A stretch of 64,000 nucleotides of DNA, from the NCBI GenBank assembly GCA_025462735.1, contig JAOAPC010000018.1, positions 1-64,000 of the forward strand. The letters run 5' to 3'. Numbering within the stretch: position 1 is the first letter of the stretch; each line of letters begins with the position of its first letter. Below, one piece after another: positions 1-64,000 of the stretch. Origin of the DNA: Acidobacteriaceae bacterium (GTDB taxonomy: Bacteria; Acidobacteriota; Terriglobia; Terriglobales; Acidobacteriaceae). The position numbers and the translations under genes are program-made. The notes beneath the pieces are model-generated. The model did not search any database. It had not been told where the DNA came from and worked only from the letters and a program-made list of their open reading frames with translations.

Positions 1-64
1 GCAGTTCCCATTGAGATTCGCCGGGCAGCTTAAGATTGAGTCAGCTGCCTCTACCATCGAACGA

Positions 65-313
65 CTACGCGACAGGGCCGCTGTCGTCTGCATCGGCCGG
101 CGCGATCACTATGAGCACTCGTTGTCCCAGGTTCCAGCCTTCCCGGTTGGGCAAGCGCAATTCTGCATAAAGCGGCTCCGCGCCTTCCACGAAAACGGTT
201 ACGCGTTCCCGGTGATCTTCGTAAAGTCCGGCCCGCGAGATCTCGGTTATGTTTCCTGCTAGTTTGAGCGTTCTTGTACTGAACACAAAAGCCTCCACCC
301 GAGAGGAAAACAT
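65..313 (-). CDS. hypothetical small protein
   Basis: An 82-residue protein that I do not recognise. The central part (TVFVEGAEPLYAELRLPN) reads like a short beta-rich domain of the kind found in small PilZ-like acidobacterial proteins, but no PilZ signature (RxxxR, D/NxSxxG) is complete. No signal peptide or membrane segment is visible. The ATG at 313 has no convincing ribosome binding site, and the gene has no partner nearby. A chance ORF is possible. Confidence 0.4.
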   Translation of the reverse strand: MFSSRVEAFVFSTRTLKLAGNITEISRAGLYEDHRERVTVFVEGAEPLYAELRLPNREGWNLGQRVLIVIAPADADDSGPVA

Positions 314-866
314 ATCGTCCGGAAGAGTCCCGATGTTAGTGTGCAGAACGGAACATAGACAATCATTATAAAAGAACGAACAGAAACTCCGCTTTCATGA
401 ATACCGGGAGTTGCGATGCCTGTTCAACTCAGTCGTAACACTTTCGTGATAGTCACATTGCCTTGGCGCGCGGACTGCCTGAAGTTATTCGCTAACGCGT
501 TCGGTAATGTCGAGAGACTATAGGCGGATGGTGGCAACGATGGATCTTTGAATGAGACGATGTGAAAGCGCATGCCTGATTCTGAGCTTGACAGAAATTG
601 TCTGAGGTAATTCTTTCAGTTTCGCGCAAGACGTTCAGCTTACGTGGTAACTTTTGCACTACTTCTGAAGGCCTACGATTGCTTCCAACCTGTTACTGAT
701 TCGGTCGTGCATTGTGTCGGGCACTCCACGCTCGGCCTGACGAACAATTGTTGTCCTCCACGAGACCCTCTAGCATCGGGACTGGGACTCTATCAAAGCG
801 GAAGTCCGGCGCCGTTCAAAGCGGAATCAGCCTGAGTTGCGTGAGCCCAGTCTTACGGAGGATTGA
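314..866. other. gene-poor stretch
   Basis: About 550 bases with no ORF that looks like a protein. A -35-like TTGACA lies at 588-593, but no good -10 box follows at the right distance. The only ORF here (644-835, forward) has no recognisable composition and no ribosome binding site. The promoter of the HdeD-like gene probably lies here. Confidence 0.5.
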
Positions 867-1541
867 ATGAATCAGTTGGACCGACATGTGCTCCCGAACC
901 TGATAGATGGTGCGACCAGCAATTTGGGAACTGACTTGCGTCACAACGCGGCGTGGTGCGTCAATTTAGGAATCGCGCTGATCACACTTGGGATCCTCGC
1001 AACTTGCGTCATAGGTCTTTCCGGGGTCAATGTCGTTATCCTGATCGGCTGGTTGATGGTTGTGAGCGGGCTGGCAGAAGCTATCCATGCTTTTCACCTG
1101 CGTAAATCGAGCGCATTTTTGTTTCACCTAGTTCCCGCTATCGCGGGGCTTCCAATCGGGTTGCTCATCGTTACCCATCCCTCGGCGGACGCGGTCGCGT
1201 GGATGCTTGTATTTGCTTCGTCATTCACCGTGATTGGCTTGTTTCGCGTGATGTCAGCGTTCCGGCTCAAATTTCCCAACTGGACATGGGCTGCCGTCGA
1301 CGGCGCAGTTACATTACTGCTCGCTACAATCTTTTGGACTACATTGGCGTGGTTAGTGCCCTGGTTTTTCCCTCTGGCCGTAGGTGTTGCATTAATCCTG
1401 CGCGGCTTGGCGTCGATAATGTTGGGCTTGGGTATGCACAGCTCAAATCGCGAACACTCAGCCTATCGCGAACACTCAGCCTATAGGGATGAGCAACCAT
1501 ACCTCAATCGATTTCTACAAAGCCGCAGTTATTGGTCCTGA
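867..1541 (+). CDS. HdeD family (DUF308) membrane protein
   Basis: A 224-aa polytopic inner-membrane protein. Six hydrophobic helices in three hairpins span roughly residues 30-190, and the glycine-rich helix starts with basic exits are the HdeD/DUF308 pattern. In enterobacteria HdeD is linked to acid resistance; here the role is only inferred, and the exact activity is unknown. The ATG is preceded by a clear ribosome binding site (ACGGAGG). The cytoplasmic C-terminus contains an exact duplication of REHSAY, encoded by two perfect 18-bp units. It sits just upstream of a small heat-shock protein gene, consistent with a stress-response group. Confidence 0.8.
   Translation: MNQLDRHVLPNLIDGATSNLGTDLRHNAAWCVNLGIALITLGILATCVIGLSGVNVVILIGWLMVVSGLAEAIHAFHLRKSSAFLFHLVPAIAGLPIGLLIVTHPSADAVAWMLVFASSFTVIGLFRVMSAFRLKFPNWTWAAVDGAVTLLLATIFWTTLAWLVPWFFPLAVGVALILRGLASIMLGLGMHSSNREHSAYREHSAYRDEQPYLNRFLQSRSYWS
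1448..1483 (+). repeat. two perfect 18-bp tandem units inside the HdeD-like gene
   Basis: Positions 1448-1465 and 1466-1483 are identical. The repeat adds six residues (REHSAY) in frame near the C-terminus. This is the signature of replication slippage and is likely to vary in copy number between strains. Confidence 0.85.
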
Positions 1542-1605
1542 TGCTTACTCAGGCTTATTCCGCGGTTACTCAACTTCACTTTTAATACGAATTATGGAGG
1601 TAACA

Positions 1606-2253
1606 ATGTCAGCGCAAAGATCAACCCAATTAGCACCATCACAAACCAGAGGAGACGACCGCAGGCAGCAAAGCTCCTTAGCACGGCAGTCTTCTGTGCT
1701 GCCAAGCCTGCCGTCCTTACTACTTGATCCGCTCGGCTTTTTCGACGACGATCCATTTTCCCTAATGCGACGAATGCAACGGGAGATGACGCGCGTCTTT
1801 GGACAAGCCGGCATCGACGGGTCAAGGCGGAGTGGCGATGTTCTGAGTACAGCGTGGATCCCTGCTACAGAGATCGCGTATCGCGACGGCAATCTCATCG
1901 TATCCGCCGAATTACCCGGACTGACCGAGAATGATGTGAAGGTGGAAGTGAACGATGACTTCCTGATCATCCGCGGCGAACGCAAAATGGAGCAGCAGGA
2001 AAACGAAGGCGACGTCCGGCGGACCGAGCGCAGATATGGCGAGTTTTATCGTGCCATCGCTCTACCAGAGGGTGCGGACGCTCAAAACGCGCGTGCGGAA
2101 TTTAGGAACGGGGTGCTGCAAATCACGATTCCGGTCCCACAACAGCAGAGTAACGTGCGTGAGGTCCCGGTCCAGGCTGGCTCGCCTCAAAGCGGGCAAC
2201 AAGAGAAGTCGTCGGCTTCTCAACCAAGTTCTGGTCAGCAAAAAGCCGCATAA
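1606..2253 (+). CDS. small heat shock protein, Hsp20 family
   Basis: A 215-aa ATP-independent holdase chaperone that binds unfolding proteins in the cytoplasm. The alpha-crystallin domain spans roughly residues 80-180; its core is visible as AELPGLTENDVKVEVNDDF followed by IIRGERK. It ends with the I-x-I motif (LQITIPVP) that docks between dimers. The N-terminal arm is long and Q/S-rich, and the C-terminal tail is Q/S-rich and disordered. I chose the ATG at 1606 because GGAGG lies five bases upstream; the frame is open back to 1489, but that extension overlaps the preceding gene and has no family resemblance. It probably belongs to a stress module with the HdeD-like gene. Confidence 0.92.
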   Translation: MSAQRSTQLAPSQTRGDDRRQQSSLARQSSVLPSLPSLLLDPLGFFDDDPFSLMRRMQREMTRVFGQAGIDGSRRSGDVLSTAWIPATEIAYRDGNLIVSAELPGLTENDVKVEVNDDFLIIRGERKMEQQENEGDVRRTERRYGEFYRAIALPEGADAQNARAEFRNGVLQITIPVPQQQSNVREVPVQAGSPQSGQQEKSSASQPSSGQQKAA

Positions 2254-2421
2254 GCGCTAAAGCCGGCACCGCTTGACTGCCTCCGATGGAATCATGTCGG
2301 ATGCAAACACATTGGAGTTTGCGATGAAAGCAGCTCAAGCGGACCGGCTTCCTGTTCGATCTGGACCTGCACTTTGGTGGACACCGTCTATCAGCCACAG
2401 TCAATATTATCGGCGGATCCT

Positions 2422-3549
2422 ATGCGCTTCCTGGCGGCAGTGCTCGCGTGCACGCTCCTCGTTTTCGTTCTGATTGATTCGTTCGAGACCGTGGTTATTG
2501 CCCGACGTACACAGCGAACTCTCCGCATCACTCGTGCCTTTTACAAATTCACCTGGGCTGCATTCTGTGCACTAGCGCTACGCATCCGGTCTGGTAGAAA
2601 ACGCGAACATTTTCTTGCCGTCTATGGCCCCACCTCTCTGGTACTGCTCTTAGGGTGCTGGGCAACAGGATTGATCATGGCCTTTGCGCTCCTGCATTGG
2701 TCAGTCGGCTTGAGGTTCAATGCCGTTCGTGCGAACTTCTTCACCGATTTTTACTTTAGTGCAGCGACTCTTTTTACGCTTGCGCCGAACGAACCATGGA
2801 ACATGAGTTCTAAGTACCTCTCGGTTCTGGAAGCGGGCATCGGCCTGAGCCTGCTAGGCCTAGTCATCGGATATCTCCCTGTCCTCTACCAGTCGTATTC
2901 AGACCGAGAAGTTCAAATCTCCCTTCTCGATGCTCGCGCCGGCTCACCTCCAACCGCCGCGGAGCTCATTCGGCGACAGGGAACCAATCCGGCGAGGCTC
3001 GAGAAGCAGTTTAGCCAATGGGAGAAATGGGCGGCAGAGCTGCTCGAGACGCATCTTTCGTATCCCATGCTCGCGTATTTTCGATCCCAGCATACGAATC
3101 AATCATGGCTGGCAGCCCTCAGTTCCATCATCGACGCAAGTGCAATCGTCATGCTTGCGTCTGACACAGACTTGAAACGGCAAGCCGAGCTCACGTTTGC
3201 CATGGGCCGTCATGCGCTCGTCGACCTCGCCACGATCTTCAAGACCGCGCCCAGACCGAACGACAGCCGCCTCCCGGCCGAGGTTTTCTCACAACTTACT
3301 AAGTTGATTGCTGGCCTCACCACCGCCTTACAGCCAGACCGTTTGTCACGAGACAAGCTGAACCAGCTCAGAGAGATGTACGAACCCTTTGCGAACGCTC
3401 TCGGGTGGCATTTCCTGATGGCGCTCCCGCCGTGGGTACCGGCGACACAGCAGCACGACAACTGGCAGGTGACATCCTGGGGACATATAGCGAGTCCGTT
3501 CGCGGTTTCAGATCCCTTCTTGGTCGAAGCTGAAGAAGACGAGAATTAG
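2422..3549 (+). CDS. ion-channel-like membrane protein with a degenerate pore
   Basis: A protein of about 375 aa with N-terminal membrane segments (two helices, a re-entrant pore-like region, then another helix, all within the first ~170 residues) and a long soluble C-terminal domain. The layout matches two-helix potassium channels (Ion_trans_2). However, the position of the TVGYGD selectivity filter reads FTLAPNEPWN, so potassium selectivity is doubtful. The cytoplasmic part is helical and of unknown function. The frame is open upstream to a TTG at 2374; the ATG at 2422 places the first membrane helix at the N-terminus and is preferred, although no strong ribosome binding site decides it. 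Confidence 0.7.
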   Translation: MRFLAAVLACTLLVFVLIDSFETVVIARRTQRTLRITRAFYKFTWAAFCALALRIRSGRKREHFLAVYGPTSLVLLLGCWATGLIMAFALLHWSVGLRFNAVRANFFTDFYFSAATLFTLAPNEPWNMSSKYLSVLEAGIGLSLLGLVIGYLPVLYQSYSDREVQISLLDARAGSPPTAAELIRRQGTNPARLEKQFSQWEKWAAELLETHLSYPMLAYFRSQHTNQSWLAALSSIIDASAIVMLASDTDLKRQAELTFAMGRHALVDLATIFKTAPRPNDSRLPAEVFSQLTKLIAGLTTALQPDRLSRDKLNQLREMYEPFANALGWHFLMALPPWVPATQQHDNWQVTSWGHIASPFAVSDPFLVEAEEDEN

Positions 3550-3815
3550 GCCCGCATTTTGCCTCGCCCGTGTCGCTCAATTTGGTCAGTTAAGCGGCCT
3601 GCGCAGGTTGTTGCTGTGGCATGATTGGCCCCGATCCCCGCCCTCGTGCGCTCAATCGCATGCGCAACCTCTTGTAAGTCAGCAAAGGTCAGATGAAGCT
3701 TTGTCGCATCAATCCAGCCATCCACCTGTTGCGGCGAACGAGCCCCAACGATAGCTCCAGTAACACCGGGCCACGCGATAACCCAGGCCACGGCGACCGC
3801 CGCGATGGTACGCAT
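3546..3815 (-). pseudogene. aldo/keto reductase, C-terminal remnant
   Basis: The 89 residues encode only the last strand-helix units of an NADPH-dependent aldo/keto reductase. VAVAWVIAWPGVTGAIVGAR followed by SPQQVDGWI is the family's cofactor-phosphate-binding end. A full enzyme is about 320 aa. An in-frame stop lies directly upstream of the first ATG, and no other frame supplies the missing (beta/alpha) repeats, so the 5' three quarters are gone. The remnant lies about 140 bp from the left end of the integrated element, so loss of its 5' part may be tied to insertion or deletion events there. It is probably not functional. Confidence 0.75.
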
Positions 3816-3958
3816 GGCGGCGCGTTATGGACACTTCTCTTTGAACGAGCTTCGGGGAGCGGTAGAGAGCATCAGCGGCGCGGGAATTCAGACGGGGGCC
3901 TCGGTATTTTCCCCGGTATCGGAAACATCCACAACAAAGATATGCGCTAACTAATTAA
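3816..3958. other. short gene-free stretch between the reductase relic and the element
   Basis: No gene, RNA or repeat recognised. Before insertion of the element this sequence would have lain directly downstream of tRNA-Asn. Confidence 0.4.
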
Positions 3959-3987
3959 AAAGATTGGCTCCTCAGGTAGGACTCGAA
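3959..3987. repeat. left attachment site (displaced tRNA-Asn 3' end)
   Basis: Twenty-nine bases identical to 13193-13221. They include the complement of CCA and of the acceptor and T-arm 3' side of tRNA-Asn. No tRNA body follows: the match ends at 3988, where the tRNA copy has C and this one has T. It marks the far junction of the element. Confidence 0.9.
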
Positions 3988-4070
3988 TCCCCGCACAAAC
4001 GTAAACGCAACGACATAGAGAGCACGGCTGGCACCGTAAGTCGATCTTAGTACATAGCAGTTCACCCAAA

Positions 4071-4090
4071 CGGCAGGTGAATGGCAGGTG
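4071..4090 (+). repeat. paired GGCAGGT repeats, left end of the element
   Basis: GGCAGGT occurs at 4072 and 4083, exactly 11 bp apart (one helical turn). The same pair with the same spacing recurs at the right end (13156 and 13167). Repeats phased by one turn and present at both ends of an element are typical of integrase arm-type or excisionase binding sites. The function is inferred. Confidence 0.6.
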
Positions 4091-4234
4091 AGCGACTACA
4101 TGAATTTCCTTCGCTTGTGCGGCCCTGTCACAGCGGGGATGTCATCGAATCCGTGAGCAGTCGCATACTCAATTACTTTTTCCGCGCACCCGCGCTAGCC
4201 TCCCGAGGTATCATATTCGGGGTTGGAATCTAAC

Positions 4235-4525
4235 ATGGTCAAAGCATACGTGATGAGATGGGAACGCCTTACAGACGAAGCCAGCGAACATAGGAACAGC
4301 AGCGAAATAAACGTGGAATTTGACCATCGTGCGGAGAAGGCAGCCCGCTTCAAAACACGGGCATCAGCAGAGTATGAGTGCTCTCTGTTGGACTCTTTTG
4401 AAATAAAAATTCCTACCGCAGAACGTGGGGAGCATCTCTGCAAGGGCTTCAAAGTTGAGGAACTCTCACCGTCAGAATTTGTAATTTACTACGAAGGCCC
4501 ATTCATTTTGCCGAAAGCATCATGA
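4235..4525 (+). CDS. hypothetical protein of the element
   Basis: A 96-aa soluble protein that I do not recognise. It is rich in charged residues and its C-terminal half (FKVEELSPSEFVIYYEGPF) looks like a beta-hairpin. I prefer the ATG at 4235; the frame also opens at a TTG four codons upstream. It is the outermost gene of the left end and could be cargo. It may be transcribed with the following membrane-anchored protein. Confidence 0.55.
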   Translation: MVKAYVMRWERLTDEASEHRNSSEINVEFDHRAEKAARFKTRASAEYECSLLDSFEIKIPTAERGEHLCKGFKVEELSPSEFVIYYEGPFILPKAS

Positions 4526-4581
4526 CCGGAATCCTGTTTTCCTTAACTGACTGCTATCACCTCATGCTACCCTGACGTGCA

Positions 4582-4995
4582 ATGCTCAAGGCAGCCGTTT
4601 TTCTAGTGTTTGGAATCTTCATCGGCGCTGCGTCCGTGGAGGGCTTCCACATTGCCCGTGACAATCAAAAGCGAGAATTTTTCGAGCAGCGGTTGCGATG
4701 CAAGAAGCTGGCTCAGGATTACGTCAAAGCCAGTTCGGATGACTACACCTCTATGTCCCTTGACCGCGCCGATTTTAGTAAATCACGCAATTCTTGCCTT
4801 GCTGCCACTCTTGAATCGAGTGGGAAGGACAGACAGTTTGTAGAGTACAAGGTGACAGATGTCATCACTGGGGAGGTGCTGTCCAGCGACTTTTGCGATG
4901 AACGTGACTCACACTCACAATCATTCTGTGGCAATGGAAGGGACATTAAACTCTTGCAGAAACGCGACGAACAACTTGATAAAGAAGTGAAATGA
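4582..4995 (+). CDS. membrane-anchored hypothetical protein
   Basis: A 137-aa protein. Residues 3-20 (KAAVFLVFGIFIGAASVE) form one hydrophobic segment that can act as a signal anchor or uncleaved signal. The rest is hydrophilic with five cysteines, four of them in the second half (C-L and two C-x-n-C pairs), suggesting disulfides outside the membrane. No family is recognised. A small coiled-coil ORF follows after 12 bases and may be cotranscribed. Confidence 0.6.
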   Translation: MLKAAVFLVFGIFIGAASVEGFHIARDNQKREFFEQRLRCKKLAQDYVKASSDDYTSMSLDRADFSKSRNSCLAATLESSGKDRQFVEYKVTDVITGEVLSSDFCDERDSHSQSFCGNGRDIKLLQKRDEQLDKEVK

Positions 4996-5007
4996 AGGAG
5001 AACAATC

Positions 5008-5139
5008 TTGCCTGATGAGACGAGACGAATGCAGGAACAGATCACAAAGTTAGAAAACCGCGTCAAAGAGCTTGAGGTGGGTCTTGGCTGGGTCATTGCT
5101 CAACTGCGCCAGAAGAAGCTACTGCCACCTCCCGGCTAA
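5008..5139 (+). CDS. small coiled-coil protein, 43 aa
   Basis: The ORF starts with TTG at 5008, seven bases after GAAGGAG, and ends at 5139. The product has an uninterrupted heptad-like helix (MQEQITKLENRVKELEVGLG) and a basic/proline tail (LRQKKLLPPPG). The strong ribosome binding site and coiled-coil composition argue that it is real. Its last 47 bases overlap the 3' end of the convergent serine recombinase gene. The function is unknown; a small regulator or partner of the membrane protein upstream is possible. Confidence 0.6.
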   Translation: MPDETRRMQEQITKLENRVKELEVGLGWVIAQLRQKKLLPPPG

Positions 5140-5782
5140 AACGTTCCAAGATGTTTTGAATTGTTTGCGTTTTGAACTCACACCCGTACCGTGTGCGTGT
5201 TCCTTCCGCATTCAGCGCCTTAGCAATCGCATAGGCGCTCACGCCATCGGCGCTCATCTTCCGAATCCGCGCCACAACCGCCCGCTCCCCGTCGTACTCG
5301 CGTTCCGGGTGTTCCCCATACGGCCAACGTCCCTCGACTCGCTTGCCCTTCTCCCGTGCGATGCGCTTTCCAGCGGCAAGACGCGCCACAGTTGCGTCCC
5401 TGTCCATTTCCGCAAGCATCCCATTCACTCCACCCATAACGCTGCCCGTGAGGTCTGTGCCTTGCGCGTCCACCACAGCGATGCCATTGTCCCTACACAT
5501 GCCGATGAATGACCAGAACGCGGGTTGCGTTCGTCCGATTCGTTTCGCGTCATACGTCAGCACCGTCTTGACGCCGTTGCCTAGCAGCGCCGCAATGAGC
5601 AGCTTGCCTTGCGGACGCGAGTGCATCGGCAACTTGCCCGTGACGCCATCGTCCGCGAACTCCTGAACGATCTCCATTCCGGCGCTGACTGCGAACGACG
5701 CGCAGGACTTCCGCTGTACGGGAAGCCCTGCTTTGTCGCGTCCGTCATCTCCGCTCGTTCTCAGATACGTGTAGCTTTTCAT
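5093..5782 (-). CDS. serine recombinase (resolvase/invertase family)
   Basis: A 229-aa site-specific DNA recombinase. The N-terminus YTYLRTSGDD holds the nucleophilic serine (S10) and the first catalytic arginine (R8). TYDAKRIGRT and the helix LAEMDRDATVARLAAGKR are the conserved core and E helix of resolvases. About 75 residues follow, with a helix-turn-helix-like end (GVSAYAIAKALNAEGTRTR) for DNA binding. This is the size of small resolvases rather than the large serine integrases. It is a second recombinase within an element that already has a tyrosine integrase, so it may resolve dimers, invert a segment or be a remnant of another element. It lies at the distal end of the leftward gene cluster. 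Confidence 0.85.
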   Translation of the reverse strand: MKSYTYLRTSGDDGRDKAGLPVQRKSCASFAVSAGMEIVQEFADDGVTGKLPMHSRPQGKLLIAALLGNGVKTVLTYDAKRIGRTQPAFWSFIGMCRDNGIAVVDAQGTDLTGSVMGGVNGMLAEMDRDATVARLAAGKRIAREKGKRVEGRWPYGEHPEREYDGERAVVARIRKMSADGVSAYAIAKALNAEGTRTRYGCEFKTQTIQNILERFSREVAVASSGAVEQ

Positions 5783-5824
5783 TTTTTCAATTCTCCCTTA
5801 GGGTGTCGCGTCGCTGCGCGTGAA

Positions 5825-6049
5825 CTATCTCGACTGATGGCAGACCCGTACGCCGTGCGTACGCTTCACCAAAATTTCCAAAACGAGGTCGGTTATCGCT
5901 GCCCGTTCCAATCGCCCGAGCGTGTGTTCCTGTTGTAGTTTTTCAATCACGAACGGCGCAAGGGCGAGAGCTTTGCGCTCTGCGTCACTCTCGCCTTGCA
6001 TCCACTCAATTAGCAGACCTGTAATGCTCTGTGGTTCGATGATCTTCAA
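5825..6049 (-). CDS. hypothetical protein of the leftward cluster
   Basis: A 74-aa helical protein (ALAPFVIEKLQQEHTLGRLE) without recognisable family, signal or membrane segment. Its ATG overlaps the stop of the next upstream gene by four bases, indicating translational coupling. It is an accessory protein of the element with unknown role. Confidence 0.6.
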   Translation of the reverse strand: MKIIEPQSITGLLIEWMQGESDAERKALALAPFVIEKLQQEHTLGRLERAAITDLVLEILVKRTHGVRVCHQSR

Positions 6050-6237
6050 ATCGACCTCCTAAGCTCCGCACGGGTGACGATCTCCGCTGCGATACGATCA
6101 CACGCACAGACCTCACAGCCGTCGCGTTCGCAGTACCGATGCCCACAGCGTAAGCATTCGCTCAACTCATCGTCGGCGCATTGCCGACCACAACCCGAGC
6201 ACGGGTTTGTTACCGGAAACGAGAGAACTGTTGTCAT
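6046..6237 (-). CDS. cysteine-rich zinc-finger-like protein
   Basis: A 63-aa protein with nine cysteines in pairs: C-x2-C at CSGC, then CADD, CLRCGHRYC, and CEVCAC. The spacing suggests two interleaved zinc sites, as in small RING- or FYVE-like treble-clef fingers. Overlapping start and stop codons couple it to both neighbours. The role is unknown; protein or nucleic-acid binding is the usual job of such mini-fingers in phages and plasmids. Confidence 0.65.
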   Translation of the reverse strand: MTTVLSFPVTNPCSGCGRQCADDELSECLRCGHRYCERDGCEVCACDRIAAEIVTRAELRRSI

Positions 6238-6464
6238 AAGCTCCTTTCGAGGAATCCAGACAGCAGACCATCTGCAAACTGCGATAGCTCACGTGTTGTT
6301 CCGAACGCGGGCGAAGCATACCCGCGTCCGACGATTAGAAATTTGATCCGACCATCTTGCCGATGCAATACGGACACCTGATGTCCGGTGCGCTGGCACA
6401 ATTCGAGGATGGGCTGAGAGTTGAGACTGCCGAGAATATTCTGTAGAACGGTATAAGCCGACAT
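6234..6464 (-). CDS. hypothetical protein, first gene of a coupled trio
   Basis: A 76-aa protein of unknown family (SAYTVLQNILGSLNSQPILE...). I chose the ATG at 6464 because TGGAGGTCAC directly precedes it. The frame also opens at 6482, but that ATG lies inside a leader copied upstream of another gene (6535-6879), where it cannot be the gene start. It overlaps the downstream zinc-finger gene by four bases. Confidence 0.6.
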   Translation of the reverse strand: MSAYTVLQNILGSLNSQPILELCQRTGHQVSVLHRQDGRIKFLIVGRGYASPAFGTTRELSQFADGLLSGFLERSL

Positions 6465-6525
6465 GTGACCTCCAGTGGTCATGTGCTGGTTAGGGCACTG
6501 GCGACGTTAGCGCGTCTCAGTGCCC
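6465..6525 (-). promoter_or_regulatory. stem-loop plus duplicated ribosome-binding leader, copy 1
   Basis: Read on the minus strand, an 8-bp perfect stem (6493-6500 with 6518-6525) is followed by a 23-base block (about 6465-6487) ending in GGAGGT just before the start codon at 6464. The same block is present before the gene at 6879. It also contains an upstream ATG (6482). Confidence 0.6.
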
Positions 6526-6534
6526 GCATTTCGT

Positions 6535-6879
6535 TTAGAGTGCCTCTGCTACAGCTTCCAGAAACCACGTCGTATGCTTGACGTTCCCAAATATCTGGCA
6601 GTGCTCCGCACACACATCGAAGCAGACCTGATCTTCCCGTTCGATTGCTTCCTGCGCTGCTTTCAATTTGGATTCCTCAGCGCCGATGCCGCAAGCCTCT
6701 AAGAACTTGTCCCTGTTGAATCGCGGATTCGATTCCGCCAGGATGCCCGCGAGTGCATCTACCACGCTGGAGAACTTCACCACGCGAACGCCAGTTGCAC
6801 TCATCTCTACGTCGTCAATCTCTATCTTCCGCATGTACCGAAGCGCGTCCGCAATCTGCCTAAAATGTTTCCGTGTCAT
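6535..6879 (-). CDS. hypothetical protein of the leftward cluster
   Basis: A 114-aa soluble protein. The pattern TRKHFRQIADALRYMR plus FNRDKFLEACGI is common in small proteins of phages and plasmids whose function has not been established. Four cysteines sit in the second half. The ATG at 6879 has a GGAGGT five bases upstream, in a leader shared with the gene at 6464. It is the first gene of the leftward cluster, which reads away from the gene-free centre of the element. Confidence 0.65.
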   Translation of the reverse strand: MTRKHFRQIADALRYMRKIEIDDVEMSATGVRVVKFSSVVDALAGILAESNPRFNRDKFLEACGIGAEESKLKAAQEAIEREDQVCFDVCAEHCQIFGNVKHTTWFLEAVAEAL

Positions 6880-6923
6880 TGTGACCTCCAGTGGTCATGT
6901 GCTGTGAGCCGTTAGCGCGGCTC
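6880..6923 (-). promoter_or_regulatory. stem-loop plus duplicated ribosome-binding leader, copy 2
   Basis: A GAGCCG/CGGCTC stem (6906-6911 with 6918-6923) precedes the same 23-base block as in copy 1. The block ends in GGAGGT upstream of the ATG at 6879. Sharing of sequence across hairpin position, internal ATG and ribosome binding site suggests a selected leader module. Confidence 0.6.
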
Positions 6924-8076
6924 GGGTTGTGGTTGAACTGCGTATAAAATACGTCGATGCGTCCGCATCTCAGAATCCCGCCACAAGACAGCGCGAGACT
7001 CAGAGACAGGGACAATCACATACAGCAGAGGGGATGCGCCGCAAGGCGCGGCATTGCGTCAGCAGTGGTTCTCCAGTGGGTTTGCAGAGAGTCCGATTGC
7101 CATCCGAAGTAGCAATCATGCAAGCCTCACACGCGACGCGAGTAGAACTCATGAGGCATTCAAGTAAGCCTCACGGACTGCTGTGAATGCCTTGCTTGAT
7201 AGGATTTGATCCGCATTGCATGTACTGCTCAGGCGATCCATATGCGCCCGCGCGTGTTCGACGCGCTGCATTCGCGCATCTACACGCCTATTACTCCCCA
7301 CTCTAAGAGTAGGAGCGCAGCAATAGCCCTGTGCTGCATCAGGTAGCCCGACGTTTACCGCCGTAGGCCACGCCTAGCCCTCGCGGGATGCGTTCTCCCG
7401 TCCCCTCAGCGTCCCCGTGCCCACGTCAGCACTACAACGTGGTCTGCTCGTAAGCACGGCTTCTGTCTGATTCGTGCTGCTTGGCGTAGCTGACTGCCGT
7501 CTTTACATGCTCGGCAGACATCAAATCATTGTGCAATAATTTTACCATTCTCAGGCTGTACGGATAATCAATAACTTACAAGCGATTTGATAGTCTTTTA
7601 CCACTTTGCATATGACGCAGAATGTGAAAAGTGACAGATTGTGGTGCCGGAAAGTGGCAACCATTTTCCATTCGAGTCACCACTGGCCACCCTTGCACGG
7701 AGTTCGTGCAACGTTCTCACTCGGGTTAGTTTTTCGAGCAGGAGATGCCTTGCAAACAGCAACATGCAAGGGACTTAACACCGGAAGCGATGGTAGGGCT
7801 AGCCGTACAGCTATGATTAGGGGTCGGTGCCACGGATTTTGGCCCTCCAACGGTGTCTACATCTTCCCCTTACTTTCGCTCTGGAATGGCATTGTAGGCG
7901 CTCGGGTAAATTTATGGCTCTATCCCACTTCCATGTGTCTACATTAGCTTCCTATGGCCAGCCAGACCACCTGCTAGGCGCGTCTAAACTTCGACGCGGG
8001 TGCCACTCTCGGAATATGATTGACCTCTCACTTGAGACGGTGTAGGCTACGGCGTTGGGACGTGTAAACTTCATAG
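6924..8076. other. gene-free centre of the element, about 1.2 kb
   Basis: No ORF here has convincing protein character; the forward ORFs at 7606-7947 and 7827-8045 lack ribosome binding sites and family-like sequence. It separates the leftward cluster from the rightward operon. Two copies of GTGTCTACAT (7853-7862 and 7935-7944) and two TTTTACCA-type motifs around 7540-7610 are visible. It could hold a replication or transfer origin, or non-coding RNA; nothing proves this. Confidence 0.45.
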
Positions 8077-8106
8077 TTGACTTTAGCACGAAAACGATGC
8101 TATAAT
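8077..8106 (+). promoter_or_regulatory. sigma70-type promoter of the rightward operon
   Basis: TTGACT (8077-8082), an 18-bp spacer and a perfect TATAAT (8101-8106). Transcription would start near 8113 and run into the operon beginning at 8214. Confidence 0.75.
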
Positions 8107-8124
8107 TGATTTAGATCGAGACAG

Positions 8125-8147
8125 GCCCGGAACCCATCCGGGCTTTT
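8125..8147 (+). terminator. terminator-like hairpin just after the promoter
   Basis: A 7-bp perfect GC-rich stem (GCCCGGA 8125-8131, TCCGGGC 8137-8143) with a 5-base loop is followed by TTTTGTG. It lies only about 12 bases after the predicted transcription start, so it may be an attenuator, a 5' cap-like stem, or the end of a minus-length RNA. A second hairpin (TGCCCC/GGGGCA, 8173-8191) lies between it and the first gene. Confidence 0.55.
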
Positions 8148-8213
8148 GTGTTGTAGCCTCTCGCTTCCATCCTGCCCCCAACTTAGGGGCACGTCTCATT
8201 CAAAGGAAATTCA

Positions 8214-8402
8214 ATGCCAGTATCACGCACACCTACGCCTCTCACCCCTGCGTTCCCGCCGGAGTCAGAACTGGAGCTACTCCGGCAGATTCAGCAGTTG
8301 AGAAAGAAGCTCCATTTCGTCGAAGCGCAACTGGGCAGATGCCTTGCCGCGATTCAAGTGATGGGCGCTCCACTCACACCAACACCAACGAGGAAACGAT
8401 GA
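8214..8402 (+). CDS. small coiled-coil protein, first gene of the rightward operon
   Basis: A 62-aa protein with a proline/threonine-rich N-terminus and one predicted helix with heptad pattern (ELELLRQIQQLRKKLHFVEAQL). The ATG has AAAGGA upstream. The stop overlaps the next ATG (ATGA), so the two are translationally coupled. No family recognised. Confidence 0.6.
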   Translation: MPVSRTPTPLTPAFPPESELELLRQIQQLRKKLHFVEAQLGRCLAAIQVMGAPLTPTPTRKR

Positions 8403-8881
8403 CATCAGAAATTATTCGAGCAGCCGAGAGAACGTTCCATGCAGCCGGAGCGAAGCCTAAAGATATTGCTGCGATCATCAGCAAGCTCAAGTCCGAACAT
8501 CAGGTCGAACTATCTGTTGAGGGCGGGTTGCTCACCGCTCATCAGGGCGGCGCTCTGGCGAATCTTGGAACCATCATTGCAGCGTACCGTCAGAAAAACC
8601 CACGAGAATTTTATGGTGAATCGGGAAGTGTGAATTTTAAGGACGACCTCGCGGGCGACACATCTGCAAAGTCCAGATTCATCGCAGAGCATGGCTTCGA
8701 TGCTTGGAACAACCTTCCACTAAATGAGAAGTCACCCGGTGCTAACCGTGTGGTGACCGATGCCATTCCGTCAGAGGCGATGAAAGCGAAAGACTACGCA
8801 CGCTTGAGCGTAGCTGAGAAGTCGAAGCTCGCTGGAGAAATTGGCGCGGCTGGCATCGAACGCATCCTCTCTCGCCGTTAA
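8399..8881 (+). CDS. hypothetical protein of the element
   Basis: A 160-aa soluble protein. The N-terminal part (IIRAAERTFHAAGAKPKDIAAI) is helical and the middle contains GDTSAKSRFIAEHGFDAWNN. Phage and plasmid proteins of this look are common, but I cannot assign a family. The ATG at 8399 overlaps the preceding stop; the frame remains open further upstream only because it overlaps the previous gene. Confidence 0.65.
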   Translation: MTSEIIRAAERTFHAAGAKPKDIAAIISKLKSEHQVELSVEGGLLTAHQGGALANLGTIIAAYRQKNPREFYGESGSVNFKDDLAGDTSAKSRFIAEHGFDAWNNLPLNEKSPGANRVVTDAIPSEAMKAKDYARLSVAEKSKLAGEIGAAGIERILSRR

Positions 8882-9001
8882 GTTTGCGCCGTCCCTGCTT
8901 TGGTTGTGGCGCAACGGGCATCAACCCCCGCATATAAGCAACCAGAGCATTTTCACCCTCCCCGGAGTTCGGGGAGCGTCCCTCAGGAGTTCACCACAGC
9001 A

Positions 9002-9277
9002 ATGCCACAAACAAAACGACAGCAGGATATAACCCTGCTGCTCAGTTCCTTTGAGCAATATTTTCCGGGCGTCCAAACACCGGAGATTAAATATCTATGC
9101 GCTTGGCTCTACAGAATGCCAGTCGAGGACATTCTGTCGATTATGGATCGAGTCGCTGCAACCGATGCGGAGAATCCTTTCAACAGTCCCATTGCTGCGA
9201 TTTGGACGATGATCCGCAACAATCACTCCGCATCCGGTGAGACCGCTCACTACGACGATGACGGGCGACGGCTGTGA
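9002..9277 (+). CDS. hypothetical protein of the element
   Basis: A 91-aa soluble helical protein (LLLSSFEQYFPGVQTPEIKY) with no recognised domain. I chose the ATG at 9002 (CAGGAG about ten bases upstream) over a TTG at 8900, because the extension crosses a hairpin (CTCCCC/GGGGAG, 8958-8976) and lacks protein character. The role is unknown. Confidence 0.6.
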   Translation: MPQTKRQQDITLLLSSFEQYFPGVQTPEIKYLCAWLYRMPVEDILSIMDRVAATDAENPFNSPIAAIWTMIRNNHSASGETAHYDDDGRRL

Positions 9278-9380
9278 GTCGAAATGAAGCAAATCGCAGC
9301 AAAACATCGCAAGAGCAATCATGCGAAATTCAAAACGGCGATTCAGCGCATTACACGATGACGCATTAGAGGAAACGAAA

Positions 9381-9647
9381 ATGAGTGACACAACTAACAA
9401 CATGAACGTCGGCAGTCAGGTTCCTGCGCCAGTAGCAAAGCCAGTTGACCGCAAGACTATTGAAGGTTCGACACCGGGTGACTTCCGCTCGAATCCTGGC
9501 GACGTAGCAGCGGCATCAGTTGCCATTGCTGCTGATAACGGTGGGCCACGGAATCGCGTTGGACAGTTCGACAAACCGTCTAGCGGCGCTCCTGAAAAAT
9601 TCGGGAGTGGTTCCGGTGAGTCGGAATACGAAGGCGCTGGAGCTTAA
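9381..9647 (+). CDS. low-complexity hypothetical protein
   Basis: An 88-aa protein rich in Gly, Ala, Ser, Pro and Asp (GSGSGESEYEGAGA at the end), probably disordered. The ATG at 9381 follows GAGGAAACG. Disordered proteins of this type in small elements can be scaffold or packaging accessories, but no evidence here supports that. Confidence 0.55.
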   Translation: MSDTTNNMNVGSQVPAPVAKPVDRKTIEGSTPGDFRSNPGDVAAASVAIAADNGGPRNRVGQFDKPSSGAPEKFGSGSGESEYEGAGA

Positions 9648-9679
9648 TCAAGTTCCCTTCGCTCTCTCCGGCGAAGGAC

Positions 9680-9802
9680 GCGGCTGTCTGCTGCTTCTGC
9701 CACGAATCAAACGACAGCCGCGAGGAAATTTTCCTTGCAACCAACTCCAGAATTGCTTTGCAGCAAGGGCAGGGCCAGTGACTTCGGATGAGACACTGGC
9801 CC
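9680..9802 (+). other. pair of perfect 9-bp stem-loops between genes
   Basis: GCGGCTGTC (9680-9688) pairs with 9713-9721, and GGGCCAGTG (9772-9780) pairs with 9794-9802. A short palindrome (9723-9735) lies between them. The second stem is followed by GATATTTT. They may act in RNA processing, stability or termination in the intercistronic gap. Confidence 0.55.
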
Positions 9803-9825
9803 GATATTTTCAGATTGGAACAACA

Positions 9826-10458
9826 ATGAAACTTTCACGTGTAGAAGTATGCAAGCGTGTCCCCATGTCACTCGCCACGTTCGACAGATGGCGCAAAGCT
9901 GGCAAACTAGAGACCTTCACCGATGGCACTCTCAGCAATGCGAAAAAACAAATCGTGTGGGTCACACTGGAAGCACTCGGCAAGGCGCTCGGCATCTCTG
10001 ATGAGATGACTCTGCGGCTGCGTCTTGGTCTGCCAGAGATAACACCTGAGCCGGTCATCAAGCACGATGTGCGAATCAATAAGCAATACGAGGATGCAAA
10101 GCCGACGCCTGACATCCGCGAACCTGATGCGTTCGCACCCAAAGAAGCGGAGCCTGAACCATACCGGGATTCGTTCGGTCACACGATAACCGGAAATCGT
10201 GAGCACAAAATGTTCGAGACACAGCCGTACACTCCGCTCGACTCAACGGCTCATATGAATCCGGCGCTCGTTAACAGTGGGCCGCGTGTTGAGAATCCAG
10301 TGGACTCCGATGCCTTTGCGGACCTGTGGCGCAAACCGGGTGAGCCTACATCAGCAGAGCGACACAAATTGCAAGGCAAGGAGATTGCATCGCAACACCC
10401 GAACGCAAACCGTCAGGCGTACCTGAGAGCCATTCGACCGACAGGATATTCGAGATGA
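9826..10458 (+). CDS. MerR/excisionase-like helix-turn-helix protein with a long tail
   Basis: A 210-aa protein. The first 70 residues contain a winged helix-turn-helix of the MerR/excisionase type (RVEVCKRVPMSLATFDRWRK), which would bind DNA. The remaining 130 residues are hydrophilic, proline-rich and probably disordered. I chose the ATG at 9826 since the family match begins there; the open frame upstream covers hairpins. The next gene starts inside its stop (ATGA) and encodes a second HTH protein, so the two may act together in element control. Confidence 0.65.
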   Translation: MKLSRVEVCKRVPMSLATFDRWRKAGKLETFTDGTLSNAKKQIVWVTLEALGKALGISDEMTLRLRLGLPEITPEPVIKHDVRINKQYEDAKPTPDIREPDAFAPKEAEPEPYRDSFGHTITGNREHKMFETQPYTPLDSTAHMNPALVNSGPRVENPVDSDAFADLWRKPGEPTSAERHKLQGKEIASQHPNANRQAYLRAIRPTGYSR

Positions 10459-10691
10459 GAGATTACAACTTGAAAACAGCACAGCAAAGTTTTTCTGGTA
10501 TTGCCAGCACTCAGGAACTTTTTTCTACTAGACAGGTCGCACAGATGTTCGCAGTCAGCAATCAGACTGTTGACCGCTGGCGCAAGAGTGGGCAGCTACG
10601 GTCGGTCATGATTGGACTAGGGCATCCACGATTCACGCGACAAACGATAAACGAGTTCATCGCGGCCAACGAAGCGGTACGGTGTCCCTGA
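10455..10691 (+). CDS. excisionase-like helix-turn-helix protein
   Basis: A 78-aa DNA-binding protein of the HTH_17 type. FSTRQVAQMFAVSNQTVDRW is the helix-turn-helix and LRSVMIGLGHPRFTRQ is the wing. Such proteins regulate recombination directionality or plasmid/phage genes. It is coupled by ATGA to the gene upstream. A perfect 9-bp stem-loop (10682-10690 with 10702-10710) spans its stop codon. Confidence 0.75.
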   Translation: MRDYNLKTAQQSFSGIASTQELFSTRQVAQMFAVSNQTVDRWRKSGQLRSVMIGLGHPRFTRQTINEFIAANEAVRCP

Positions 10692-10910
10692 TTTTCAGCT
10701 ACAGGGACACAGATGTTCCATTGGTAAAACCAATTCATTTCCCTCTACCCGATGGGAGTGCTTTCAGGTTTTGCATCCGAGTTTGTCTCTGAGTCCTGAG
10801 ACACCCGAAGTCCAAACCTAAAACAAAATCAGAGGCAGTAAACAAGTGCGCGTCAGCGCAACTCCAGTGGGAACCCTATTGTCCCCGGTTTTCCGGGTAC
10901 GGAAAAACCG
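10682..10910 (+). promoter_or_regulatory. structured leader before the replication-initiator-like gene
   Basis: The 258-base gap before the next gene carries several stems: 10682-10690/10702-10710 (perfect 9 bp), ATTGGT/ACCAAT 10720-10725/10729-10734, an outer AGGTTT/AAACCT (10766-10771/10814-10819) enclosing TGTCTC/GAGACA (10784-10789/10798-10803), and 10886-10895/10900-10910 with one bulged base. This is the density expected of a regulatory RNA region, not of a spacer. Confidence 0.55.
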
Positions 10911-10949
10911 TTCCTTCGCATTCATTTCGCCAAATTTAGGAGAAAGATT

Positions 10950-11600
10950 TTGAAGAAACAAGAATGTTTTGACTTGGCTTTGCAGTTCCTTTTCAACAAG
11001 AAAAAGCCAGAGTGGGTTAGGCCACTACACATCCTTCTCACCGTCAATATGATTCTGCTTTGCGATGAGGAAATGATGTGCCAGCCATCGCAGGGAGTCT
11101 TGGCGGCGCTCTGCGGAATCAAGAGAGTGGAAACGGTTGCCGATGCTTTGAATGAATTGCGGAATCACGGTTGGGTTTGCGTCACTTCGCGGAAAAACCG
11201 CTACAACACAAACCTGTACTACCCACAACTCCATAACATCCCATTCGGAAGCCCGCACCAAACAATCATCACGGACATCGCCCGGAGATTGGCTTCCCGC
11301 TATTTCCAGATTGTTAAGCTACTCCCCAAGACGCTAGGAAAGAATGGGCGCTGGTACGGTGTGCGTATCGAAAGGGGATGGCCTCAGCATTGGTCATTCC
11401 TGATGCAACAATGGCTCGACGCCGGATGGTCGGAAGAAGAAATAAACCGCATCGTGGATTACGCATTCTCAAATATCCCCGACACTGCGAAGCACGGCCC
11501 GCAAACCTTGAAAAGAAAATTCGCGTCACACGCTCGTTCCGCTGGAATCGCAAACCACATTCCAGAACTGGATGCTGTGATGCAAGAGATTCCGGCCTAG
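10950..11600 (+). CDS. replication-initiator-like winged-helix protein
   Basis: A 216-aa protein. Residues 28-90 (LTVNMILLCDEEMMCQPSQG, then LAALCGIKRVETVADALNEL and the NHGWVCVTSRKN wing) form a winged helix like those of plasmid and phage replication initiators and of helicase-loader-type proteins. The C-terminal half is helical and unassigned. The start is TTG at 10950 with TAGGAG eight bases upstream; no ATG fits better. It may initiate replication of the excised element or be a transcription regulator. It converges with a small gene on the other strand, overlapping by four bases. Confidence 0.6.
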   Translation: MKKQECFDLALQFLFNKKKPEWVRPLHILLTVNMILLCDEEMMCQPSQGVLAALCGIKRVETVADALNELRNHGWVCVTSRKNRYNTNLYYPQLHNIPFGSPHQTIITDIARRLASRYFQIVKLLPKTLGKNGRWYGVRIERGWPQHWSFLMQQWLDAGWSEEEINRIVDYAFSNIPDTAKHGPQTLKRKFASHARSAGIANHIPELDAVMQEIPA

Positions 11601-11809
11601 GACGTTTCCACGATGACTTCCGCGAGTTTCATCTTCTCTAACAAGCGTCTTAGATCGTCTGTCTGCGGATGGGAAATGGCGCTATCAAATAGCAAGGTTA
11701 CGGTTGAGCGACCGTTCTGACCACAAGCAATATGAACGCCTCTGGTTCCTTCACTGTCATCAACACACTTGACGTCTGCGACTTTGAATCGACCGTCAAA
11801 CATTGGCAT
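11597..11809 (-). CDS. hypothetical protein of the element
   Basis: A 70-aa protein of unknown family with alternating strands and one helix (HPQTDDLRRLLEKMKLAEVI). The end overlaps the convergent initiator-like gene by four bases. It has no recognised ribosome binding site. It could be a small regulator lying between the replication and integration modules. Confidence 0.5.
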   Translation of the reverse strand: MPMFDGRFKVADVKCVDDSEGTRGVHIACGQNGRSTVTLLFDSAISHPQTDDLRRLLEKMKLAEVIVETS

Positions 11810-11850
11810 TCGCTGATTCTAGCAGCACGGTTCCCCCGCCGTGCGATCTT

Positions 11851-12063
11851 ATGGCACAACTAAAATCCGATTGGCTGACAGCAAGAGAAGCTGCCAGTTA
11901 TTTGAAAGTGAAAACCCGCACGTTGCTGATGTGGGCCAGAACTGGAAAGGTCAAAGGTTACGTCCTTTCCGGCGACAGACGCCATGTTTGGCGATTCCGG
12001 CAACTTGACCTCGATGCTACTCTGGAATTGCCAGCCGTGCTCTCAAACGGAGGATTGAATTGA
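11851..12063 (+). CDS. excisionase-like DNA-binding protein
   Basis: A 70-aa HTH_17/MerR-type protein (DWLTAREAASYLKVKTRTLL then GDRRHVWRFRQLDLDA). It sits directly upstream of the integrase, and its stop overlaps the integrase TTG start (TTGA), so the two are cotranslated. Position and fold make it the best candidate for the recombination directionality factor. I chose the ATG at 11851; a TTG at 11803 would add 16 residues with no family character. Confidence 0.75.
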   Translation: MAQLKSDWLTAREAASYLKVKTRTLLMWARTGKVKGYVLSGDRRHVWRFRQLDLDATLELPAVLSNGGLN

Positions 12064-13154
12064 GAGAACGGCACAAAGAAGGAAGCGTAGTTTTAGATCG
12101 CAGAATCAAGACGTGGAATTTCTTCTGGTGGGCAAGTGGCAAACGGCACTCGAAAAAAATCGGGAGCCTACGCGATTTTCCTACCAAGGCGAGTGCGTGG
12201 AAAGCAGCGAAAGAACTCCGGCACTCACTGGAAACGAAACGCACGACAGCACCAACAGTGAACCTGTTGGTCGAACAATACCGGGCAGAGAAAATGCCAC
12301 AGCGGTTAGACACAAATCGTGGATATGAATCGTGGATTCGCGTTCACATTCTGCCACGATGGGGACAAAATCTAATCACCGATCTACAGGCGCGGCCTGT
12401 AGAGATGTGGTTAGAGTCGCTTCCACTTGCACCTAAGAGCAGAACTCACGTTCGCGGCATTCTGAGTTCACTCTGGAATTTTGCAATGTGGAAACAAGAC
12501 ATCCCGACGCAGGTCAACCCTATCAGCTTGGTCACAGTCAAAGGCGCATCCAAGAGGATTCGGCAACCCCGCAGTCTGACAGTTGAGCAGTTCCGCTTGC
12601 TAGCGTCTCACCTGAAAAAACCATTCAACACGATGGCTCTCCTATGCGTATGCTTCGGGCTTCGCATCTCCGAATGTCTTGCGCTGCGATGGTCGGATGT
12701 CGATTGGCTCAACAGCAAGCTAAGAGTGGAACGCGGCATCGTCGAACAGAATGTGGACGATGTGAAAACGCCGGAGTCACAGCAAAGCCTCTATATCGCC
12801 GCTGAGATTCTGGACGTGCTCAAACTATGGAAGCAGACCACTCAATTCTCCGCACCGGATGATTGGATGTTTGCTTCTCCGCTGAAACTCGGCAGACTCC
12901 CATATTCCTACACCGGAGTGTGGCGAGAGCTTGACCGGGCTGCAAAGGCTGCTGGAATCGGGCATCTCGGCACTCACACGTTCCGGCACTCCTACCGGAT
13001 GTGGATTGATTCCGTTGGCACTCCTATCGGAGTTCAACAGAAGCTCATGCGACACGCTGACATCCGCACAACCATGAACATCTACGGTGACGCGGCATCA
13101 GCAGACATGCGCGAAGCACACGGGAAGATCGTGCAACTCGCATTGCAAGCGTAA
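12060..13154 (+). CDS. int: tyrosine-type integrase of the element
   Basis: A 364-aa site-specific recombinase that would insert and excise the element at tRNA-Asn. It has an N-terminal arm-binding region (1-65), a SAM-like core-binding domain (66-160) and the catalytic domain. Visible catalytic residues are R202 (GLRISE), H306 and R309 (HTFRHS), H332 (RHAD) and the nucleophile Y342 (NIYG), so it appears intact. The start is a TTG with GGAGG upstream, overlapping the excisionase-like gene. The gene ends about 40 bp from the right attachment site. Confidence 0.93.
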   Translation: MRERHKEGSVVLDRRIKTWNFFWWASGKRHSKKIGSLRDFPTKASAWKAAKELRHSLETKRTTAPTVNLLVEQYRAEKMPQRLDTNRGYESWIRVHILPRWGQNLITDLQARPVEMWLESLPLAPKSRTHVRGILSSLWNFAMWKQDIPTQVNPISLVTVKGASKRIRQPRSLTVEQFRLLASHLKKPFNTMALLCVCFGLRISECLALRWSDVDWLNSKLRVERGIVEQNVDDVKTPESQQSLYIAAEILDVLKLWKQTTQFSAPDDWMFASPLKLGRLPYSYTGVWRELDRAAKAAGIGHLGTHTFRHSYRMWIDSVGTPIGVQQKLMRHADIRTTMNIYGDAASADMREAHGKIVQLALQA

Positions 13155-13174
13155 CGGCAGGTAAACGGCAGGTG
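13155..13174 (+). repeat. paired GGCAGGT repeats, right end of the element
   Basis: GGCAGGT at 13156 and 13167, 11 bp apart, immediately after the integrase stop. This matches the pair at the left end in sequence, orientation and phase. They are probably binding sites for the integrase arm domain or the excisionase. Confidence 0.6.
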
Positions 13175-13192
13175 GAGGTTCGTAACTATCTG

Positions 13193-13273
<81 letters not shown>

Positions 13274-13456
13274 GTGTGGCGATGCGGAGCTTTCCAAAAC
13301 ATAATATCATCGCCGTCGCCGCTGGAACCAATGCGATCGCACAAACCATAAGGCTGCATCCGGTTCCGTTATGCAGTCCCGCCGCTGTGGCGCTCAAGTT
13401 GTTCTCCGCGTGAGACAATCTCAGTTCGTTGTGTGGTCGATGGCAGGAGGCCTGAA

Positions 13457-15208
13457 ATGCGCACAATGCAAGATGAAAATTTGAGCGACAAAAAAGCTCA
13501 TTCTTATTGCTCGAAGCCGGTGTATTGGTTGGCGGTGATTCTGTTAGGAACCTGCATGATCCCGAAAGCAAAGTCACAGGTCAAAGTTGATGCCGAGGGT
13601 CACCAGTGGTGGCAGCACGCGGTCTTCTATGAGATTTATCCACGCAGTTTTGCTGACAGTAATAATGATGGCATCGGAGACCTGAACGGCATCGCCGCGA
13701 AGCTCGACTATCTGAAAGATCTCGGGGTTGATGCGATCTGGATTACGCCATGCTTTCCGTCGCCGCAAGTGGATTTCGGCTACGACGTTTCCGACTACAA
13801 GAATATCGATCCCATGTATGGCACGCTCGCGGATTTCGAGCGCCTGGCCAGCGAAGCTAAGAAGCGGAACATCCGTATCATCCTGGACTTTGTCATTAAC
13901 CACACCTCCGACCAGCACGCCTGGTTCAAAGAGTCTCGGTCTTCGCGTAATAATCCCAAGCGCGATTGGTACGTCTGGCGCGATGGTAAAGGTGAGAACC
14001 AGCCGCCTAACAATTGGCTTTCAACTTTCGGCGGACCAGCATGGAAATTCGATCCGGCCACGGGACAGTGGTATTACCACTATTTTTATCCCGAGCAGCC
14101 GGACTTGAACTGGCGCAACCCCGAAGTAGAGAAAGCGATGTTTGATGTCACGAGTTGGTGGTACCAGAGAGGCGTTGCCGGCTTCCGCCTCGATGCCGTG
14201 GATACATTGTTCGAGGACCCAGATCTGCACGACAACCCCGTGCTTCCGGGCAAGAACGAATATGGCGATCCAAATATGGCGAAGGTCTACAACACCAAGC
14301 TGCCCGAGTTGCATGGCGTGTTGCAGCGGTTGCGGCAGGTGGCGGACCAGTATGACGCCGTATTGATTGGCGAAACCTGGACCAAAGACATCGACGAACT
14401 GAAGAAGTACTACGGCGAGCACAGCAACGAATTGCAGATGCCCATGGATTTTCTCTTCGCCCGCGTCGATAAACTCTCGCCTGCAGAATTCCGTAAGCAG
14501 ATTGCGGGCGTGAATGCAGCCGGCTGGCCGGTATACGTGCTCAGCAATCACGACATTGTTCGCGGCTACGTGCGCTATGGCGACGGCGTGCACAACGACG
14601 CGATTGCCAAGGTCATGGCAGGGCTGTATCTCACGCTCCGCGGAACGCCGCTCATGTATTACGGCGAAGAAATCGGCATGACGAACACTGATCCCAAGAG
14701 CAGGGAAGATGTTAAAGACCCAATTGGACGACTGGGATGGCCAAAGGAGAAAGGCCGCGATGGCGAGCGCACCCCGATGCAGTGGGACACCAGCCAGAAC
14801 GCCGGGTTCAGTGAGGCGAAGCCTTGGCTGCCGGTCCCGTCGAGCTACAAAACTCACAACGTAGCTACGGAACTCAAGAATTCCGATTCCATCCTGAATT
14901 TTTACAAGCGGGCGCTTGCGCTGCGGCACGAGAATTCGGCGCTTCGCGAGGGAGAATACATCGCGTTGAATGAGAACGATCCGAACGTGCTCTCGTACCT
15001 GCGTCGATACAAAGATGAGATTGTGCTAGTGGTTCTGAACATGTCGGCGAGCTCACAAAAAGTAAGCTTCGATTTGAGGACCCAAGGATTGACGGCGTCC
15101 AACGCCGCAACCATGCTCACTACGAAAAAAACGAAGCGGCAGTCGGTTTCACTGCGATCAGTTTTGCTCGAACCATTCGAAGTCTACATAGGAAAAATCG
15201 AAAAATAG
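13457..15208 (+). CDS. secreted GH13 alpha-glucosidase / alpha-amylase family enzyme
   Basis: A 583-aa glycoside hydrolase acting on alpha-1,4/1,6-glucosides. The (beta/alpha)8 barrel begins at WWQHAVFYEIYPRSF. The four GH13 regions are DFVINH, GFRLDAVD (nucleophile D246), LIGETW (acid/base E306) and LSNHD (stabiliser D366), all intact. DGIGDLNGI and the QPDLNWRNP block resemble the oligo-1,6-glucosidase / trehalose synthase group. A hydrophobic stretch near the N-terminus (YWLAVILLGTCMI) suggests export, perhaps as an anchored protein. The ATG at 13457 has AGGAGG six bases upstream. The GH3 enzyme downstream suggests joint breakdown of plant or fungal glucans. Confidence 0.9.
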   Translation: MRTMQDENLSDKKAHSYCSKPVYWLAVILLGTCMIPKAKSQVKVDAEGHQWWQHAVFYEIYPRSFADSNNDGIGDLNGIAAKLDYLKDLGVDAIWITPCFPSPQVDFGYDVSDYKNIDPMYGTLADFERLASEAKKRNIRIILDFVINHTSDQHAWFKESRSSRNNPKRDWYVWRDGKGENQPPNNWLSTFGGPAWKFDPATGQWYYHYFYPEQPDLNWRNPEVEKAMFDVTSWWYQRGVAGFRLDAVDTLFEDPDLHDNPVLPGKNEYGDPNMAKVYNTKLPELHGVLQRLRQVADQYDAVLIGETWTKDIDELKKYYGEHSNELQMPMDFLFARVDKLSPAEFRKQIAGVNAAGWPVYVLSNHDIVRGYVRYGDGVHNDAIAKVMAGLYLTLRGTPLMYYGEEIGMTNTDPKSREDVKDPIGRLGWPKEKGRDGERTPMQWDTSQNAGFSEAKPWLPVPSSYKTHNVATELKNSDSILNFYKRALALRHENSALREGEYIALNENDPNVLSYLRRYKDEIVLVVLNMSASSQKVSFDLRTQGLTASNAATMLTTKKTKRQSVSLRSVLLEPFEVYIGKIEK

Positions 15209-15370
15209 GACGCGGATAAAGTGACGGATGGGCGCATCGCTTATAAGGTGCGCAAAGATATCGGCGTCTGCGGACTACACCATCATAATAGAACAATAAC
15301 GATTTTCTTGGAGATTACTGTTATATACTGACACCCGCACTTCCACTTCCCTATCTCGTCGGAGGTCCCC

Positions 15371-17638
15371 ATGCTTCGCTCATCTTGCTTGCTTGTGTCT
15401 TGCATAATTCTGCTCGTTTGGACATTGCCTGCATCGTCGCAACAACAACTCTCAGACTCCGAAATTGAGCAACGTGTGAACGCGCTCCTGCAACAGATGA
15501 CGCTCGAAGAAAAAGCCGGACAGCTCAATCAGATGCCTGATAAAAATGCGAAAACGATGGAGATGATCAAGCAAGGGAAGGTTGGGTCATTGCTGGGGGT
15601 GCTGGGCGTTAAAGAAGTAAACGAAGCGCAACATGCTGCGGTCGATGGCTCGCGATTGAAGATCCCATTAATTTTCGGATACGACGTGATTCATGGCTAT
15701 CGGACCATTTTCCCGGCCCCGCTAGCAAGCGCCGGAAGTTTTGATCCGCAACTGATCGAGCAATCGGAGCGCGTCGCAGCGAAGGAAGCGACCGCCTCCG
15801 GAGTGAAATGGACATTCGCTCCCATGGTGGACATTGCGCGTGATCCGCGCTGGGGACGCATTGTGGAAGGCGCCGGCGAAGATCCTTATCTCGGCTCGGT
15901 GGTTGCTATGGCAAGAGTTCGAGGTTTCCAGGGAAGCAACATGGCCGATCCGCAAAGCGTTGTTGCCTCTGCCAAGCACTTTGTGGGGTATGGAGCTGTC
16001 GAGGGGGGGCGTGACTACAACACTGCTGAAATGTCCGAGCAGTTGCTCCGGGAGGTTTATTTGCCCCCATTTCGTGCGGCGGTTGACGCCGGAGTTGGCA
16101 CACTCATGTCGGCGTTCAACGACTTAAACGGAATTCCAGCCAGCGCCAACCATCATACGTTGACCGACATTCTTCACGGCGAATGGAAATTCAATGGCTT
16201 CGTCGTGAGCGATTACGACTCGGTTCACGAACTGATTCCGCATGGCACCGCCGCCGACGATTCTCAGGCTTCTTTAGAAGCGCTCACTGCGGGCGTGGAT
16301 ATGGATATGGCGGACTCTGATTACGTGAGATACGTTCCAGAGCTGGTCAAGTCCGGCAAGCTGCCCGAGAGTGTTGTCGATGAAGCTGTAAGGCGCGTGC
16401 TACGGGTAAAGTTCAAGGCAGGGTTGTTCGAACATCCTTATGCTGATCCGAACCGCGAGAAAACTGACATTCTCACGCCTGAGAGCTTGCAAACCGAGCG
16501 CAAAATGGCGCAGGAGTCCATGGTCCTGCTGCAGAACAATCATGACCTGCTTCCACTGAAAAAGGACCAGACTATCGCGGTGATCGGTCCGCTGGCGGAC
16601 GACAAGGCTTCGCAACTCGGGGCGTGGGCTGGTAATGGTCAGGCGAAGGACGCGGTCACACCGCTTGAGGGAATTGCGGCTAAATTAGGTAAGGGTCACG
16701 TCCTTTACGCAAAGGGAGTTGATATCCAGCCGTTTGAACGCGGGCTTGCAGCGGGAGTTGCAGCCCCGGCGCCGCCGTCGGCTACAGGTGTAGCGGGAGT
16801 AGAAGCGAGTAACAAGCCTGCCAGCATCGAGGACGCGGTAAGCGCCGCGAAAAAAGCAGACACGGTGATTCTGTTTGTTGGTGAGCTTGCAGGAATGACG
16901 GGAGAAGCAAGTTCGCGTGCGTCATTGGACTTGCCGGGCGATCAAATGAAGCTGATCCAAGCCGTGCTGGCCACGAAGAAGCCGACAGTGCTGGTGCTCG
17001 AAAGCGGACGTCCGCAGAATATAAGTTGGGCGCCAGAACACATTCCAGCGATCATTCAGGCTTGGTATTTGGGCGTGCAGTCAGGGAACGCCATTGCGGA
17101 TGTTCTTTTCGGCGATGCGTCTCCGAGCGGCCGGTTGCCGCTGAGCTGGCCACGTGCAGTCGGGCAGATTCCTGTTTACTACAATCACAAAGCTACCGGA
17201 CGCCCCTCTGCGCCCGACCGCTGGCATACGGGCTATCTTGATTTGAGCAGTGAGCCGCTTTATCCGTTCGGCTACGGACTCACCTACACGAAGTTCAAGT
17301 ACGGCAGTTTGAAGGCGAACTCGACGATTTCGAAGGACGGTACCGTTCACGTTAGTGCAGAAATTGAAAACACGGGAAAACGCGAAGGCACCGAGGTGGT
17401 GCAGCTTTATGTTCACGATCGCGTGGCGCCAACATCGCGCCCGGTACGCGAACTGAAAGGATTCGAACGCATTACGCTCGCTCCCGGAGAACACAAGACT
17501 GTTAACTTCACGGTACGCGCGAATGACCTCGGCTCCTACGATCCGGAAATGCACTGGATTGTTCCCTTGGGAACTTACGATGTCTGGGTAGCGCCCGATT
17601 CGGCCAGCGGAGTGGCTGGAACGTTTGAAGTGCAATAG
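15371..17638 (+). CDS. bglX: secreted GH3 beta-glucosidase
   Basis: A 755-aa enzyme releasing terminal beta-D-glucose from beta-glucosides such as cellodextrins, probably periplasmic. There is a signal peptide (residues 1-23, ending ASSQ). The GH3 N-terminal barrel carries the nucleophile in GFVVSDYDS (D281) and AKHFVGYGAVEGG. The C-terminal alpha/beta sandwich runs from about 385, and the fibronectin-III-like domain closes the protein (EGTEVVQLYVHD to the end). The length matches BglX. The start has GGAGGT upstream. It has its own transcription unit after the GH13 gene. Confidence 0.93.
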   Translation: MLRSSCLLVSCIILLVWTLPASSQQQLSDSEIEQRVNALLQQMTLEEKAGQLNQMPDKNAKTMEMIKQGKVGSLLGVLGVKEVNEAQHAAVDGSRLKIPLIFGYDVIHGYRTIFPAPLASAGSFDPQLIEQSERVAAKEATASGVKWTFAPMVDIARDPRWGRIVEGAGEDPYLGSVVAMARVRGFQGSNMADPQSVVASAKHFVGYGAVEGGRDYNTAEMSEQLLREVYLPPFRAAVDAGVGTLMSAFNDLNGIPASANHHTLTDILHGEWKFNGFVVSDYDSVHELIPHGTAADDSQASLEALTAGVDMDMADSDYVRYVPELVKSGKLPESVVDEAVRRVLRVKFKAGLFEHPYADPNREKTDILTPESLQTERKMAQESMVLLQNNHDLLPLKKDQTIAVIGPLADDKASQLGAWAGNGQAKDAVTPLEGIAAKLGKGHVLYAKGVDIQPFERGLAAGVAAPAPPSATGVAGVEASNKPASIEDAVSAAKKADTVILFVGELAGMTGEASSRASLDLPGDQMKLIQAVLATKKPTVLVLESGRPQNISWAPEHIPAIIQAWYLGVQSGNAIADVLFGDASPSGRLPLSWPRAVGQIPVYYNHKATGRPSAPDRWHTGYLDLSSEPLYPFGYGLTYTKFKYGSLKANSTISKDGTVHVSAEIENTGKREGTEVVQLYVHDRVAPTSRPVRELKGFERITLAPGEHKTVNFTVRANDLGSYDPEMHWIVPLGTYDVWVAPDSASGVAGTFEVQ

Positions 17639-17702
17639 CTTGGGGGTGTACATCGTCCCAAAGAGCCTTGCCTCGTGCTACTTGCGCCTCGTGGCTGTCG
17701 TT

Positions 17703-17724
17703 TTGCAGGTTCTGCAACTTTTTT
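17703..17724 (+). terminator. terminator after the GH3 gene
   Basis: TTGCAG (17703-17708) pairs with CTGCAA (17712-17717) around a 3-base loop, followed by C and six T. The stem is short, so it may be a weak terminator. Confidence 0.5.
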
Positions 17725-17894
17725 GACCGGGTTCCCGCGATGGTACCGCCACTTCGTTGTTCATCAGGCCGCTGCGCGCCTGAAAACCCGCTTTGGGCAC
17801 CGTCTGTGGAAGGCATTAGCACGATAGTGCCATTCTCATTTTTCTTGCACCCCAATACCTTTGTCCGTGAGCAGTTCTGGGGGAGGGCTGCCCG

Positions 17895-17936
17895 GGCGTC
17901 CGCTGACTCGTAAGAGTCGGGACGCCTGTTTTATTT
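17895..17936 (+). terminator. strong intrinsic terminator
   Basis: GGCGTCC (17895-17901) pairs with GGACGCC (17920-17926), with an inner GACTC/GAGTC stem (17905-17909/17914-17918). TGTTTTATTTTT follows. Confidence 0.75.
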
Positions 17937-18129
17937 TTGATCTCTCCTCGCCACGCATTTTGCCAATAGCTCCAGTCATCACTTCTTGAAAAGAGAATGA
18001 CACAGGCTTTACGCCTGAGTGACAATCCGCACTGATTCAGGCCTGTAGGATTCTCCCGAACCACGCGAAACGGTATTTCAAACTATTAAGGTGAGCCTTA
18101 CCGCGTTCGTCGGTTCCAAGGAGAATGCA

Positions 18130-19152
18130 ATGCAGCGTCGCGCGTTTGCTCGAATCTTTACGCTGGGGCTTGTACTGGTGCTCTCATCCGGTGTTGCCCT
18201 CGCCCAATATCAACTTACGAATCTTGCTTCTAATCAGTTCGGACAGGCAAAGCACGATGATCCATTGATCGTGAATGCCTGGGGTCTCGTTCGTGCGGGA
18301 GGCAGCCCGTGGTGGGTTTCTGATGCCGGATCAGGCTGGTCCACACTCTATAACGGAACCGGCGTCAAACAGGGCCTCATTGTGGAGGTCCCGCCCGCGC
18401 CGAACGGGGCAGTAGGTTCGCCCACGGGAGTTGTCTTCAACGGATCGCAAGAATTTCAAGTGCAAGGATGGGCCTCCATCTTTGTGTTTGACACACTCGA
18501 TGGGACCATCAGCGGATGGGCGCCGCAGTCAGATCTCCACAACACCATTACCCCGGTGGACAACTCGCAGAGCGGGGCATCCTACACCGCGCTTGCAATT
18601 ACGAGCAAGGCTTCGGGAAACGTGCTATTTGCAGCCGACAATGCCCACAACAAAGTGGACATGTATGACGGTCAATTCAAGCTGCTCGGTTCATTCACTG
18701 ACACTACAGTTCCCGCGGGATTTTCGGTTTTCGGCATTCGGGACATCGACGGCGTGGTCTTAGTCTCGTTTGCGAGCTCCTCAGGAGCAGCTGGTGGTTT
18801 CATTGACCTTTTCACCGAGAGCGGTAAGTTCATAAAGCGTCTCGCTCAAGGCGCGCCATTGAACCAACCCTGGGGATTTGCCGTTGCACCTTCCAATTTC
18901 GGGCCGCTCAGCAACACCTTGCTGATCTCCAACAATACGAACAGCGGCACCATCAATGCCTTCAATGCGGCGACCGGTCAATTCGTCGGCGTGATGAAGG
19001 ACACGACAGGCGCGGTGATTCGCATTGACCAACTCTGGGCAATTGATTTCGGCGGCGGTACTCCAGCAAACGGCGCCAAAAACAAATTGTTCTTCACTGC
19101 TGGACCGCATAACAATTTAGCTGGCACCTTTGGCGCGATTGTTCCCAAATAG
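18130..19152 (+). CDS. TIGR03118 family secreted protein
   Basis: A 340-aa exported protein of a conserved family without assigned function. There is a signal peptide (residues 1-26, ending VALAQ). The body is made of repeated beta-propeller-like strands; NAWGLVRAGGSPWWVSDAGS and PWGFAVAP are family hallmarks. I chose the ATG at 18130, with AAGGAG at eight bases, rather than a GTG at 18091. It stands alone and ends at a terminator. Confidence 0.85.
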   Translation: MQRRAFARIFTLGLVLVLSSGVALAQYQLTNLASNQFGQAKHDDPLIVNAWGLVRAGGSPWWVSDAGSGWSTLYNGTGVKQGLIVEVPPAPNGAVGSPTGVVFNGSQEFQVQGWASIFVFDTLDGTISGWAPQSDLHNTITPVDNSQSGASYTALAITSKASGNVLFAADNAHNKVDMYDGQFKLLGSFTDTTVPAGFSVFGIRDIDGVVLVSFASSSGAAGGFIDLFTESGKFIKRLAQGAPLNQPWGFAVAPSNFGPLSNTLLISNNTNSGTINAFNAATGQFVGVMKDTTGAVIRIDQLWAIDFGGGTPANGAKNKLFFTAGPHNNLAGTFGAIVPK

Positions 19153-19197
19153 TGCGGTTGTTAGAGAGGAACAAGTGCGGCGTTGAATGATGGTCGG

Positions 19198-19223
19198 GGC
19201 CCGGGCTTTGAGTCCGGGCCTTT
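19198..19223 (+). terminator. terminator after the TIGR03118 gene
   Basis: GGCCCGG (19198-19204) pairs with CCGGGCC (19214-19220), followed by TTTCC. Confidence 0.7.
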
Positions 19224-19666
19224 CCTGTCTCATTGCTTAGCAGGCGAGGCCGCAAGCGAAGTTCCTGCAACGATCTAAAGGTTACCCGTACGCTTCGCTT
19301 CATCTGTACCGTGTCCTTCGGTAGGTTTTATCAGGCGCTTGAGATCAGAAGTCGGAGAGCGCCGTGTGTCCTCTGTTCGGCGAGATACCGTTACTTCTGT
19401 GTAAAACTCGGGTGACTTAGGGCTTGCACTGCTTTGCGGGGAGCGGTAGCATAAGAATGTTCCCAACGGTCAAGCCCCCTGGCTGACCTTCCGCGCCAAA
19501 CGGCTCCTGGCGCACAACGGACATAGATCAATAAGAGATTCCAGCCGCAATGGTTTTTTTCGCACGTTACGTGCATCTGCGCAACGCTAGGTCAACCAAT
19601 CGCGGTGAGATAAGGCAGCAAATCTGGTTCGCCCTTCGGGTGGACTAAACAGGTAAAGAGAACATT
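19224..19666. other. intergenic stretch
   Basis: No convincing gene. A GCACG/CGTGC hairpin after a run of seven T is seen near 19553-19575. The promoter of the following receiver-like protein probably lies here, but no clear -35/-10 pair stands out. Confidence 0.4.
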
Positions 19667-20320
19667 ATGAATGCAGGACCAGGACGTCCCTCCGGTGGAG
19701 GAGGGAGAAACAGGCGGCGGCGCGGCCGTCGTCCCAAGGGCGCCAACCCGCAAGGCCGGCCCGGTCGCGATCAACAGCGCGACAGCATCTATACAGCTCC
19801 AATGGATCACAGCTACCGCGCGGCCCTCGCCGGCGGTAACAACAATGGCTCCCGTCCCGGCCGCCACCGGCCTGGCTTTGCGCCTAATTATCCGCAGGCG
19901 GAACCTGAACCATTGCCGCTGCGCGAAGATGCCGCCTCGCGCATCTTTGGTTTTGTCGATGACCTGTTTTTTCAGGCGAAGATTCAGGAGACCGCACGCA
20001 AGCTGAACGTGAAAGTTGAATTTGTTAAGACTGAACAAGACTTGACCGAACGCATCAAGCTCAACGGCGAGGAAAAACCTTCGCTGATTATTTTCGATCT
20101 TAACCATGCCAGTGCGAAACCACTCAGCCTGATTCCCAAGCTGAAGAGCAAACTTAAAAAGACTTCAGTGATTGGCTTTTTGTCTCACGTGCAGGGTGAT
20201 CTAAAGCAGAAGGCGCACGAAGTGGGATGCGACATGGTGTTGCCGCGCTCGGCATTCTCCCAGAACCTGCCACAACTGTTGCGCCGTCACGGAGCAGCAG
20301 AAGAGCCGATCAGCGGATAA
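19667..20320 (+). CDS. receiver-like protein with an Arg/Gly-rich N-terminus
   Basis: A 217-aa protein. Residues 1-75 are disordered and strongly basic (RNRRRRGRRPKG), the kind of tail that binds RNA or DNA. From about 90 to 210 the order of strands and helices follows a CheY-like receiver, with IIFDLN at the phosphoacceptor strand and VIGFLSHV at the signalling strand. The conserved lysine position reads VLPRSAF, so the fold looks like a pseudo-receiver that may not be phosphorylated in the normal way. There is no kinase or output domain nearby. The role is unknown. Confidence 0.6.
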   Translation: MNAGPGRPSGGGGRNRRRRGRRPKGANPQGRPGRDQQRDSIYTAPMDHSYRAALAGGNNNGSRPGRHRPGFAPNYPQAEPEPLPLREDAASRIFGFVDDLFFQAKIQETARKLNVKVEFVKTEQDLTERIKLNGEEKPSLIIFDLNHASAKPLSLIPKLKSKLKKTSVIGFLSHVQGDLKQKAHEVGCDMVLPRSAFSQNLPQLLRRHGAAEEPISG

Positions 20321-20429
20321 TTCATTCCGGAAAATGCCTGCCCTATTGTTTGTTCGCGGATAGGCCGCAGGAATGACACGGTCGCTTCGAACTTCGATTA
20401 TTGTCCGGCACTCGTCAGCTCTAGATAGG

Positions 20430-21023
20430 TTAGCTCGGGAAATGAAAGTGCACGTCCTGACGCGAGCTGATGGCCACACCATCCACCTTTGCGGGTCTAA
20501 AGCGCCAGTTCCTTAAGGTCGCGATCACCTTGTCATCGATCTCCGGCTGTAGCGACTGAACCACACGTGTCTCCGTCACATTCCCGTGTTCGTCAATCGT
20601 GACCTCCACGATCACGTCGCCTTGCAATCCCTTAGGCAACTGCCAGGGATAGATGGAAGGGTCCGGAAAAATCAGAGGCAACGCCGGGCTGGCCTCAATG
20701 CCGGTCACAGGGCCGTGGAAGAGAGAACCTTCCGGCGCTCCGGCGCGAGCGGATTCGATGGCCTGCTGTGGCGCTTCGATGACCGGTTTATGTTTGGACT
20801 TGGCTCGGAATTGGAATTTTTTCGCCGAGCTTTCGTGTTCTGCAACCCGCGGAAAGTAAATGAGGTCCGCAGAATTTCCGCGCGCGCCCCAGGCGACGGA
20901 AGATGGTTGCACAAAGATCGGAGCGCGATTCAACCAGAAGTAAACGACCAGGCAGTGAGCTACGAATGAGACCAGAAGGGCAGCCTTCCGTCGATTGCTT
21001 GCAGGTTGTGGAATCTCGAACAT
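20430..21023 (-). CDS. TonB family energy-transducer-like protein
   Basis: A 197-aa protein with one N-terminal membrane anchor (KAALLVSFVAHCLVVYFWL), a variable periplasmic linker and a C-terminal TonB-type domain (GDVIVEVTIDEHGNVTETRV ... ATLRNWRFRPAKVDG). TonB domains couple inner-membrane energy to outer-membrane receptors; stand-alone copies in Acidobacteriota are numerous. I chose the ATG at 21023 as the family-like start; the longer frame up to 21230 runs over the promoter and the HIT gene. No ExbBD genes are in the window. Confidence 0.8.
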   Translation of the reverse strand: MFEIPQPASNRRKAALLVSFVAHCLVVYFWLNRAPIFVQPSSVAWGARGNSADLIYFPRVAEHESSAKKFQFRAKSKHKPVIEAPQQAIESARAGAPEGSLFHGPVTGIEASPALPLIFPDPSIYPWQLPKGLQGDVIVEVTIDEHGNVTETRVVQSLQPEIDDKVIATLRNWRFRPAKVDGVAISSRQDVHFHFPS

Positions 21024-21076
21024 ATCGCCGCTCCTGCCAGAATCTATTTTATCCCTTATCCTGCTCCAGGCTACAG

Positions 21077-21418
21077 TTACCCCGGTGGCCACCGCAGGTC
21101 GCGTCCGCCAAGCAAATGGACGTGCAGATGGAAGACCGATTGCCCTGATTTCGGACCTACGTTGAGAACCGTGCGGTAGCCATCCTCGATCTTTCTCTGG
21201 CGGGCAATTTGTGCCGCCGTTAAATGACAACGGCCGATAATTTCGGCATCAGACGCGGTTGCTTCTTTCAACCCGCTTAGGTGCTTCTTGGGAATAACGA
21301 GAACGTGCGTGGGTGCCTTTGGGTCAATATCTTCAAAGGCGAACGTGTGTTCGTCTTCGTAAATTTTGTTTGAAGGAATTTCTCCACTCACGATTTTGCA
21401 GAATAAGCAGTCGTTCAT
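21077..21418 (-). CDS. HIT family hydrolase (HinT-like)
   Basis: A 113-aa purine nucleoside phosphoramidase-type enzyme. CLFCKIVSGEIP and the catalytic histidine triad HLHVH (97-101) are intact, and VIPKKHL matches the family. The length equals bacterial HinT. The ATG at 21418 fits the family N-terminus; the frame opens a little further upstream without support. It lies upstream of, and in the same direction as, the TonB-like gene. Confidence 0.93.
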   Translation of the reverse strand: MNDCLFCKIVSGEIPSNKIYEDEHTFAFEDIDPKAPTHVLVIPKKHLSGLKEATASDAEIIGRCHLTAAQIARQRKIEDGYRTVLNVGPKSGQSVFHLHVHLLGGRDLRWPPG

Positions 21419-21545
21419 TGTGGCACCAAGTGACGAGTGGTCATGGTTAGTGGTCAAACCCGATTATGATTCTGGGGGGACGGGCGTCTCGCCCGTCCGG
21501 CGCAGGCTATTTTCCACTAACCACTGATCACAGATCACTGCTCTC

Positions 21546-22307
21546 CTAATCCAACCTGACCAGAAAAACTCCACCCTCGGACGTCTTGGTATCCCGAGTG
21601 ATCTCTTCGGCGCGCGCGCGCAGATCGTCTTTGACTCGCACTCGCACCCACCAATTTCCTGCGGGGCTATTAAACGTCAAAATCTTCGTAGTGTGATAGC
21701 GGCGCGAAAGATGGTCTGCCATCTCGCGCGCCCTTTTTTCCCTCTCGAAACCTCCTAGTTGAACGGCCCAACGTCCGCCAGTTTCGATAGATTGCGGTGT
21801 TTTCAAAACTTCGACTTGTACTCGACCGGTACCCCTCTGCACCAGACCAATCTTTTTCGCAGCCGCCTGCGAGAGATCGATGATTCGTCCTTCGATGAAA
21901 GGTCCGCGATCAGTGATGCGAACGACCGCTGATTGCCGGGAGTCTAAGCTGGTGACACGTACGACGGAACCGAGCGGCAGCGTGCGATGTGCAGCGGTCA
22001 TGGCATGCATGTCATAAACTTCGCCGTTGGATCCGCGGCGGTTGTGGTAAGGCGCGCCATACCAGCTCGCAATTCCGGTTTCGACGAGCACAGGCTTGGT
22101 TTCGGGACTGACTTCGACTTCTGAAGCAGGCGAACGTTCGGGAGGTGTCGTTTTCTCAGCTTCTTTGTCCGCATCCGGAGGTGTTCCTTCCGGGGCCGGT
22201 TGCTCTTGGTCGACGGGATGCGCGGTCTGAACCGCTACACGGGCAGGTTTGTGGCTGCAACCGGCCAAAAACAAGAACATGCAGAACACCAGGGAAATTC
22301 GTCTCAT
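21546..22307 (-). CDS. rlpA: RlpA-like lipoprotein with SPOR domain
   Basis: A 253-aa outer-membrane lipoprotein. It has a lipobox (LFLAGC, Cys17), a Pro/Glu-rich linker (20-75), the double-psi beta-barrel typical of RlpA (GIASWYGAPYHNRRGSNGEV ... DRGPF) and a C-terminal SPOR domain (WAVQLGGFEREKRARE) that binds denuded septal peptidoglycan. In Pseudomonas RlpA is a lytic transglycosylase that separates daughter cells. The start overlaps the stop of the small gene upstream by four bases. Confidence 0.92.
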   Translation of the reverse strand: MRRISLVFCMFLFLAGCSHKPARVAVQTAHPVDQEQPAPEGTPPDADKEAEKTTPPERSPASEVEVSPETKPVLVETGIASWYGAPYHNRRGSNGEVYDMHAMTAAHRTLPLGSVVRVTSLDSRQSAVVRITDRGPFIEGRIIDLSQAAAKKIGLVQRGTGRVQVEVLKTPQSIETGGRWAVQLGGFEREKRAREMADHLSRRYHTTKILTFNSPAGNWWVRVRVKDDLRARAEEITRDTKTSEGGVFLVRLD

Positions 22308-22531
22308 TTGCGGGCGGCCGAATGCTTGTCCATATAGTTAGCCAAATCGTGTAGCTTTTGCGCCGCTACGCGCAGCGCTTTGGTTGAGTGCTGCCGGACC
22401 GCGGGCACAACTTCGTCATTCAAATATTTAATAAATTCAGTGGCTTCTTTTTCGACACGCTCGGTTGTTTCGCCAACCGTCTTGCCAACGCGGCTGGTTG
22501 TCTCTTCGACCTTGCGATTGAAATCGCCCAT
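22304..22531 (-). CDS. small helical protein upstream of rlpA
   Basis: A 75-aa amphipathic helical protein (VEETTSRVGKTVGETTERVE) reminiscent of LEA/apolipoprotein-like repeats, with a second helix (STKALRVAAQKLHDLANYM). The ATG at 22531 follows GAGAGGAAGAG; an upstream in-frame ATG (22606) lacks support. It is translationally coupled to rlpA. A stress or envelope role is possible but unproved. Confidence 0.65.
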   Translation of the reverse strand: MGDFNRKVEETTSRVGKTVGETTERVEKEATEFIKYLNDEVVPAVRQHSTKALRVAAQKLHDLANYMDKHSAARK

Positions 22532-22653
22532 AACTTTCTCTTCCTCTCGCGCCAAACGGCAAACGTGATGAGGAAACATTATTTCGCGCCCGGGAAGTGA
22601 GGTCAATCACCAACTAGACGCATGTGACGCAATTCGCATTACAATCCTTCAAC

Positions 22654-23634
22654 ATGGAGTTGCGCGGTCCCACAAATTTTCGCCGATTAGCGCAACTCCG
22701 GCGACCGCTGTTGGCCTGGTATGACCAAAACCGCCGCGACCTGCCCTGGCGAGCGAGTCGTGATCCTTATCACATCTGGGTCTCGGAGGTCATGTTGCAG
22801 CAGACGCGAGTTGCCGCAGTCCTGCCGCGTTACGAGAAGTTTCTCCGACGATTTCCTTCGGTGCAGAAACTGGCGTCGGCGCGGGTGACGTCCGTCCTGG
22901 CGGAGTGGAGCGGCCTGGGATATTACCGTCGGGCGCGCAATCTGCACGCGGCGGCGAAAGAAATTGTGCGCGAGCGGGCGGGAATCTTTCCTCAAGATTC
23001 CGAGACGTGGCGCAAATTGCCCGGAATCGGCCGATACACGGCGGCGGCGATAGCCAGCATTGCGTTCGGGGAACCGGTTGCGGTGCTCGATGGAAATGTG
23101 GATCGCGTTCTGCGCCGGTTGTTGGGCAGCAACTCTGTGCGTGAATCATGGAATGCTGCACAACAGATACTGGATCGCAAGCGGCCGGGCGACTTCAACC
23201 AGGCAATCATGGAATTAGGCGCGATGGTTTGCGTGCCCGGCGAACCGTTGTGCAGCCAATGCCCGATCGGAACATTATGCCGGACTCGCGGACGCGGAGA
23301 GGCTCGAACTAGCAAGCCTAAACAGCGCAAAGTCTCCTCGTCATTTGCGTTGGCGACGCGGGGCGATTCAGTATTCTTGGTTCAAAGGCACGCCGATGAG
23401 AGCTTGATGCCCGGCATGTGGGAAATGCCGAAGGTCGAATCTCTGATTCGCAGGGACGAAGTGTTGTTCACGGTACGCCACTCGATCACGGTATCCGACT
23501 ACCTTGTCAGTGTGATTGCGCAATCCGCCGCTCCGATGGCGAGGGGAACATGGGTCAAGTATGCGCGGGCGAACAAGCTTCCTCTGACTGGGCTAGCGAC
23601 GAAAATCCTTCGGAAAGCTAACATCATCGAATAG
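22654..23634 (+). CDS. mutY: A/G-specific adenine DNA glycosylase MutY
   Basis: A 326-aa base-excision repair enzyme that removes A opposite 8-oxoguanine. The catalytic acid is in VSEVMLQQT, the helix-hairpin-helix at LPGIGRYTAAAIAS is followed by the Asp of VAVLDGNVDRV, and the [4Fe-4S] cluster ligands are spaced C-x6-C-x2-C-x5-C (CVPGEPLCSQCPIGTLC). The C-terminal NUDIX-like domain (FLVQRHADESLMPGMWEMP) recognises 8-oxoG but is shortened. A GTG at 22624 could add ten residues. It is divergent from the rlpA pair. Confidence 0.94.
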   Translation: MELRGPTNFRRLAQLRRPLLAWYDQNRRDLPWRASRDPYHIWVSEVMLQQTRVAAVLPRYEKFLRRFPSVQKLASARVTSVLAEWSGLGYYRRARNLHAAAKEIVRERAGIFPQDSETWRKLPGIGRYTAAAIASIAFGEPVAVLDGNVDRVLRRLLGSNSVRESWNAAQQILDRKRPGDFNQAIMELGAMVCVPGEPLCSQCPIGTLCRTRGRGEARTSKPKQRKVSSSFALATRGDSVFLVQRHADESLMPGMWEMPKVESLIRRDEVLFTVRHSITVSDYLVSVIAQSAAPMARGTWVKYARANKLPLTGLATKILRKANIIE

Positions 23635-23643
23635 GAGGCCAAC

Positions 23644-24180
23644 ATGTGGCCCGTGCTTAAGAACTTAATGGGAGGAAGGCGAATGTCAGCCCTGAATATG
23701 GGGACGCAAGCTCCGCAATTTGAACTACCTGCGATGGATGGGTCCAAATTCTCTCTGCAAGATGCATTAACCCGAGGGCCAGTGCTGGCAGTGTTCTTCA
23801 AAATTTCGTGTCCGACCTGTCAGTACGCCTTGCCGTACTTTGAGCGCATTTACAAAACATACGGGAAGGAAAAACTCAGCATCGTCGGCGTTTCACAGAA
23901 TGACAAGAAAGATACTGCCGATTTCATGAGGAAGTACGGAGTCACATTTCCGGTGTTGCTGGACGACACCAAGACCTTTCCGACTTCCAATGCGTATGGA
24001 CTCACAAATGTTCCGACGGCGTTCTGGATTTCGGCTGACGGAGAAATTGAAGTCTCCAGCGTAGGATGGGCACGCAAGGATTTCGAAGATATTGCCCGCA
24101 AGGCCGCGTCCATCACCGTGCAGGCGCCGAAGCCACTTTTTCAGACCTCCGAACAAATCGCCGATTTCCGCGCCGGTTGA
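23644..24180 (+). CDS. TlpA/AhpC-type thioredoxin-fold protein
   Basis: A 178-aa redoxin. The active site is C56-P-T-C59 (ISCPTCQYALP), followed by the cis-Pro region (LTNVPTAFWI). A second in-frame ATG at 23683 also has GGAGG upstream; the first ATG has AGGAGG seven bases upstream, so both may be used. No signal peptide is evident, suggesting a cytoplasmic thiol reductase or peroxidase-like role. It lies ten bases behind mutY and is probably cotranscribed, linking oxidative repair and redox defence. Confidence 0.85.
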   Translation: MWPVLKNLMGGRRMSALNMGTQAPQFELPAMDGSKFSLQDALTRGPVLAVFFKISCPTCQYALPYFERIYKTYGKEKLSIVGVSQNDKKDTADFMRKYGVTFPVLLDDTKTFPTSNAYGLTNVPTAFWISADGEIEVSSVGWARKDFEDIARKAASITVQAPKPLFQTSEQIADFRAG

Positions 24181-24342
24181 AGCTCTAGAAACTAGCCCGC
24201 AGGTCGCGGGCATGTAAAATGAGGAACTTGGATTTCGGAATTAAAGCGCGGGATTCACATTTTGTGTTTTGACTTCCACCTTTCATTTTCGGCCTTTCCC
24301 GATACAATATTCCATTCAATCTGACTTCAGGAGCCTGTCTGA

Positions 24343-26034
24343 ATGCGAAGGACCCTTGTTCTGGTGCTCCCGCTCGCTTTTGTAGCTTTCTCGATCGCAC
24401 AGGTCGCGCGCAGAAATAGCCCGCGGGAAGCGGCTTCCGCCCATCTTCCCAGCGTAGCCATTGCGGCGTTACAAAAGATCGATCCCGAACACATTCGCTC
24501 GAACGTGCGTTTTCTATCTCACGATCTTCTTGAGGGGCGCGGCACCGGACAGCGTGGTGGCGACATCGCCGCTGAGTATATTGCCACGCAATTCTGGCTC
24601 GATGGATTAAAGCCGGCAGGCGAAAACGGAACGTTTTTTCAGAGTGTGCCGATGGTCGGGATTACTGCCGCTCCCGAGACAACTTTCGGATTCACGCCGA
24701 AGCGCGGCGATGCCATGCAACTCAAGCCATTGGATGATTACGTGGCTTACGACGACACCGACCATCCTTCCGATGACATCGACAGCGAAATCGTCTACGT
24801 CGGATATGGCATTGAGGCGCCGGAATACCAATGGGACGACTACAAAGGTGTGGATGTTCGCGGCAAGGTACTGCTGATGCTGGTAAATGAGCCGCCCTCA
24901 GATGATCCCAATTTTTTTAAAGGACCAGCCCTGACCTATTACGGCCGCTGGACCTATAAATATGAAGAGGCCGCGCGCAAGGGTGCTGTGGGCGCGATCC
25001 TGATCCACAAGTCGGACATGGCGAGCTATCCGTGGGACGTAGTGCGTAGCTCCAATTCTGGAGAAAAAGAGTTTTTGAAAAGCGACGCGCCACAACTCAA
25101 AGCCGCAGCGTGGATCCAATTAGAAGTGGCGCGGCAACTGGCGCAACGGTCAGGTCTGGACCTGGACAAAATAATGGTGGATGCGCAGTCGCGAAACTTC
25201 CATCCTGTGCCGCTGCCGGTGAAGCTGAAGGCCCATATGGTGAGCAAGATCAGGCAGATTTCATCGAGAAACGTGATCGCAATGCTGCCCGGTTCTGATC
25301 CAAAATTAAAGGGTGAAGCGGTCATGTACACGGCCCACTATGACCACTTGGGAATTCGGCCCGACATGCCCGGCGATAATATCTATAACGGCGCCCGTGA
25401 CAACGGTACTGGTTGCGGCATTCTGCTGGAATTGGCGCGAGTATTTGCGCAAGCCCAGGCCAAGCCGCGCCGTTCCGTGCTGTTCGTCTCGGTTACGGCG
25501 GAAGAGCAAGGCTTACTGGGATCAGAATATCTTGGGAAGCACCCGCCTATTCCGGCGTCACAAATTGCGCTCGATCTGAATTTTGATGACGTTCCGCCGC
25601 TTGGCGAACCGGAAGAAGTAGAAGTCTCCGGGGCAGAACGCACGACGTTTTATCCGACGGTTGAAGCTATGGCGAAGGAGTTTCGTCTGGCTATCCGTCC
25701 CGACTCACATCCTGAGGCCGGTCATTACTATCGCTCTGATCATTTCAGCATGGCGCGTGTAGGCGTTCCGGCCTTTTCCGTCAACGAGGGTATGAAATAT
25801 AAAGGCCACAACACGCAATGGGGCATTGAGCAGGCCGAGGAGTTCACCAACAAGCACTACCATCAACCCAGTGACGAATACAACCCCAGCATGGATTTTC
25901 GAGGGGATTCGACGATCGCGCGCTTCGGTTTTGCGTTGGGTTGGGCGGCAGCTTCGCAGCCGAAGCTGCAGGGCTGGCAAAAAGGCGACGAGTTTGAAAA
26001 GGCCAGGCTGCAAAGTGAAGGCGCAACTCACTAG
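24343..26034 (+). CDS. secreted M28 family zinc aminopeptidase with PA domain
   Basis: A 563-aa metallopeptidase. There is a hydrophobic signal at residues 3-21. A PA insert lies between about 150 and 300 (KVLLMLVNEPPSDDPN, GAVGAILIHKSD). The catalytic domain has H332 (TAHYDHLG), D353 (NGARDNGTG), the Glu pair of VTAEEQGLLGSEY, LNFDD, and a later His-rich block (HYYRSDHFSMARVGVP), the co-catalytic zinc pattern of M28. It probably releases N-terminal residues from peptides in the periplasm. A single-gene unit with GGAG upstream. Confidence 0.9.
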   Translation: MRRTLVLVLPLAFVAFSIAQVARRNSPREAASAHLPSVAIAALQKIDPEHIRSNVRFLSHDLLEGRGTGQRGGDIAAEYIATQFWLDGLKPAGENGTFFQSVPMVGITAAPETTFGFTPKRGDAMQLKPLDDYVAYDDTDHPSDDIDSEIVYVGYGIEAPEYQWDDYKGVDVRGKVLLMLVNEPPSDDPNFFKGPALTYYGRWTYKYEEAARKGAVGAILIHKSDMASYPWDVVRSSNSGEKEFLKSDAPQLKAAAWIQLEVARQLAQRSGLDLDKIMVDAQSRNFHPVPLPVKLKAHMVSKIRQISSRNVIAMLPGSDPKLKGEAVMYTAHYDHLGIRPDMPGDNIYNGARDNGTGCGILLELARVFAQAQAKPRRSVLFVSVTAEEQGLLGSEYLGKHPPIPASQIALDLNFDDVPPLGEPEEVEVSGAERTTFYPTVEAMAKEFRLAIRPDSHPEAGHYYRSDHFSMARVGVPAFSVNEGMKYKGHNTQWGIEQAEEFTNKHYHQPSDEYNPSMDFRGDSTIARFGFALGWAAASQPKLQGWQKGDEFEKARLQSEGATH

Positions 26035-26054
26035 ACGAGAATTGAAGGCATTTA

Positions 26055-26303
26055 GTGGAAGACATCGGCGAGGCTATAGTTGCCGTTTTCGTTTCGATTC
26101 TTGTTTCAGCCATTTCTCTTCTCCTTTTCATGGTTTTTGTGGCTGGGCTGATCGGAAAGATCGCTAACAAATTGGGACTACTTTCAGATGAAGGGGCGGC
26201 CTGGTTCGGAATCAGCTTCGGAATTCCGGTCGGAATTGTCTTCGCCAGCGTTGTGTTCGTGTACTCCTTTAAAAAGATCAGAAGGTATGGACGATCCGAG
26301 TGA
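26055..26303 (+). CDS. small membrane protein
   Basis: An 82-aa protein with two hydrophobic helices (AVFVSILVSAISLLLFMVF and GISFGIPVGIVFASVVFVY) and a basic C-terminus. It starts with GTG and has only a weak ribosome binding site, so the start is uncertain. No family recognised. It follows the peptidase and precedes another small membrane protein. Confidence 0.55.
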   Translation: MEDIGEAIVAVFVSILVSAISLLLFMVFVAGLIGKIANKLGLLSDEGAAWFGISFGIPVGIVFASVVFVYSFKKIRRYGRSE

Positions 26304-26366
26304 ATCCAATAATCTCGGGGAACCCGTGAGCCGAGATACTCGTATGTTGAGTTGGGGGCGTCTCAT

Positions 26367-26600
26367 ATGATTGCGTTTTTGCTGTGGTGCATATTGTTCG
26401 TGCTGTGCTGGCCGGTGGCGCTACTGGCGCTCATTGCGTATCCATTCGTCTGGCTCTTGTTGCTGCCATTCCGCATTGTGGGGATCGCGGTCCACGGCGT
26501 GTTGGCGCTGGTGGCGGCGGTGATAATGCTTCCACTTCGGTTGCTGAGCGCGCCTTTTCGGATTGCGGGATTTAGAAACAGCCGTGGGCTGAGTTACTGA
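26367..26600 (+). CDS. small membrane protein
   Basis: A 77-aa protein made of two long hydrophobic segments (LWCILFVLCWPVALLALIAY and VLALVAAVIMLPLRLLSAPF) joined by an aromatic/basic loop. It resembles short acidobacterial membrane proteins of unknown role. I chose the ATG at 26367. Its last seven bases overlap the convergent rdgB gene. Confidence 0.6.
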   Translation: MIAFLLWCILFVLCWPVALLALIAYPFVWLLLLPFRIVGIAVHGVLALVAAVIMLPLRLLSAPFRIAGFRNSRGLSY

Positions 26601-27226
26601 CTCACTAACCGCGTGCGGTACCATTCGAGAAAGGCGCGAAACGCAGCGCCTCGATGGCTGTACTTCGCCTTCTCTTCGGCAGGTAATTCGGCGAACGTTT
26701 TCCCGATGGCGGGAGAATAAAAGAACGGATCGTATCCAAAACCACTCGAACCTTGTGGGCGGTCCAGAATTGTACCTTCCGCGTGGCCTTCAAAAACTCC
26801 CAAAGTCTTTCCATCACGGGCCACGGCTATCCAACACACGAAACGCCCGGTGCGTTTTTCCAGCGGCACACGCCGAATTTCGCGAATCAGCTTGGCGTTA
26901 TTAGCTTCGTCGTCGGTGTTGGCTTCCGCTGCATGGGGTTCGTCCGCAGCGTAGCGGGCGGAGTGCACTCCCGGAGCTCCGCCGAGTGCCTCCACTTCGA
27001 GTCCTGAATCATCCGCCAAGACGAGTTTTCCCGGGGAGTATTTGCTATAGGCCTCAGCTTTCTTGCGAGCATTGGCCTCGAAGGTAAGTCCGTCCTCAAC
27101 GACAATCGGTAGAGATGAGAAATTCGCCAACGTCGCGATTTCAATCGCATATGGCCCGGCCGCGGCCGCAAAATCACGAATCTTTCCAGGATTAGATGTA
27201 GCAATGAAGATTCGGCTCATTGTCAT
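26594..27226 (-). CDS. rdgB: XTP/dITP pyrophosphatase (RdgB/HAM1)
   Basis: A 210-aa house-cleaning enzyme that hydrolyses non-canonical purine NTPs to monophosphates. The N-terminal ATSNPGKIRDF nucleotide-binding motif, LADDSGLEVEALGG, GVHSARYA and SSGFGYDPFF are all present. An ATG two codons later (27220) is equally possible. It starts three bases after the stop of the upstream membrane protein gene, so the pair is an operon. Confidence 0.94.
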   Translation of the reverse strand: MTMSRIFIATSNPGKIRDFAAAAGPYAIEIATLANFSSLPIVVEDGLTFEANARKKAEAYSKYSPGKLVLADDSGLEVEALGGAPGVHSARYAADEPHAAEANTDDEANNAKLIREIRRVPLEKRTGRFVCWIAVARDGKTLGVFEGHAEGTILDRPQGSSGFGYDPFFYSPAIGKTFAELPAEEKAKYSHRGAAFRAFLEWYRTRLVSQ

Positions 27227-27229
27227 CTA

Positions 27230-28867
27230 TCAGCTCTCAGCCTTAAGAGCAAGTGGTCCCGGCTTCATCCAGACAGCGAACCAAACGACAATCACAGTTA
27301 ACCCGAGCAGGGAACACAGCAACCCAACTTTACGGTCCAAGCCTTCGACAAAGACAATTTGAACGCGATTCTCTCCCGAAGCAATCGGGACAACCATTTG
27401 TCCGGTATGAGGCACGGTTTGTGTCTGCACCGCCCGGCCATTCACCTCTGTCCTCCACGATGGATAATTGAATAGCCGCAGGATCAGTTTTCCCTTCGAG
27501 TTCGCCTTCGTAGCGAAAACACGCTCTTCGGAGTGCCATTTTTGAATGCTGATCTGCGCATGTCCGGTGCCTTCGAAACGGACAAGCGGGGCGTTTCGAT
27601 CAATGTCGTAGGGATCAGCTCCCGAGGGGACGTATTCATCCGCTCCTTCGTTCCCGGTGCCGTCCTGCTGATTGTCGAGCATCTCTTGAATGTCGCCGGC
27701 AGTGTCCCACCAGGGAGCCTGGACCCGATGCCATACCGTCAACACAACCGCCAGCGCCGCAAGGCAGAGGACGCCGCGCCACCACCATCGACGCACGCTC
27801 AGAGCAATTACCATTGCGAACGGAACGTTTAAACAAAGCAGCCATCGCCAGGGCAACTGCACGAAACGCAGTTCCGGAAGATGATTCCAGAGCCGAAGTG
27901 CAGGGCTGAGCATCAACACGGCGCACAAACCGCTCCACACCAGCAAAACCGGCCAAAGCTTGTGGCGTCGAAATGACCGTGACAAAAGGACCGCGACAGC
28001 GATAGCCGCGAGCTGAGAAACGGCCACAATCGAGACCAGCAGGTTGAAGCGGTTGTGGTCCAGATCTTCCGTCTTTGTGAAGAGGAAGTTGTCCACTGGG
28101 CGCACGCCTGGCGCCAGCACTTGCCCAATGTTCACCCAGCTCTGCTGATGATAAGCAGGCAGCAGATAGAATCCTGCCAACATCGCGCCCAAGACCGTGG
28201 CCAATCCAGCGTATACAAGAACCATAAATGAATGGCGTCGCAGTGCCATCACCACAGCCAGGATTCCCAGGGAATAATTCATCATGACCGCACTCGGAAG
28301 ATTGGTCAGCCAGCCAGCGGCAATCAGCAAACTCAACGGCACAACCGCGCGACGACCATCATCATCCATGCGGAAGATGAGCAGAAGCAGCAGCGGAAGA
28401 TAAATTGCCGCCATCAATTCCGCTTCCGCGCTGCGCCAGTACACAACCACCAAGGTATAAGGGTTGGCCGCATACAACGCGGCCGTAAAGATTGCGTCGC
28501 TACGGGACAGCCATTTTTTCGCCAGAACAAACATCGAACAGCCAGACGATGTCAGCACAATCCATGTGTAGGCGCCGGGAACGAGCTTCCACGGAAGAAT
28601 TGTGCCCAGCAACCCTCCCAGAGTCCACGATAGCGGTGGATAAAAGACGAAGCGCGCTTCGCCATATCCGTAATGCGCCAACGCGGCCCAGTGCGGATAC
28701 ACTGTGCCTTGCTTCCAGTGGCCGACAACTTCAAGCCACGAGTTCATGTGAAACTCGAAGTCGTGACCGGAAGGAATTTTTAGAATCAAAAAAGGCAGCA
28801 CAATGCACAGCGCAACCGCTGAAATCAGCAGGACCGCAGTGGCATTTGAGCGATATGTATGGCCCAT
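27230..28867 (-). CDS. large polytopic membrane protein, PTPS-related (PF10131-like)
   Basis: A 545-aa protein with about 11-12 transmembrane helices and a soluble C-terminal region (residues 400-510). The first loop holds HDFEFHMNSWLEVVGHWKQG, matching the acidic/HxD loops of GT-C type membrane glycosyltransferases and of the 6-pyruvoyl-tetrahydropterin-synthase-related family. It may transfer lipid-linked sugars at the periplasmic face, which is an inference. It is cotranscribed with rdgB. Confidence 0.7.
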   Translation of the reverse strand: MGHTYRSNATAVLLISAVALCIVLPFLILKIPSGHDFEFHMNSWLEVVGHWKQGTVYPHWAALAHYGYGEARFVFYPPLSWTLGGLLGTILPWKLVPGAYTWIVLTSSGCSMFVLAKKWLSRSDAIFTAALYAANPYTLVVVYWRSAEAELMAAIYLPLLLLLIFRMDDDGRRAVVPLSLLIAAGWLTNLPSAVMMNYSLGILAVVMALRRHSFMVLVYAGLATVLGAMLAGFYLLPAYHQQSWVNIGQVLAPGVRPVDNFLFTKTEDLDHNRFNLLVSIVAVSQLAAIAVAVLLSRSFRRHKLWPVLLVWSGLCAVLMLSPALRLWNHLPELRFVQLPWRWLLCLNVPFAMVIALSVRRWWWRGVLCLAALAVVLTVWHRVQAPWWDTAGDIQEMLDNQQDGTGNEGADEYVPSGADPYDIDRNAPLVRFEGTGHAQISIQKWHSEERVFATKANSKGKLILRLFNYPSWRTEVNGRAVQTQTVPHTGQMVVPIASGENRVQIVFVEGLDRKVGLLCSLLGLTVIVVWFAVWMKPGPLALKAES

Positions 28868-29012
28868 TATTCAGATCGCGGCGAGCATACAGGAAGCGAA
28901 ATAACGTATCACAAACCTAGCGTCAAAGCGCCAGTGCTGAAGAATTAACTTTTCGCTGAAGCCTATAACCAATAAAGCGAATCGAATGTAGCTTGAGTCA
29001 TACCCGGTCACG

Positions 29013-30575
29013 ATGAGCTCACCGCCGCAAGCGCGTCCCGACATCAATCCCTGGTTGATCGCCGTGGCGGTCATGTCCAGCACGTTCATGGAGGTGCTGG
29101 ATACAACAGTTGTGAACGTGTCCCTTCCGCATATTGCAGGCAATCTTTCCGCCAGCACAGACGAAGCCACCTGGACGCTTACTTCTTATCTAGTAGCTAA
29201 CGCAATTATTTTGCCGATGACGGGCTGGCTCGCTGGCCGCTTTGGACGCAAGCGCCTGCTCCTACTGGCGGTGACCGGATTCACCGTGGCATCTTTCTTC
29301 TGCGGCCTGGCACCTACACTCCCAATCCTGATCATCTGCCGGGTGATTCAGGGAGCGTGCGGCGGAGGGTTGCAGCCGCTCTCACAAGCCATTCTGCTCG
29401 AATCGTTTCCGCCCCAGAAGCGGGGCCAGGCGATGGCCTTCTGGGCCCTGGGAATCGTTGTTGCGCCTATGCTTGGTCCCGTCCTTGGCGGCTGGCTCAC
29501 AGACAACTACAGCTGGCGCTGGGTTTTTTATATCAACGTGCCAATCGGAGTACTGTCTATTTTTTTAACTCAGGCATTTATTTTTGACCCGCCCTATTTG
29601 CGCCGCGAACGGACCGGAATTGACTACTGGGGAATCGGGCTGCTGGTGGTCGGCATGGGGTCGCTGCAGGTCATGCTCGACAAAGGCCAGGAAGAGGACT
29701 GGTTTGGTTCTCATTTCATCCTCATCTTGGCGGTGTTAGCAGTCATCGGGATTGGCGGGTTGATTATTCGTGAGCTTAAAGCTACCCATCCAGTGATCGA
29801 CCTCAGTGTTTTTCGATACCGATCATATGCCGTAGGTACGTTCCTGATGACGATTGTTGGATTCGTGCTCTACGGAAGTACGGTTCTGCTGCCGCTGATG
29901 ATGCAGGAGTTGCTCGGCTACACCGCCACGCACGCTGGGATCACCAACCTGCCGCGTGGCATGGCGTCATTCTTGTTCATGCCGGTGGTTGGGATTCTTG
30001 TCGGCAAAGTAGATTCGCGCAAGCTCCTGGCTATGGGCCTGATTGCCACCGCGACAGCCATGTTTTCGCTGTCATTTTTTAGCCTGGATGTGGGCTTCCG
30101 GAATTTCTGGTGGCCGCTGATGCTGCAGGGCGCAGGTCTGGGCCTAATTTTTGTTCCCTTGACGACTGTGACTAATGATCCCGTTCCGCGGGAGCGCATG
30201 GGCAACGCGACCAGCATCTTCAACCTCATGCGCAACGTTGGCGCCAGCATTGGAATTTCCAGCGTGGAAACGCTGCAATACCGTCATATGCAAACCCATC
30301 TCCATTATTTAGTGCAGCACGTGAACAGCACAAGCCTGGAGACACAGCAGAGGCTAGCGGGTCTGCGTCAGATGTTCATCTCCAAAGGGGCGGACACAGT
30401 CACTGCCACCCGGCAGGCTCACGGAGCGTTGTGGGGAATGGTGCAGCAACAGGCGGCGATTCTTTCGTACAATGACGTGTTCCGCTTTCTGGGCGGCATG
30501 TTCTTGTTGCTGTTGCCCTTGCTTTTGCTGATGGAAAAGCCGAAAGGGGGCAAAGGTCCAACCGTGGCCCATTAG
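29013..30575 (+). CDS. DHA2 family multidrug exporter (EmrB/QacA type)
   Basis: A 520-aa major facilitator with 14 predicted membrane helices. Motif A (GWLAGRFGRKRLLL), motif C (GPVLGGWLTDNYSWRWVF) and the motif D1-like SSTFMEVLDTTVVNVSLPHI are clear. It exports toxic compounds with proton antiport. No EmrA adaptor or TetR regulator is next to it. Transcription diverges from the PTPS-related gene. Confidence 0.93.
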   Translation: MSSPPQARPDINPWLIAVAVMSSTFMEVLDTTVVNVSLPHIAGNLSASTDEATWTLTSYLVANAIILPMTGWLAGRFGRKRLLLLAVTGFTVASFFCGLAPTLPILIICRVIQGACGGGLQPLSQAILLESFPPQKRGQAMAFWALGIVVAPMLGPVLGGWLTDNYSWRWVFYINVPIGVLSIFLTQAFIFDPPYLRRERTGIDYWGIGLLVVGMGSLQVMLDKGQEEDWFGSHFILILAVLAVIGIGGLIIRELKATHPVIDLSVFRYRSYAVGTFLMTIVGFVLYGSTVLLPLMMQELLGYTATHAGITNLPRGMASFLFMPVVGILVGKVDSRKLLAMGLIATATAMFSLSFFSLDVGFRNFWWPLMLQGAGLGLIFVPLTTVTNDPVPRERMGNATSIFNLMRNVGASIGISSVETLQYRHMQTHLHYLVQHVNSTSLETQQRLAGLRQMFISKGADTVTATRQAHGALWGMVQQQAAILSYNDVFRFLGGMFLLLLPLLLLMEKPKGGKGPTVAH

Positions 30576-30631
30576 GTGCTTTTTCGATGCAGCCTATCCA
30601 AATTTTGCATGGGAAACATCCGGTAGTAATA

Positions 30632-30661
30632 TTGACAGCAACCTATTCCAGTTTTTATCAT
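30632..30661 (+). promoter_or_regulatory. promoter of the cysteine-leader/siroheme operon
   Basis: A perfect TTGACA (30632-30637), an 18-bp spacer and TATCAT (30656-30661). Transcription would start near 30668, only a few bases before the leader ATG at 30673. Confidence 0.7.
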
Positions 30662-30672
30662 CTATAGGCTAA

Positions 30673-30759
30673 ATGAATCTATCCCGCCAAATGCAGTGCC
30701 GGTGTTGTTCTTGTTGTTGTACGTGTGCCCACACTGGCGCGGGAGAGCGACTGACCTGA
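30673..30759 (+). CDS. cysteine-rich leader peptide (attenuator), 28 aa
   Basis: The ORF encodes MNLSRQMQCRCCSCCCTCAH followed by TGAGERLT. Seven of the ten residues 9-18 are Cys, six of them TGT codons. A ribosome translating this stretch would pause when charged tRNA-Cys is short. It is followed by competing RNA segments and an intrinsic terminator directly upstream of the siroheme/sulfate-reduction operon, so the peptide itself probably has no function beyond translation. No Shine-Dalgarno of quality precedes the ATG (AGG at 30667), and it lies almost at the predicted transcript 5' end. A second in-frame ATG at 30691 could also serve. Cys-rich leader peptides upstream of sulfur genes are known in actinobacteria; I know of no description in this lineage. 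Confidence 0.8.
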   Translation: MNLSRQMQCRCCSCCCTCAHTGAGERLT

Positions 30760-30821
30760 GAATTTAGTAATACCGGTACAGAAAAGCCCATCGCCAGTAC
30801 ACGCTGGCGGTGGGCTTTTTT
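30683..30821 (+). promoter_or_regulatory. trp-type attenuator with four pairing segments
   Basis: Segment 1 (30683-30689, CCCGCCA) can pair with segment 2 (30733-30743, ACTGGCGCGGG). Segment 2 can instead pair by seven perfect bases (30733-30739) with segment 3 (30792-30798, CGCCAGT). Segment 3 is also the 5' arm of the terminator (30785-30797 with 30804-30816). A ribosome stalled at the Cys codons (30697-30726) would mask segment 1 and leave 2:3 to form (read-through). One that reaches the stop at 30757 would mask segment 2, so 3:4 forms (termination). The pairings are seen in the sequence; the regulation is inferred. Confidence 0.75.
30785..30821 (+). terminator. intrinsic terminator upstream of the siroheme gene
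   Basis: A 13-bp stem (AGCCCATCGCCAG with CTGGCGGTGGGCT, one G-U pair) with a 6-base loop and six T. It ends about 20 bases before the first structural gene, which only makes sense for a conditional terminator or a very late end of the exporter transcript. Confidence 0.9.
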
Positions 30822-30842
30822 ATTTACCCAAAAGAAAAAAGC

Positions 30843-31439
30843 ATGTTCCCAATATTTCTAAAACTGGAAGGACGCCGTTGCCTGGTGGTAGGTGCCGGAA
30901 CGATTGCGGAAGGCAAGATTCGAGGCCTATTGCAAGCCGGCGCTTCGGTCGAAGTTGTCGCTCCGGCGGCTGTCCCACAAATTCAGGACTGGTTCGGTCA
31001 AGGCACCCTCAATTGGAAGCCGCGTGCGTTTGAGCCGCGCGATCTCGATCAAGTCTCGATTGTGGTGGCTGCTACCCCGTCCCGCGAGGTGAATACGCAG
31101 GTTTTTCGGGAAGCGCGACTGCGAAATGTTCTCTGCAACTCAGTGGATGATCCCGAAAATTGCGACTTCTATTACCCCGCAGTCGTACAACGAGGTGACC
31201 TGCAAATCGCGATTTCCACCAACGGCCGCAGTCCAGCCCTCGCGCAAAGACTCAGGCAGGAACTTGAGGAGCAATTTGGATCGGAGTACGAGTCCTGGGT
31301 CGCCGAGCTTGGCGAAGTGCGAAATCAGCTGTTCGCCGCGGACATGAACGCCGAAGCCCGGCGAAAGTTGTTGCATGAACTCGCCAGTCGCGAAGCATTC
31401 AATAACAGAAATACTGTGCAGCGCGGGAGGAGCAATTGA
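30843..31439 (+). CDS. precorrin-2 dehydrogenase / siroheme synthase N-domain
   Basis: A 198-aa enzyme that oxidises precorrin-2 to sirohydrochlorin with NAD and may insert iron. The Rossmann motif VVGAGTIAEGKIRGLL is followed by VVAATPSREVN and NSVDDPENCDFYYPAVVQRG, the hallmark of the CysG N-terminal/Met8 family, and the helical dimerisation part (SPALAQRLRQELEEQFG). It lacks the CobA domain found in CysG, which here is the next gene. The ATG at 30843 is preferred since the open frame upstream covers the terminator. The stop overlaps the cobA start (TTGA). Confidence 0.9.
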   Translation: MFPIFLKLEGRRCLVVGAGTIAEGKIRGLLQAGASVEVVAPAAVPQIQDWFGQGTLNWKPRAFEPRDLDQVSIVVAATPSREVNTQVFREARLRNVLCNSVDDPENCDFYYPAVVQRGDLQIAISTNGRSPALAQRLRQELEEQFGSEYESWVAELGEVRNQLFAADMNAEARRKLLHELASREAFNNRNTVQRGRSN

Positions 31440-32251
31440 CCACATTAGGCAAAGTCTATTTGGTGGGCGCCGGGCCGGGCGACCCTGAACTGCTGACGCT
31501 GAAAGCGGCGAAGGCGTTGCGGTCCGCAGATGTTGTACTCCACGACGAACTGGTCAGTTCGGAAATCCTCCGGTTAATTCCCTCTCACGCCGAGCTTGTG
31601 AATGTGGGCAAACGCGCGGGAAAAGAGAGCACACCGCAAGCAGAGATCAATCGCCTACTAGTGCAATATGCTCTGCTCGGATTTCAGGTGGTCAGGCTCA
31701 AAGGTGGCGATCCGTTCATCTTTGGGCGGGGCGGGGAAGAGTTAGAGGCGCTGCGGCAGGCCGGAATTGAAGTCGAAGTCGTTCCTGGCATTACCGCAGC
31801 CTTGGGTGCAGCCGCTACCTTGCAAGTTCCGCTGACGCATCGCGAGCTTTCGTCGACCTTGATTCTGGTCACCGGGAGCAGCAAACAGTCGAACCACATT
31901 GCGAACTGGCCCGACCGCTTGCCATCCAATGCAACGGTTGTGGTTTACATGCCGGGAAGCGATTTGGCGCCGCTCCAAGGCCGCCTTCTCAACTCCGGTG
32001 TCTCGCCTGCAACTCCCTGCGCCATCATTTCCGGGGCGACGAGCGAATCCGAGCAGGTGCATATCACCACGGTCGCGGATCTCGTTGATTCGCCGCAGAT
32101 GGCCGCGCCGAAATTATTGGTGATCGGCGAAGTTGTGCGTCTCGCCAGTCCGAATCACCTGAGACAGCAATTCCGTGAATACGCGTTTTCTCAAGACCTT
32201 GTCGTAGTAAGTCCCAGTAACACTTCCACCACCATGGAGAGTACCAAGTGA
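31436..32251 (+). CDS. cobA: uroporphyrinogen-III C-methyltransferase
   Basis: A 271-aa SAM-dependent enzyme that methylates uroporphyrinogen III at C2 and C7 to precorrin-2, feeding siroheme for sulfite reductase. VYLVGAGPGDPELLTLKAA, DVVLHDELVS, VVRLKGGDPFIFGRGGEE and VVPGITAALGAAA are the SUMT signatures. It starts with TTG, preceded by GGGAGGAG, and is coupled to its neighbours at both ends. About 20 extra residues at the C-terminus are unlike the core. Confidence 0.94.
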   Translation: MTTLGKVYLVGAGPGDPELLTLKAAKALRSADVVLHDELVSSEILRLIPSHAELVNVGKRAGKESTPQAEINRLLVQYALLGFQVVRLKGGDPFIFGRGGEELEALRQAGIEVEVVPGITAALGAAATLQVPLTHRELSSTLILVTGSSKQSNHIANWPDRLPSNATVVVYMPGSDLAPLQGRLLNSGVSPATPCAIISGATSESEQVHITTVADLVDSPQMAAPKLLVIGEVVRLASPNHLRQQFREYAFSQDLVVVSPSNTSTTMESTK

Positions 32252-32985
32252 GAGTCGATTTGGAGCGAGCGAAGGTGCTGGCTGAGAGCTGGAATCCTGA
32301 GGCAGTGTTGGCGTGGGCTTTCTCAACATACGGAGACACTGTAGCCCTCGCCACCGGGATGGGCGTCGAAGGTATGGCGCTGCTGGACATCGCACACCGC
32401 GTAAATCCACGCGTGAAGGTTTTCACCGGTGACACCGAGCTGTTGTTCCCCGAAACCTACGATCTCATCGATCGCGTAGAAGCGCGATACGGAATTAAGA
32501 TCGAGCGCCTCTATTCCGAACTAACGCCCCGGGACCAGGAGCGCGCGTATGGAAAAGCGCTCTGGGCAAGCGATCCCGACCAGTGCTGCAATTTGCGCAA
32601 AGTCGAGCCGCTGCGTCGAAAATTGTCAACGCTCGATGCTTGGGTGACAGCTATTCGGCGCGACCAGACACCCACGCGAGCCAGCATTCGCAAGGTTGAT
32701 TGGGACTCGAAGTTCGACCTGGTGAAGATCAGCCCGCTAGCCGACTGGACACGCGAAGCAGTCTGGCGGTACGTTCTCGATCACGACGTTCCTTACAATC
32801 CCTTGCACGACCGTAACTATCCCAGCATCGGCTGCACTCACTGCACTCGCGCCGTCCTGCCAGGAGAAGATCAGCGCGCAGGCCGATGGTCCGGGTCCGC
32901 CAAGGTCGAGTGCGGCCTACACGCGCCGAATTCGCAGCCCGCGACAGAGTTGGTGCAGCTTACGGCGGCAGCAGGGGACGATTAG
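32248..32985 (+). CDS. cysH: assimilatory adenylyl-sulfate reductase (CysH family)
   Basis: A 245-aa enzyme that reduces activated sulfate to sulfite with thioredoxin. Cysteine pairs C113-C114 and C196-x2-C199 are the [4Fe-4S] ligands that distinguish APS-using enzymes from PAPS-using ones; the catalytic Cys is C222 (KVECGLH). A GTG start overlaps the stop of cobA. Sulfite reductase and ATP sulfurylase are not in the window. With siroheme genes upstream, the operon supplies both sulfite and the cofactor for its reduction to sulfide and then cysteine, consistent with control by a Cys-codon leader. Confidence 0.92.
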   Translation: MRVDLERAKVLAESWNPEAVLAWAFSTYGDTVALATGMGVEGMALLDIAHRVNPRVKVFTGDTELLFPETYDLIDRVEARYGIKIERLYSELTPRDQERAYGKALWASDPDQCCNLRKVEPLRRKLSTLDAWVTAIRRDQTPTRASIRKVDWDSKFDLVKISPLADWTREAVWRYVLDHDVPYNPLHDRNYPSIGCTHCTRAVLPGEDQRAGRWSGSAKVECGLHAPNSQPATELVQLTAAAGDD

Positions 32986-33131
32986 GCGGCATTGCTTTGG
33001 TCCTCCGCGAGTGCCCTCTGCGATCTCCGCGGTTAAAAGCTATTGACCTGCAGTTCCGAACGAGCAGCCAACGCTCGTAAAAAAAACTAAATCAACCGAA
33101 ACTCCGCTGTCCGCTATAATTCAGCGCAACC

Positions 33132-34022
33132 ATGGACTTTGACCAAATCGTCACCTTCATGGAAGTCGCCAAGCTCGGCAGCTTCTCCCGCGCCGGGCAG
33201 AAAATCTTCCGCTCGCAATCCGCAGTGAGCGCCCAAATCCGGCAACTGGAGCAGGAATACGGCGATCGACTGCTCGACCGTGCAGGCAAGGATGTGACCC
33301 TTACGCCTGCCGGCCGTGTGCTATTCGCCTATGCTGAGCGGATGCTGCACATTCGCGATGAGTCTTTGCTCGCGGTCGCCGACCAGGGATCCATGCCGCG
33401 CGGAACCATCACGGTTGGCGCGAACGAAGCCACTTGTCTGTACGTGCTGCCCGATGTCTTTGCTAAATATTGCAGCCTCTACCCCGGCGTGCAGATCAAC
33501 ATCTATCGCAACTTCAGCTACAAAATTGTTGAGAAATTGGAGAATGGCACCATCGATGTCGGCATCGTTACCATGCCGGTGAAGAGCCCAAGCCTGAAAG
33601 CCCATCCTATTTTTCGCGATCAGCTTATGTTGATGGTCAATCCGCAAAATCCACTGGCGAAGCTCGATGTTGTTCCCATCAGCGAAATTGCAAAGCAACC
33701 CATGCTCCTGCCGAAGACCGGCTTTAGCCGCCGGATCATGGACAAACTTTTCCGCCCCTACGCCGACAAGCTGCAGGTCCGCATGGAACTGCCGAGCGTA
33801 GGCATGATCAAGAGCTTCGTAGCCGCCGGACTTGGGGTCTCGATTATCAGCGCAAGTTTCGCGCGCGATCAGGTCCTGGCAGGTCGCGTGAAACTGATCC
33901 CGATCAAGGGGGAGGAACTCTGGCGTGAGCTGGGCGTGGCGTATCGACGTGATCGCACTCTTACCCGTGCGACAGACACGTTCATCAACACGGTTCGGCA
34001 ATTGGCGGCAACATTGAAGTAA
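33132..34022 (+). CDS. LysR-type transcriptional regulator
   Basis: A 296-aa regulator. The N-terminal winged helix (FMEVAKLGSFSRAGQKIFRS, QSAVSAQIRQLEQEYGDRL) binds DNA, and the periplasmic-binding-protein-like effector domain starts at about residue 90. A TATAAT (33115-33120) lies a few bases before the ATG, giving a very short leader. It sits downstream of cysH and might control sulfur genes like CysB, but its effector cannot be read from the sequence. Confidence 0.9.
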   Translation: MDFDQIVTFMEVAKLGSFSRAGQKIFRSQSAVSAQIRQLEQEYGDRLLDRAGKDVTLTPAGRVLFAYAERMLHIRDESLLAVADQGSMPRGTITVGANEATCLYVLPDVFAKYCSLYPGVQINIYRNFSYKIVEKLENGTIDVGIVTMPVKSPSLKAHPIFRDQLMLMVNPQNPLAKLDVVPISEIAKQPMLLPKTGFSRRIMDKLFRPYADKLQVRMELPSVGMIKSFVAAGLGVSIISASFARDQVLAGRVKLIPIKGEELWRELGVAYRRDRTLTRATDTFINTVRQLAATLK

Positions 34023-34026
34023 ATTG

Positions 34027-34256
34027 GGTCGTTGGTTATTCGTCGTTGGTCGTTGGTCGTTGGTCGTTGGTCGTTGGCCGTTGGCCAAAGGCCGCGCTGC
34101 TCGGGCGGAGCAGCCGTACTTAATTCGAGTGTTTCAAATCCGCAAACAAAATAAAACTGGTTGGCCGAAGGCCGACGACCGACGACGGGGGTTCCAACTA
34201 ACGACCGATGACAGGTTCGGGCCAACGGCCAACGACGAACGACGGCTTTTTAGTCA
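34027..34256. repeat. GTTGGTC heptamer tandem repeats with inverted complement
   Basis: Five or more consecutive copies of (T)CGTTGG occur at 34043-34078, then CCGTTGGCC. The complementary ACGACC/CCAACG units recur at 34160-34180 and 34212-34250, so the region can fold into a large imperfect hairpin right after the LysR gene, ending in GGCTTTTT. It encodes no plausible protein. Confidence 0.65.
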
Positions 34257-34392
34257 TTCGTTTTCTTAATCCCGTCTATCACAATTTCCAATATCCGTTG
34301 GGCGCGAGAAATTGCTAATTTAGAGATAGCAGCCTGAGGTTCGTGCCGGCGCTGGCGCGAGGTGAAGGTGAGTCCAATGCGCGGAGGTTCCT

Positions 34393-34563
34393 ATGACGGA
34401 ACTCGAGACTAAGTTGAACAACATTTTGGAAGAACATCAGCATGAAAGCGGACTGCACATGATCGGCGGGCGCCGCCGGCTGATTGAGCGTCTGGCGCAC
34501 TTCGTCGAAGAAGACGTTAAGCCAGAGCAAAACGCCGCGCAGCCCAGTTCGCGCGAACATTAA
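34393..34563 (+). CDS. small hypothetical protein, 56 aa
   Basis: An ATG at 34393 preceded by GCGGAGG and an ORF of 56 codons. The product is mostly helical and acidic (TELETKLNNILEEHQHE, then RRRLIERLAHFVEEDV) with a disordered end. It is followed at 23 bases by a strong terminator. The well placed ribosome binding site and the terminator argue that it is expressed. No family recognised. Confidence 0.65.
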   Translation: MTELETKLNNILEEHQHESGLHMIGGRRRLIERLAHFVEEDVKPEQNAAQPSSREH

Positions 34564-34586
34564 TCTGTACCATCCTCCTGAGAAAA

Positions 34587-34614
34587 GCTCGCTGCGCAAG
34601 CAGCGGGCTTTTTG
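34587..34614 (+). terminator. terminator of the 56-aa gene
   Basis: GCTCGCTGC (34587-34595) pairs with GCAGCGGGC (34600-34608; one G-U) around a GCAA loop, followed by TTTTTGTTT. Confidence 0.8.
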
Positions 34615-34635
34615 TTTCGGCCATTCCAACCCCAC

Positions 34636-34698
34636 TGTCATCCCGAGCAAGGCGGATGAGCGTGCAGCTCATCCGGCGCGCCGAGGGATCTGCAGTTC
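34636..34698. repeat. REP-like module, left copy (inverted to the right copy)
   Basis: The module reads TGTCATCCCGAGCAAGG, a 9-bp hairpin (34653-34661/34667-34675), then GCCGAGGGATCTGCAG. It overlaps the last codons of the GIY-YIG gene on the other strand. Confidence 0.75.
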
Positions 34699-34995
34699 GA
34701 ATTTCTGTCCCCAACCCTCAGCCAAGTCTTGCCATGCCGGATTCTTGGTCTTGATCAAGGCAATGCGCTTTGCACGTGTCCATGATTTGATCTGCTTTTC
34801 GCGGGCAATCGCCCTTCCAACGCGTCCGAAGGTTTCGTAATACACGAGGCGATTGATCTTGTACCTCTTTGTGAAGCCTTCGATCTCTCCGAACTTGTGC
34901 TGAACAGCACGCCTATAAATGCTATTCGTAACTCCTGTGTAGAGATTCAGGGATCTGCTTGCCATGATGTAAACGTAATAATTCTTTTGAAACAC
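34669..34995 (-). CDS. GIY-YIG nuclease superfamily protein
   Basis: A 108-aa single-domain endonuclease of the small UvrC-N-like/YhbQ-like type. The motif appears as YYVYIMAS ... LYTGVTN, followed by the conserved R (IYRRAVQHK), E (YYETF) and a basic helix (IAREKQIKSWTRAKR). It starts with GTG. The gene is framed by the two inverted REP-like modules: one touches its start codon and the other codes its C-terminus (FELQIPRRAG). This may be a self-mobilised unit. Confidence 0.85.
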   Translation of the reverse strand: MFQKNYYVYIMASRSLNLYTGVTNSIYRRAVQHKFGEIEGFTKRYKINRLVYYETFGRVGRAIAREKQIKSWTRAKRIALIKTKNPAWQDLAEGWGQKFELQIPRRAG

Positions 34996-35061
34996 CTGCA
35001 GTTCCCTCGGCTGCGAAGTTCATTCGCCGAGCGAATGAACTTCCTCGCTCGGGATGACATT
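34996..35061. repeat. REP-like module, right copy
   Basis: Read on the minus strand it is TGTCATCCCGAGCGAGG, a 13-bp hairpin (35015-35027/35031-35043), then GCCGAGGGAACTGCAG. It is the inverted counterpart of 34636-34698 with a different central hairpin. Confidence 0.75.
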
Positions 35062-35208
35062 GTGAATGATAGCCGTGTAAACAATGAGAGTCTGTGACGG
35101 ATGAACACATAGCACCTGTTGACGAAATCATAGTTTCGCTAATAACGCGAGTAGGGGCGGGGACAAGGCTAGTCACCTGAAAACAATCGTTCTTCCTTGG
35201 ATTTCTTC

Positions 35209-35236
35209 TTGACACCCCCACCATGTATCGTACAAT
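35209..35236 (+). promoter_or_regulatory. arg operon promoter
   Basis: TTGACA (35209-35214), a 16-bp spacer and TACAAT (35231-35236), placing the start of transcription in the first ARG box. Confidence 0.75.
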
Positions 35237-35238
35237 AG

Positions 35239-35274
35239 ATGAATAATTATTCATGCAAGTGAATATTAATCCAT
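35239..35274 (+). promoter_or_regulatory. tandem ARG boxes (ArgR operator)
   Basis: Box 1 is a perfect 16-base palindrome (ATGAATAATTATTCAT, 35239-35254). Box 2 (35259-35274) matches the TGAAT-N4-ATTCA consensus with one or two changes and runs into the argR start codon. The centres are 20 bp apart, about two helical turns, as expected for a hexameric ArgR. The operon is therefore probably autorepressed with arginine. Confidence 0.85.
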
Positions 35275-35716
35275 GAGTAAGCTGTCGCGACACAATGCGA
35301 TTTTGGAGCTGCTGGACCAAGGCCCGGTCACGAGCCAGGAGGAACTCCAGCGCCTACTCCACAAGCGTGGCTTCGACGCTGGCCAGGCCACCCTCTCTCG
35401 TGACATTCGTGAGCTCGGCCTCGCCAAGACCGCCGATGGCTATTCGCTGCCGGGCAGGGAAGCGGCTGCAGAATCGGATCTGCCCTCGGTTTCGCGCTTA
35501 GTGCGTGAGTTTGTGACCAGCGTCCGCGCGGCGCAGAACCTTCTGGTGGCGAAAACCAGCATAGGGAGCGCGCAGCCGGTGGCCGCGGCGCTCGATGGAG
35601 AGAACTGGCCGGAAGCCATCGGCACAATCGCCGGCGATGACACCATCCTGATCGTCTGCGAAGACAAGCGCTCTGCCGGACGCCTGGCGGATCGTATTCA
35701 AGGGATGCTCGCCTGA
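35273..35716 (+). CDS. argR: arginine repressor ArgR
   Basis: A 147-aa transcription factor. The N-terminal winged helix (SKLSRHNAILELLDQGPVTS, then ATLSRDIRELGLAKT) binds ARG boxes. The C-terminal domain binds arginine and makes hexamers; IGTIAGDDTILIVCED is the conserved effector motif. It is the first gene of the operon and lies over its own operator. The stop overlaps argC. Confidence 0.95.
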   Translation: MSKLSRHNAILELLDQGPVTSQEELQRLLHKRGFDAGQATLSRDIRELGLAKTADGYSLPGREAAAESDLPSVSRLVREFVTSVRAAQNLLVAKTSIGSAQPVAAALDGENWPEAIGTIAGDDTILIVCEDKRSAGRLADRIQGMLA

Positions 35717-36771
35717 TGGCCGCGAAACTCAGAGTCGCAGTTCTTGGCGCGACCGGCTATTCCGGCCTGGAACTCACGCGGCTCCTGCTGCGCCATCCAC
35801 AGCTCGAGAAGCCGGTATTACTGCGTCGGTCAGCAGACTCTGCCAATGGCAACGGAAATGTGAATCTCGCAGACATTTTCCCAGCTTTGTCAGGCAATGG
35901 CCGATATCCCCTTGAACCGCTTTCCTGGCCTTCCCTGAAGCAGAAAGGGGTTGAGCTGCTTTTCCTCGCAACCCCGCATGAGGTTTCGCGCGCTCTGGTT
36001 CCGGAAGCGGTGGCGCAGGGAATTCGCGTGGTCGACCTCAGCGGCGCATGGCGGCTGAAGCAGGATCAGCATCGCGCAATTTACGGATTCAAAGATGCCG
36101 ATGCAGTCACTGCGGCAGAGCTTACGCAAAAAGCCGTGTACGGATTGCCGGAGCTTAACAGCGACCAGATTCCAGACGCGACTCTCGTTGCGAATCCGGG
36201 CTGTTATGCCACTACAGTCATCCTGGCGCTTGCACCGCTTTTGAAATCGGAACTGGTTGATCGCGAAAAGGGAATCATCGCCGACTCCAAATCCGGGGTC
36301 TCTGGGGCTGGCAAAGAACCTTCGTCGCGTACGCATTTTGTTTCCGTCGCCGACAATCTCTCTGCCTACGCCGTGTTCACGCACCGCCATTTGGGAGAGA
36401 TCGCCGAGCAATTGCAGCTCAGCACAAACGAAGTCACGTTTACGCCGCACCTGCTCCCAATTCCGCGCGGGATTCTGTCGACGATCTACGTACACCTCAA
36501 GCAGCCGATGCAGGCCGCGAAAATCGAGGCCCGCTATCGCGATTTCTATAAAGGCAAGCGCTTCGTGCGGGTGTTTGCGAATCCGAAGCTGCCGGAAATC
36601 CAGTTCTCGTTGAACACCAATTATTGCGATCTGGGTTTTTGTCTTGCACCGGATGGGCAGCGCCTGGTGATCATTTCGTGCGAGGACAACCTGATTAAAG
36701 GCGCGGCTGGGCAGGCAGTGCAGAACATGAACCTGATGTACGGCTGGTCAGAAGAAGAAGGGCTTTTATGA
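35716..36771 (+). CDS. argC: N-acetyl-gamma-glutamyl-phosphate reductase
   Basis: A 351-aa NADPH enzyme of the third step of arginine synthesis. VAVLGATGYSGLELTRLLLR is the nucleotide-binding motif, and the catalytic cysteine is C163 in VANPGCYATT. KSGVSGAGKEPS and HRHLGEIAEQL are conserved. Length and start (directly at the argR stop) are typical. Confidence 0.96.
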   Translation: MAAKLRVAVLGATGYSGLELTRLLLRHPQLEKPVLLRRSADSANGNGNVNLADIFPALSGNGRYPLEPLSWPSLKQKGVELLFLATPHEVSRALVPEAVAQGIRVVDLSGAWRLKQDQHRAIYGFKDADAVTAAELTQKAVYGLPELNSDQIPDATLVANPGCYATTVILALAPLLKSELVDREKGIIADSKSGVSGAGKEPSSRTHFVSVADNLSAYAVFTHRHLGEIAEQLQLSTNEVTFTPHLLPIPRGILSTIYVHLKQPMQAAKIEARYRDFYKGKRFVRVFANPKLPEIQFSLNTNYCDLGFCLAPDGQRLVIISCEDNLIKGAAGQAVQNMNLMYGWSEEEGLL

Positions 36772-36787
36772 GGAAAGCAGGGCAGAT

Positions 36788-37573
36788 GTGAAGATCGTCA
36801 TAAAAATCGGCGGCGTTGCGCTCGAAGATGAAGCTACGTTGCACAAATGCACGCGGGCCGTGGTTGAGATGGCGAAAGACGGGCACCGCGTGGCCCTGGT
36901 TCATGGCGGTGGCACGGCGCTCACGCGCACGCTCAAGCTCTTGGGCAAGCAAAGTGATTTCATCAACGGCCTGCGCATTACCGACGCCGAGACTCGCGAC
37001 GTCGCACTCATGGTGTTGGCGGGAATGGTGAACAAAAAAGTTGTGGCGGCGGTTGTGAAAGCGGGGCTGCCGGCAGTCGGCTTTTGCGGTGGAGACGGCA
37101 TGACCTTCCGCGCTCGCAAGAAAGAGACGCAAGGTTACGACCTCGGATTCGTCGGCGAAATCTGTGCCGTGGAGCCACGCTGGTTTGAAGCAATTTGGAG
37201 CGAAGGCGGAATTCCGGTGCTCTCATCTCTGGCGCTTGGTTCCGACGGCGAATACTACAACGTGAATGCCGACCAGATGGCCTCTGCCTGTGCCATTGCC
37301 TGCAAAGCCGACACGCTGATTTTTCTCACCGATGTTCCGGGCGTAAAGGATGCCGACGGCGTCGTGATGCCGTGGCTGACCACGAAGCAGGTTCCCGCGC
37401 TGATTGCCGGCTCGGTCGTGGGTGGTGGCATGCTGCCGAAGCTGGAAGCTTGTGGCAATGCACTGAAGCGCGGTGTTGGCCGGGTTCGGATCCTTCCCGC
37501 AGCACAGGCTGACGCGCTGCCCCAGTTTTATTTTCAGAAACTCGAATACGGGACCGAGGTCATCGGAGCATGA
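36788..37573 (+). CDS. argB: acetylglutamate kinase
   Basis: A 261-aa amino-acid kinase fold enzyme that phosphorylates N-acetylglutamate. KIVIKIGGVAL and LVHGGGTALTRTLKLLG form the phosphate loops, INGLRITDAETRDVALMVLAG is the substrate site, and NVNADQMASA closes the family pattern. It begins with GTG. It lacks the N-terminal helix linked with arginine feedback in hexameric enzymes, so it is probably the dimeric, less regulated type. The end overlaps argD. Confidence 0.95.
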   Translation: MKIVIKIGGVALEDEATLHKCTRAVVEMAKDGHRVALVHGGGTALTRTLKLLGKQSDFINGLRITDAETRDVALMVLAGMVNKKVVAAVVKAGLPAVGFCGGDGMTFRARKKETQGYDLGFVGEICAVEPRWFEAIWSEGGIPVLSSLALGSDGEYYNVNADQMASACAIACKADTLIFLTDVPGVKDADGVVMPWLTTKQVPALIAGSVVGGGMLPKLEACGNALKRGVGRVRILPAAQADALPQFYFQKLEYGTEVIGA

Positions 37574-38838
37574 ACTCTCAGACCATGAGCTTGGCCTCGG
37601 TGATCCGCGCTGAAGAAAAATTGCTGCTGCCGACATACGACCGGCAGAGGGTCCTCTTCACTCGCGGACGTGGCGTCTATCTCTGGGATTCGAAAGGCAA
37701 GCGCTATCTCGATTTTCTCAGCGGCATCGGCGTGAACGCCCTCGGACATGGGCATCCGGCAATTCAAAAAGTGCTCAAGCAGCAGGCCGGAAAACTGATC
37801 CACACGTCGAACCTTTTCTACCACCAATATCAAGCCGAGCTGGCGAAGCGGCTCACAAAGATCTCCGGCCTCGACCGTGCGTTCTTCTGCAACAGCGGGA
37901 CCGAAGCCTGGGAAGGGGCACTGAAGCTGGCTCGGGCGTATGCACGCGCAAATAACAACAACGGTCACAAAGCGAAGTGGCGCTTGCTGGCTTTGGACAA
38001 TTCCTTTCACGGTCGAACGTTTGGCGCGCTTGCAACTACCGGTCAAGAAAAGTATCGGCATCCGTTCACGCCGTTGGTCCCAGGTGTGAGCTTTGTTACG
38101 TTCAACGATCTGGATGATTTGAAGCGACAGTTTGATGGCAGCGTCTGCGCGGTCTGCGTCGAGACAATTCAAGGCGAAAGCGGAATCCGCCCAGTCAGCC
38201 GCGAATTCTTGCAGCTGGCACGTGAGCTGACGCAAAAGTCGGGCGCGTTGCTGATCCTCGACGAGATTCAATGTGGCCTTGGACGCACCGGGAAATTCTT
38301 TGCTTATCAACATTACGGAATCACCCCGGACATTGTGACCGTTGCAAAGCCGCTTGCTGCGGGAGTGCCGTTAGGCGCATTGCTCACCACCAACCGCGTA
38401 GCCACTGGCATGCACCCCGGACTTCACGGCACAACTTTCGGCGGCGGCCCACTGGCCTGCGCGGTCGCGATTGAATTCCTGCGCCAACTCGATGGGTTGT
38501 TGTCCCATGTCTCGAAGATTGGGAGCCTTTTCATCGCGCAGCTTAAAAAACTCCAGTCCAGGCACACGTCGATAAAAGATGTGCGTGGCATGGGACTGAT
38601 GCTCGCGGTGGAACTTGACTCGAGTGAAACCGCGAAATCGGTGGTTAGCCAGCTACTCGAGCAAGGAATTCTGATCAACCGTACGCACGACACCGTATTA
38701 CGCTTTCTGCCCCCTTACATCATTGAGAAGAAGCATGTGGATGAAGTCGTGCACACACTGGATGGAGCACTCGACAAATCGACAAACATCAGGGCACTAA
38801 AAGGAAAGCCACGCAAGAAGTCTGAAAGGAGCCACTAG
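37570..38838 (+). CDS. argD: acetylornithine aminotransferase
   Basis: A 422-aa class III PLP aminotransferase. FCNSGTEAWEGALKLAR, LLILDEIQCGLGRTGKFFAY and the Schiff-base lysine in TVAKPLAAGVPLGA are visible, as is GTTFGGGPLACAVA. The C-terminal basic tail (KGKPRKKSERSH) is longer than usual. It starts inside the argB stop and touches argF. Confidence 0.95.
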   Translation: MNSQTMSLASVIRAEEKLLLPTYDRQRVLFTRGRGVYLWDSKGKRYLDFLSGIGVNALGHGHPAIQKVLKQQAGKLIHTSNLFYHQYQAELAKRLTKISGLDRAFFCNSGTEAWEGALKLARAYARANNNNGHKAKWRLLALDNSFHGRTFGALATTGQEKYRHPFTPLVPGVSFVTFNDLDDLKRQFDGSVCAVCVETIQGESGIRPVSREFLQLARELTQKSGALLILDEIQCGLGRTGKFFAYQHYGITPDIVTVAKPLAAGVPLGALLTTNRVATGMHPGLHGTTFGGGPLACAVAIEFLRQLDGLLSHVSKIGSLFIAQLKKLQSRHTSIKDVRGMGLMLAVELDSSETAKSVVSQLLEQGILINRTHDTVLRFLPPYIIEKKHVDEVVHTLDGALDKSTNIRALKGKPRKKSERSH

Positions 38839-39845
38839 TGAGCAGCCAGACACTCGCCGCGCCGGCAAGGCCGCAGCCGCCCATCAACCCCCATCCCGGA
38901 AGGGACTTGGTCTCGATCCGCGATTTGTCGCCGATAGAGGTTGAATCACTTTTCCATCTTTCCGCACTCGTGAAAGCGCGTCCGCAGGATTTTCGCACTG
39001 CACTGGCCGGAAAGCACATCGCGATGTTTTTCGAGAAACCGTCACTGCGCACTCGCCTCACTTTCGAGGCCGGAATTTGCGGACTGGGCGGATCGGTTTC
39101 GTTTATTGATCAACGGCATGAACGCCTGGAGGCACGTGAGACCTTGAGCGATATCGCGCACAATGTGGAGCGATGGGTTAGCGGTATCGTGCTGCGCACG
39201 TTTGCCCACGAGACCGTTGCAGGAATGGCGGAACTCGCCTGTGTCCCCGTGATCAATGCGCTAAGCGAAGTGGAGCACCCGTGCCAGGCGTTGGCGGATT
39301 ACTTTACACTGCACGAAAAGTTTGGGAACCTCAGGAAGATTTGCCTGGCATACGTTGGCGACGGTAATAACGTTATGCATTCACTCTTGCTAACGTCGGC
39401 GGTGCTTGGATCGAAGATTCGCATCGCGACACCGAAGGGATACGGCCCGAATCCGCAGATTCTTGCCGACGCCCATGACATCGCTAAAAACACTGGCGCG
39501 ATCATTGAACTGATGACCGATCCGCACCAGGCGGTACGCGGCGTCGATGCGGTTTACACCGACGCTTGGACCAGCATGGGTCACGAGCATGAAACTGAAG
39601 AGCGCGCGAAGACTTTTCCGCCATACCAGGTCAACGACAAGCTGATGGCCGGTGCGGCGCCTCATGCTGTGTTCATGCACTGCCTACCAGCGCATCGCAA
39701 TGAAGAAGTCACGGACGCCATAATTGATTCGGTGCGATCGATTGTCTTCGACCAGGCGGAAAATCGCATGCACGTGCAGAAGGCGATATTAATGATGCTG
39801 GTGGGTGGAAAAAGCCGCCAGCCTTTGAGGAGCGCTCATGCCTGA
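38838..39845 (+). CDS. argF: ornithine carbamoyltransferase
   Basis: A 335-aa enzyme joining carbamoyl phosphate and ornithine to citrulline. The carbamoyl-phosphate loop is [12 protein letters not shown] (Leu in place of the usual Thr), with [23 protein letters not shown] (SMG loop of ornithine specificity) and [12 protein letters not shown]. An N-terminal extension of about 20 residues precedes the core. It starts with GTG in the argD stop. The S-L-R-T-R variant is a small oddity. Confidence 0.94.
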
Positions 39846-41115
39846 GAAAGTCGTACTCGCCTATTCCGGAGGCTTGGATACTTCAATCATCATTCCGTGG
39901 CTAAAGGAGAACTATTCCTACGACGTGATCGCGATGGTCGGTGACGTTGGTCAAGGTGACGACATCGAGGCCGTCGTCGAAAAGGCCTACAAAACCGGGG
40001 CCAGCAAAGTCTTGGTCGAAGACCTGCGCGACGAATTCCTAACCGAATACGTGTTCCCCGCGCTTCAAGCAGGAGCAGTTTACGAGCACAAGTATTTGCT
40101 CGGGACATCACTGGCGCGTCCGGTCATTGCAAAGCATCAAGTTGAAGTTGCTTTGCGCGAAGGTGCGACTGCAGTGGCGCACGGATGCACCGGCAAGGGA
40201 AACGACCAGGTACGTTTCGAGCTGACCTACCAGGCGTTGGCCCCAGAGCTGAAGGTGATCGCGCCCTGGCGTGAGTGGAATTTGAAATCGCGCGAAGACT
40301 GTTTGGATTACGCCGAGGCCCACGGAATCCCAGTGGCCGCGAGCCGCGAGAAGATTCACAGCCGCGACCGGAATTTGTGGCACCTAAGCCACGAAGGCGG
40401 GGAACTGGAAGATGCGGCGAATGCGCCGTTCCCCAACACCTGGCAAATTTCGAAATCGCCCCAAGAAGCGCCAGACCGCGAAGAGCGGGTGCAAATCGAG
40501 TTTGAAAAAGGCGTTCCTGTTGGCGTCAATGGAATGCGTCTCGATCCTGTGTCTCTGGTTGAATTGCTCAATGAAATCGGCGGACGGAACGCGATCGGCC
40601 GCGTAGATATCGTCGAGAACCGTTTTGTGGGAATCAAATCCCGGGGGTGCTATGAGACGCCTGGAGGCACTTTACTCATCGCGGCCCATCGTGAACTCGA
40701 AGCTCTCTGCTGCGAGCGCGATGTCATGCACTTCAAGCAGCACGTCGCACTGAAGTATGCCGAGTTGGTTTATTACGGTCTGTGGTTCACGCCTCTTCGT
40801 GAAGCGCTGGATGCGTTTGTCGAGAGCACGCAAAAAGAAGTGACGGGCAAAGTTACGTTGTCCCTCTACAAAGGAAATGTATCTATTGTCACCAGGCAAT
40901 CGGAGTACTCGCTGTATCGCACCGATTTGTCGTCATTCACGATGGGAGAAAGCTACGATCAGAAAGATGCTGCCGGGTTTATTCGTATTTTGGGATTGCC
41001 GTCGCGTTCTCGAGCATTGCGCAAGCAAAAGCCTTTAATGGAGGACGCAAAGGATTCGCCGAGTTCGCAAAAAAAAGAAAAACAAGAGGTCACGCCATCG
41101 GAGGTCGCGCAATGA
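39838..41115 (+). CDS. argG: argininosuccinate synthase
   Basis: A 425-aa ATP pyrophosphatase joining citrulline and aspartate. The P-loop-like [18 protein letters not shown] is at the N-terminus, [14 protein letters not shown] and [20 protein letters not shown] are conserved, and [19 protein letters not shown] is near the C-terminus. About 30 charged residues at the end go beyond the family core. It overlaps argF by eight bases and argH by four. Confidence 0.96.
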
Positions 41116-42515
41116 AAATGTGGTCGGGCCGCTTCCGCCGGCCGCTCGATCCGGCTTTTGAGAAGTGGCAGCGGTCCTTCGACTTCGATTGCCGCCTGCT
41201 CGAGTGCGAGTTGGAGGCGAGTGCCGCGCATGCTCGCGCGCTCCGACAAGCAGGTGTGCTCTCGGCAGAGGAGTTGGAGTCCGTGCTACACGGCCTGGAG
41301 CAGATCGGGGAGCACGCCGCGGATTCGGCGGAGTTCATCGACGACTCCGAAGCAGAAGACGTGCACCATTTCGTCGAGAAACAATTGGTCGCCCTGATCG
41401 GCGATGCGGGATTCAAACTGCACAGCGGACGCAGCCGCAATGAACAAATAGCGGCTGACTTGAGGTTATACGTGCGTGCGGGCTGCGATGAAATTAGCGA
41501 AGCAATTTCCAATTGTATTTCAGTATTCCTCGATCGCGCGGAGCAGGCTGGTCAAGCGCCCATGCCCGCTTACACGCACATGCAGCGCGCGGAACCTGTG
41601 TTGGTGGCGCACTGGCTGCTCGCCTACATCGAGATGTTCTTCCGTGATCGCGATCGGCTCGCGGATTGTCGTAGGCGCGGGAATCTGTGCCCCCTGGGAT
41701 CCGCAGCAGTTGCGGGATCAACCTTGCCGCTCAATCGTGAGTTGATGGCTGGTGAACTGGGGTTCGATTCTCAGACTGCTAACAGCATCGACGCTACGAG
41801 CGATCGCGATTTCGTTCTCGAATTTGTGAACGCTCTCTCACTGCTGGCGCTGCATTTGAGCCGATGGGCCGAGGAGATGTTGTTGTTTTCCTCGCAGGAA
41901 TACAGCTTTCTGCAATTGCCGGAGGCGTACTCGACCGGCAGTAGCGCTATGCCGCAAAAAATGAACGGTGATCTGCTGGAGCTTACTCGTGCGAAGGCAG
42001 GCCGCGTGATCGGAGATGCTACAGCTCTCATGATCACCACCAAGGGCCTGCCGCTGGCTTACAACAAAGACCTGCAGGAAACTCAGGAGCCGCTCTTTCA
42101 TGCCACTGAAACCGCCGTTTTATTGCTGCCGTTGGTGACAGGATGGATGAGTGCGGTGGAATTCAATTTCGAGCGCATGCAGAAGGCAGCAGCAACTGGA
42201 CACATGAATGCGTTCGCCGCGGCCACGTACCTAACACGCAAGGGGGTTCCTTTCCGCATCGCTCACGAGCAGGTAGGGAAAGCGGTGCGCTTGGCGTTCG
42301 ACAATCAATGCGAGCTGCAGGATCTTGCGCTCGAGCAACTGCGGGACATCGATAATCACTTCAATCAAGACTTTTATGATTTCGTGAAGCTGGAAAATGT
42401 GCTCGCGATCCATGACGTTTCCGGCGGTACTGCTCCGGTCCAGGTCCGAGAGGCGCTTTCAACAGCACGAAAGAAACTTGGCTCGGTCCAGGAGGAGTCC
42501 CATGCACACGCGTGA
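41112..42515 (+). CDS. argH: argininosuccinate lyase
   Basis: A 467-aa lyase that splits argininosuccinate into arginine and fumarate. MWSGRF at the start, [33 protein letters not shown] and the signature [20 protein letters not shown] (with the catalytic serine) are intact. Its end overlaps the start of the GNAT gene by 14 bases. Confidence 0.96.
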
Positions 42516-43011
42516 AGCCCTGCTGCCAGATGCTGAGCAAATTCATGAGCTCATTTCTTCATACTCTACCGATGGCACGCTTCTACCCCGCACCCTTGCC
42601 GAAATTTGCGAGAACGTTCACGACTTCATCGTGCTTGAAGAAGCCGGGCAGGTCATAGGATGCGGCGCTTTGCACTTGTACGGGCCGCACCTTGCCGAAA
42701 TTCGTTCCATCACTGTAGAGAAGGACTACCAGAAGCGCGGCGGGGGCGAGTTGCTGGTGCAATCGCTCATGTCGGAAGCTCGCAAACACCAGGTAAGCTG
42801 CATTTGTCTGTTTACCCGCAGCCCTCAATTCTTCGCTAAGCTCGGTTTCGACGCGGCACAGCGCGAGGACCTGCCGGACAAGATCAACAAAGATTGCTGC
42901 GTCTGCCCGCGTTATCACTGCTGTGATGAGGTCGCCATGGTCAAAGGCGAACTGCCACGGTTTGCGATTCTTCCTGAACCCGCGAACTTTCTTGTGAAAC
43001 TGCAAGCATGA
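42502..43011 (+). CDS. N-acetylglutamate synthase-type GNAT protein
   Basis: A 169-aa acetyltransferase likely to make N-acetylglutamate, the first step of the pathway. The order is that of short ArgA proteins: [20 protein letters not shown], then GAHL-like LHLYGPHLAEIRSITV, the CoA loop YQKRGGGELLVQSLM and LFTRSPQFFAKLGF. It has no kinase-like domain, unlike E. coli ArgA. I chose the ATG at 42502 with GGAGGAG upstream. It is placed exactly where some marine proteobacteria have a fused ArgH(A), so here the two are separate but overlapping. It overlaps argJ by four bases. Confidence 0.85.
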   Translation: MHTREALLPDAEQIHELISSYSTDGTLLPRTLAEICENVHDFIVLEEAGQVIGCGALHLYGPHLAEIRSITVEKDYQKRGGGELLVQSLMSEARKHQVSCICLFTRSPQFFAKLGFDAAQREDLPDKINKDCCVCPRYHCCDEVAMVKGELPRFAILPEPANFLVKLQA

Positions 43012-44201
43012 TCGACCCGGGTCCTGTCTTTCTTCCGAAAGGATTTAGGTTTTCGGCTCTTAAAGCCGGCATCAAAGCGAGCGGGAAATCTGACCTAGCT
43101 CTGATACTAGCCGAGCCAAGGACGACTGCGGCCGCGTTGTTCACCAGGAATTTGATCGTTGCGGCTCCGGTTGAGGTTGGACGCGCATCCCTGGCGAAAA
43201 GCAGTGGCAGAGTTCAGGCTGTCATCGTGAATTCAGGAAATGCGAACTGCGCGACCGGCCAAAAAGGAATCCGTGATTGCAGAAGGGTCTGCGCGGAGAC
43301 AGCGCGAGGGTTGAACATCCACCCCGCGGAAGTGTTTCCTTCCTCGACCGGAATTATCGGAGTACCGTTGCCGGTCGAGAAGATCACATCTCAACTGAAA
43401 TTGCTAACCTCGAGTGCAGGGGCTTCCACCGATCATCTGTGGCAATTTGCCGAGGCAATTCTCACCACCGATTCAAAACCGAAGCTGGCCAGTGTTCCCT
43501 TGCAATCAGGCGGCGGTGCCGTAACTGGGATAGCGAAGGGATCAGGCATGATTCATCCGCAGCTGGCAACCATGTTGGTCTATCTGGTCACTGACGTTGT
43601 TGCCACGCCGGCAGAACTGAACACTTCACTCCGGAGGGCCTGTGATGACAGCTTCAACCTGATTTCGATAGATGGCGATACATCGACCAACGACACAGTT
43701 TTGCTGCTCGCATCGGGCGCAAACGGTATTCGGCTTCAGTCGGTGCGCAAGGAATTCGATCGAGCTCTATTGGAAGTCTGCCGCTCACTCGCGAAGCAGA
43801 TTGTGGCCGACGGCGAAGGCGTGCAACATGTGATCCGTCTGCGAATCGAACAAGCCAAAAACCGCGCCGAAGCCTTGCAGATCGCTCGCGCAATATCCCA
43901 TTCTCTGTTGGTAAAAACTGCGTGGGCAGGTGCGGATCCCAATTGGGGCAGGATATTAGCGGCGGTAGGAAGAAGCGGAATCCCAGTGCACCCGAATAAA
44001 ATCAGCATCTACATCGGCGATCAAATGGTCTGCCGTGGTGCCGTCGCTTGCAGCTTCGATAAAAATGCCGCTCATGAAGAACTATCCAAGCCGGAATGCA
44101 GAATCAAAGTGCGCATGGGAAGAGGGAAAGCATCGCTGGAATTTCTTACGACAGACCTGAGTGCCGAATACGTCAGAGTGAACGCAGAATATTCCACCTA
44201 A
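43008..44201 (+). CDS. argJ: glutamate N-acetyltransferase / ornithine acetyltransferase
   Basis: A 397-aa self-cleaving transferase that recycles the acetyl group from acetylornithine to glutamate. VIVNSGNANCATGQKG, the cleavage and nucleophile site KGSGMIHPQLATML (T188), and SIDGDTSTNDTVLLLASG are present. With an ArgJ in the operon the acetyl cycle is closed and the GNAT protein would only need to replenish it. It is the last gene of the operon. Confidence 0.95.
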   Translation: MIDPGPVFLPKGFRFSALKAGIKASGKSDLALILAEPRTTAAALFTRNLIVAAPVEVGRASLAKSSGRVQAVIVNSGNANCATGQKGIRDCRRVCAETARGLNIHPAEVFPSSTGIIGVPLPVEKITSQLKLLTSSAGASTDHLWQFAEAILTTDSKPKLASVPLQSGGGAVTGIAKGSGMIHPQLATMLVYLVTDVVATPAELNTSLRRACDDSFNLISIDGDTSTNDTVLLLASGANGIRLQSVRKEFDRALLEVCRSLAKQIVADGEGVQHVIRLRIEQAKNRAEALQIARAISHSLLVKTAWAGADPNWGRILAAVGRSGIPVHPNKISIYIGDQMVCRGAVACSFDKNAAHEELSKPECRIKVRMGRGKASLEFLTTDLSAEYVRVNAEYST

Positions 44202-44410
44202 AATGGCGTGGCCCGGACTGACATCGTTCGGCTTCATCCAGGCCCATGCGGGGAAACGATAAAAACCCGCGCCGCCATTTCGGTCCGTACGCGAAATTAG
44301 ATGCAGGTGAATGGACGGGTGTAGCCGCATCTGCAGTCATCACTTCCCAATGATGTGCTAAATCGGCACGTGCCCCAAGATTGGGACTAGATTGCGCAGG
44401 ACTGCGTAGT

Positions 44411-45520
44411 TTATGCCGCACGTTGGTTAAGCAGTGCCTTCCGCTTATTGTCTAGTGAAGACAAGAGCTCGTCGTACGACTTCTCAAATTTCTCTACGCC
44501 TTCTTCCGTTAATTCCATGCCAATGGATCGCAAATTGATTTCCATTGCCTGCAGTCTGCCGGCTACTTCTTCTGCGTCGATTAGACCTTCGGGAAGAGTG
44601 ACTTTCGCGCGTCCGTGATGTCGAAATGCGTCCAGCGTTTCTGGAGGCACGGAGTTGATGGTGTCGGGTCCAATCAGGCCTTCGACATACATTACATCTG
44701 AATACGCTTTGTTTTTTGTGCTTGTGCTTGCCCACAGAGGTTTTTGCACCCGCGCTCCCCGGCTTTTCAGCTTCTGAAATTGATCGCAGGTGAATATCTC
44801 GCGGAATAGAAGATAGGCGAGCTTGGCATTCGCGATTCCGGCTTTTCCGCGCAAGGCGAGGGCTTCTGAAGTTCCCACATCTTCCAATGCCTTGTCCACG
44901 GCGGTATCCACGCGACTCACGAAAAATGACGCTACCGAAGCGACTTTCCGAGGATCGCGCGCACGCTCGATTCCGCTCAAATATGCTTGCGCCACATCAC
45001 AGTACTGACTCACTGAAAACGTCAGGGTGACGTTCACATTGATGCCCTCTGCGATCAAATGCTCTATGGCGGGGAGGCCTTCTATAGTGGCAGGAATTTT
45101 CACCATTAGATTAGGACGGTCCACCTCGCTCCACAGCCGATAGGCCTCGGAAATACTCCCTGCAGTGTTGTAGGCAAGATGCGGATTGACTTCTATGCTG
45201 ACGAAGCCGTCATTTCCGTTTGTTTGATCGTAAACCGGACGGAGGACGTCCGCGGCCATGCGAATGTCCTCTACTTCAATTCGTTCGAACAAAGTAGTGC
45301 AATCGATATCAGGCGAAGTGCGCAGAATGCCCTCGACCACGGAGTCATATTCGCTGCCGGCAGAAATCGCCCTTTCAAAAATTGTGGGATTGCTGGTGAC
45401 CCCGCTGATCCCATCTTCTGTCATGAGACGCTGAAGTTGTCCAGTGGTGACTAAATCGCGTCGCATGTAGTCGAGCCAGATGGACTGGCCCAGGGCTTGC
45501 ACTTCTCTCAGTGGATTCAT
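44411..45520 (-). CDS. tal: transaldolase
   Basis: A 369-aa enzyme of the non-oxidative pentose phosphate pathway. The Schiff-base lysine is K141 (NLMVKIPATIEGLPAIE); SGVTSNPTIFERAI and LWASTSTKNKAY are typical of the long (TalB-unlike) class often fused to glucose-6-phosphate isomerase. Here there is no fused isomerase. It is convergent with argJ and alone. Confidence 0.94.
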   Translation of the reverse strand: MNPLREVQALGQSIWLDYMRRDLVTTGQLQRLMTEDGISGVTSNPTIFERAISAGSEYDSVVEGILRTSPDIDCTTLFERIEVEDIRMAADVLRPVYDQTNGNDGFVSIEVNPHLAYNTAGSISEAYRLWSEVDRPNLMVKIPATIEGLPAIEHLIAEGINVNVTLTFSVSQYCDVAQAYLSGIERARDPRKVASVASFFVSRVDTAVDKALEDVGTSEALALRGKAGIANAKLAYLLFREIFTCDQFQKLKSRGARVQKPLWASTSTKNKAYSDVMYVEGLIGPDTINSVPPETLDAFRHHGRAKVTLPEGLIDAEEVAGRLQAMEINLRSIGMELTEEGVEKFEKSYDELLSSLDNKRKALLNQRAA

Positions 45521-46172
45521 ATTTCCTCTGGTCTCGGATGGAGGTGACGGAAGGTCGGTTGTATTAGTGCGGGTGATAAAGCAAGCTTAGAATCGCGTCA
45601 AAACGGCTCGGGCCACCAAATGGAAATCGGGTCGAAAAAACCGCCTGTCTAGGCTCCAAAAGTCATCTGAAGTTACGTTCGAAGTTTTAGCATTTTTGCG
45701 CTGCGTCGTGCATGAGCTGCGGGAGCAATTTTCTAGTGGCCCACCGCGTTCGTCCAGGACTTCAATGATGAACCGGGAATCACACATACAGCCGAGAGCC
45801 TAGGTCGTTATGTGGCTTTGCCGGAATTAGCGGGAAAACGCGACGGTAAATTGATGCAAACAATGGAGTAACGGCTTATTTTATGCTCGGCTTGGGCCTG
45901 ACAAAAAATACAGTATTTACCGGATAGCCCTGCGATTCACAATTCAATTAAACATACTTCTAGCCCCAACGCGAAGGAGACGGAAGGCAGGCGTTGGTCG
46001 TACCTCCCCTTTGTCCGGCGCCTGCCACCTCCCTAAGACTCGCGATCTAAATCTCTCCAATTCCTGTTCTCCAACTCGGCTATACCACTGAGACGAATTT
46101 CGTCTTCGTTCTAGTCAAGGGCAATAAAAAAGGGGTGATTTCTTGCGCGATGTGATCTCGCCAAGAGAGATC
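45521..46172. other. gene-free stretch
   Basis: No ORF with protein character, no strong hairpin and no repeat seen. A tRNA-like D-arm on the minus strand (about 46080-46105) does not extend to a full cloverleaf. Confidence 0.45.
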
Positions 46173-46406
46173 TTATGCGGCAGAACTGGGTCTTACTACC
46201 ACGGCTTTGAGTTGGTCGAAAACCAGGGTTAGCTTTGAGCAACATTCCCCACACAACCAGAAATGAGAGACTCTTCGCGGAGTTTTGTCGGCGGCAGGGA
46301 ACTGATTCGCGGCCGGTTGTGGTCGTACTTCAAACCGGAAGAGACGGCCATCCCGCAGAAATCGAAGGGGAACTGCGCAATCCGGATTGGCACAGTGTGA
46401 AGTCAT
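46173..46406 (-). CDS. small zinc-ribbon-like protein
   Basis: A 77-aa protein with C5-x4-C10 and the pair C52-x2-C55 (LCGECCSKLTLVFD), enough for one zinc site. The middle RDGRLFRFEVRP and the tail are like short proteins frequent in Acidobacteriota whose function is unknown. The ATG has no strong ribosome binding site. Confidence 0.65.
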   Translation of the reverse strand: MTSHCANPDCAVPLRFLRDGRLFRFEVRPQPAANQFPAADKTPRRVSHFWLCGECCSKLTLVFDQLKAVVVRPSSAA

Positions 46407-46503
46407 AGAGCAAGCGCTAACTTACTCTTTCTGTATTTCACGAAAATGCGTGCGGTGAAATCGGGTGAATTGTGTATTACGTTCGGTAGAACTGCGGAAG
46501 CAA

Positions 46504-46950
46504 TTAGGAAGCGGGACGGGAAGAAGTTTTTGGTGGGAAAAAAGTTCCGCCGCTTAGAACCGAGCGGACAGCATCCAGCAGATCGCGCGCCGCTTCGCTC
46601 TTCGAGACTGCCCCTCGAATCGGACCGCTTTTGAATCGAGCCACAATGTCCTCTGAAAGATGAAGCGAAAACATAATGACCGGGATATCAGGACGACGCT
46701 GTGCTATCTGGGCCGCGGCTTCGAACCCGTTCATTTCCGGCATTGTGATGTCCATGATGATGATGTCAGGCGAGGACTGAAGCGCTAAGTCGACGGCTTC
46801 ACGACCGGTACCGGCTTCATCCGAGACGGTCCAGTTCGGCACCGATTCCAGAAGATTGCGGATTCCCAGACGCATCACTTCGTGGTCATCTGCAACCAGA
46901 ATTCTGACCGGATTAGCTTGGGCGGTAACGCCCGGATTAGATGTACCCAT
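46504..46950 (-). CDS. single-domain response regulator (NarL-type receiver)
   Basis: A 148-aa receiver. The acid pocket ADDHE, the phosphoacceptor in IIIMDITMPEMNGFEAA, and the switch/lysine region (VIMFSLH ... AVSKSEA) are intact. The protein stops just after GGTFFPPK, where NarL-family regulators normally continue with the linker and LuxR-type helix-turn-helix, so the output domain is missing. I chose the ATG at 46950. No histidine kinase is near. Confidence 0.85.
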   Translation of the reverse strand: MGTSNPGVTAQANPVRILVADDHEVMRLGIRNLLESVPNWTVSDEAGTGREAVDLALQSSPDIIIMDITMPEMNGFEAAAQIAQRRPDIPVIMFSLHLSEDIVARFKSGPIRGAVSKSEAARDLLDAVRSVLSGGTFFPPKTSSRPAS

Positions 46951-47038
46951 AACCAAGTTGACACGTTAGCATACATGTTTTTCGAAGGAAATTCTGCTTA
47001 CCTTAGAACGAACGTGGGGGTGAATATGTGAGTAGATC

Positions 47039-48739
47039 CTACTCAATAGACCGGGAAGCCAGCAGTTGCTCGGCCTTTGCCCGATAGTTACGGTAAGCAG
47101 ACTCCAGCCGGCATTCCTCCCTCGAACCCGCGACGGTGGACGTTGCCATCTTGCAGAACCCGAGTCGGAAGACACAATACGCCAGCATGTAGTCTTTAAG
47201 AAATTGTTGCGATATCTGTGTGCCCGAGAATTGACGGAATTTGCTTAGAAGAAATTCTGTTGCCTGAGCGTCCAGCTCCCATTCCACCACAGTTCCCGCC
47301 AAATCCCACGCGATGCCGCAGGGGCCTGGAAAGAAGTGGTTGTCTCCGTGGCTGATCGCGTCAGTTTTGAAAAGTTTACCTTCGCGCGACAAGATCCATT
47401 CATAAGGCTGCATGCGGCCGTCGGCGAGCAAGGGAATTGCGCTGGTGAGTTGTCCCGGTTCCAGCTTCAGGTCTCGCCCGAACTCCTGCTGTACATTGAA
47501 TTCGAGCATCTGGCCGAGTTCCGAGTTATGAGTTGCTGCGTGAGTGCATTCCGAAGCGCGGAATGAACAATAGCGGGCAATCTGCTCCAACAAGGAAGGG
47601 CTTACATCCTGCTTTCGCAAGTGCCTTCCTTCTACAGCTGTGTATGAGAGAAATCCGTCTCCCGCATCGAAGACGGCAGGAGAAAAGCCTGCGCTGGCAA
47701 GAGCGAACGCTCGCTCCCGTACTTCGCGACCCCGCGGTCCCATCCCTTCGAACTTGAAAAATTGCCGCCGATCGGGGGACAGGAACTTCAACCGCTCCAT
47801 TTGCGTCCAACTCTCCGGCCACTCCTGCTCTGCGCCGCAAAAATACATTCGCCAGTCGCCGCCACCGATGTAAGGAAAATTAAGGAATCGACTGCTGACA
47901 CTCGGTGCGGTGCAAACATAGTGCAGCCCCTGCCAACGCTCCGCGGCATTTTCTGCGCAAAGACCTCCCGAATCGAACTCACGGCTGCCCACGATCGTGA
48001 TGCGCTCTCGAGGTACGCCGAGACGGCCCAAGGCTTCAACGACCGAGAGGAAGGTCGATCCGCTGCGACCAGGTCCCTCGTCCACTACTAGAAACTGGGC
48101 CGACTGTGTGAGTTGTTCCGCAATCCGGCATTCCTGCTCTGGTGACAACTCAGTTCTGCGAGCATAAGGATGACCGGACGGTCTGACCGTGATGCGTGTC
48201 GCAGCGCGTCCTCTCATGTTCAACGCAGCAGTCGTCACTGCGCTCAACGTTGTCCCAATGCTGCGAACTCCGATCACCGCACACGCCGCTGGGTGATCCG
48301 CAATTCGGTCCGTGACTCTGGCGAAGTCCAGGGGATGCAGCGCGTAGTAGGTGAACCCTTCTGGGGGAGAGATGCTGATGGTTTCCGGCGCCTCAATTTG
48401 CCCCGCAAGCTGGTTCGGATCTATTCCGCTGTTCGCATCCCCCGTGCAAAGTCTGACGGCCAAAGCGTCTGTCAGCCGAGCGGCAGCCGGGGCAGCCGGG
48501 GTATTAAGATCAGTGAGCGCGGATTCCAACTCACCCGCCTGGATCAGACAGTCCAGCAGCGAATCCGCCGACTCGAGCCGTCGCACAAGGTCTCGAAGCA
48601 TTGCGGGCCCCGACACTTCACGTCGTCCTTCCCGAAAAATCCATAGGTCAGATTTTGCGCGATCATCGGCACGCCTCGGCGGAGGCGGTGTCGGCACGAC
48701 CTGTTGGGTGATATTAGAACTTTGTACGGAACTTACCAT
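47039..48739 (-). CDS. phosphoribosyltransferase-like / kinase-like fusion protein
   Basis: A 566-aa protein of unknown function. Residues about 95-265 look like a type I phosphoribosyltransferase: the PRPP loop is FLVVDEGPGRSGST and there is an upstream FARVTDRI/VRSIGTT block. Residues 330-510 look like a phosphotransferase of the APH type: KFEGMG, a Brenner-like HGDNHFFP and a DLAG at the metal site. The N-terminus is proline-rich. I chose the ATG at 48739; it overlaps the tamB end by 26 bases and is thus translated from the same message. Similar pairs of PRTase and kinase domains occur in nucleotide- or stress-related clusters, but I cannot give a substrate. Confidence 0.55.
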   Translation of the reverse strand: MVSSVQSSNITQQVVPTPPPPRRADDRAKSDLWIFREGRREVSGPAMLRDLVRRLESADSLLDCLIQAGELESALTDLNTPAAPAAARLTDALAVRLCTGDANSGIDPNQLAGQIEAPETISISPPEGFTYYALHPLDFARVTDRIADHPAACAVIGVRSIGTTLSAVTTAALNMRGRAATRITVRPSGHPYARRTELSPEQECRIAEQLTQSAQFLVVDEGPGRSGSTFLSVVEALGRLGVPRERITIVGSREFDSGGLCAENAAERWQGLHYVCTAPSVSSRFLNFPYIGGGDWRMYFCGAEQEWPESWTQMERLKFLSPDRRQFFKFEGMGPRGREVRERAFALASAGFSPAVFDAGDGFLSYTAVEGRHLRKQDVSPSLLEQIARYCSFRASECTHAATHNSELGQMLEFNVQQEFGRDLKLEPGQLTSAIPLLADGRMQPYEWILSREGKLFKTDAISHGDNHFFPGPCGIAWDLAGTVVEWELDAQATEFLLSKFRQFSGTQISQQFLKDYMLAYCVFRLGFCKMATSTVAGSREECRLESAYRNYRAKAEQLLASRSIE

Positions 48740-51700
48740 CCACCGCAACTCCCCCAATTTGATCTCGCACGACGCTCACTGCCCAGCGCTTAGTCAACTC
48801 ATACTCACCTTGGACAATCTCGCTTCCGGGACGAGTTACATCGGTGGAAAATGTGAAAAGGAAATTCTTCGTGACCCGCTTCTGGAGTCCAATCCGAGCT
48901 GAGGGGTTGGCATTCTCGCCTCCGACCAGAGGATCAAGCTGAAGTCCCTCAACTCCGGTCAATTTAGTGACCTGATTGCCCACTTGCCCCAAGCCGGCCG
49001 CCAACACCTGGCTCGCGCCAAAGCTTGCCGGTGCTCCTTCGGTCGTTGTTTGGCCGCGGGCAACCAGATTAATAATGTCGATTGGAGGAAGCGGCGGGTC
49101 GGAAACGTAGCTGGTCTGCAGCTTCTCGATCGGTCCCCGGACTGTGATGCTCAGGTTGTACTGGTTGATGGTTGTGGTGATCAACATGTTGAGCACAGGA
49201 GCGGTCTGGTTCGGATTGGCGAAGGTAATAATCCCGCGCTCGAGATGATACTGGTTCTTGGCAAAGAAAATATCGCCGGACGTCAGGTCGGCGCGGCCTA
49301 TAACGACCGGATCCGACGCGGTGCCGATAATTCGCAGGTTCGCGCTGCCCTCAATTCCTAACTGAGAAGTTCCGGCGCTGAGCTGACTGGTGGACTGTAC
49401 GGCAATTTGCAGCTTCAAGTTGTCAGCCATACTCTGCCCAGTGGGCGGAGCGCTGGTTCCGGTAAATTGCGACATAAACGAAGACAGATCGAAATCAGAC
49501 GTGAAAGAAAGGGACTGAATCAGCACTCGGCCCTGTAAAAGCGAAGACTGCTGATTTCCATTCAAAGTTAGATCAGAATCGAAGATGGTCCGCGTACCTT
49601 CGGGGTACCGCAGGCGGACCGCCTTGGCTGAAACCGCCACATTCATTTGCAATTGAGGACGGTAGATCACCGAACCGCCAAGCGTAACCTGCCCGCCGCC
49701 TAGTTTGCCGGATCCATTGGTAATTTGAACGCTCGTGTCGCTCACCTGCATGGTCGCGTTCAGATTTTCCAGGCCGAGCGGCATGTCTTGGGTAGCAAAC
49801 GACGCATTCTGAAGACGGATTTGTCCATTCACCCCTGGATTGTCCAAAGTCCCCCGAGCATTTACGTCGATTGTGACATTGCCTCCGCTCTCCACGTCAG
49901 GGCTGAGCATCTGGATGAGGCGTAGATCAACCGAGCCGCGAGCAGATATCGTCATCGCACCCGGTTTATTTACCGGGATTGTGCCTTGAAGCTGCAGAGA
50001 AGTGCCTGTGCCCTTAATAGTCGCAGGCTGCAGCACGAGCAAGGAGTTTGCATAATCCACGTGAATCGGCCCGGTGGCCGCGACTTGCAGGGATTGGTAG
50101 CTGGCATCGAGAACTGGCACTGTGACATGTGCTTCCAGCTTGGTCTTGTCCGCCGCTGGCCCTCGCACGGAAATGTGCAACTCGGTTTCTCCGCGCAGGC
50201 CGGCTGGACGAGAGGGCATATACATCGCAAGTAAGGGATCCAGGGCAAACTTGCTGGTATCGAGTGTAGCTTCGGTGTAGTACCCAGGGCTGAGGTGGAC
50301 TGTGGCACCGCCGCGGAGCGTCGCGCCACCCACGCCTGAGTTGAGCGCCAGTGTGGCGAGGTGATTCACAACATCTAGTTTTGCTTCCACACGGCTGAAA
50401 TTCGTGTCCCGCAATTGCAGTTGGTCGATCTGCACCGACGCTGCGAGCTGAGGATTGTCAACAGTTCCCGCACCGTTGGCCGAAATTGTCACCGTTCCTT
50501 TTAGAGGCAGGTTTTTGGCTTGGACGGTATGACTCTTGCCGAGGTCGATCTTAGACGTCTGCAACTTTATGTTGTAGGCCTTTGTCTTCGGCGTATAGCT
50601 CACATTCGCGACTGCTGCTCCAACCACCAGAGTGGACTTGATGGTCCCACCTGCGGCCTGGAACTGCGCCGACAGGTTCTTCAGAGGCTCATCAGAAACT
50701 TTTGCATTGTTGATTTGAATCTTCCCTTGGCCCTGCGGATTAAGTTCGGAACCCTGCAGTTGCACATTGCCAACAATTTCGCCTTCGACAGGATACTGAA
50801 CATTCGCGATCTGCTCCAGCTCAGCAACCCTCATGTGCTGGATTTGTAGGTTGGCGGCAATCGGATTAGACGCCACATATGACCAGTGCTTCAGGCCCAC
50901 GCGGGCATTAAACGTGAGCTGCCCCTGCTGTGCCGACACAAGCGAGGCACTCTGGATGGAGAATTGTGCTGGGTTGGCGATGAGCGCCAACTGCAACGAA
51001 GTCCACTCACTTTGGTTAACCCGCAGATTGCTGGCTGAAATCTGCGCGGTCGCTTGAGGGTTCTGCAACGTTCCCTGCACGACTGCGTTTAAAGTGGCCG
51101 TGCCGTGAATGTTGGGAAGGCTCGGCTGAGTTGCACCTTGTTGCGTCGAAGGCTTCGTCGAAGAAGGCATTGCCGAGGCCAGCAACATAAGCTGGTGCAA
51201 ATCGCTGCTGTTGCCTGTGATGATCAGGTTGGAGTGGTCGCCCACTTCGCCCTGCGCATGAATCGACGTCGCCGGCAATTGGATGGAGCTGGATGCGACC
51301 GAGATCCGGTTGCGTGGCTGGTCATAGCTTACGTGAACGTCGGCAGTGAGTGGAAATTTCTGCGGTCGGTCACTATTCGCTGTGATTAAGGCACCGCTCA
51401 TCGCAATGGCTGACTTCGCTCTCAAATTTACCAGAGCGCCTTGCCAAGTGGCGTCGGCGGAGGCATTCAGAGTCCCAGTGACAGGAAGTGACTGTTTGGA
51501 AAAATTCCGCATCGAGGACTTGATTGCTTGCAAGGAAATACCCGCCAGTTCCACGTGAAATCGTGAGCGCCGTGAGGAATCCACCTGCTCAATCAGTCCG
51601 CTTGCGGTCAAACGCCCATTGAACAAATCCAGGGCCCACGTTTCAGCCTTAAAGTTTCCGTCGGCGAGCTCATATCGACCTGCGATCTTTTTGATTTGAA

Positions 51701-52649
51701 CCAGAGCTTGCGGGGATGACACCGTGAGCCCATTGCTATCAACGTCCCCTGACAAGGTCGCGTTCCTCAGCATGGATTGACCCGGGACGTCTTTGTAGTT
51801 CATCGTGCCACGTAACTCGACGTCGCCGGCAGCTTTCGCGCTGGAAAGCCCGGCAAAATCCTGGGTGTGAAGAACAATGTCGTAGTGCCCATTTGCAAGC
51901 GGCGCGCTACCGTAGTCGCGAACACTGGCCTCCAGCGCAAACCGGGAGCCGCCCAACTTTAGTAGCAGCGGTTTCAGGTTCAGCTCCGAAGGCGTGGCAT
52001 CAAACGACGCCTGCAGGCTGTGCGGAAGAGGCCGGAGATGTTGATATTGAATGAGGCCATTCTGATAAGAAATCGTGCCGCTGTATTTCTTTTGCAATTG
52101 GCTGAAACTGATCTCCGTGCGCAAATCGGTGAGGTTCGCATCCAGCGGAATCGCTTTGTCCCTGGCTCTGATCATCCCATTCGTGAGCAGCACATGGCCA
52201 ACCGCCAGATCGAAGACATTTGTGCTCGAGCTGTTTTGCGAGGATGGAGGCTGCGGCTGATTACTGCGTCCGTCCGCGTTTACAACCAGGTTCACGCTCG
52301 GATGGTCGATCAGCAGTTCGCTAAGATTGATCTTGTGACGCAGGATCGAAATGATCCTTAGGCTAATCCTTGCGTGGTCAACTTGTAGCAGCGGCTTCTC
52401 TCCTGCCCGCTCGGTTCCGTGGACAGTTAAACCATAAATATCTGCAGTTAAAGTCTTGGGGTGGAGCTGAAGACTTTGGATGTCAACCCGGGCCCCGGTA
52501 GCTTCCCCGGCCTGCTGCTTGATCTTTGCCAGAAGGTATCGAGGGAATGCTGGGTTTTCCACCACCACGATGGCGGTCACAATTACCAATAGCAGCAGCG
52601 CGCCGAAGGTCACTGCCGTCCACCCTACGACTTTTCTCCAGTTTTTCAT
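48714..52649 (-). CDS. tamB: TamB-like translocation/assembly protein (DUF490)
   Basis: A 1311-aa periplasm-spanning protein. It has an N-terminal membrane anchor (WTAVTFGALLLLVIVTAIVV), a long beta-taco built of alternating strands (repeated short strands such as LNGTATLN, GSVIYRP) and a C-terminal DUF490 domain ending in LTKRWAVSVVRDQIGG. TamB and its AsmA-like relatives carry lipids or aid outer-membrane protein insertion between the two membranes. Its stop lies inside the next gene, and the BamA/TamA-like gene is only 17 bases upstream, as in tamA-tamB operons. Confidence 0.9.
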   Translation of the reverse strand: MKNWRKVVGWTAVTFGALLLLVIVTAIVVVENPAFPRYLLAKIKQQAGEATGARVDIQSLQLHPKTLTADIYGLTVHGTERAGEKPLLQVDHARISLRIISILRHKINLSELLIDHPSVNLVVNADGRSNQPQPPSSQNSSSTNVFDLAVGHVLLTNGMIRARDKAIPLDANLTDLRTEISFSQLQKKYSGTISYQNGLIQYQHLRPLPHSLQASFDATPSELNLKPLLLKLGGSRFALEASVRDYGSAPLANGHYDIVLHTQDFAGLSSAKAAGDVELRGTMNYKDVPGQSMLRNATLSGDVDSNGLTVSSPQALVQIKKIAGRYELADGNFKAETWALDLFNGRLTASGLIEQVDSSRRSRFHVELAGISLQAIKSSMRNFSKQSLPVTGTLNASADATWQGALVNLRAKSAIAMSGALITANSDRPQKFPLTADVHVSYDQPRNRISVASSSIQLPATSIHAQGEVGDHSNLIITGNSSDLHQLMLLASAMPSSTKPSTQQGATQPSLPNIHGTATLNAVVQGTLQNPQATAQISASNLRVNQSEWTSLQLALIANPAQFSIQSASLVSAQQGQLTFNARVGLKHWSYVASNPIAANLQIQHMRVAELEQIANVQYPVEGEIVGNVQLQGSELNPQGQGKIQINNAKVSDEPLKNLSAQFQAAGGTIKSTLVVGAAVANVSYTPKTKAYNIKLQTSKIDLGKSHTVQAKNLPLKGTVTISANGAGTVDNPQLAASVQIDQLQLRDTNFSRVEAKLDVVNHLATLALNSGVGGATLRGGATVHLSPGYYTEATLDTSKFALDPLLAMYMPSRPAGLRGETELHISVRGPAADKTKLEAHVTVPVLDASYQSLQVAATGPIHVDYANSLLVLQPATIKGTGTSLQLQGTIPVNKPGAMTISARGSVDLRLIQMLSPDVESGGNVTIDVNARGTLDNPGVNGQIRLQNASFATQDMPLGLENLNATMQVSDTSVQITNGSGKLGGGQVTLGGSVIYRPQLQMNVAVSAKAVRLRYPEGTRTIFDSDLTLNGNQQSSLLQGRVLIQSLSFTSDFDLSSFMSQFTGTSAPPTGQSMADNLKLQIAVQSTSQLSAGTSQLGIEGSANLRIIGTASDPVVIGRADLTSGDIFFAKNQYHLERGIITFANPNQTAPVLNMLITTTINQYNLSITVRGPIEKLQTSYVSDPPLPPIDIINLVARGQTTTEGAPASFGASQVLAAGLGQVGNQVTKLTGVEGLQLDPLVGGENANPSARIGLQKRVTKNFLFTFSTDVTRPGSEIVQGEYELTKRWAVSVVRDQIGGVAVDGKFRTKF

Positions 52650-52666
52650 TTGTATTCGTTCGGCGC

Positions 52667-55609
52667 CTAAAAAGCCTGACCTAGTGTGATGAAATATTGG
52701 GTCGCGCTGATGCCAGTGATCGGATTGAGATTTCGTCCGAGGTCTAGCCTGACCGGTCCAATAGGAGTGTTGTACCTTAGTCCGATTCCGACCGTGCTGG
52801 TGTAATGGTTGACGAAGTCAGGGAAATTGATCCGCCGGTAGACGTTGCCTCCGTCATAAAAGACCACGCCGCCAAGATTGCTCATAATTGGTATCGGATA
52901 GCGCAACTCAGAGTTCAAAATGAAGAGCTGGTTGCCGCCTACCGGTATCGGAATCAGTGGGCAATTCGTTGTGTTTGTGCCCTGGCAAAACGGGATATAC
53001 CGGATCGGCCCGGCCTCATCGGTGGGAAACCCTCGCAGGGTAGTGCCGCCTCCGGCGAAGAAACGCTGGCTGGTCGGCACATCGCTGTTCGCGAAAGGAG
53101 CCGCCAGTCCGAGGCGAATGCTGTTAGCGAACACCATGCGGGAAAACGGCTTGTAAAACGCATACTGAGTGAGGAGTCGGGTGAAATCGGCGCTGGAGCC
53201 GAAAGCGCTAGGCACGATTCGAAAATCTATGGTGCTGTACACGCCTTTGTGGGCATCGAGTGGCTTGTCGCGTGTGTCTTGAATCAGCGTGCTGGATACA
53301 TAAGAGAGCCGGACATTGCGGTCGGGCGGCAGCACTAACTGCGGAACCAGCAATTGACTGAGGGTTGTGTGGTTGAAATCGTAGCGAATCTGGAGCTGCC
53401 GCGTCTTTTTCGCATCGACAAATCGTTGGAATTGCAGAGAAGCGTCCGCGAGCTTTGCCGCGAATAGCGGATTCTCCGTTGTTCGCTCCCCTGAAAGACT
53501 TGTAAGCGCCTGCCAGTTGGAGAGCCGAGAGTGAGGATCGGTATAGGTTGCAAGAATTCGCTGATCGAGCCGCGCTGCCAATATTGAAATCGCAGCCGTC
53601 TCGCCCAGACCGCGCATATTAAGGCGGGTATATTCAATGGAGCCTCGCGGGCTGGCAAAGATCTTTTGGCTGGGCAAGACCCTCACCCCATGCAGTCCGA
53701 TGGTCGGAAGCCCCGGAACGGCGATACTACCCGCAGGCACATTTCCTCCGCGGCGCGAAACCTCAAACCCGAAACCATAAATGATTGAATTACGCTTCGC
53801 CTCGTGAACTTTGACCAAGGCTTCTTCTTCCGTCTGGTCAGTAATTTGCTTTCTGGGTCCGACGCTTGACCAATCAAATACGCCAAGGTCGTACAGATTG
53901 CTTTCTCCCAGCAGCAGCTTGCCCTCGCTCAAAGGCTGCTCTGTCGAGAGATTGACGCTCTTTTGAATCAACGAGAGTCGCGTCTGTTTCTCGCCCATGT
54001 AAACCACGTGGCTGATGCGGACTTGCTGGTTTTCAGTTATCGCGTAAGTTACGTCTACCTGGTGCGGATCGTCAGGATGGCGCGAGACTATGGTCTTGAC
54101 TTCGGAATTCAGGAATCCGCGGTCCAAATATTGGGCAGCAATTTGATTGCGATCGTCTGACATTCGCCGCGGGGAAAAAGGTTTACCTTCCCGTAATTCG
54201 AATCCAGCTTTGCTGTGAAGGAGTTGGTTAAATGGAATGCTCTTATTGCCCTCAACCCGGAGTGTGCTCACCGTTGTCCGGTCGCCTTCTGCGACGTTAA
54301 ATGTTATGAAAATCCCGTTGTTATGCTGCACAGCCTGCGGTGTGACTTTTACCTGCTCGAATCCATTATCCTTGTAGAAATTCTCCACACTCTTGGCACT
54401 GTTTCGCAGTAGTTTTTGGCTATAGAGACCGTGGCTCAGGAGCCATCGCCGTTTCTTGACTTCGACCTGATCAACCAGGTCGCTGCTGCTCAGGTTATGG
54501 TTGCCGGCGAACGCAATCTCTCTGACCGAGTACTTTCGCCCCTTGGTGATCTGGAAGGTGAGAATGGTTCTCCCATTCTGCTGCTGCGAATTTGTGCTCA
54601 CTTTTGATTCGAAATAACCTTTGCGCTGAAAATAGTCCTGCAGATTGCGCCGGCTTTCTTCGATGATGTCCGGATCAATCGACTCTTCGTCGTAAACCGA
54701 AATCAATTTCTTCTGTTCGCGTCCAGATTGAAGGGGAAGCCAGGAGAGCTTTGCGCCCACGACTCGAACTTCAATGATGGGTCCGGTATCCACGTTAATG
54801 GCGACATCAGCCAGGTTTGTCTCCGGGTGGTAATCCGGAGGATTCACGACGAGCTTGTTCGCAGGGTAGTGTTGCTTGGCTAACTCCTTCTTTAGCAGAG
54901 CAGTTGCTGCCTGAATTCGCTTTGGGGAATAGGGCTTGCCCCGCTTCAGCAACGCTCCGGTGAACCGCGCACGCAAGGTGCGCATAACGCCTTCCAGTCG
55001 ACGATTCTCTTCCGGCGTCGCGCCCCTGACTTCCACCCTTCCGATATGCGCATGCTTGCCGGGTTTGACGTTAAAAGTGAGGTGGGCCAACTGATTGCTG
55101 TCGTCAAGCTGAATCTCAGTGTGCACCTTTGCCTGGAAGAAACCATTGTCCTGAAAAAACTTCAACAGCGCTGATTCCGAACCTGCTACCTGGCTCTGCT
55201 GAAATACGCTCTGGTCCGGCAAGTTCGCCACTTGCAGTAATCGAGAGTAGGTGAAGTACTTGGTCGCGCCTGGGAAGCTTAAGGTCCCGACGTAATAAGA
55301 AGGCTCGAGCACAAATGTCAGCTTCAGCCCCGCTGGATCTGGCTGCACCTTTAATTCAACTTTGCTGAATGCGCCAGTGCGATTCAGAGCGTCAATAGTC
55401 TCCTGCACCTTCTGGTTGGAGAACGGTTCTCCAGCTTTCTGCACGATCAGCGACCGGTACGGATCCGTGTTCAGGTGGGGATTCGCGGTGAGTTCGACCG
55501 ACCCAACCCGTTGGCCCTCGTATGAGGGTGGCTGGTTGCTGGCCTTAGTTTGGGCGAACCCTGAGAGAGAACCGAAAAGCCACAGGATGCCGAGGACTGT
55601 CCATCGCAT
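52667..55609 (-). CDS. BamA/TamA-like outer membrane protein with about seven POTRA units
   Basis: A 980-aa Omp85 protein. There is a signal peptide (residues 1-19, ending FAQ). POTRA-like units can be fitted starting near YEGQRVGSVEL, YYVGTLSF, HAHIGRVEV, IIEVRVVGA, KYSVREIAF, RTTVSTLRV and QVRISHVVY, seven in all. The C-terminal half is a 16-stranded barrel ending in ITLGQAF, with the Omp85 loop motif RGF (GTTLRGFPTD). BamA of E. coli has five POTRAs and TamA three, so the domain count here is unusual. Pairing with TamB favours a TamA-like role. Confidence 0.9.
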   Translation of the reverse strand: MRWTVLGILWLFGSLSGFAQTKASNQPPSYEGQRVGSVELTANPHLNTDPYRSLIVQKAGEPFSNQKVQETIDALNRTGAFSKVELKVQPDPAGLKLTFVLEPSYYVGTLSFPGATKYFTYSRLLQVANLPDQSVFQQSQVAGSESALLKFFQDNGFFQAKVHTEIQLDDSNQLAHLTFNVKPGKHAHIGRVEVRGATPEENRRLEGVMRTLRARFTGALLKRGKPYSPKRIQAATALLKKELAKQHYPANKLVVNPPDYHPETNLADVAINVDTGPIIEVRVVGAKLSWLPLQSGREQKKLISVYDEESIDPDIIEESRRNLQDYFQRKGYFESKVSTNSQQQNGRTILTFQITKGRKYSVREIAFAGNHNLSSSDLVDQVEVKKRRWLLSHGLYSQKLLRNSAKSVENFYKDNGFEQVKVTPQAVQHNNGIFITFNVAEGDRTTVSTLRVEGNKSIPFNQLLHSKAGFELREGKPFSPRRMSDDRNQIAAQYLDRGFLNSEVKTIVSRHPDDPHQVDVTYAITENQQVRISHVVYMGEKQTRLSLIQKSVNLSTEQPLSEGKLLLGESNLYDLGVFDWSSVGPRKQITDQTEEEALVKVHEAKRNSIIYGFGFEVSRRGGNVPAGSIAVPGLPTIGLHGVRVLPSQKIFASPRGSIEYTRLNMRGLGETAAISILAARLDQRILATYTDPHSRLSNWQALTSLSGERTTENPLFAAKLADASLQFQRFVDAKKTRQLQIRYDFNHTTLSQLLVPQLVLPPDRNVRLSYVSSTLIQDTRDKPLDAHKGVYSTIDFRIVPSAFGSSADFTRLLTQYAFYKPFSRMVFANSIRLGLAAPFANSDVPTSQRFFAGGGTTLRGFPTDEAGPIRYIPFCQGTNTTNCPLIPIPVGGNQLFILNSELRYPIPIMSNLGGVVFYDGGNVYRRINFPDFVNHYTSTVGIGLRYNTPIGPVRLDLGRNLNPITGISATQYFITLGQAF

Positions 55610-55896
55610 TGTGAGTGCTTACCTGAAGCGCGTGAGAAATAGCGGCATCGCCGGCGACCGGAACACTGTGATGCCTGCTCGAAAACCTGAGATGTCCTGT
55701 TTACGCTGCTTACGTACGATTGTTGGGCAGTGAAATAAGGCGAAAACGCCAGATCCTACTCTGGAATACAGCTTTGTTTTCGATGGGAGCATCGAAGTCG
55801 TGGGTAGGAATCGGCCACATCGATCGTCGTCGATTAAGTTTCCGGCCTTAAAGCGCCAATGGACTCAAATTCTTCTCTCCCCCACGAGGAAAACCG
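55610..55896. other. divergent intergenic region
   Basis: About 290 bases between the leftward Omp85 gene and the rightward glycosyltransferase operon. It must contain both promoters, but no clear consensus boxes can be picked by eye. Confidence 0.4.
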
Positions 55897-56958
55897 ATGA
55901 AGCTTGTCATCTTCGGCTTGACGGTGAGCTCGTCTTGGGGCAACGGTCACGCTACTTTGTGGCGTGGACTGTGCAACGCTTTGGCCCGCCAAGGGCACGA
56001 GGTGAAATTTTTCGAACGAGATGTTTCGTATTATGCCAACCACCGCGATCTGACTTTGCCAGAGACATACGAGCTCGTTCTATACAACTCCTGGCCCGAC
56101 GTGGATTCGCTTGCAAAATCGGCGGTAAATGAGAGTGATGTCGCGGTTGTTACGTCTTACTGTCCTGATGCGCTTGCCGCGTGCGGGCTGGTTCTTGAGT
56201 CGAAGGCTGTTAAAGTTTTCTACGATCTGGATACGGCAGTGACCCTCGAGAACTTTCGCACGCACGGCGGTGTGGATTACATACCCGCCTACGGATTGTC
56301 GGATTTTGACCTCGTGCTGAGTTACGTTGGCGGACGAGCGCTTGACGAAATGCGGGAGCTTTTCGGCGCGAAGCGTGTTGCGCCTCTTTACGGCAGCGTG
56401 GATCCCGAGGTTCACAAACCGGTTGCTCCGTCGAGCCACTACGACAACGATCTTTCTTACCTGGGCACATATGCCGCCGATCGGCAAAGCACTCTGCAAA
56501 CGCTATTTCTAGATCCTGCTCATCGATTACCGCAGCGGAAGTTCATGCTGGGCGGCGCGCAGTACCCCGACGATTTCCCCTGGAATGAAAATGTCTGGTT
56601 TGTCGATCACGTGCCGCCGCCAGAACATCCAGCGTTCTATAGTTCGTCGAGAACAACGCTGAATGTGACGCGTAGCGCGATGGCTCGTTTCGGATATTGC
56701 CCGTCCGGTCGGCTCTTTGAAGCCGCCGCTTGCGAAACTCCAGTGGTCAGCGATTCCTGGGACGGCCTGGATGAGTTCTTCGAGCTTGGACGGGAAATCC
56801 TGGTCGCGTCCTCTGCAGATGACGTGGTCAACGCCATCCAGCTCGGCCACGAAGAATTGCGCCAGATCGGAAGAGCTGCGCGAGAGCGGGTATTCAGCGC
56901 GCACACCGCGGCACACCGCAGCCGAGAACTTTTGCAGTTGGTGGAGGCTGCGGCATGA
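55897..56958 (+). CDS. CgeB-like glycosyltransferase
   Basis: A 353-aa GT-B-type protein of the CgeB/DUF3880 sort. LTVSSSWGNGHATLWRGLCN and ALARQGHEVKFFERDV are at the donor/acceptor N-domain. In the C-domain RLFEAAACETPVVSDSWDGL and FELGREILVASSADDV are the nucleotide-sugar binding end typical of such enzymes. It starts the five-gene operon and overlaps the next gene by four bases. Confidence 0.8.
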   Translation: MKLVIFGLTVSSSWGNGHATLWRGLCNALARQGHEVKFFERDVSYYANHRDLTLPETYELVLYNSWPDVDSLAKSAVNESDVAVVTSYCPDALAACGLVLESKAVKVFYDLDTAVTLENFRTHGGVDYIPAYGLSDFDLVLSYVGGRALDEMRELFGAKRVAPLYGSVDPEVHKPVAPSSHYDNDLSYLGTYAADRQSTLQTLFLDPAHRLPQRKFMLGGAQYPDDFPWNENVWFVDHVPPPEHPAFYSSSRTTLNVTRSAMARFGYCPSGRLFEAAACETPVVSDSWDGLDEFFELGREILVASSADDVVNAIQLGHEELRQIGRAARERVFSAHTAAHRSRELLQLVEAAA

Positions 56959-57710
56959 GCTTACGTTGGGGAATTATTCCTGCCGCGGGCCGCGGTACTC
57001 GCATCCAGCCGCTTGCCTTTTCGAAAGAACTACTTCCGGTTGGGACGCGCCAGGACGGAACGACCGAGCGTCCACGTGCGGTCTCAGAATACCTGCTTGA
57101 CCGCATGATGGCGGCCGGGGTTAATCGGGTATGTTTTGTCATTTCACCCGAAAAAACGGACATCGTGCGTTATTTCGGCGCGCGGATCGCGGATGCTCCT
57201 ATTTGCTACACGGTACAGCAAAACCCCGCCGGCTTGTGCGATGCGCTGTTCAGCGCGCTGCCATTCATAGCACCCGAAGATGAGGTGTTCGTAGGGCTGC
57301 CGGATACCATCTGGTTCCCAATCGATGGCTTTCAATTACTGCCTGACAAGCAATTTTCATTTTTGCTCTTCCCGGTCGCACGGCCCGAGCTGTTTGATTC
57401 GGTTATTACCGATCACCGTGGTGCAGTGGAAGAAATTCAGGTCAAGCGCCAGAATGCGGCTTCGGAGTGGATCTGGGGCGCATTCAAACTGAGCGGCAGA
57501 CATTTTGCCCAGCTTCACGATCTATGGGTCAAGCGTGGCCAGTCCGACGAGTACTTGGGGACGTTGGTCAATGCATACATCGCGCAGGGCGGAAGCGCAA
57601 TCGGCGTGAAGCGCGGCGATGTTTACGTAGATGTAGGCACATTAAACGGATATCGAGAGGCCTTGCGCGTCCTTTCCCATCAGGCCGCACTGCATGAACT
57701 GGCAAGCTGA
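56955..57710 (+). CDS. sugar nucleotidyltransferase (NTP_transferase)
   Basis: A 251-aa enzyme that would activate a sugar-1-phosphate as a nucleotide sugar. GIIPAAGRGTRIQPLAFSKE is the nucleotide-binding motif with the conserved lysine, EVFVGLPDTIWF contains the metal-binding Asp, and YVDVGTLNGYREA matches the family end. It is like RmlA/GlmU-N types but shorter, with no hexapeptide domain. It overlaps the PIG-L gene by 17 bases. Confidence 0.88.
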   Translation: MSLRWGIIPAAGRGTRIQPLAFSKELLPVGTRQDGTTERPRAVSEYLLDRMMAAGVNRVCFVISPEKTDIVRYFGARIADAPICYTVQQNPAGLCDALFSALPFIAPEDEVFVGLPDTIWFPIDGFQLLPDKQFSFLLFPVARPELFDSVITDHRGAVEEIQVKRQNAASEWIWGAFKLSGRHFAQLHDLWVKRGQSDEYLGTLVNAYIAQGGSAIGVKRGDVYVDVGTLNGYREALRVLSHQAALHELAS

Positions 57711-58542
57711 CGGAGACAAAAACTGGAACCGACTTTCCAGCTGGCTGCATACCAGTCCGCCTGACCTAAACCTGCGCGTACTGGTATTAGCCGCCCATCC
57801 GGACGACGAGACTATCGGGGCGTCCTTACTGCTGTCGCGATTTCCCCAATCGACGGTTGCCTTTCTCACCGACGGCGCGCCCCGGGACACAAGCCTGTGG
57901 CCCGCTGGCGTAAATGGCTCCCGCGAAGACTACGCCAGAACCCGCAAGCAAGAGACGATTCGAGCGTTGCACTACGCCGGAGTTTCCGCACAACGAATGT
58001 TCTGGCTGGAAGCCGTCGATCAGGAAGCGGCATTCGAAATGAGGTCGCTGGCGGAACGATTTGCGAAGCTCATGGCTGAGATATCTCCGGCGGCTGTAGT
58101 CACGCATCCTTACGAGGGCGGTCACCCCGACCACGATTCTGCGGCGGTTGTCGCGAAGCTTGCGATCGCGGCGTCGCTTCTCGACAACAAAAATCGGCCT
58201 GTGTTAATGGAGATGACTTCGTACCATGCCCGGAACGGTCGATGCGTCACAGGGGAATTTCTGCGTCCGGGATCATTGCCGGAATTGTGTTTTGAATTTT
58301 CGCGCAGCCAGCGAGAGCGCAAGCGCAACATGATGGACGCATATGCCTCCCAGCGTCTGGTCCTTGAAAATTTTCCTATCGACGAAGAGCGCCTCCGGTT
58401 GGCGCCAGAATACAACTTCAGCGAGCCGCCACACGCGGGCAAGCTTTGGTATGAGTGCATGGGCTGGCCGATGACAGCAGCCCGCTGGCGCGAACTCGCA
58501 GCCACGGCAATCGCGGAAGCTCAGGAGCACTCATGCCTCTGA
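57694..58542 (+). CDS. PIG-L family deacetylase
   Basis: A 282-aa zinc N-acetyl deacetylase-like protein. LVLAAHPDDETIGASLLLS gives His, Asp and Asp, and HPYEGGHPDHDSAA gives the second His site. The family removes acetyl groups from GlcNAc-type glycans (PIG-L, MshB, BshB). It lies between a nucleotidyltransferase and a glycosyltransferase, so the substrate is likely the sugar they handle. Confidence 0.88.
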   Translation: MNWQADGDKNWNRLSSWLHTSPPDLNLRVLVLAAHPDDETIGASLLLSRFPQSTVAFLTDGAPRDTSLWPAGVNGSREDYARTRKQETIRALHYAGVSAQRMFWLEAVDQEAAFEMRSLAERFAKLMAEISPAAVVTHPYEGGHPDHDSAAVVAKLAIAASLLDNKNRPVLMEMTSYHARNGRCVTGEFLRPGSLPELCFEFSRSQRERKRNMMDAYASQRLVLENFPIDEERLRLAPEYNFSEPPHAGKLWYECMGWPMTAARWRELAATAIAEAQEHSCL

Positions 58543-59594
58543 CTGTGCTGAGCGTAAGTTACTCGCTGGCCCATGTATCGAGGAGGACCGCCGGCGGAGC
58601 TGAGCAGGTGCTCGCAACCCTCGACGAAGCTCTCGTCCGCGCAGGACACAGGTCGCTGGTGTTGGCTCCGGCAGGATCTCGATGTCACGGACTTCTGATT
58701 CCGGCGCAGATTCCTACGGGAATTCTGGACGACATGGCAAAGCTAGAGGCCCGAAGGGTATTTAAGAAATTAGTGGATCGCGCTCTCGATGATTATGCGA
58801 TAGACACCGTTCACATGCACGGACTCGATTTTTATGATTACCTACCTCACCGCCAAATTCCCATCGTGGTTTCTCTGCACCTGCCGCTGAGTTGGTATCT
58901 TCCGAAAGGACTGCGGCAAGTGCGCTCAGACGTGACCTTGGCATGCGTCTCAGAATCGCAGGCGCGAACGGCTCCCGCTGACGTGAGAATCGACGCCGTG
59001 GTTCCGAACGGAGTTGACCTGGCACGGTTTCATCCGCGAGGAAGGAAGTCGAACTACGTGTTTGCGATGGGTCGCATTTGTCCCGAGAAGGGCCTTCATC
59101 TGGCGATTGATGCCGCTGAGCAAGCCAGCGTCGGCCTGATTATTGCCGGATCTGTGTTCGATTATCCCGAGCACCGCGATTACTTCGACGCCATGATCCG
59201 CCCGAGACTGAACAACAGTATCCGTTTCGTCGGACTCGTGGGCGGTACACGCAAGGCCAATCTACTGGCGGGAGCGCGTTGTCTCCTTGTCCCTAGTCTG
59301 GCTCCCGAAACCAGTTCGCTGGTCGCGATGGAGGCGATGGCGGCGGGCACTCCAGTTGTGGCGTTTCCCAGCGGCGCGCTTAGCGAGATCGTTACGCATC
59401 AGCGAACTGGATTCCTGGTCAATAGTGCGGAGGAAATGGCTGAGGCAATCACCGAGGTGAACTCAATTTTGCCTACTACCTGCCGTCGCGAGGCTGAGCA
59501 GAGATTTTCATCCACCAGGATGTTCTCTCAATATTTGGATTTATATCGCTCAGTTTCGACTTCAGAGACCATGGCTCAACTTCAGGCTGTTTAA
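58533..59594 (+). CDS. GT4 family glycosyltransferase
   Basis: A 353-aa GT-B enzyme. RRTAGGAEQVLATLDEALVR is the N-domain loop, VVPNGVDLARFHPRG is the linker motif and the donor site is APETSSLVAMEAMAAGTPVV (E-x7-E). I chose the ATG at 58533, with CAGGAG upstream; it overlaps the PIG-L gene by ten bases. Together with a PIG-L deacetylase it recalls the BshA/BshB pair of bacillithiol synthesis, but the rest of the operon does not fit that pathway. Confidence 0.9.
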   Translation: MPLTVLSVSYSLAHVSRRTAGGAEQVLATLDEALVRAGHRSLVLAPAGSRCHGLLIPAQIPTGILDDMAKLEARRVFKKLVDRALDDYAIDTVHMHGLDFYDYLPHRQIPIVVSLHLPLSWYLPKGLRQVRSDVTLACVSESQARTAPADVRIDAVVPNGVDLARFHPRGRKSNYVFAMGRICPEKGLHLAIDAAEQASVGLIIAGSVFDYPEHRDYFDAMIRPRLNNSIRFVGLVGGTRKANLLAGARCLLVPSLAPETSSLVAMEAMAAGTPVVAFPSGALSEIVTHQRTGFLVNSAEEMAEAITEVNSILPTTCRREAEQRFSSTRMFSQYLDLYRSVSTSETMAQLQAV

Positions 59595-59596
59595 AA

Positions 59597-60622
59597 ATGT
59601 CTAGTGAATTGCACACGCGCGTTCTAACCCAATCTGCAGAGTTGCGTGACATCGCGACGGACTGGGATGGCCTCTGCGATCGTTGCCGCGTAACTCCTTT
59701 TCAGCGGCCAGAATGGATACTCTCGTGGGTTGACGCTTTTTCTCCGCAGAGCATAAGAGTGATCGAAGTGCGGTCAGGAGGCACATTGGTTGGACTCGCG
59801 CCTCTGCTGATTTACCCGCGTGGCGAGGACCGCGTGCTCGCGTTTATGGGAGGCGGTATCTCGGACTACTTGGATTTGCTAGTTGATCCTCAAAGGGAAC
59901 ACGAGATCGTCGTCGCGATCCTGGACGTACTCAGGCAATTGGACGAGTGGACAACATTGGATCTAACTGATCTGCCTGCGGGGTCCGTTCTACATCGCAC
60001 AAGCCTGACACGGCTGGCGACCCAGCACGACAACTGTTCGGCTTTGCTGCTCCCAAAAACCAGAGAAGAATTGTTGCAGCATCTCTCAAAGCGCCAGCGC
60101 GCTAACGTACGAAACGCCCGATCACGAATTCAGCGGGAGGGGGGAGGCGTGATCGAGCTTGCTACCGCCGATACCGTGCCAGAGTTCCTGGACGACCTTT
60201 TTCGGCTGCATGCCAGCCGCTGGTCTCTCTCTGGACAATCAGGTGTTCTCGCCGATGAAAATGTGAAAGCATTTCATCGTCAATCCGCACCAGGATTGCT
60301 TGCGCGTGGTTTGCTGCGCCTCTACCGTTTGCGAGTTGGGCGGCATGTGCTGTCGGTCATCTACACGCTATTCGAACGCACGACAGTTTTCTGCTACATG
60401 CAGGGATACGATCCCGAGTTCGGCCACCTGAGCCCCGGAACTAATCTCATGTTCTCAGTGATGGAAGATGCAATCCGGTCGGGAATCAGCAAATTCGATC
60501 TACTACGCGGGCAGGAAGTCTACAAGCGTCACTGGCGAGCAGAAATTGAAGCCACACATCGAATCCAGCTCGCTCGTTCTGAGACCGTCCCAGCCGCACC
60601 CGAAGAATTAGTCGCGGTCTGA
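59597..60622 (+). CDS. FemAB/CelD-type GNAT acyltransferase
   Basis: A 341-aa protein with two GNAT-like halves, as in the BioF2/CelD family. FQRPEWILSWVDAFSP and LVGLAPLLIY lie in the N-domain, LSKRQRANVRNARSRIQREG in the middle and the acetyl-CoA-binding-like end is YMQGYDPEFGHLSPGTNLMF. It may add an acyl or aminoacyl group to the glycan made by the operon. It follows the GT4 gene by two bases and is the last gene of the operon. Confidence 0.8.
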   Translation: MSSELHTRVLTQSAELRDIATDWDGLCDRCRVTPFQRPEWILSWVDAFSPQSIRVIEVRSGGTLVGLAPLLIYPRGEDRVLAFMGGGISDYLDLLVDPQREHEIVVAILDVLRQLDEWTTLDLTDLPAGSVLHRTSLTRLATQHDNCSALLLPKTREELLQHLSKRQRANVRNARSRIQREGGGVIELATADTVPEFLDDLFRLHASRWSLSGQSGVLADENVKAFHRQSAPGLLARGLLRLYRLRVGRHVLSVIYTLFERTTVFCYMQGYDPEFGHLSPGTNLMFSVMEDAIRSGISKFDLLRGQEVYKRHWRAEIEATHRIQLARSETVPAAPEELVAV

Positions 60623-60835
60623 TACTGTAAACGCCTGAGTCGACGCCTACACAGAATCCCTCACTCCCCTTCTGCTCGGAATTCTACAGGATGCTACATC
60701 TAGCCCTAACCGATGAAGGGGATAGCGGAAATTGGCGGCGACCGATACAGTTTCGGTGTACGCCGTTGAGTACGCGGTGAACCTCATTCGGATCGGAGCC
60801 GGTGTATCTATATTTTTAAACACTAACCAAACGCC

Positions 60836-61213
60836 ATGATGAAACTTGAAACCACGAATCGGCAGGACTGGCAAGGGTTCTCACGCATTCTGGAAGTTAT
60901 GTCCTTTATCGACGAAGTCGATAATTTTAGCCCCGAGGAATCGCGCGAAATTATGGAAAAGCTGTGTCAGCTTCCTCTGTGTCCCAGTGAAACTATGAGC
61001 ATGGAGGAAGTTGTCTTCTGGGCCGGAGTAGCTGTAGGCATGCAATTGTCGCAGCATACCGAAGAGGGAAGTGTCGATCCCGATACCGCTGAAAAAGTCC
61101 TGGTGTTTTCTTCGCTATTCGAGCACTCGACAAAGAATGCCATAGTGGATCTGGCCTTAGGGGAGATGGAAGCGCCGCGACCGCCGAGTTATCAGAAGAC
61201 CGGAAGCAGGTAG
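60836..61213 (+). CDS. hypothetical protein
   Basis: A 125-aa acidic, mostly helical protein (ESREIMEKLCQLPLCPSET, EEVVFWAGVAVGMQLSQH). No signal, membrane segment or family recognised. It starts with two adjacent Met codons and lacks a clear ribosome binding site. Confidence 0.6.
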   Translation: MMKLETTNRQDWQGFSRILEVMSFIDEVDNFSPEESREIMEKLCQLPLCPSETMSMEEVVFWAGVAVGMQLSQHTEEGSVDPDTAEKVLVFSSLFEHSTKNAIVDLALGEMEAPRPPSYQKTGSR

Positions 61214-61610
61214 GCTTTCAGGCGGCATTCGCGACATTACTTCTTTTTGCGTTTCTTAGGCCCATCTTCCCGGTGAAGTAGTCGTTCGGCAACCACACCG
61301 CCGAACCCGTCAGCTCGTTCCTTGCTGCTTCGGTGATGCAGGCCCCTAAAATCGACCGTCCCCGGGGCACAGCAATAGATTCGGGCACTATCGCAGCCAC
61401 CGGGGACGGTTTCCACCGCACCTAGTGACGACTTAGATGGCGCGGTTACACCGCAGGTTGGTGCGGCCTCCAGCCTTTCACCACGTTAATGACGTCTCAA
61501 GCGTCTCAAATCCCAAAACCTTAGCCCGCTTACGGTTTTTCACGGATTGGTTGCGTCTCGGGCAGGTGCCTAAACTCGCGACTAGGGAGAATATTTCCAG
61601 AGGAGGCGAA
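61214..61610. other. intergenic stretch
   Basis: No convincing gene. On the minus strand a frame ends in a Lys-rich run (GPKKRKKK) at about 61243, but it has no start codon with a ribosome binding site. An AGGAGG just before 61611 belongs to the next gene. Confidence 0.4.
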
Positions 61611-62054
61611 ATGCCCGAAAAAGAGACCATCAGGCGGGCCCGCAAGGACGCACAAGAAGGAAAAGCGCCGAGCACACAGGCGGGCGAATTCGTCCGTGAA
61701 GAGATTCATCATGTGCGTGAAGGCAAGCACGGGGTCCGCAATTCGAAGCAGGCGATTGCGATCGGACTGTCTAAGGCCAGGAAAGCAGGAGTGAAGTTGC
61801 CGCCACCGCCCAAGGGAAGTGCATCGTCACAGAAAGAAGGCCCGCGGCATAGATCAAGTCGAGGCCGATCGTCTGCCAAGCGGTCTCGCGCAACAACTCA
61901 GGCTCTAAAACGCGAAGGCCGTTCAGGGGCATCGCACCGCGCTCTTGCCCGTCAAACCCGTACAGGTGCTCGCCGTCGTGGCGCATCCGGCCGATCACGA
62001 GCGGCACGTAAAGCTATCCATACCCGCTCATCGGGGCGTCGAACGCGGAGATAA
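61611..62054 (+). CDS. DUF6496 protein with a histone-H1-like tail
   Basis: A 147-aa highly basic protein. Residues 1-60 match the small DUF6496 domain (REEIHHVREGKHGVRNSKQA, IAIGLSKARKAG). From about 60 on the sequence is a disordered tail rich in Arg, Lys, Ser and Ala (GRSSAKRSRATTQALKREGR), like histone H1 tails. It could bind DNA or RNA. The ATG at 61611 has GAGGAGGCG upstream. The larger open frame to 61437 is not supported. Confidence 0.75.
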   Translation: MPEKETIRRARKDAQEGKAPSTQAGEFVREEIHHVREGKHGVRNSKQAIAIGLSKARKAGVKLPPPPKGSASSQKEGPRHRSSRGRSSAKRSRATTQALKREGRSGASHRALARQTRTGARRRGASGRSRAARKAIHTRSSGRRTRR

Positions 62055-62055
62055 A

Positions 62056-62868
62056 TTGCCAGTCGAACCCTCTCCATCTCCAGCTGCGGCGCCGGTGCGG
62101 GTCGGGCAGGCACTGGTCCACGTAGGCACTTCCGGCTGGCACTACAAGCAATGGATCGGCGATTTTTATCCGCCGCGTTTTTCTCCAGCGAACATGCTGT
62201 CATGGTACGCGCGCGAATTTCCCACGGTCGAAATCAATAATTCCTTTTACCGGCTTCCGGAGGAGAAAACCTTCCGCGATTGGGCCCGAGCAGTTCCCGA
62301 CGGCTTTTTGTTCGCGGTCAAGGCAAGCCGTTTTCTCACCCATATCAAACGGCTTAAAGACCCTGAGGATCCCATCAAGCTGTTCTTTTCGCGCGCCAAA
62401 CATTTAGGTTCCCACCTCGGGCCGGTACTCTTTCAACTTCCGCCGAAGTGGAAGGCCGATTCTGGACGCCTACGCGAATTCCTGGCGCTGCTGCCGCGAA
62501 AGCATCATTATGCAATCGAGTTTCGCGATGAGAGCTGGTACACGCCTGGGATTTATGAGTTGTTGAGGCGGCACAATACTGCACTGTGCATTCATGATTG
62601 GCATTCCGCTCCCTGGGCTCAGGAACTCACCGCGGACTTCACTTATATACGGTTTCATGGGACCAGCGGACGCTACGCAGGAAACTATCCCGATGACATT
62701 CTGCAAGGATGGGCGAAGCAAATTCAGAGCTGGGCGGCGCGACTATCTAACGTGTATGTGTATTTCAACAACGACGTCGCCGGACACGCCATCCGCAATG
62801 CTCGAACCTTACGGACCGCTCTCGCAGGCCTGAATATTGTCGCCGATCCGCGTAGCACGGCAGCATGA
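62056..62868 (+). CDS. DUF72 domain protein
   Basis: A 270-aa TIM-barrel-like protein of the YecE/DUF72 family, whose reaction is not known. VGTSGWHYKQWIGDFYPP, NSFYRLPEEKTFRDWARAVP, GPVLFQLPPKWKAD and YVYFNNDVAGHAIRNA are the family blocks. The TTG at 62056 follows GGAG and leaves one base after the stop of the preceding gene. The frame runs on further upstream, but that part is a shadow of the basic tail of the DUF6496 gene. Confidence 0.88.
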   Translation: MPVEPSPSPAAAPVRVGQALVHVGTSGWHYKQWIGDFYPPRFSPANMLSWYAREFPTVEINNSFYRLPEEKTFRDWARAVPDGFLFAVKASRFLTHIKRLKDPEDPIKLFFSRAKHLGSHLGPVLFQLPPKWKADSGRLREFLALLPRKHHYAIEFRDESWYTPGIYELLRRHNTALCIHDWHSAPWAQELTADFTYIRFHGTSGRYAGNYPDDILQGWAKQIQSWAARLSNVYVYFNNDVAGHAIRNARTLRTALAGLNIVADPRSTAA

Positions 62869-63052
62869 ACGCGGTCTTTGCTTCTGTTAGGGTTAGGAGT
62901 AGTGCATAATCCCAACAAAACAAAGTAATTCCCACTGCCCTTCCTACAGCAAATAGGTTTTTGAAGTACAGCGTCGGCCTGATCGTCAGGTTAGTGCGCC
63001 AGCGCTATTCTTCTACCGTGCAAGTAACTAACACAAGCAAAGAGGAGGCAGC

Positions 63053-63232
63053 ATGCTGTATTGGGCGCTGGTATTTCTAATTATCGCGATTATCGCCGCA
63101 ATCTTTGGGTTCGGTGGTGTCGCGGTTGCAGCGGCCGGAATCGCGAAGCTCCTGTTCTTCATTTTCCTAGTGGTGTTCGTCATCACCTTGATTACAGGGC
63201 TCACGCGCCGCGGCCGTACTCCTGGTATCTAA
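63053..63232 (+). CDS. DUF1328 (YtjA family) small membrane protein
   Basis: A 59-aa protein. The ATG at 63053 is preceded by [28 protein letters not shown] followed by [20 protein letters not shown] is the characteristic two-helix hairpin of DUF1328. Such proteins are widespread and stress-linked in some bacteria, of unknown role. It is followed by a terminator. Confidence 0.9.
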
Positions 63233-63352
63233 TTCCCAGGGCTGAGGCACAGTTTATAAATCCGGATCCAGTTGGTCTGCGCGAATGAAACCAGACTTGG
63301 CCCGGATTTTCATTTGGAAAGTCTCGGCTGAAAATTGCCGTTTGCAAAAATT

Positions 63353-63377
63353 AAGGCCCCGCATTGCGGGGCCTTTC
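63353..63377. terminator. bidirectional terminator between DUF1328 and the secreted protein gene
   Basis: AAGGCCCCGCA (63353-63363) pairs with TGCGGGGCCTT (63365-63375), TTCG following. The complementary strand has a TTAA/T run, so it could stop both convergent genes. Confidence 0.75.
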
Positions 63378-63398
63378 GTTGTGCACAATAGCTAGAAA

Positions 63399-63980
63399 CT
63401 ACTGCGGGGGCTGAGCGCCTGTGCTAGAGCCGGAGGGACTGCTGCCAGTGCTCGCTCCGTTGCCTGTGCCAGACGAGTTGCCCATGTTTCCTGAGTGGCC
63501 CATTCCCTTGCCACTGCATGTTTCGGAAATCATCTCAACTTTGGTGACGTTGAAGGTCTTCTCTGATCCACCTGCATTCCCAGAAGCTGTAGATGACATC
63601 CCGCTGCCGCTCTCCCATGCACCCTTCACCGCTACTTCGTGCCCTACATGAGCGGAAACATCCTGGCCGGTCAGCATGACGGTCTTGCCCTTTTTAGTTT
63701 CGAGCACATACTGCCCGCCCTGGGACTGCACGCACCCCTTTAACTTGTGTTCTCCGCTGTTGCGGTTCCGATTGGCCGAGCCTTGATCAGTCTGGGTTGT
63801 CGGAGCAGTGTTGTCGGGTTGGCCCATTCCGGGTTGCTGATTCGGATATTGGCCGGGCTGCTGCATGTTTGGGGAAGAGTTCTGCGTGCCCTGACTTCCG
63901 CCGGCCGGGGCCGTTTGGGCAACAGCCGACGCAACGAAAAAGGCGAACGCCAGACAGAGTGATACCGTTAGTTTTCTCAT
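63399..63980 (-). CDS. secreted low-complexity protein (DUF5818-like core)
   Basis: A 193-aa exported protein. A signal peptide (residues 1-21, AFFVASAVAQ) is followed by a Q/P/N-rich linker, a central beta-rich module (LKGCVQSQGGQYVLETKKGK, then VMLTGQDVSAHVGHEVAVKG) and a G/S-rich tail. The module resembles acidobacterial DUF5818-type periplasmic domains. The function is unknown. Confidence 0.75.
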   Translation of the reverse strand: MRKLTVSLCLAFAFFVASAVAQTAPAGGSQGTQNSSPNMQQPGQYPNQQPGMGQPDNTAPTTQTDQGSANRNRNSGEHKLKGCVQSQGGQYVLETKKGKTVMLTGQDVSAHVGHEVAVKGAWESGSGMSSTASGNAGGSEKTFNVTKVEMISETCSGKGMGHSGNMGNSSGTGNGASTGSSPSGSSTGAQPPQ

Positions 63981-64000
63981 GAATACTCTCCTGCTTTTGA

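Follow-up and report, generated by a model that had tools for sequence, protein, structure and literature searches.

Does the short, cysteine-rich ORF in front of the sirC–cobA–cysH genes of an Acidobacteriaceae bacterium serve as a sensor of cysteine supply, and by which route would it act? A first-pass annotation of the window (the whole 64,000-nt stretch of DNA that was analysed) had proposed a transcription attenuator of the trp type. Having compared the leader with leaders of related genomes, we conclude that it is probably a ribosome-mediated transcription attenuator sensing charged tRNA-Cys. As judged from sequence, we put the probability of this reading at roughly 0.86, and the mechanism proposed at the outset is very likely right in kind.

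The leader and the genes behind it

The proposal placed three features before sirC–cobA–cysH: a promoter, then a short ORF of 28 codons, seven of which (within codons 9–18) encode Cys, and finally a hairpin. All three were present there. The features are listed below.

30632..30661, + strand: sigma-70-like promoter, TTGACA-18-TATCAT (−35 at 30632-30637, −10 at 30656-30661, 18-nt spacer)
30673..30759, + strand: leader peptide ORF of 28 codons, MNLSRQMQCRCCSCCCTCAHTGAGERLT and stop; near-leaderless if the promoter is right
30697..30726, + strand: putative regulatory Cys codons 9, 11, 12, 14, 15, 16 and 18 (six TGT, one TGC)
30696..30705, + strand: segment 1, GTGCCGGTGT, within the Cys codons; pairs with 30731-30740, core GCCGGTGT:ACACTGGC
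30682..30687, + strand: outer 1:2 arm TCCCGC; pairs with GCGGGA at 30739-30744
30731..30744, + strand: segment 2; ACTGGCG at 30733-30739 is the antiterminator 5' arm
30792..30798, + strand: segment 3 core CGCCAGT, common to the antiterminator (with 30733-30739) and the terminator
30784..30821, + strand: intrinsic terminator; stem 30784-30798/30803-30817, 4-nt loop, T6 at 30816-30821
30843..31439, + strand: sirC-like precorrin-2 dehydrogenase (NAD_binding_7, Sirohm_synth_M; TIGR01470)
31436..32251, + strand: cobA/sumT-like uroporphyrinogen-III C-methyltransferase (TIGR01469 above cut-off)
32248..32985, + strand: cysH-like phosphoadenylyl-sulfate reductase (NF002537 above cut-off)

The SirC-, CobA- and CysH-like genes are joined by 4-nt overlaps, and the identities first given to them were backed by HMM matches. 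Downstream of cysH, at window positions 33132-34022, lies a LysR-family regulator gene that is found in the same cluster at three same-genus loci. Its best NCBIfam match was a selenium-metabolism LysR model, below cut-off; the match to CysB was much weaker.

Predicted competing structures in the leader RNA

ACTGGCG of segment 2 (30733-30739) is perfectly complementary to CGCCAGT of segment 3 (30792-30798), which forms the top of the terminator 5' arm. This confirmed the seven perfect pairs that had been claimed for the antiterminator. The intrinsic terminator with six Ts was likewise as annotated: its stem (30784-30798/30803-30817) has 15 pairs and a free energy of −28.1 kcal/mol, with two Ts of the T6 tract inside the stem. 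A simple terminator scanner did not report the 30784-30821 hairpin. When folded, the 163-nt leader was more stable than each of 200 shuffles (z = −5.7).

The first segment required revision. A 1:2 pairing does exist, and the coordinates given for it were one base off (TCCCGCC is at 30682-30688, not 30683-30689); the contiguous part of that helix is only TCCCGC 30682-30687 with GCGGGA 30739-30744. As the main 1:2 arm we rejected TCCCGCC, the exact helix being intact in two of seven same-genus leaders. The best 1:2 helix found had 9–10 contiguous pairs in six of these seven leaders and 5 in the seventh. Segment 1 belongs within the Cys run (30696-30705), which is the better choice.

In ribosome-free window RNA, segment 1 favoured 30772-30779; 1:2 pairing was minor and 2:3 pairing negligible. 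We then placed a ribosome on the leader, assuming a footprint that leaves the RNA free from 14 nt beyond the first base of the A-site codon onward. With this footprint, the antiterminator would be freed by a ribosome whose A site is at Cys codon 9, 11, 12, 14, 15 or 16, but not by a ribosome that has reached codon 18 or the stop. Under the assumed footprint, the model thus agrees with the original proposal that stalling at Cys codons frees the antiterminator and arrival at the stop does not.

Conservation of the leader in the family

SirC was found in 20 of 41 genomes searched, own genome included. Among those 20, four genomes of the genus, the window's own again among them, carried a Cys run with pairing words and a terminator no more than 500 nt ahead of SirC. 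From these four leaders we built a covariance model, R1; at E ≤ 1 it matched 141 of 398 genomes from the family. We opened 105 loci, nearly all of the full-length R1 matches listed with E up to about 0.011. In 87 of the 105 the leader was followed by a sulfite/nitrite reductase-like, sirC, cobA or cysH gene; among the remaining 18 were G402, leaders that point to other amino acids and matches probably due to chance. The commonest order in the family was leader, reductase (about 567 aa), sirC, cobA, cysH. In the window's genus, sirC or cobA comes first behind this leader, and the reductase of the ~567-aa type had no match in eight genomes of that genus. One representative reductase carried NIR_SIR domains; its best models were nitrite reductase/NirA, below cut-off, and for this representative the HMMs do not discriminate between sulfite and nitrite reductases. 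The neighbouring genes suggest that the enzyme acts on sulfite.

R1 favours Cys runs, and two samples were therefore chosen otherwise. The first comprised 80 loci found through SirC, with titles mostly of Acidobacteria, Terriglobia and Candidatus Sulfotelmatobacter MAGs; they share species with the model-searched genomes, making this an independent choice of loci and not of organisms. ORFs with at least five Cys in twelve residues numbered 50 on the SirC strand and 2 on the opposite strand. A Cys-rich ORF stood at leader distance from SirC in 44 of the 80 loci and was absent at that distance in 36. The second sample consisted of 60 pre-reductase regions of the family, namely the next best reductase matches among those listed that had not previously been opened; it is not random, and at least two of its regions (G102, G423) had weak R1 matches. 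The right strand carried an ORF with at least four Cys in twelve in 37/60 regions, the other strand in 3/60. At this threshold 23 of the 60 regions had no Cys-rich ORF. In at least six of these 23 the end of another gene, seen by eye, lies directly upstream, so that the leader, if any, lies elsewhere.

For the analyses below we used 86 leaders: the 87 sulfur-gene loci minus G012 (an odd short match) and G263 (the contig starts inside the ORF, which was read as Cys-poor), plus G402, which was added by hand. In related genomes, then, sulfite/nitrite reductase-like, siroheme and cysH genes are preceded by a leader that has retained the Cys run together with its pairing words and terminator, as the proposal had anticipated. 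The sequence elements, their conservation and their linkage to sulfur genes are direct observations.

Promoter, leader peptide and codon use

The window promoter was the sole sigma-70-like match in 2.5 kb; 1.2 are expected by chance, making it weak evidence alone. In the family, 83 leaders had 70 nt of upstream sequence, and a promoter matching at least 8 of 12 positions was present in 79 of them (25% in shuffles), or in 76 at a threshold of at least 9 of 12 (5% in shuffles). The −10 element ended 6–15 nt 5' of the ATG in 74 of those 79 promoters, the commonest distance being 10. From this spacing, the transcript should begin within a few bases of the ATG; in the window, the predicted start of transcription is at about 30668. 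A conserved Shine-Dalgarno sequence was not found before the ORFs of the 83 leaders with enough upstream sequence. Most leader ORFs are thus predicted to begin a few bases from the transcript start, that is, to be near-leaderless.

Six of the seven Cys codons in the window leader are TGT; the five window genes counted contain 1 TGT and 13 TGC. The same bias was seen in the family, where TGT made up 410 of 615 Cys codons (67%) in leaders versus 173 of 1614 (11%) in operon genes. Slow codons may sharpen the response, and such enrichment would then be expected. In two leaders (G224, G302) the word CTGGCGC is retained in a different reading frame; what is conserved is therefore the RNA word and not the peptide tail.

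These data bear on the foremost alternative, in which the ribosome is arrested by the Cys-rich nascent peptide, acting as a sensor of metal, redox state or sulfide; the switch would then read chemistry and not charged tRNA. The peptides are indeed very Cys-rich (median 7 Cys at a median length of 29 in the 86 leaders), and the targets include rhodanese-type sulfurtransferases and a TauE-type exporter. Yet the spacing of the cysteines and their neighbouring residues differ among leaders (CRCCSCCCTC, CCCTCCCCACVC, CCCC), some family leaders are left with only 3–4 Cys, and the enrichment of the rare codon TGT is not predicted by a sensor of this kind. We regard it as unlikely. We now turn to the RNA structures.

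Covariation and folding across the family

The 86 leaders were aligned with MAFFT. The terminator helix was 95.7% paired; 8 of its 13 pairs showed two-sided changes, and none of 500 shuffles was as good; column shuffles ignore the relatedness of the leaders. On a tree of 74 reductases the terminator covariation was not significant, for lack of independent changes. The antiterminator was 91.3% paired. Its outer pair was U-A in 35 leaders, A-U in 15, G-C in 2, G-U in 2 and other in 29; it was formed in 54 of 83 versus 38.8 expected by shuffling, a value reached in 6 of 20,000 shuffles. For this helix, values above shuffles were obtained on three measures (cells changed, cells paired, covariation score); the number of pairs with two-sided changes (1) and of pair types (7) was no higher. 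On the tree, independent pairs were 0.6 for and 0.3 against, with few independent changes. Covariation of the antiterminator is suggestive only. The expectation of compensatory changes thus held for the terminator, against column shuffles, and is not established on the tree for the antiterminator. Terminator covariation and the folding geometry, like the elements themselves, were observed directly.

With the Cys run masked and segment 4 unmade, 2:3 pairing reached at least 5 expected pairs in 84/86 leaders, and the expected pairs to segment 3 amounted to 9.5 versus 6.0 for shuffled spacers. In per-leader shuffles the 2:3 pairing had p ≤ 0.05 in 31/86, a moderate degree of support. A 1:2 helix of at least 6 pairs was found in 78/86 (shuffle p ≤ 0.05 in 35/86), and 1:2 exceeded 2:3 in 54/86 ribosome-free folds. 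When segment 3 was swapped between lineages, mean energies for own versus foreign partners were −16.9/−13.6, −14.5/−13.3 and −16.6/−13.6 kcal/mol in three sets, an only moderate preference for the own partner. In full-length RNA from the stalled ribosome onward, the terminator won in 81/86. Since the terminator wins there and, in the window, is more stable (−28.1 kcal/mol) than the antiterminator (about −20 kcal/mol), antitermination must be kinetic.

The conserved hairpin also bears on a further alternative: the ORF would serve translation coupling or Rho-dependent control, and the hairpin would be an ordinary terminator or a processing site. Actinobacterial Cys leaders, in the accessible part of one report (PMC1262725), are described without conserved terminators and with a proposal of Rho. 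In our set, however, 159 of 166 regions (86/86 leaders, 53/60 pre-reductase regions and 20/20 class loci) contained a hairpin below −9 kcal/mol with a T-rich stretch after it. Within the alignment of 86 leaders, this hairpin is located downstream of the ORF and ahead of the first gene, and it shows covariation relative to column shuffles. We consider this explanation improbable, even more so than a peptide sensor. That the hairpin merely terminates the transporter-like gene (MFS type by eye) that ends at 30575, 57 nt 5' of the −35 element, with the Cys ORF a chance reading frame, can be practically dismissed, as the ORF is located downstream of that gene and upstream of the hairpin, was seen again at the model matches that were opened and belongs to a class of ORFs biased 50 to 2 for one strand in the SirC-chosen loci.

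Relation to known systems

Ribosome-mediated transcription attenuators of the trp type include trpL, hisL and thrL. The acidobacterial leader resembles them in its short ORF with putative regulatory codons, its predicted competing helices and its intrinsic terminator before genes of the same pathway: the ORF is rich in codons for the end product, and structure and T tract place a terminator between the ORF and the first gene. It differs from them in the amino acid, cysteine, in the near-leaderless ORF (by prediction), in its occurrence in Acidobacteriota and in its position before sulfate/sulfite reduction and siroheme genes. The trp-like geometry first proposed therefore holds in kind but not in detail: segment 2 lies inside the leader ORF and the stop codon begins 18 nt after segment 2, which is unlike the trp-type geometry.

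Polycysteine leaderless short ORFs of mycobacteria were reportedly described by Canestrari et al. in 2020. Accessible portions of further reports mention six predicted Cys-rich short ORFs in a mycobacterial genome (PMC9094748), polycysteine sORFs of mycobacteria (PMC13236596) and mycobacterial Cys-rich uORFs (Shell et al. 2015, PMC4633059). As far as those portions go, both groups have Cys-rich short ORFs in front of sulfur or cysteine genes, with several in a genome; the mycobacterial sORFs are leaderless and the acidobacterial leaders near-leaderless by prediction. Unlike the mycobacterial sORFs, for which the accessible part of PMC1262725 gives no conserved terminator hairpin, the acidobacterial leaders have a conserved terminator and conserved antiterminator pairing, and their Cys run lies mid-ORF and not near the stop. 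For cys/cbs operons of Actinobacteria, the same source predicts upstream Cys leader peptides, for which it gives no conserved terminators; these too stand before cysteine genes, in another phylum and with other genes downstream. In Rhodobacterales, according to the available part of PMC8632094, uORFC-8-2 before cysS has two tandem Cys codons and a terminator, and Cys attenuation is predicted. The present leaders are similar in having uORF Cys codons followed by a terminator. They differ from uORFC-8-2, which in that part is found exclusively before cysS, in their median of seven Cys, in preceding sulfur-assimilation genes and in belonging to another phylum; the window leader does not precede cysS, its downstream genes being sirC–cobA–cysH.

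Rfam gave no match at gathering score in the leader and six weak matches with E 0.4–4.3. Known Rfam families were excluded; Thr_leader, for example, scored 15.5 bits versus a gathering score of 55. Elsewhere in the window, at 44203-44278 on the minus strand, we noted a CyVA-1 RNA (Rfam RF02965, 57.1 bits). Attenuators have been predicted in Acidobacteria, almost none with associated functions in the accessible part of the source (PMC2965389). We found no report of a cysteine attenuator in Acidobacteriota in the literature searched, most subscription papers being outside reach.

Leaders elsewhere in the genome and in the class

A second model, R2, was built from the 86 leaders. It detected a second leader in the window's own genome (G000:C5:103721-103875, MSYTWVQKMAMCCCCSCRVSSGDRVQSS), preceding a 764-aa sulfite/nitrite reductase-like protein with NIR_SIR domains. 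In the class, 156 of 329 genomes matched R2 at E ≤ 0.05, some at several places. We opened 20 class loci, picked by hand from the stronger R2 matches and including the own one. All 20 had a leader peptide with at least three Cys, and all 20 a terminator-like hairpin below −9 kcal/mol. Outside the class, R2 matches were rare: of 199 phylum genomes, 16 matched at E ≤ 0.001, and ten of these, counting the window's genome, belong to its own family, the other six to further groups of the phylum. As a leader detector, the pattern TGYTGYNNNTGYTGYTGY was useless, matching 394 of 397 order genomes.

The target genes of the class loci were identified by HMM in ten loci and otherwise by eye. They encode sulfite/nitrite reductase-like proteins, CysD–CysN–CysH, TauE/SafE, SsuA-type sulfonate transport and rhodanese-type sulfurtransferases (best NCBIfam match 3-mercaptopyruvate sulfurtransferase, below cut-off). 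CysD had no match in the window's genome. A rhodanese was also found together with an SrpI-type encapsulin and a family 2A cargo cysteine desulfurase (L354, L355; G045, G106). The Cys leader peptide before the encapsulin cluster of G045 is MTFAGQMTGCCTACMCGTRVSSGMRRLQS, and its position suggests that the Cys leader at G045 and G106 could be the trigger for a sulfur-storage encapsulin. In a gp2 MAG the Cys leader lies directly before sirC (L252, by eye). In two class loci (L339, L340) an outer-membrane beta-barrel gene stands behind the Cys leader with no evident sulfur link; one of these two proteins was checked by HMM. At G148:C2 (L055:739-885) a short ORF ending ISCCSCCC-stop precedes an outer-membrane gene of the TonB/carboxypeptidase-regulatory type (by eye). 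This leader, a match of the pattern TGYTGYNNNTGYTGYTGY, was at first set aside; given the Cys leaders of L339 and L340 before a similar type of gene, it may be real.

Some matches pointed to other amino acids. Leader peptides such as MSMSLQNGKRITTTGIITSTRITCLLEAGIG, several of them Thr/Ile-rich, were seen before aspartokinase-like genes (by eye) at G353:C44:11310-11478 (L176), G265:C493:5612-5776 (L187), G362:C805 (L188), G405:C368 (L185) and G244:C451 (L184). These could be thr-type attenuators in Acidobacteriota. R1 also matched before homoserine dehydrogenase-like and acetolactate synthase-like genes (by eye) at G022:C39:191918-192085 (L155), G350:C1 (L177), G238:C37 (L180) and G221:C191 (L182), possibly further amino-acid attenuators.

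Discussion

From the elements described above we infer a start site, translation, stalling and a response to cysteine, in the following way. As transcription would start a few bases 5' of the ATG, a ribosome could load at once. If Cys-tRNA is short, it would wait on Cys codons 9–16 and cover segment 1; segment 2, ahead of the stalled ribosome, would pair with segment 3 once segment 3 emerges, the terminator would be blocked and sirC–cobA–cysH would be transcribed. If cysteine is plentiful, the ribosome would be at codon 18 and beyond, covering segment 2 while segments 3 and 4 are made; the terminator would then form and transcription would stop. After passage of the ribosome, segments 1 and 2 would pair behind it, keeping segment 2 occupied.

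At most of the opened family loci the same leader stands before a sulfite/nitrite reductase-like gene with sirC, cobA and cysH behind it, and related leaders stand before other sulfur-acquisition genes of the class. For this reason the window leader appears to be one of several codon attenuators that together operate a cysteine regulon. In Terriglobia, much of sulfur acquisition would then be organized as a cysteine regulon of parallel near-leaderless codon attenuators, with a Cys leader and a terminator for each operon, a reading to which we give somewhat better than even odds. In that reading its members would include genes for sulfite/nitrite reductase-like proteins, siroheme synthesis, cysH, cysD–cysN, sulfonate ABC transport and TauE export, and further the rhodanese-type sulfurtransferases, the encapsulin with cysteine desulfurase and some outer-membrane beta-barrel receptors. 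Elsewhere, such control of sulfur genes is exerted by CysB or CymR. What looks new is the breadth: a bacterial class appears to have a cysteine regulon based on codons, its leader genes being near-leaderless by prediction.

If true, this would mean that common soil bacteria sense sulfur limitation via the ribosome, with many copies of one simple device. It would provide more than 100 natural variants for testing codon choice, spacing and helix strength against attenuator response, and it would supply annotation for a sulfur regulon, outer-membrane receptors and encapsulins included.
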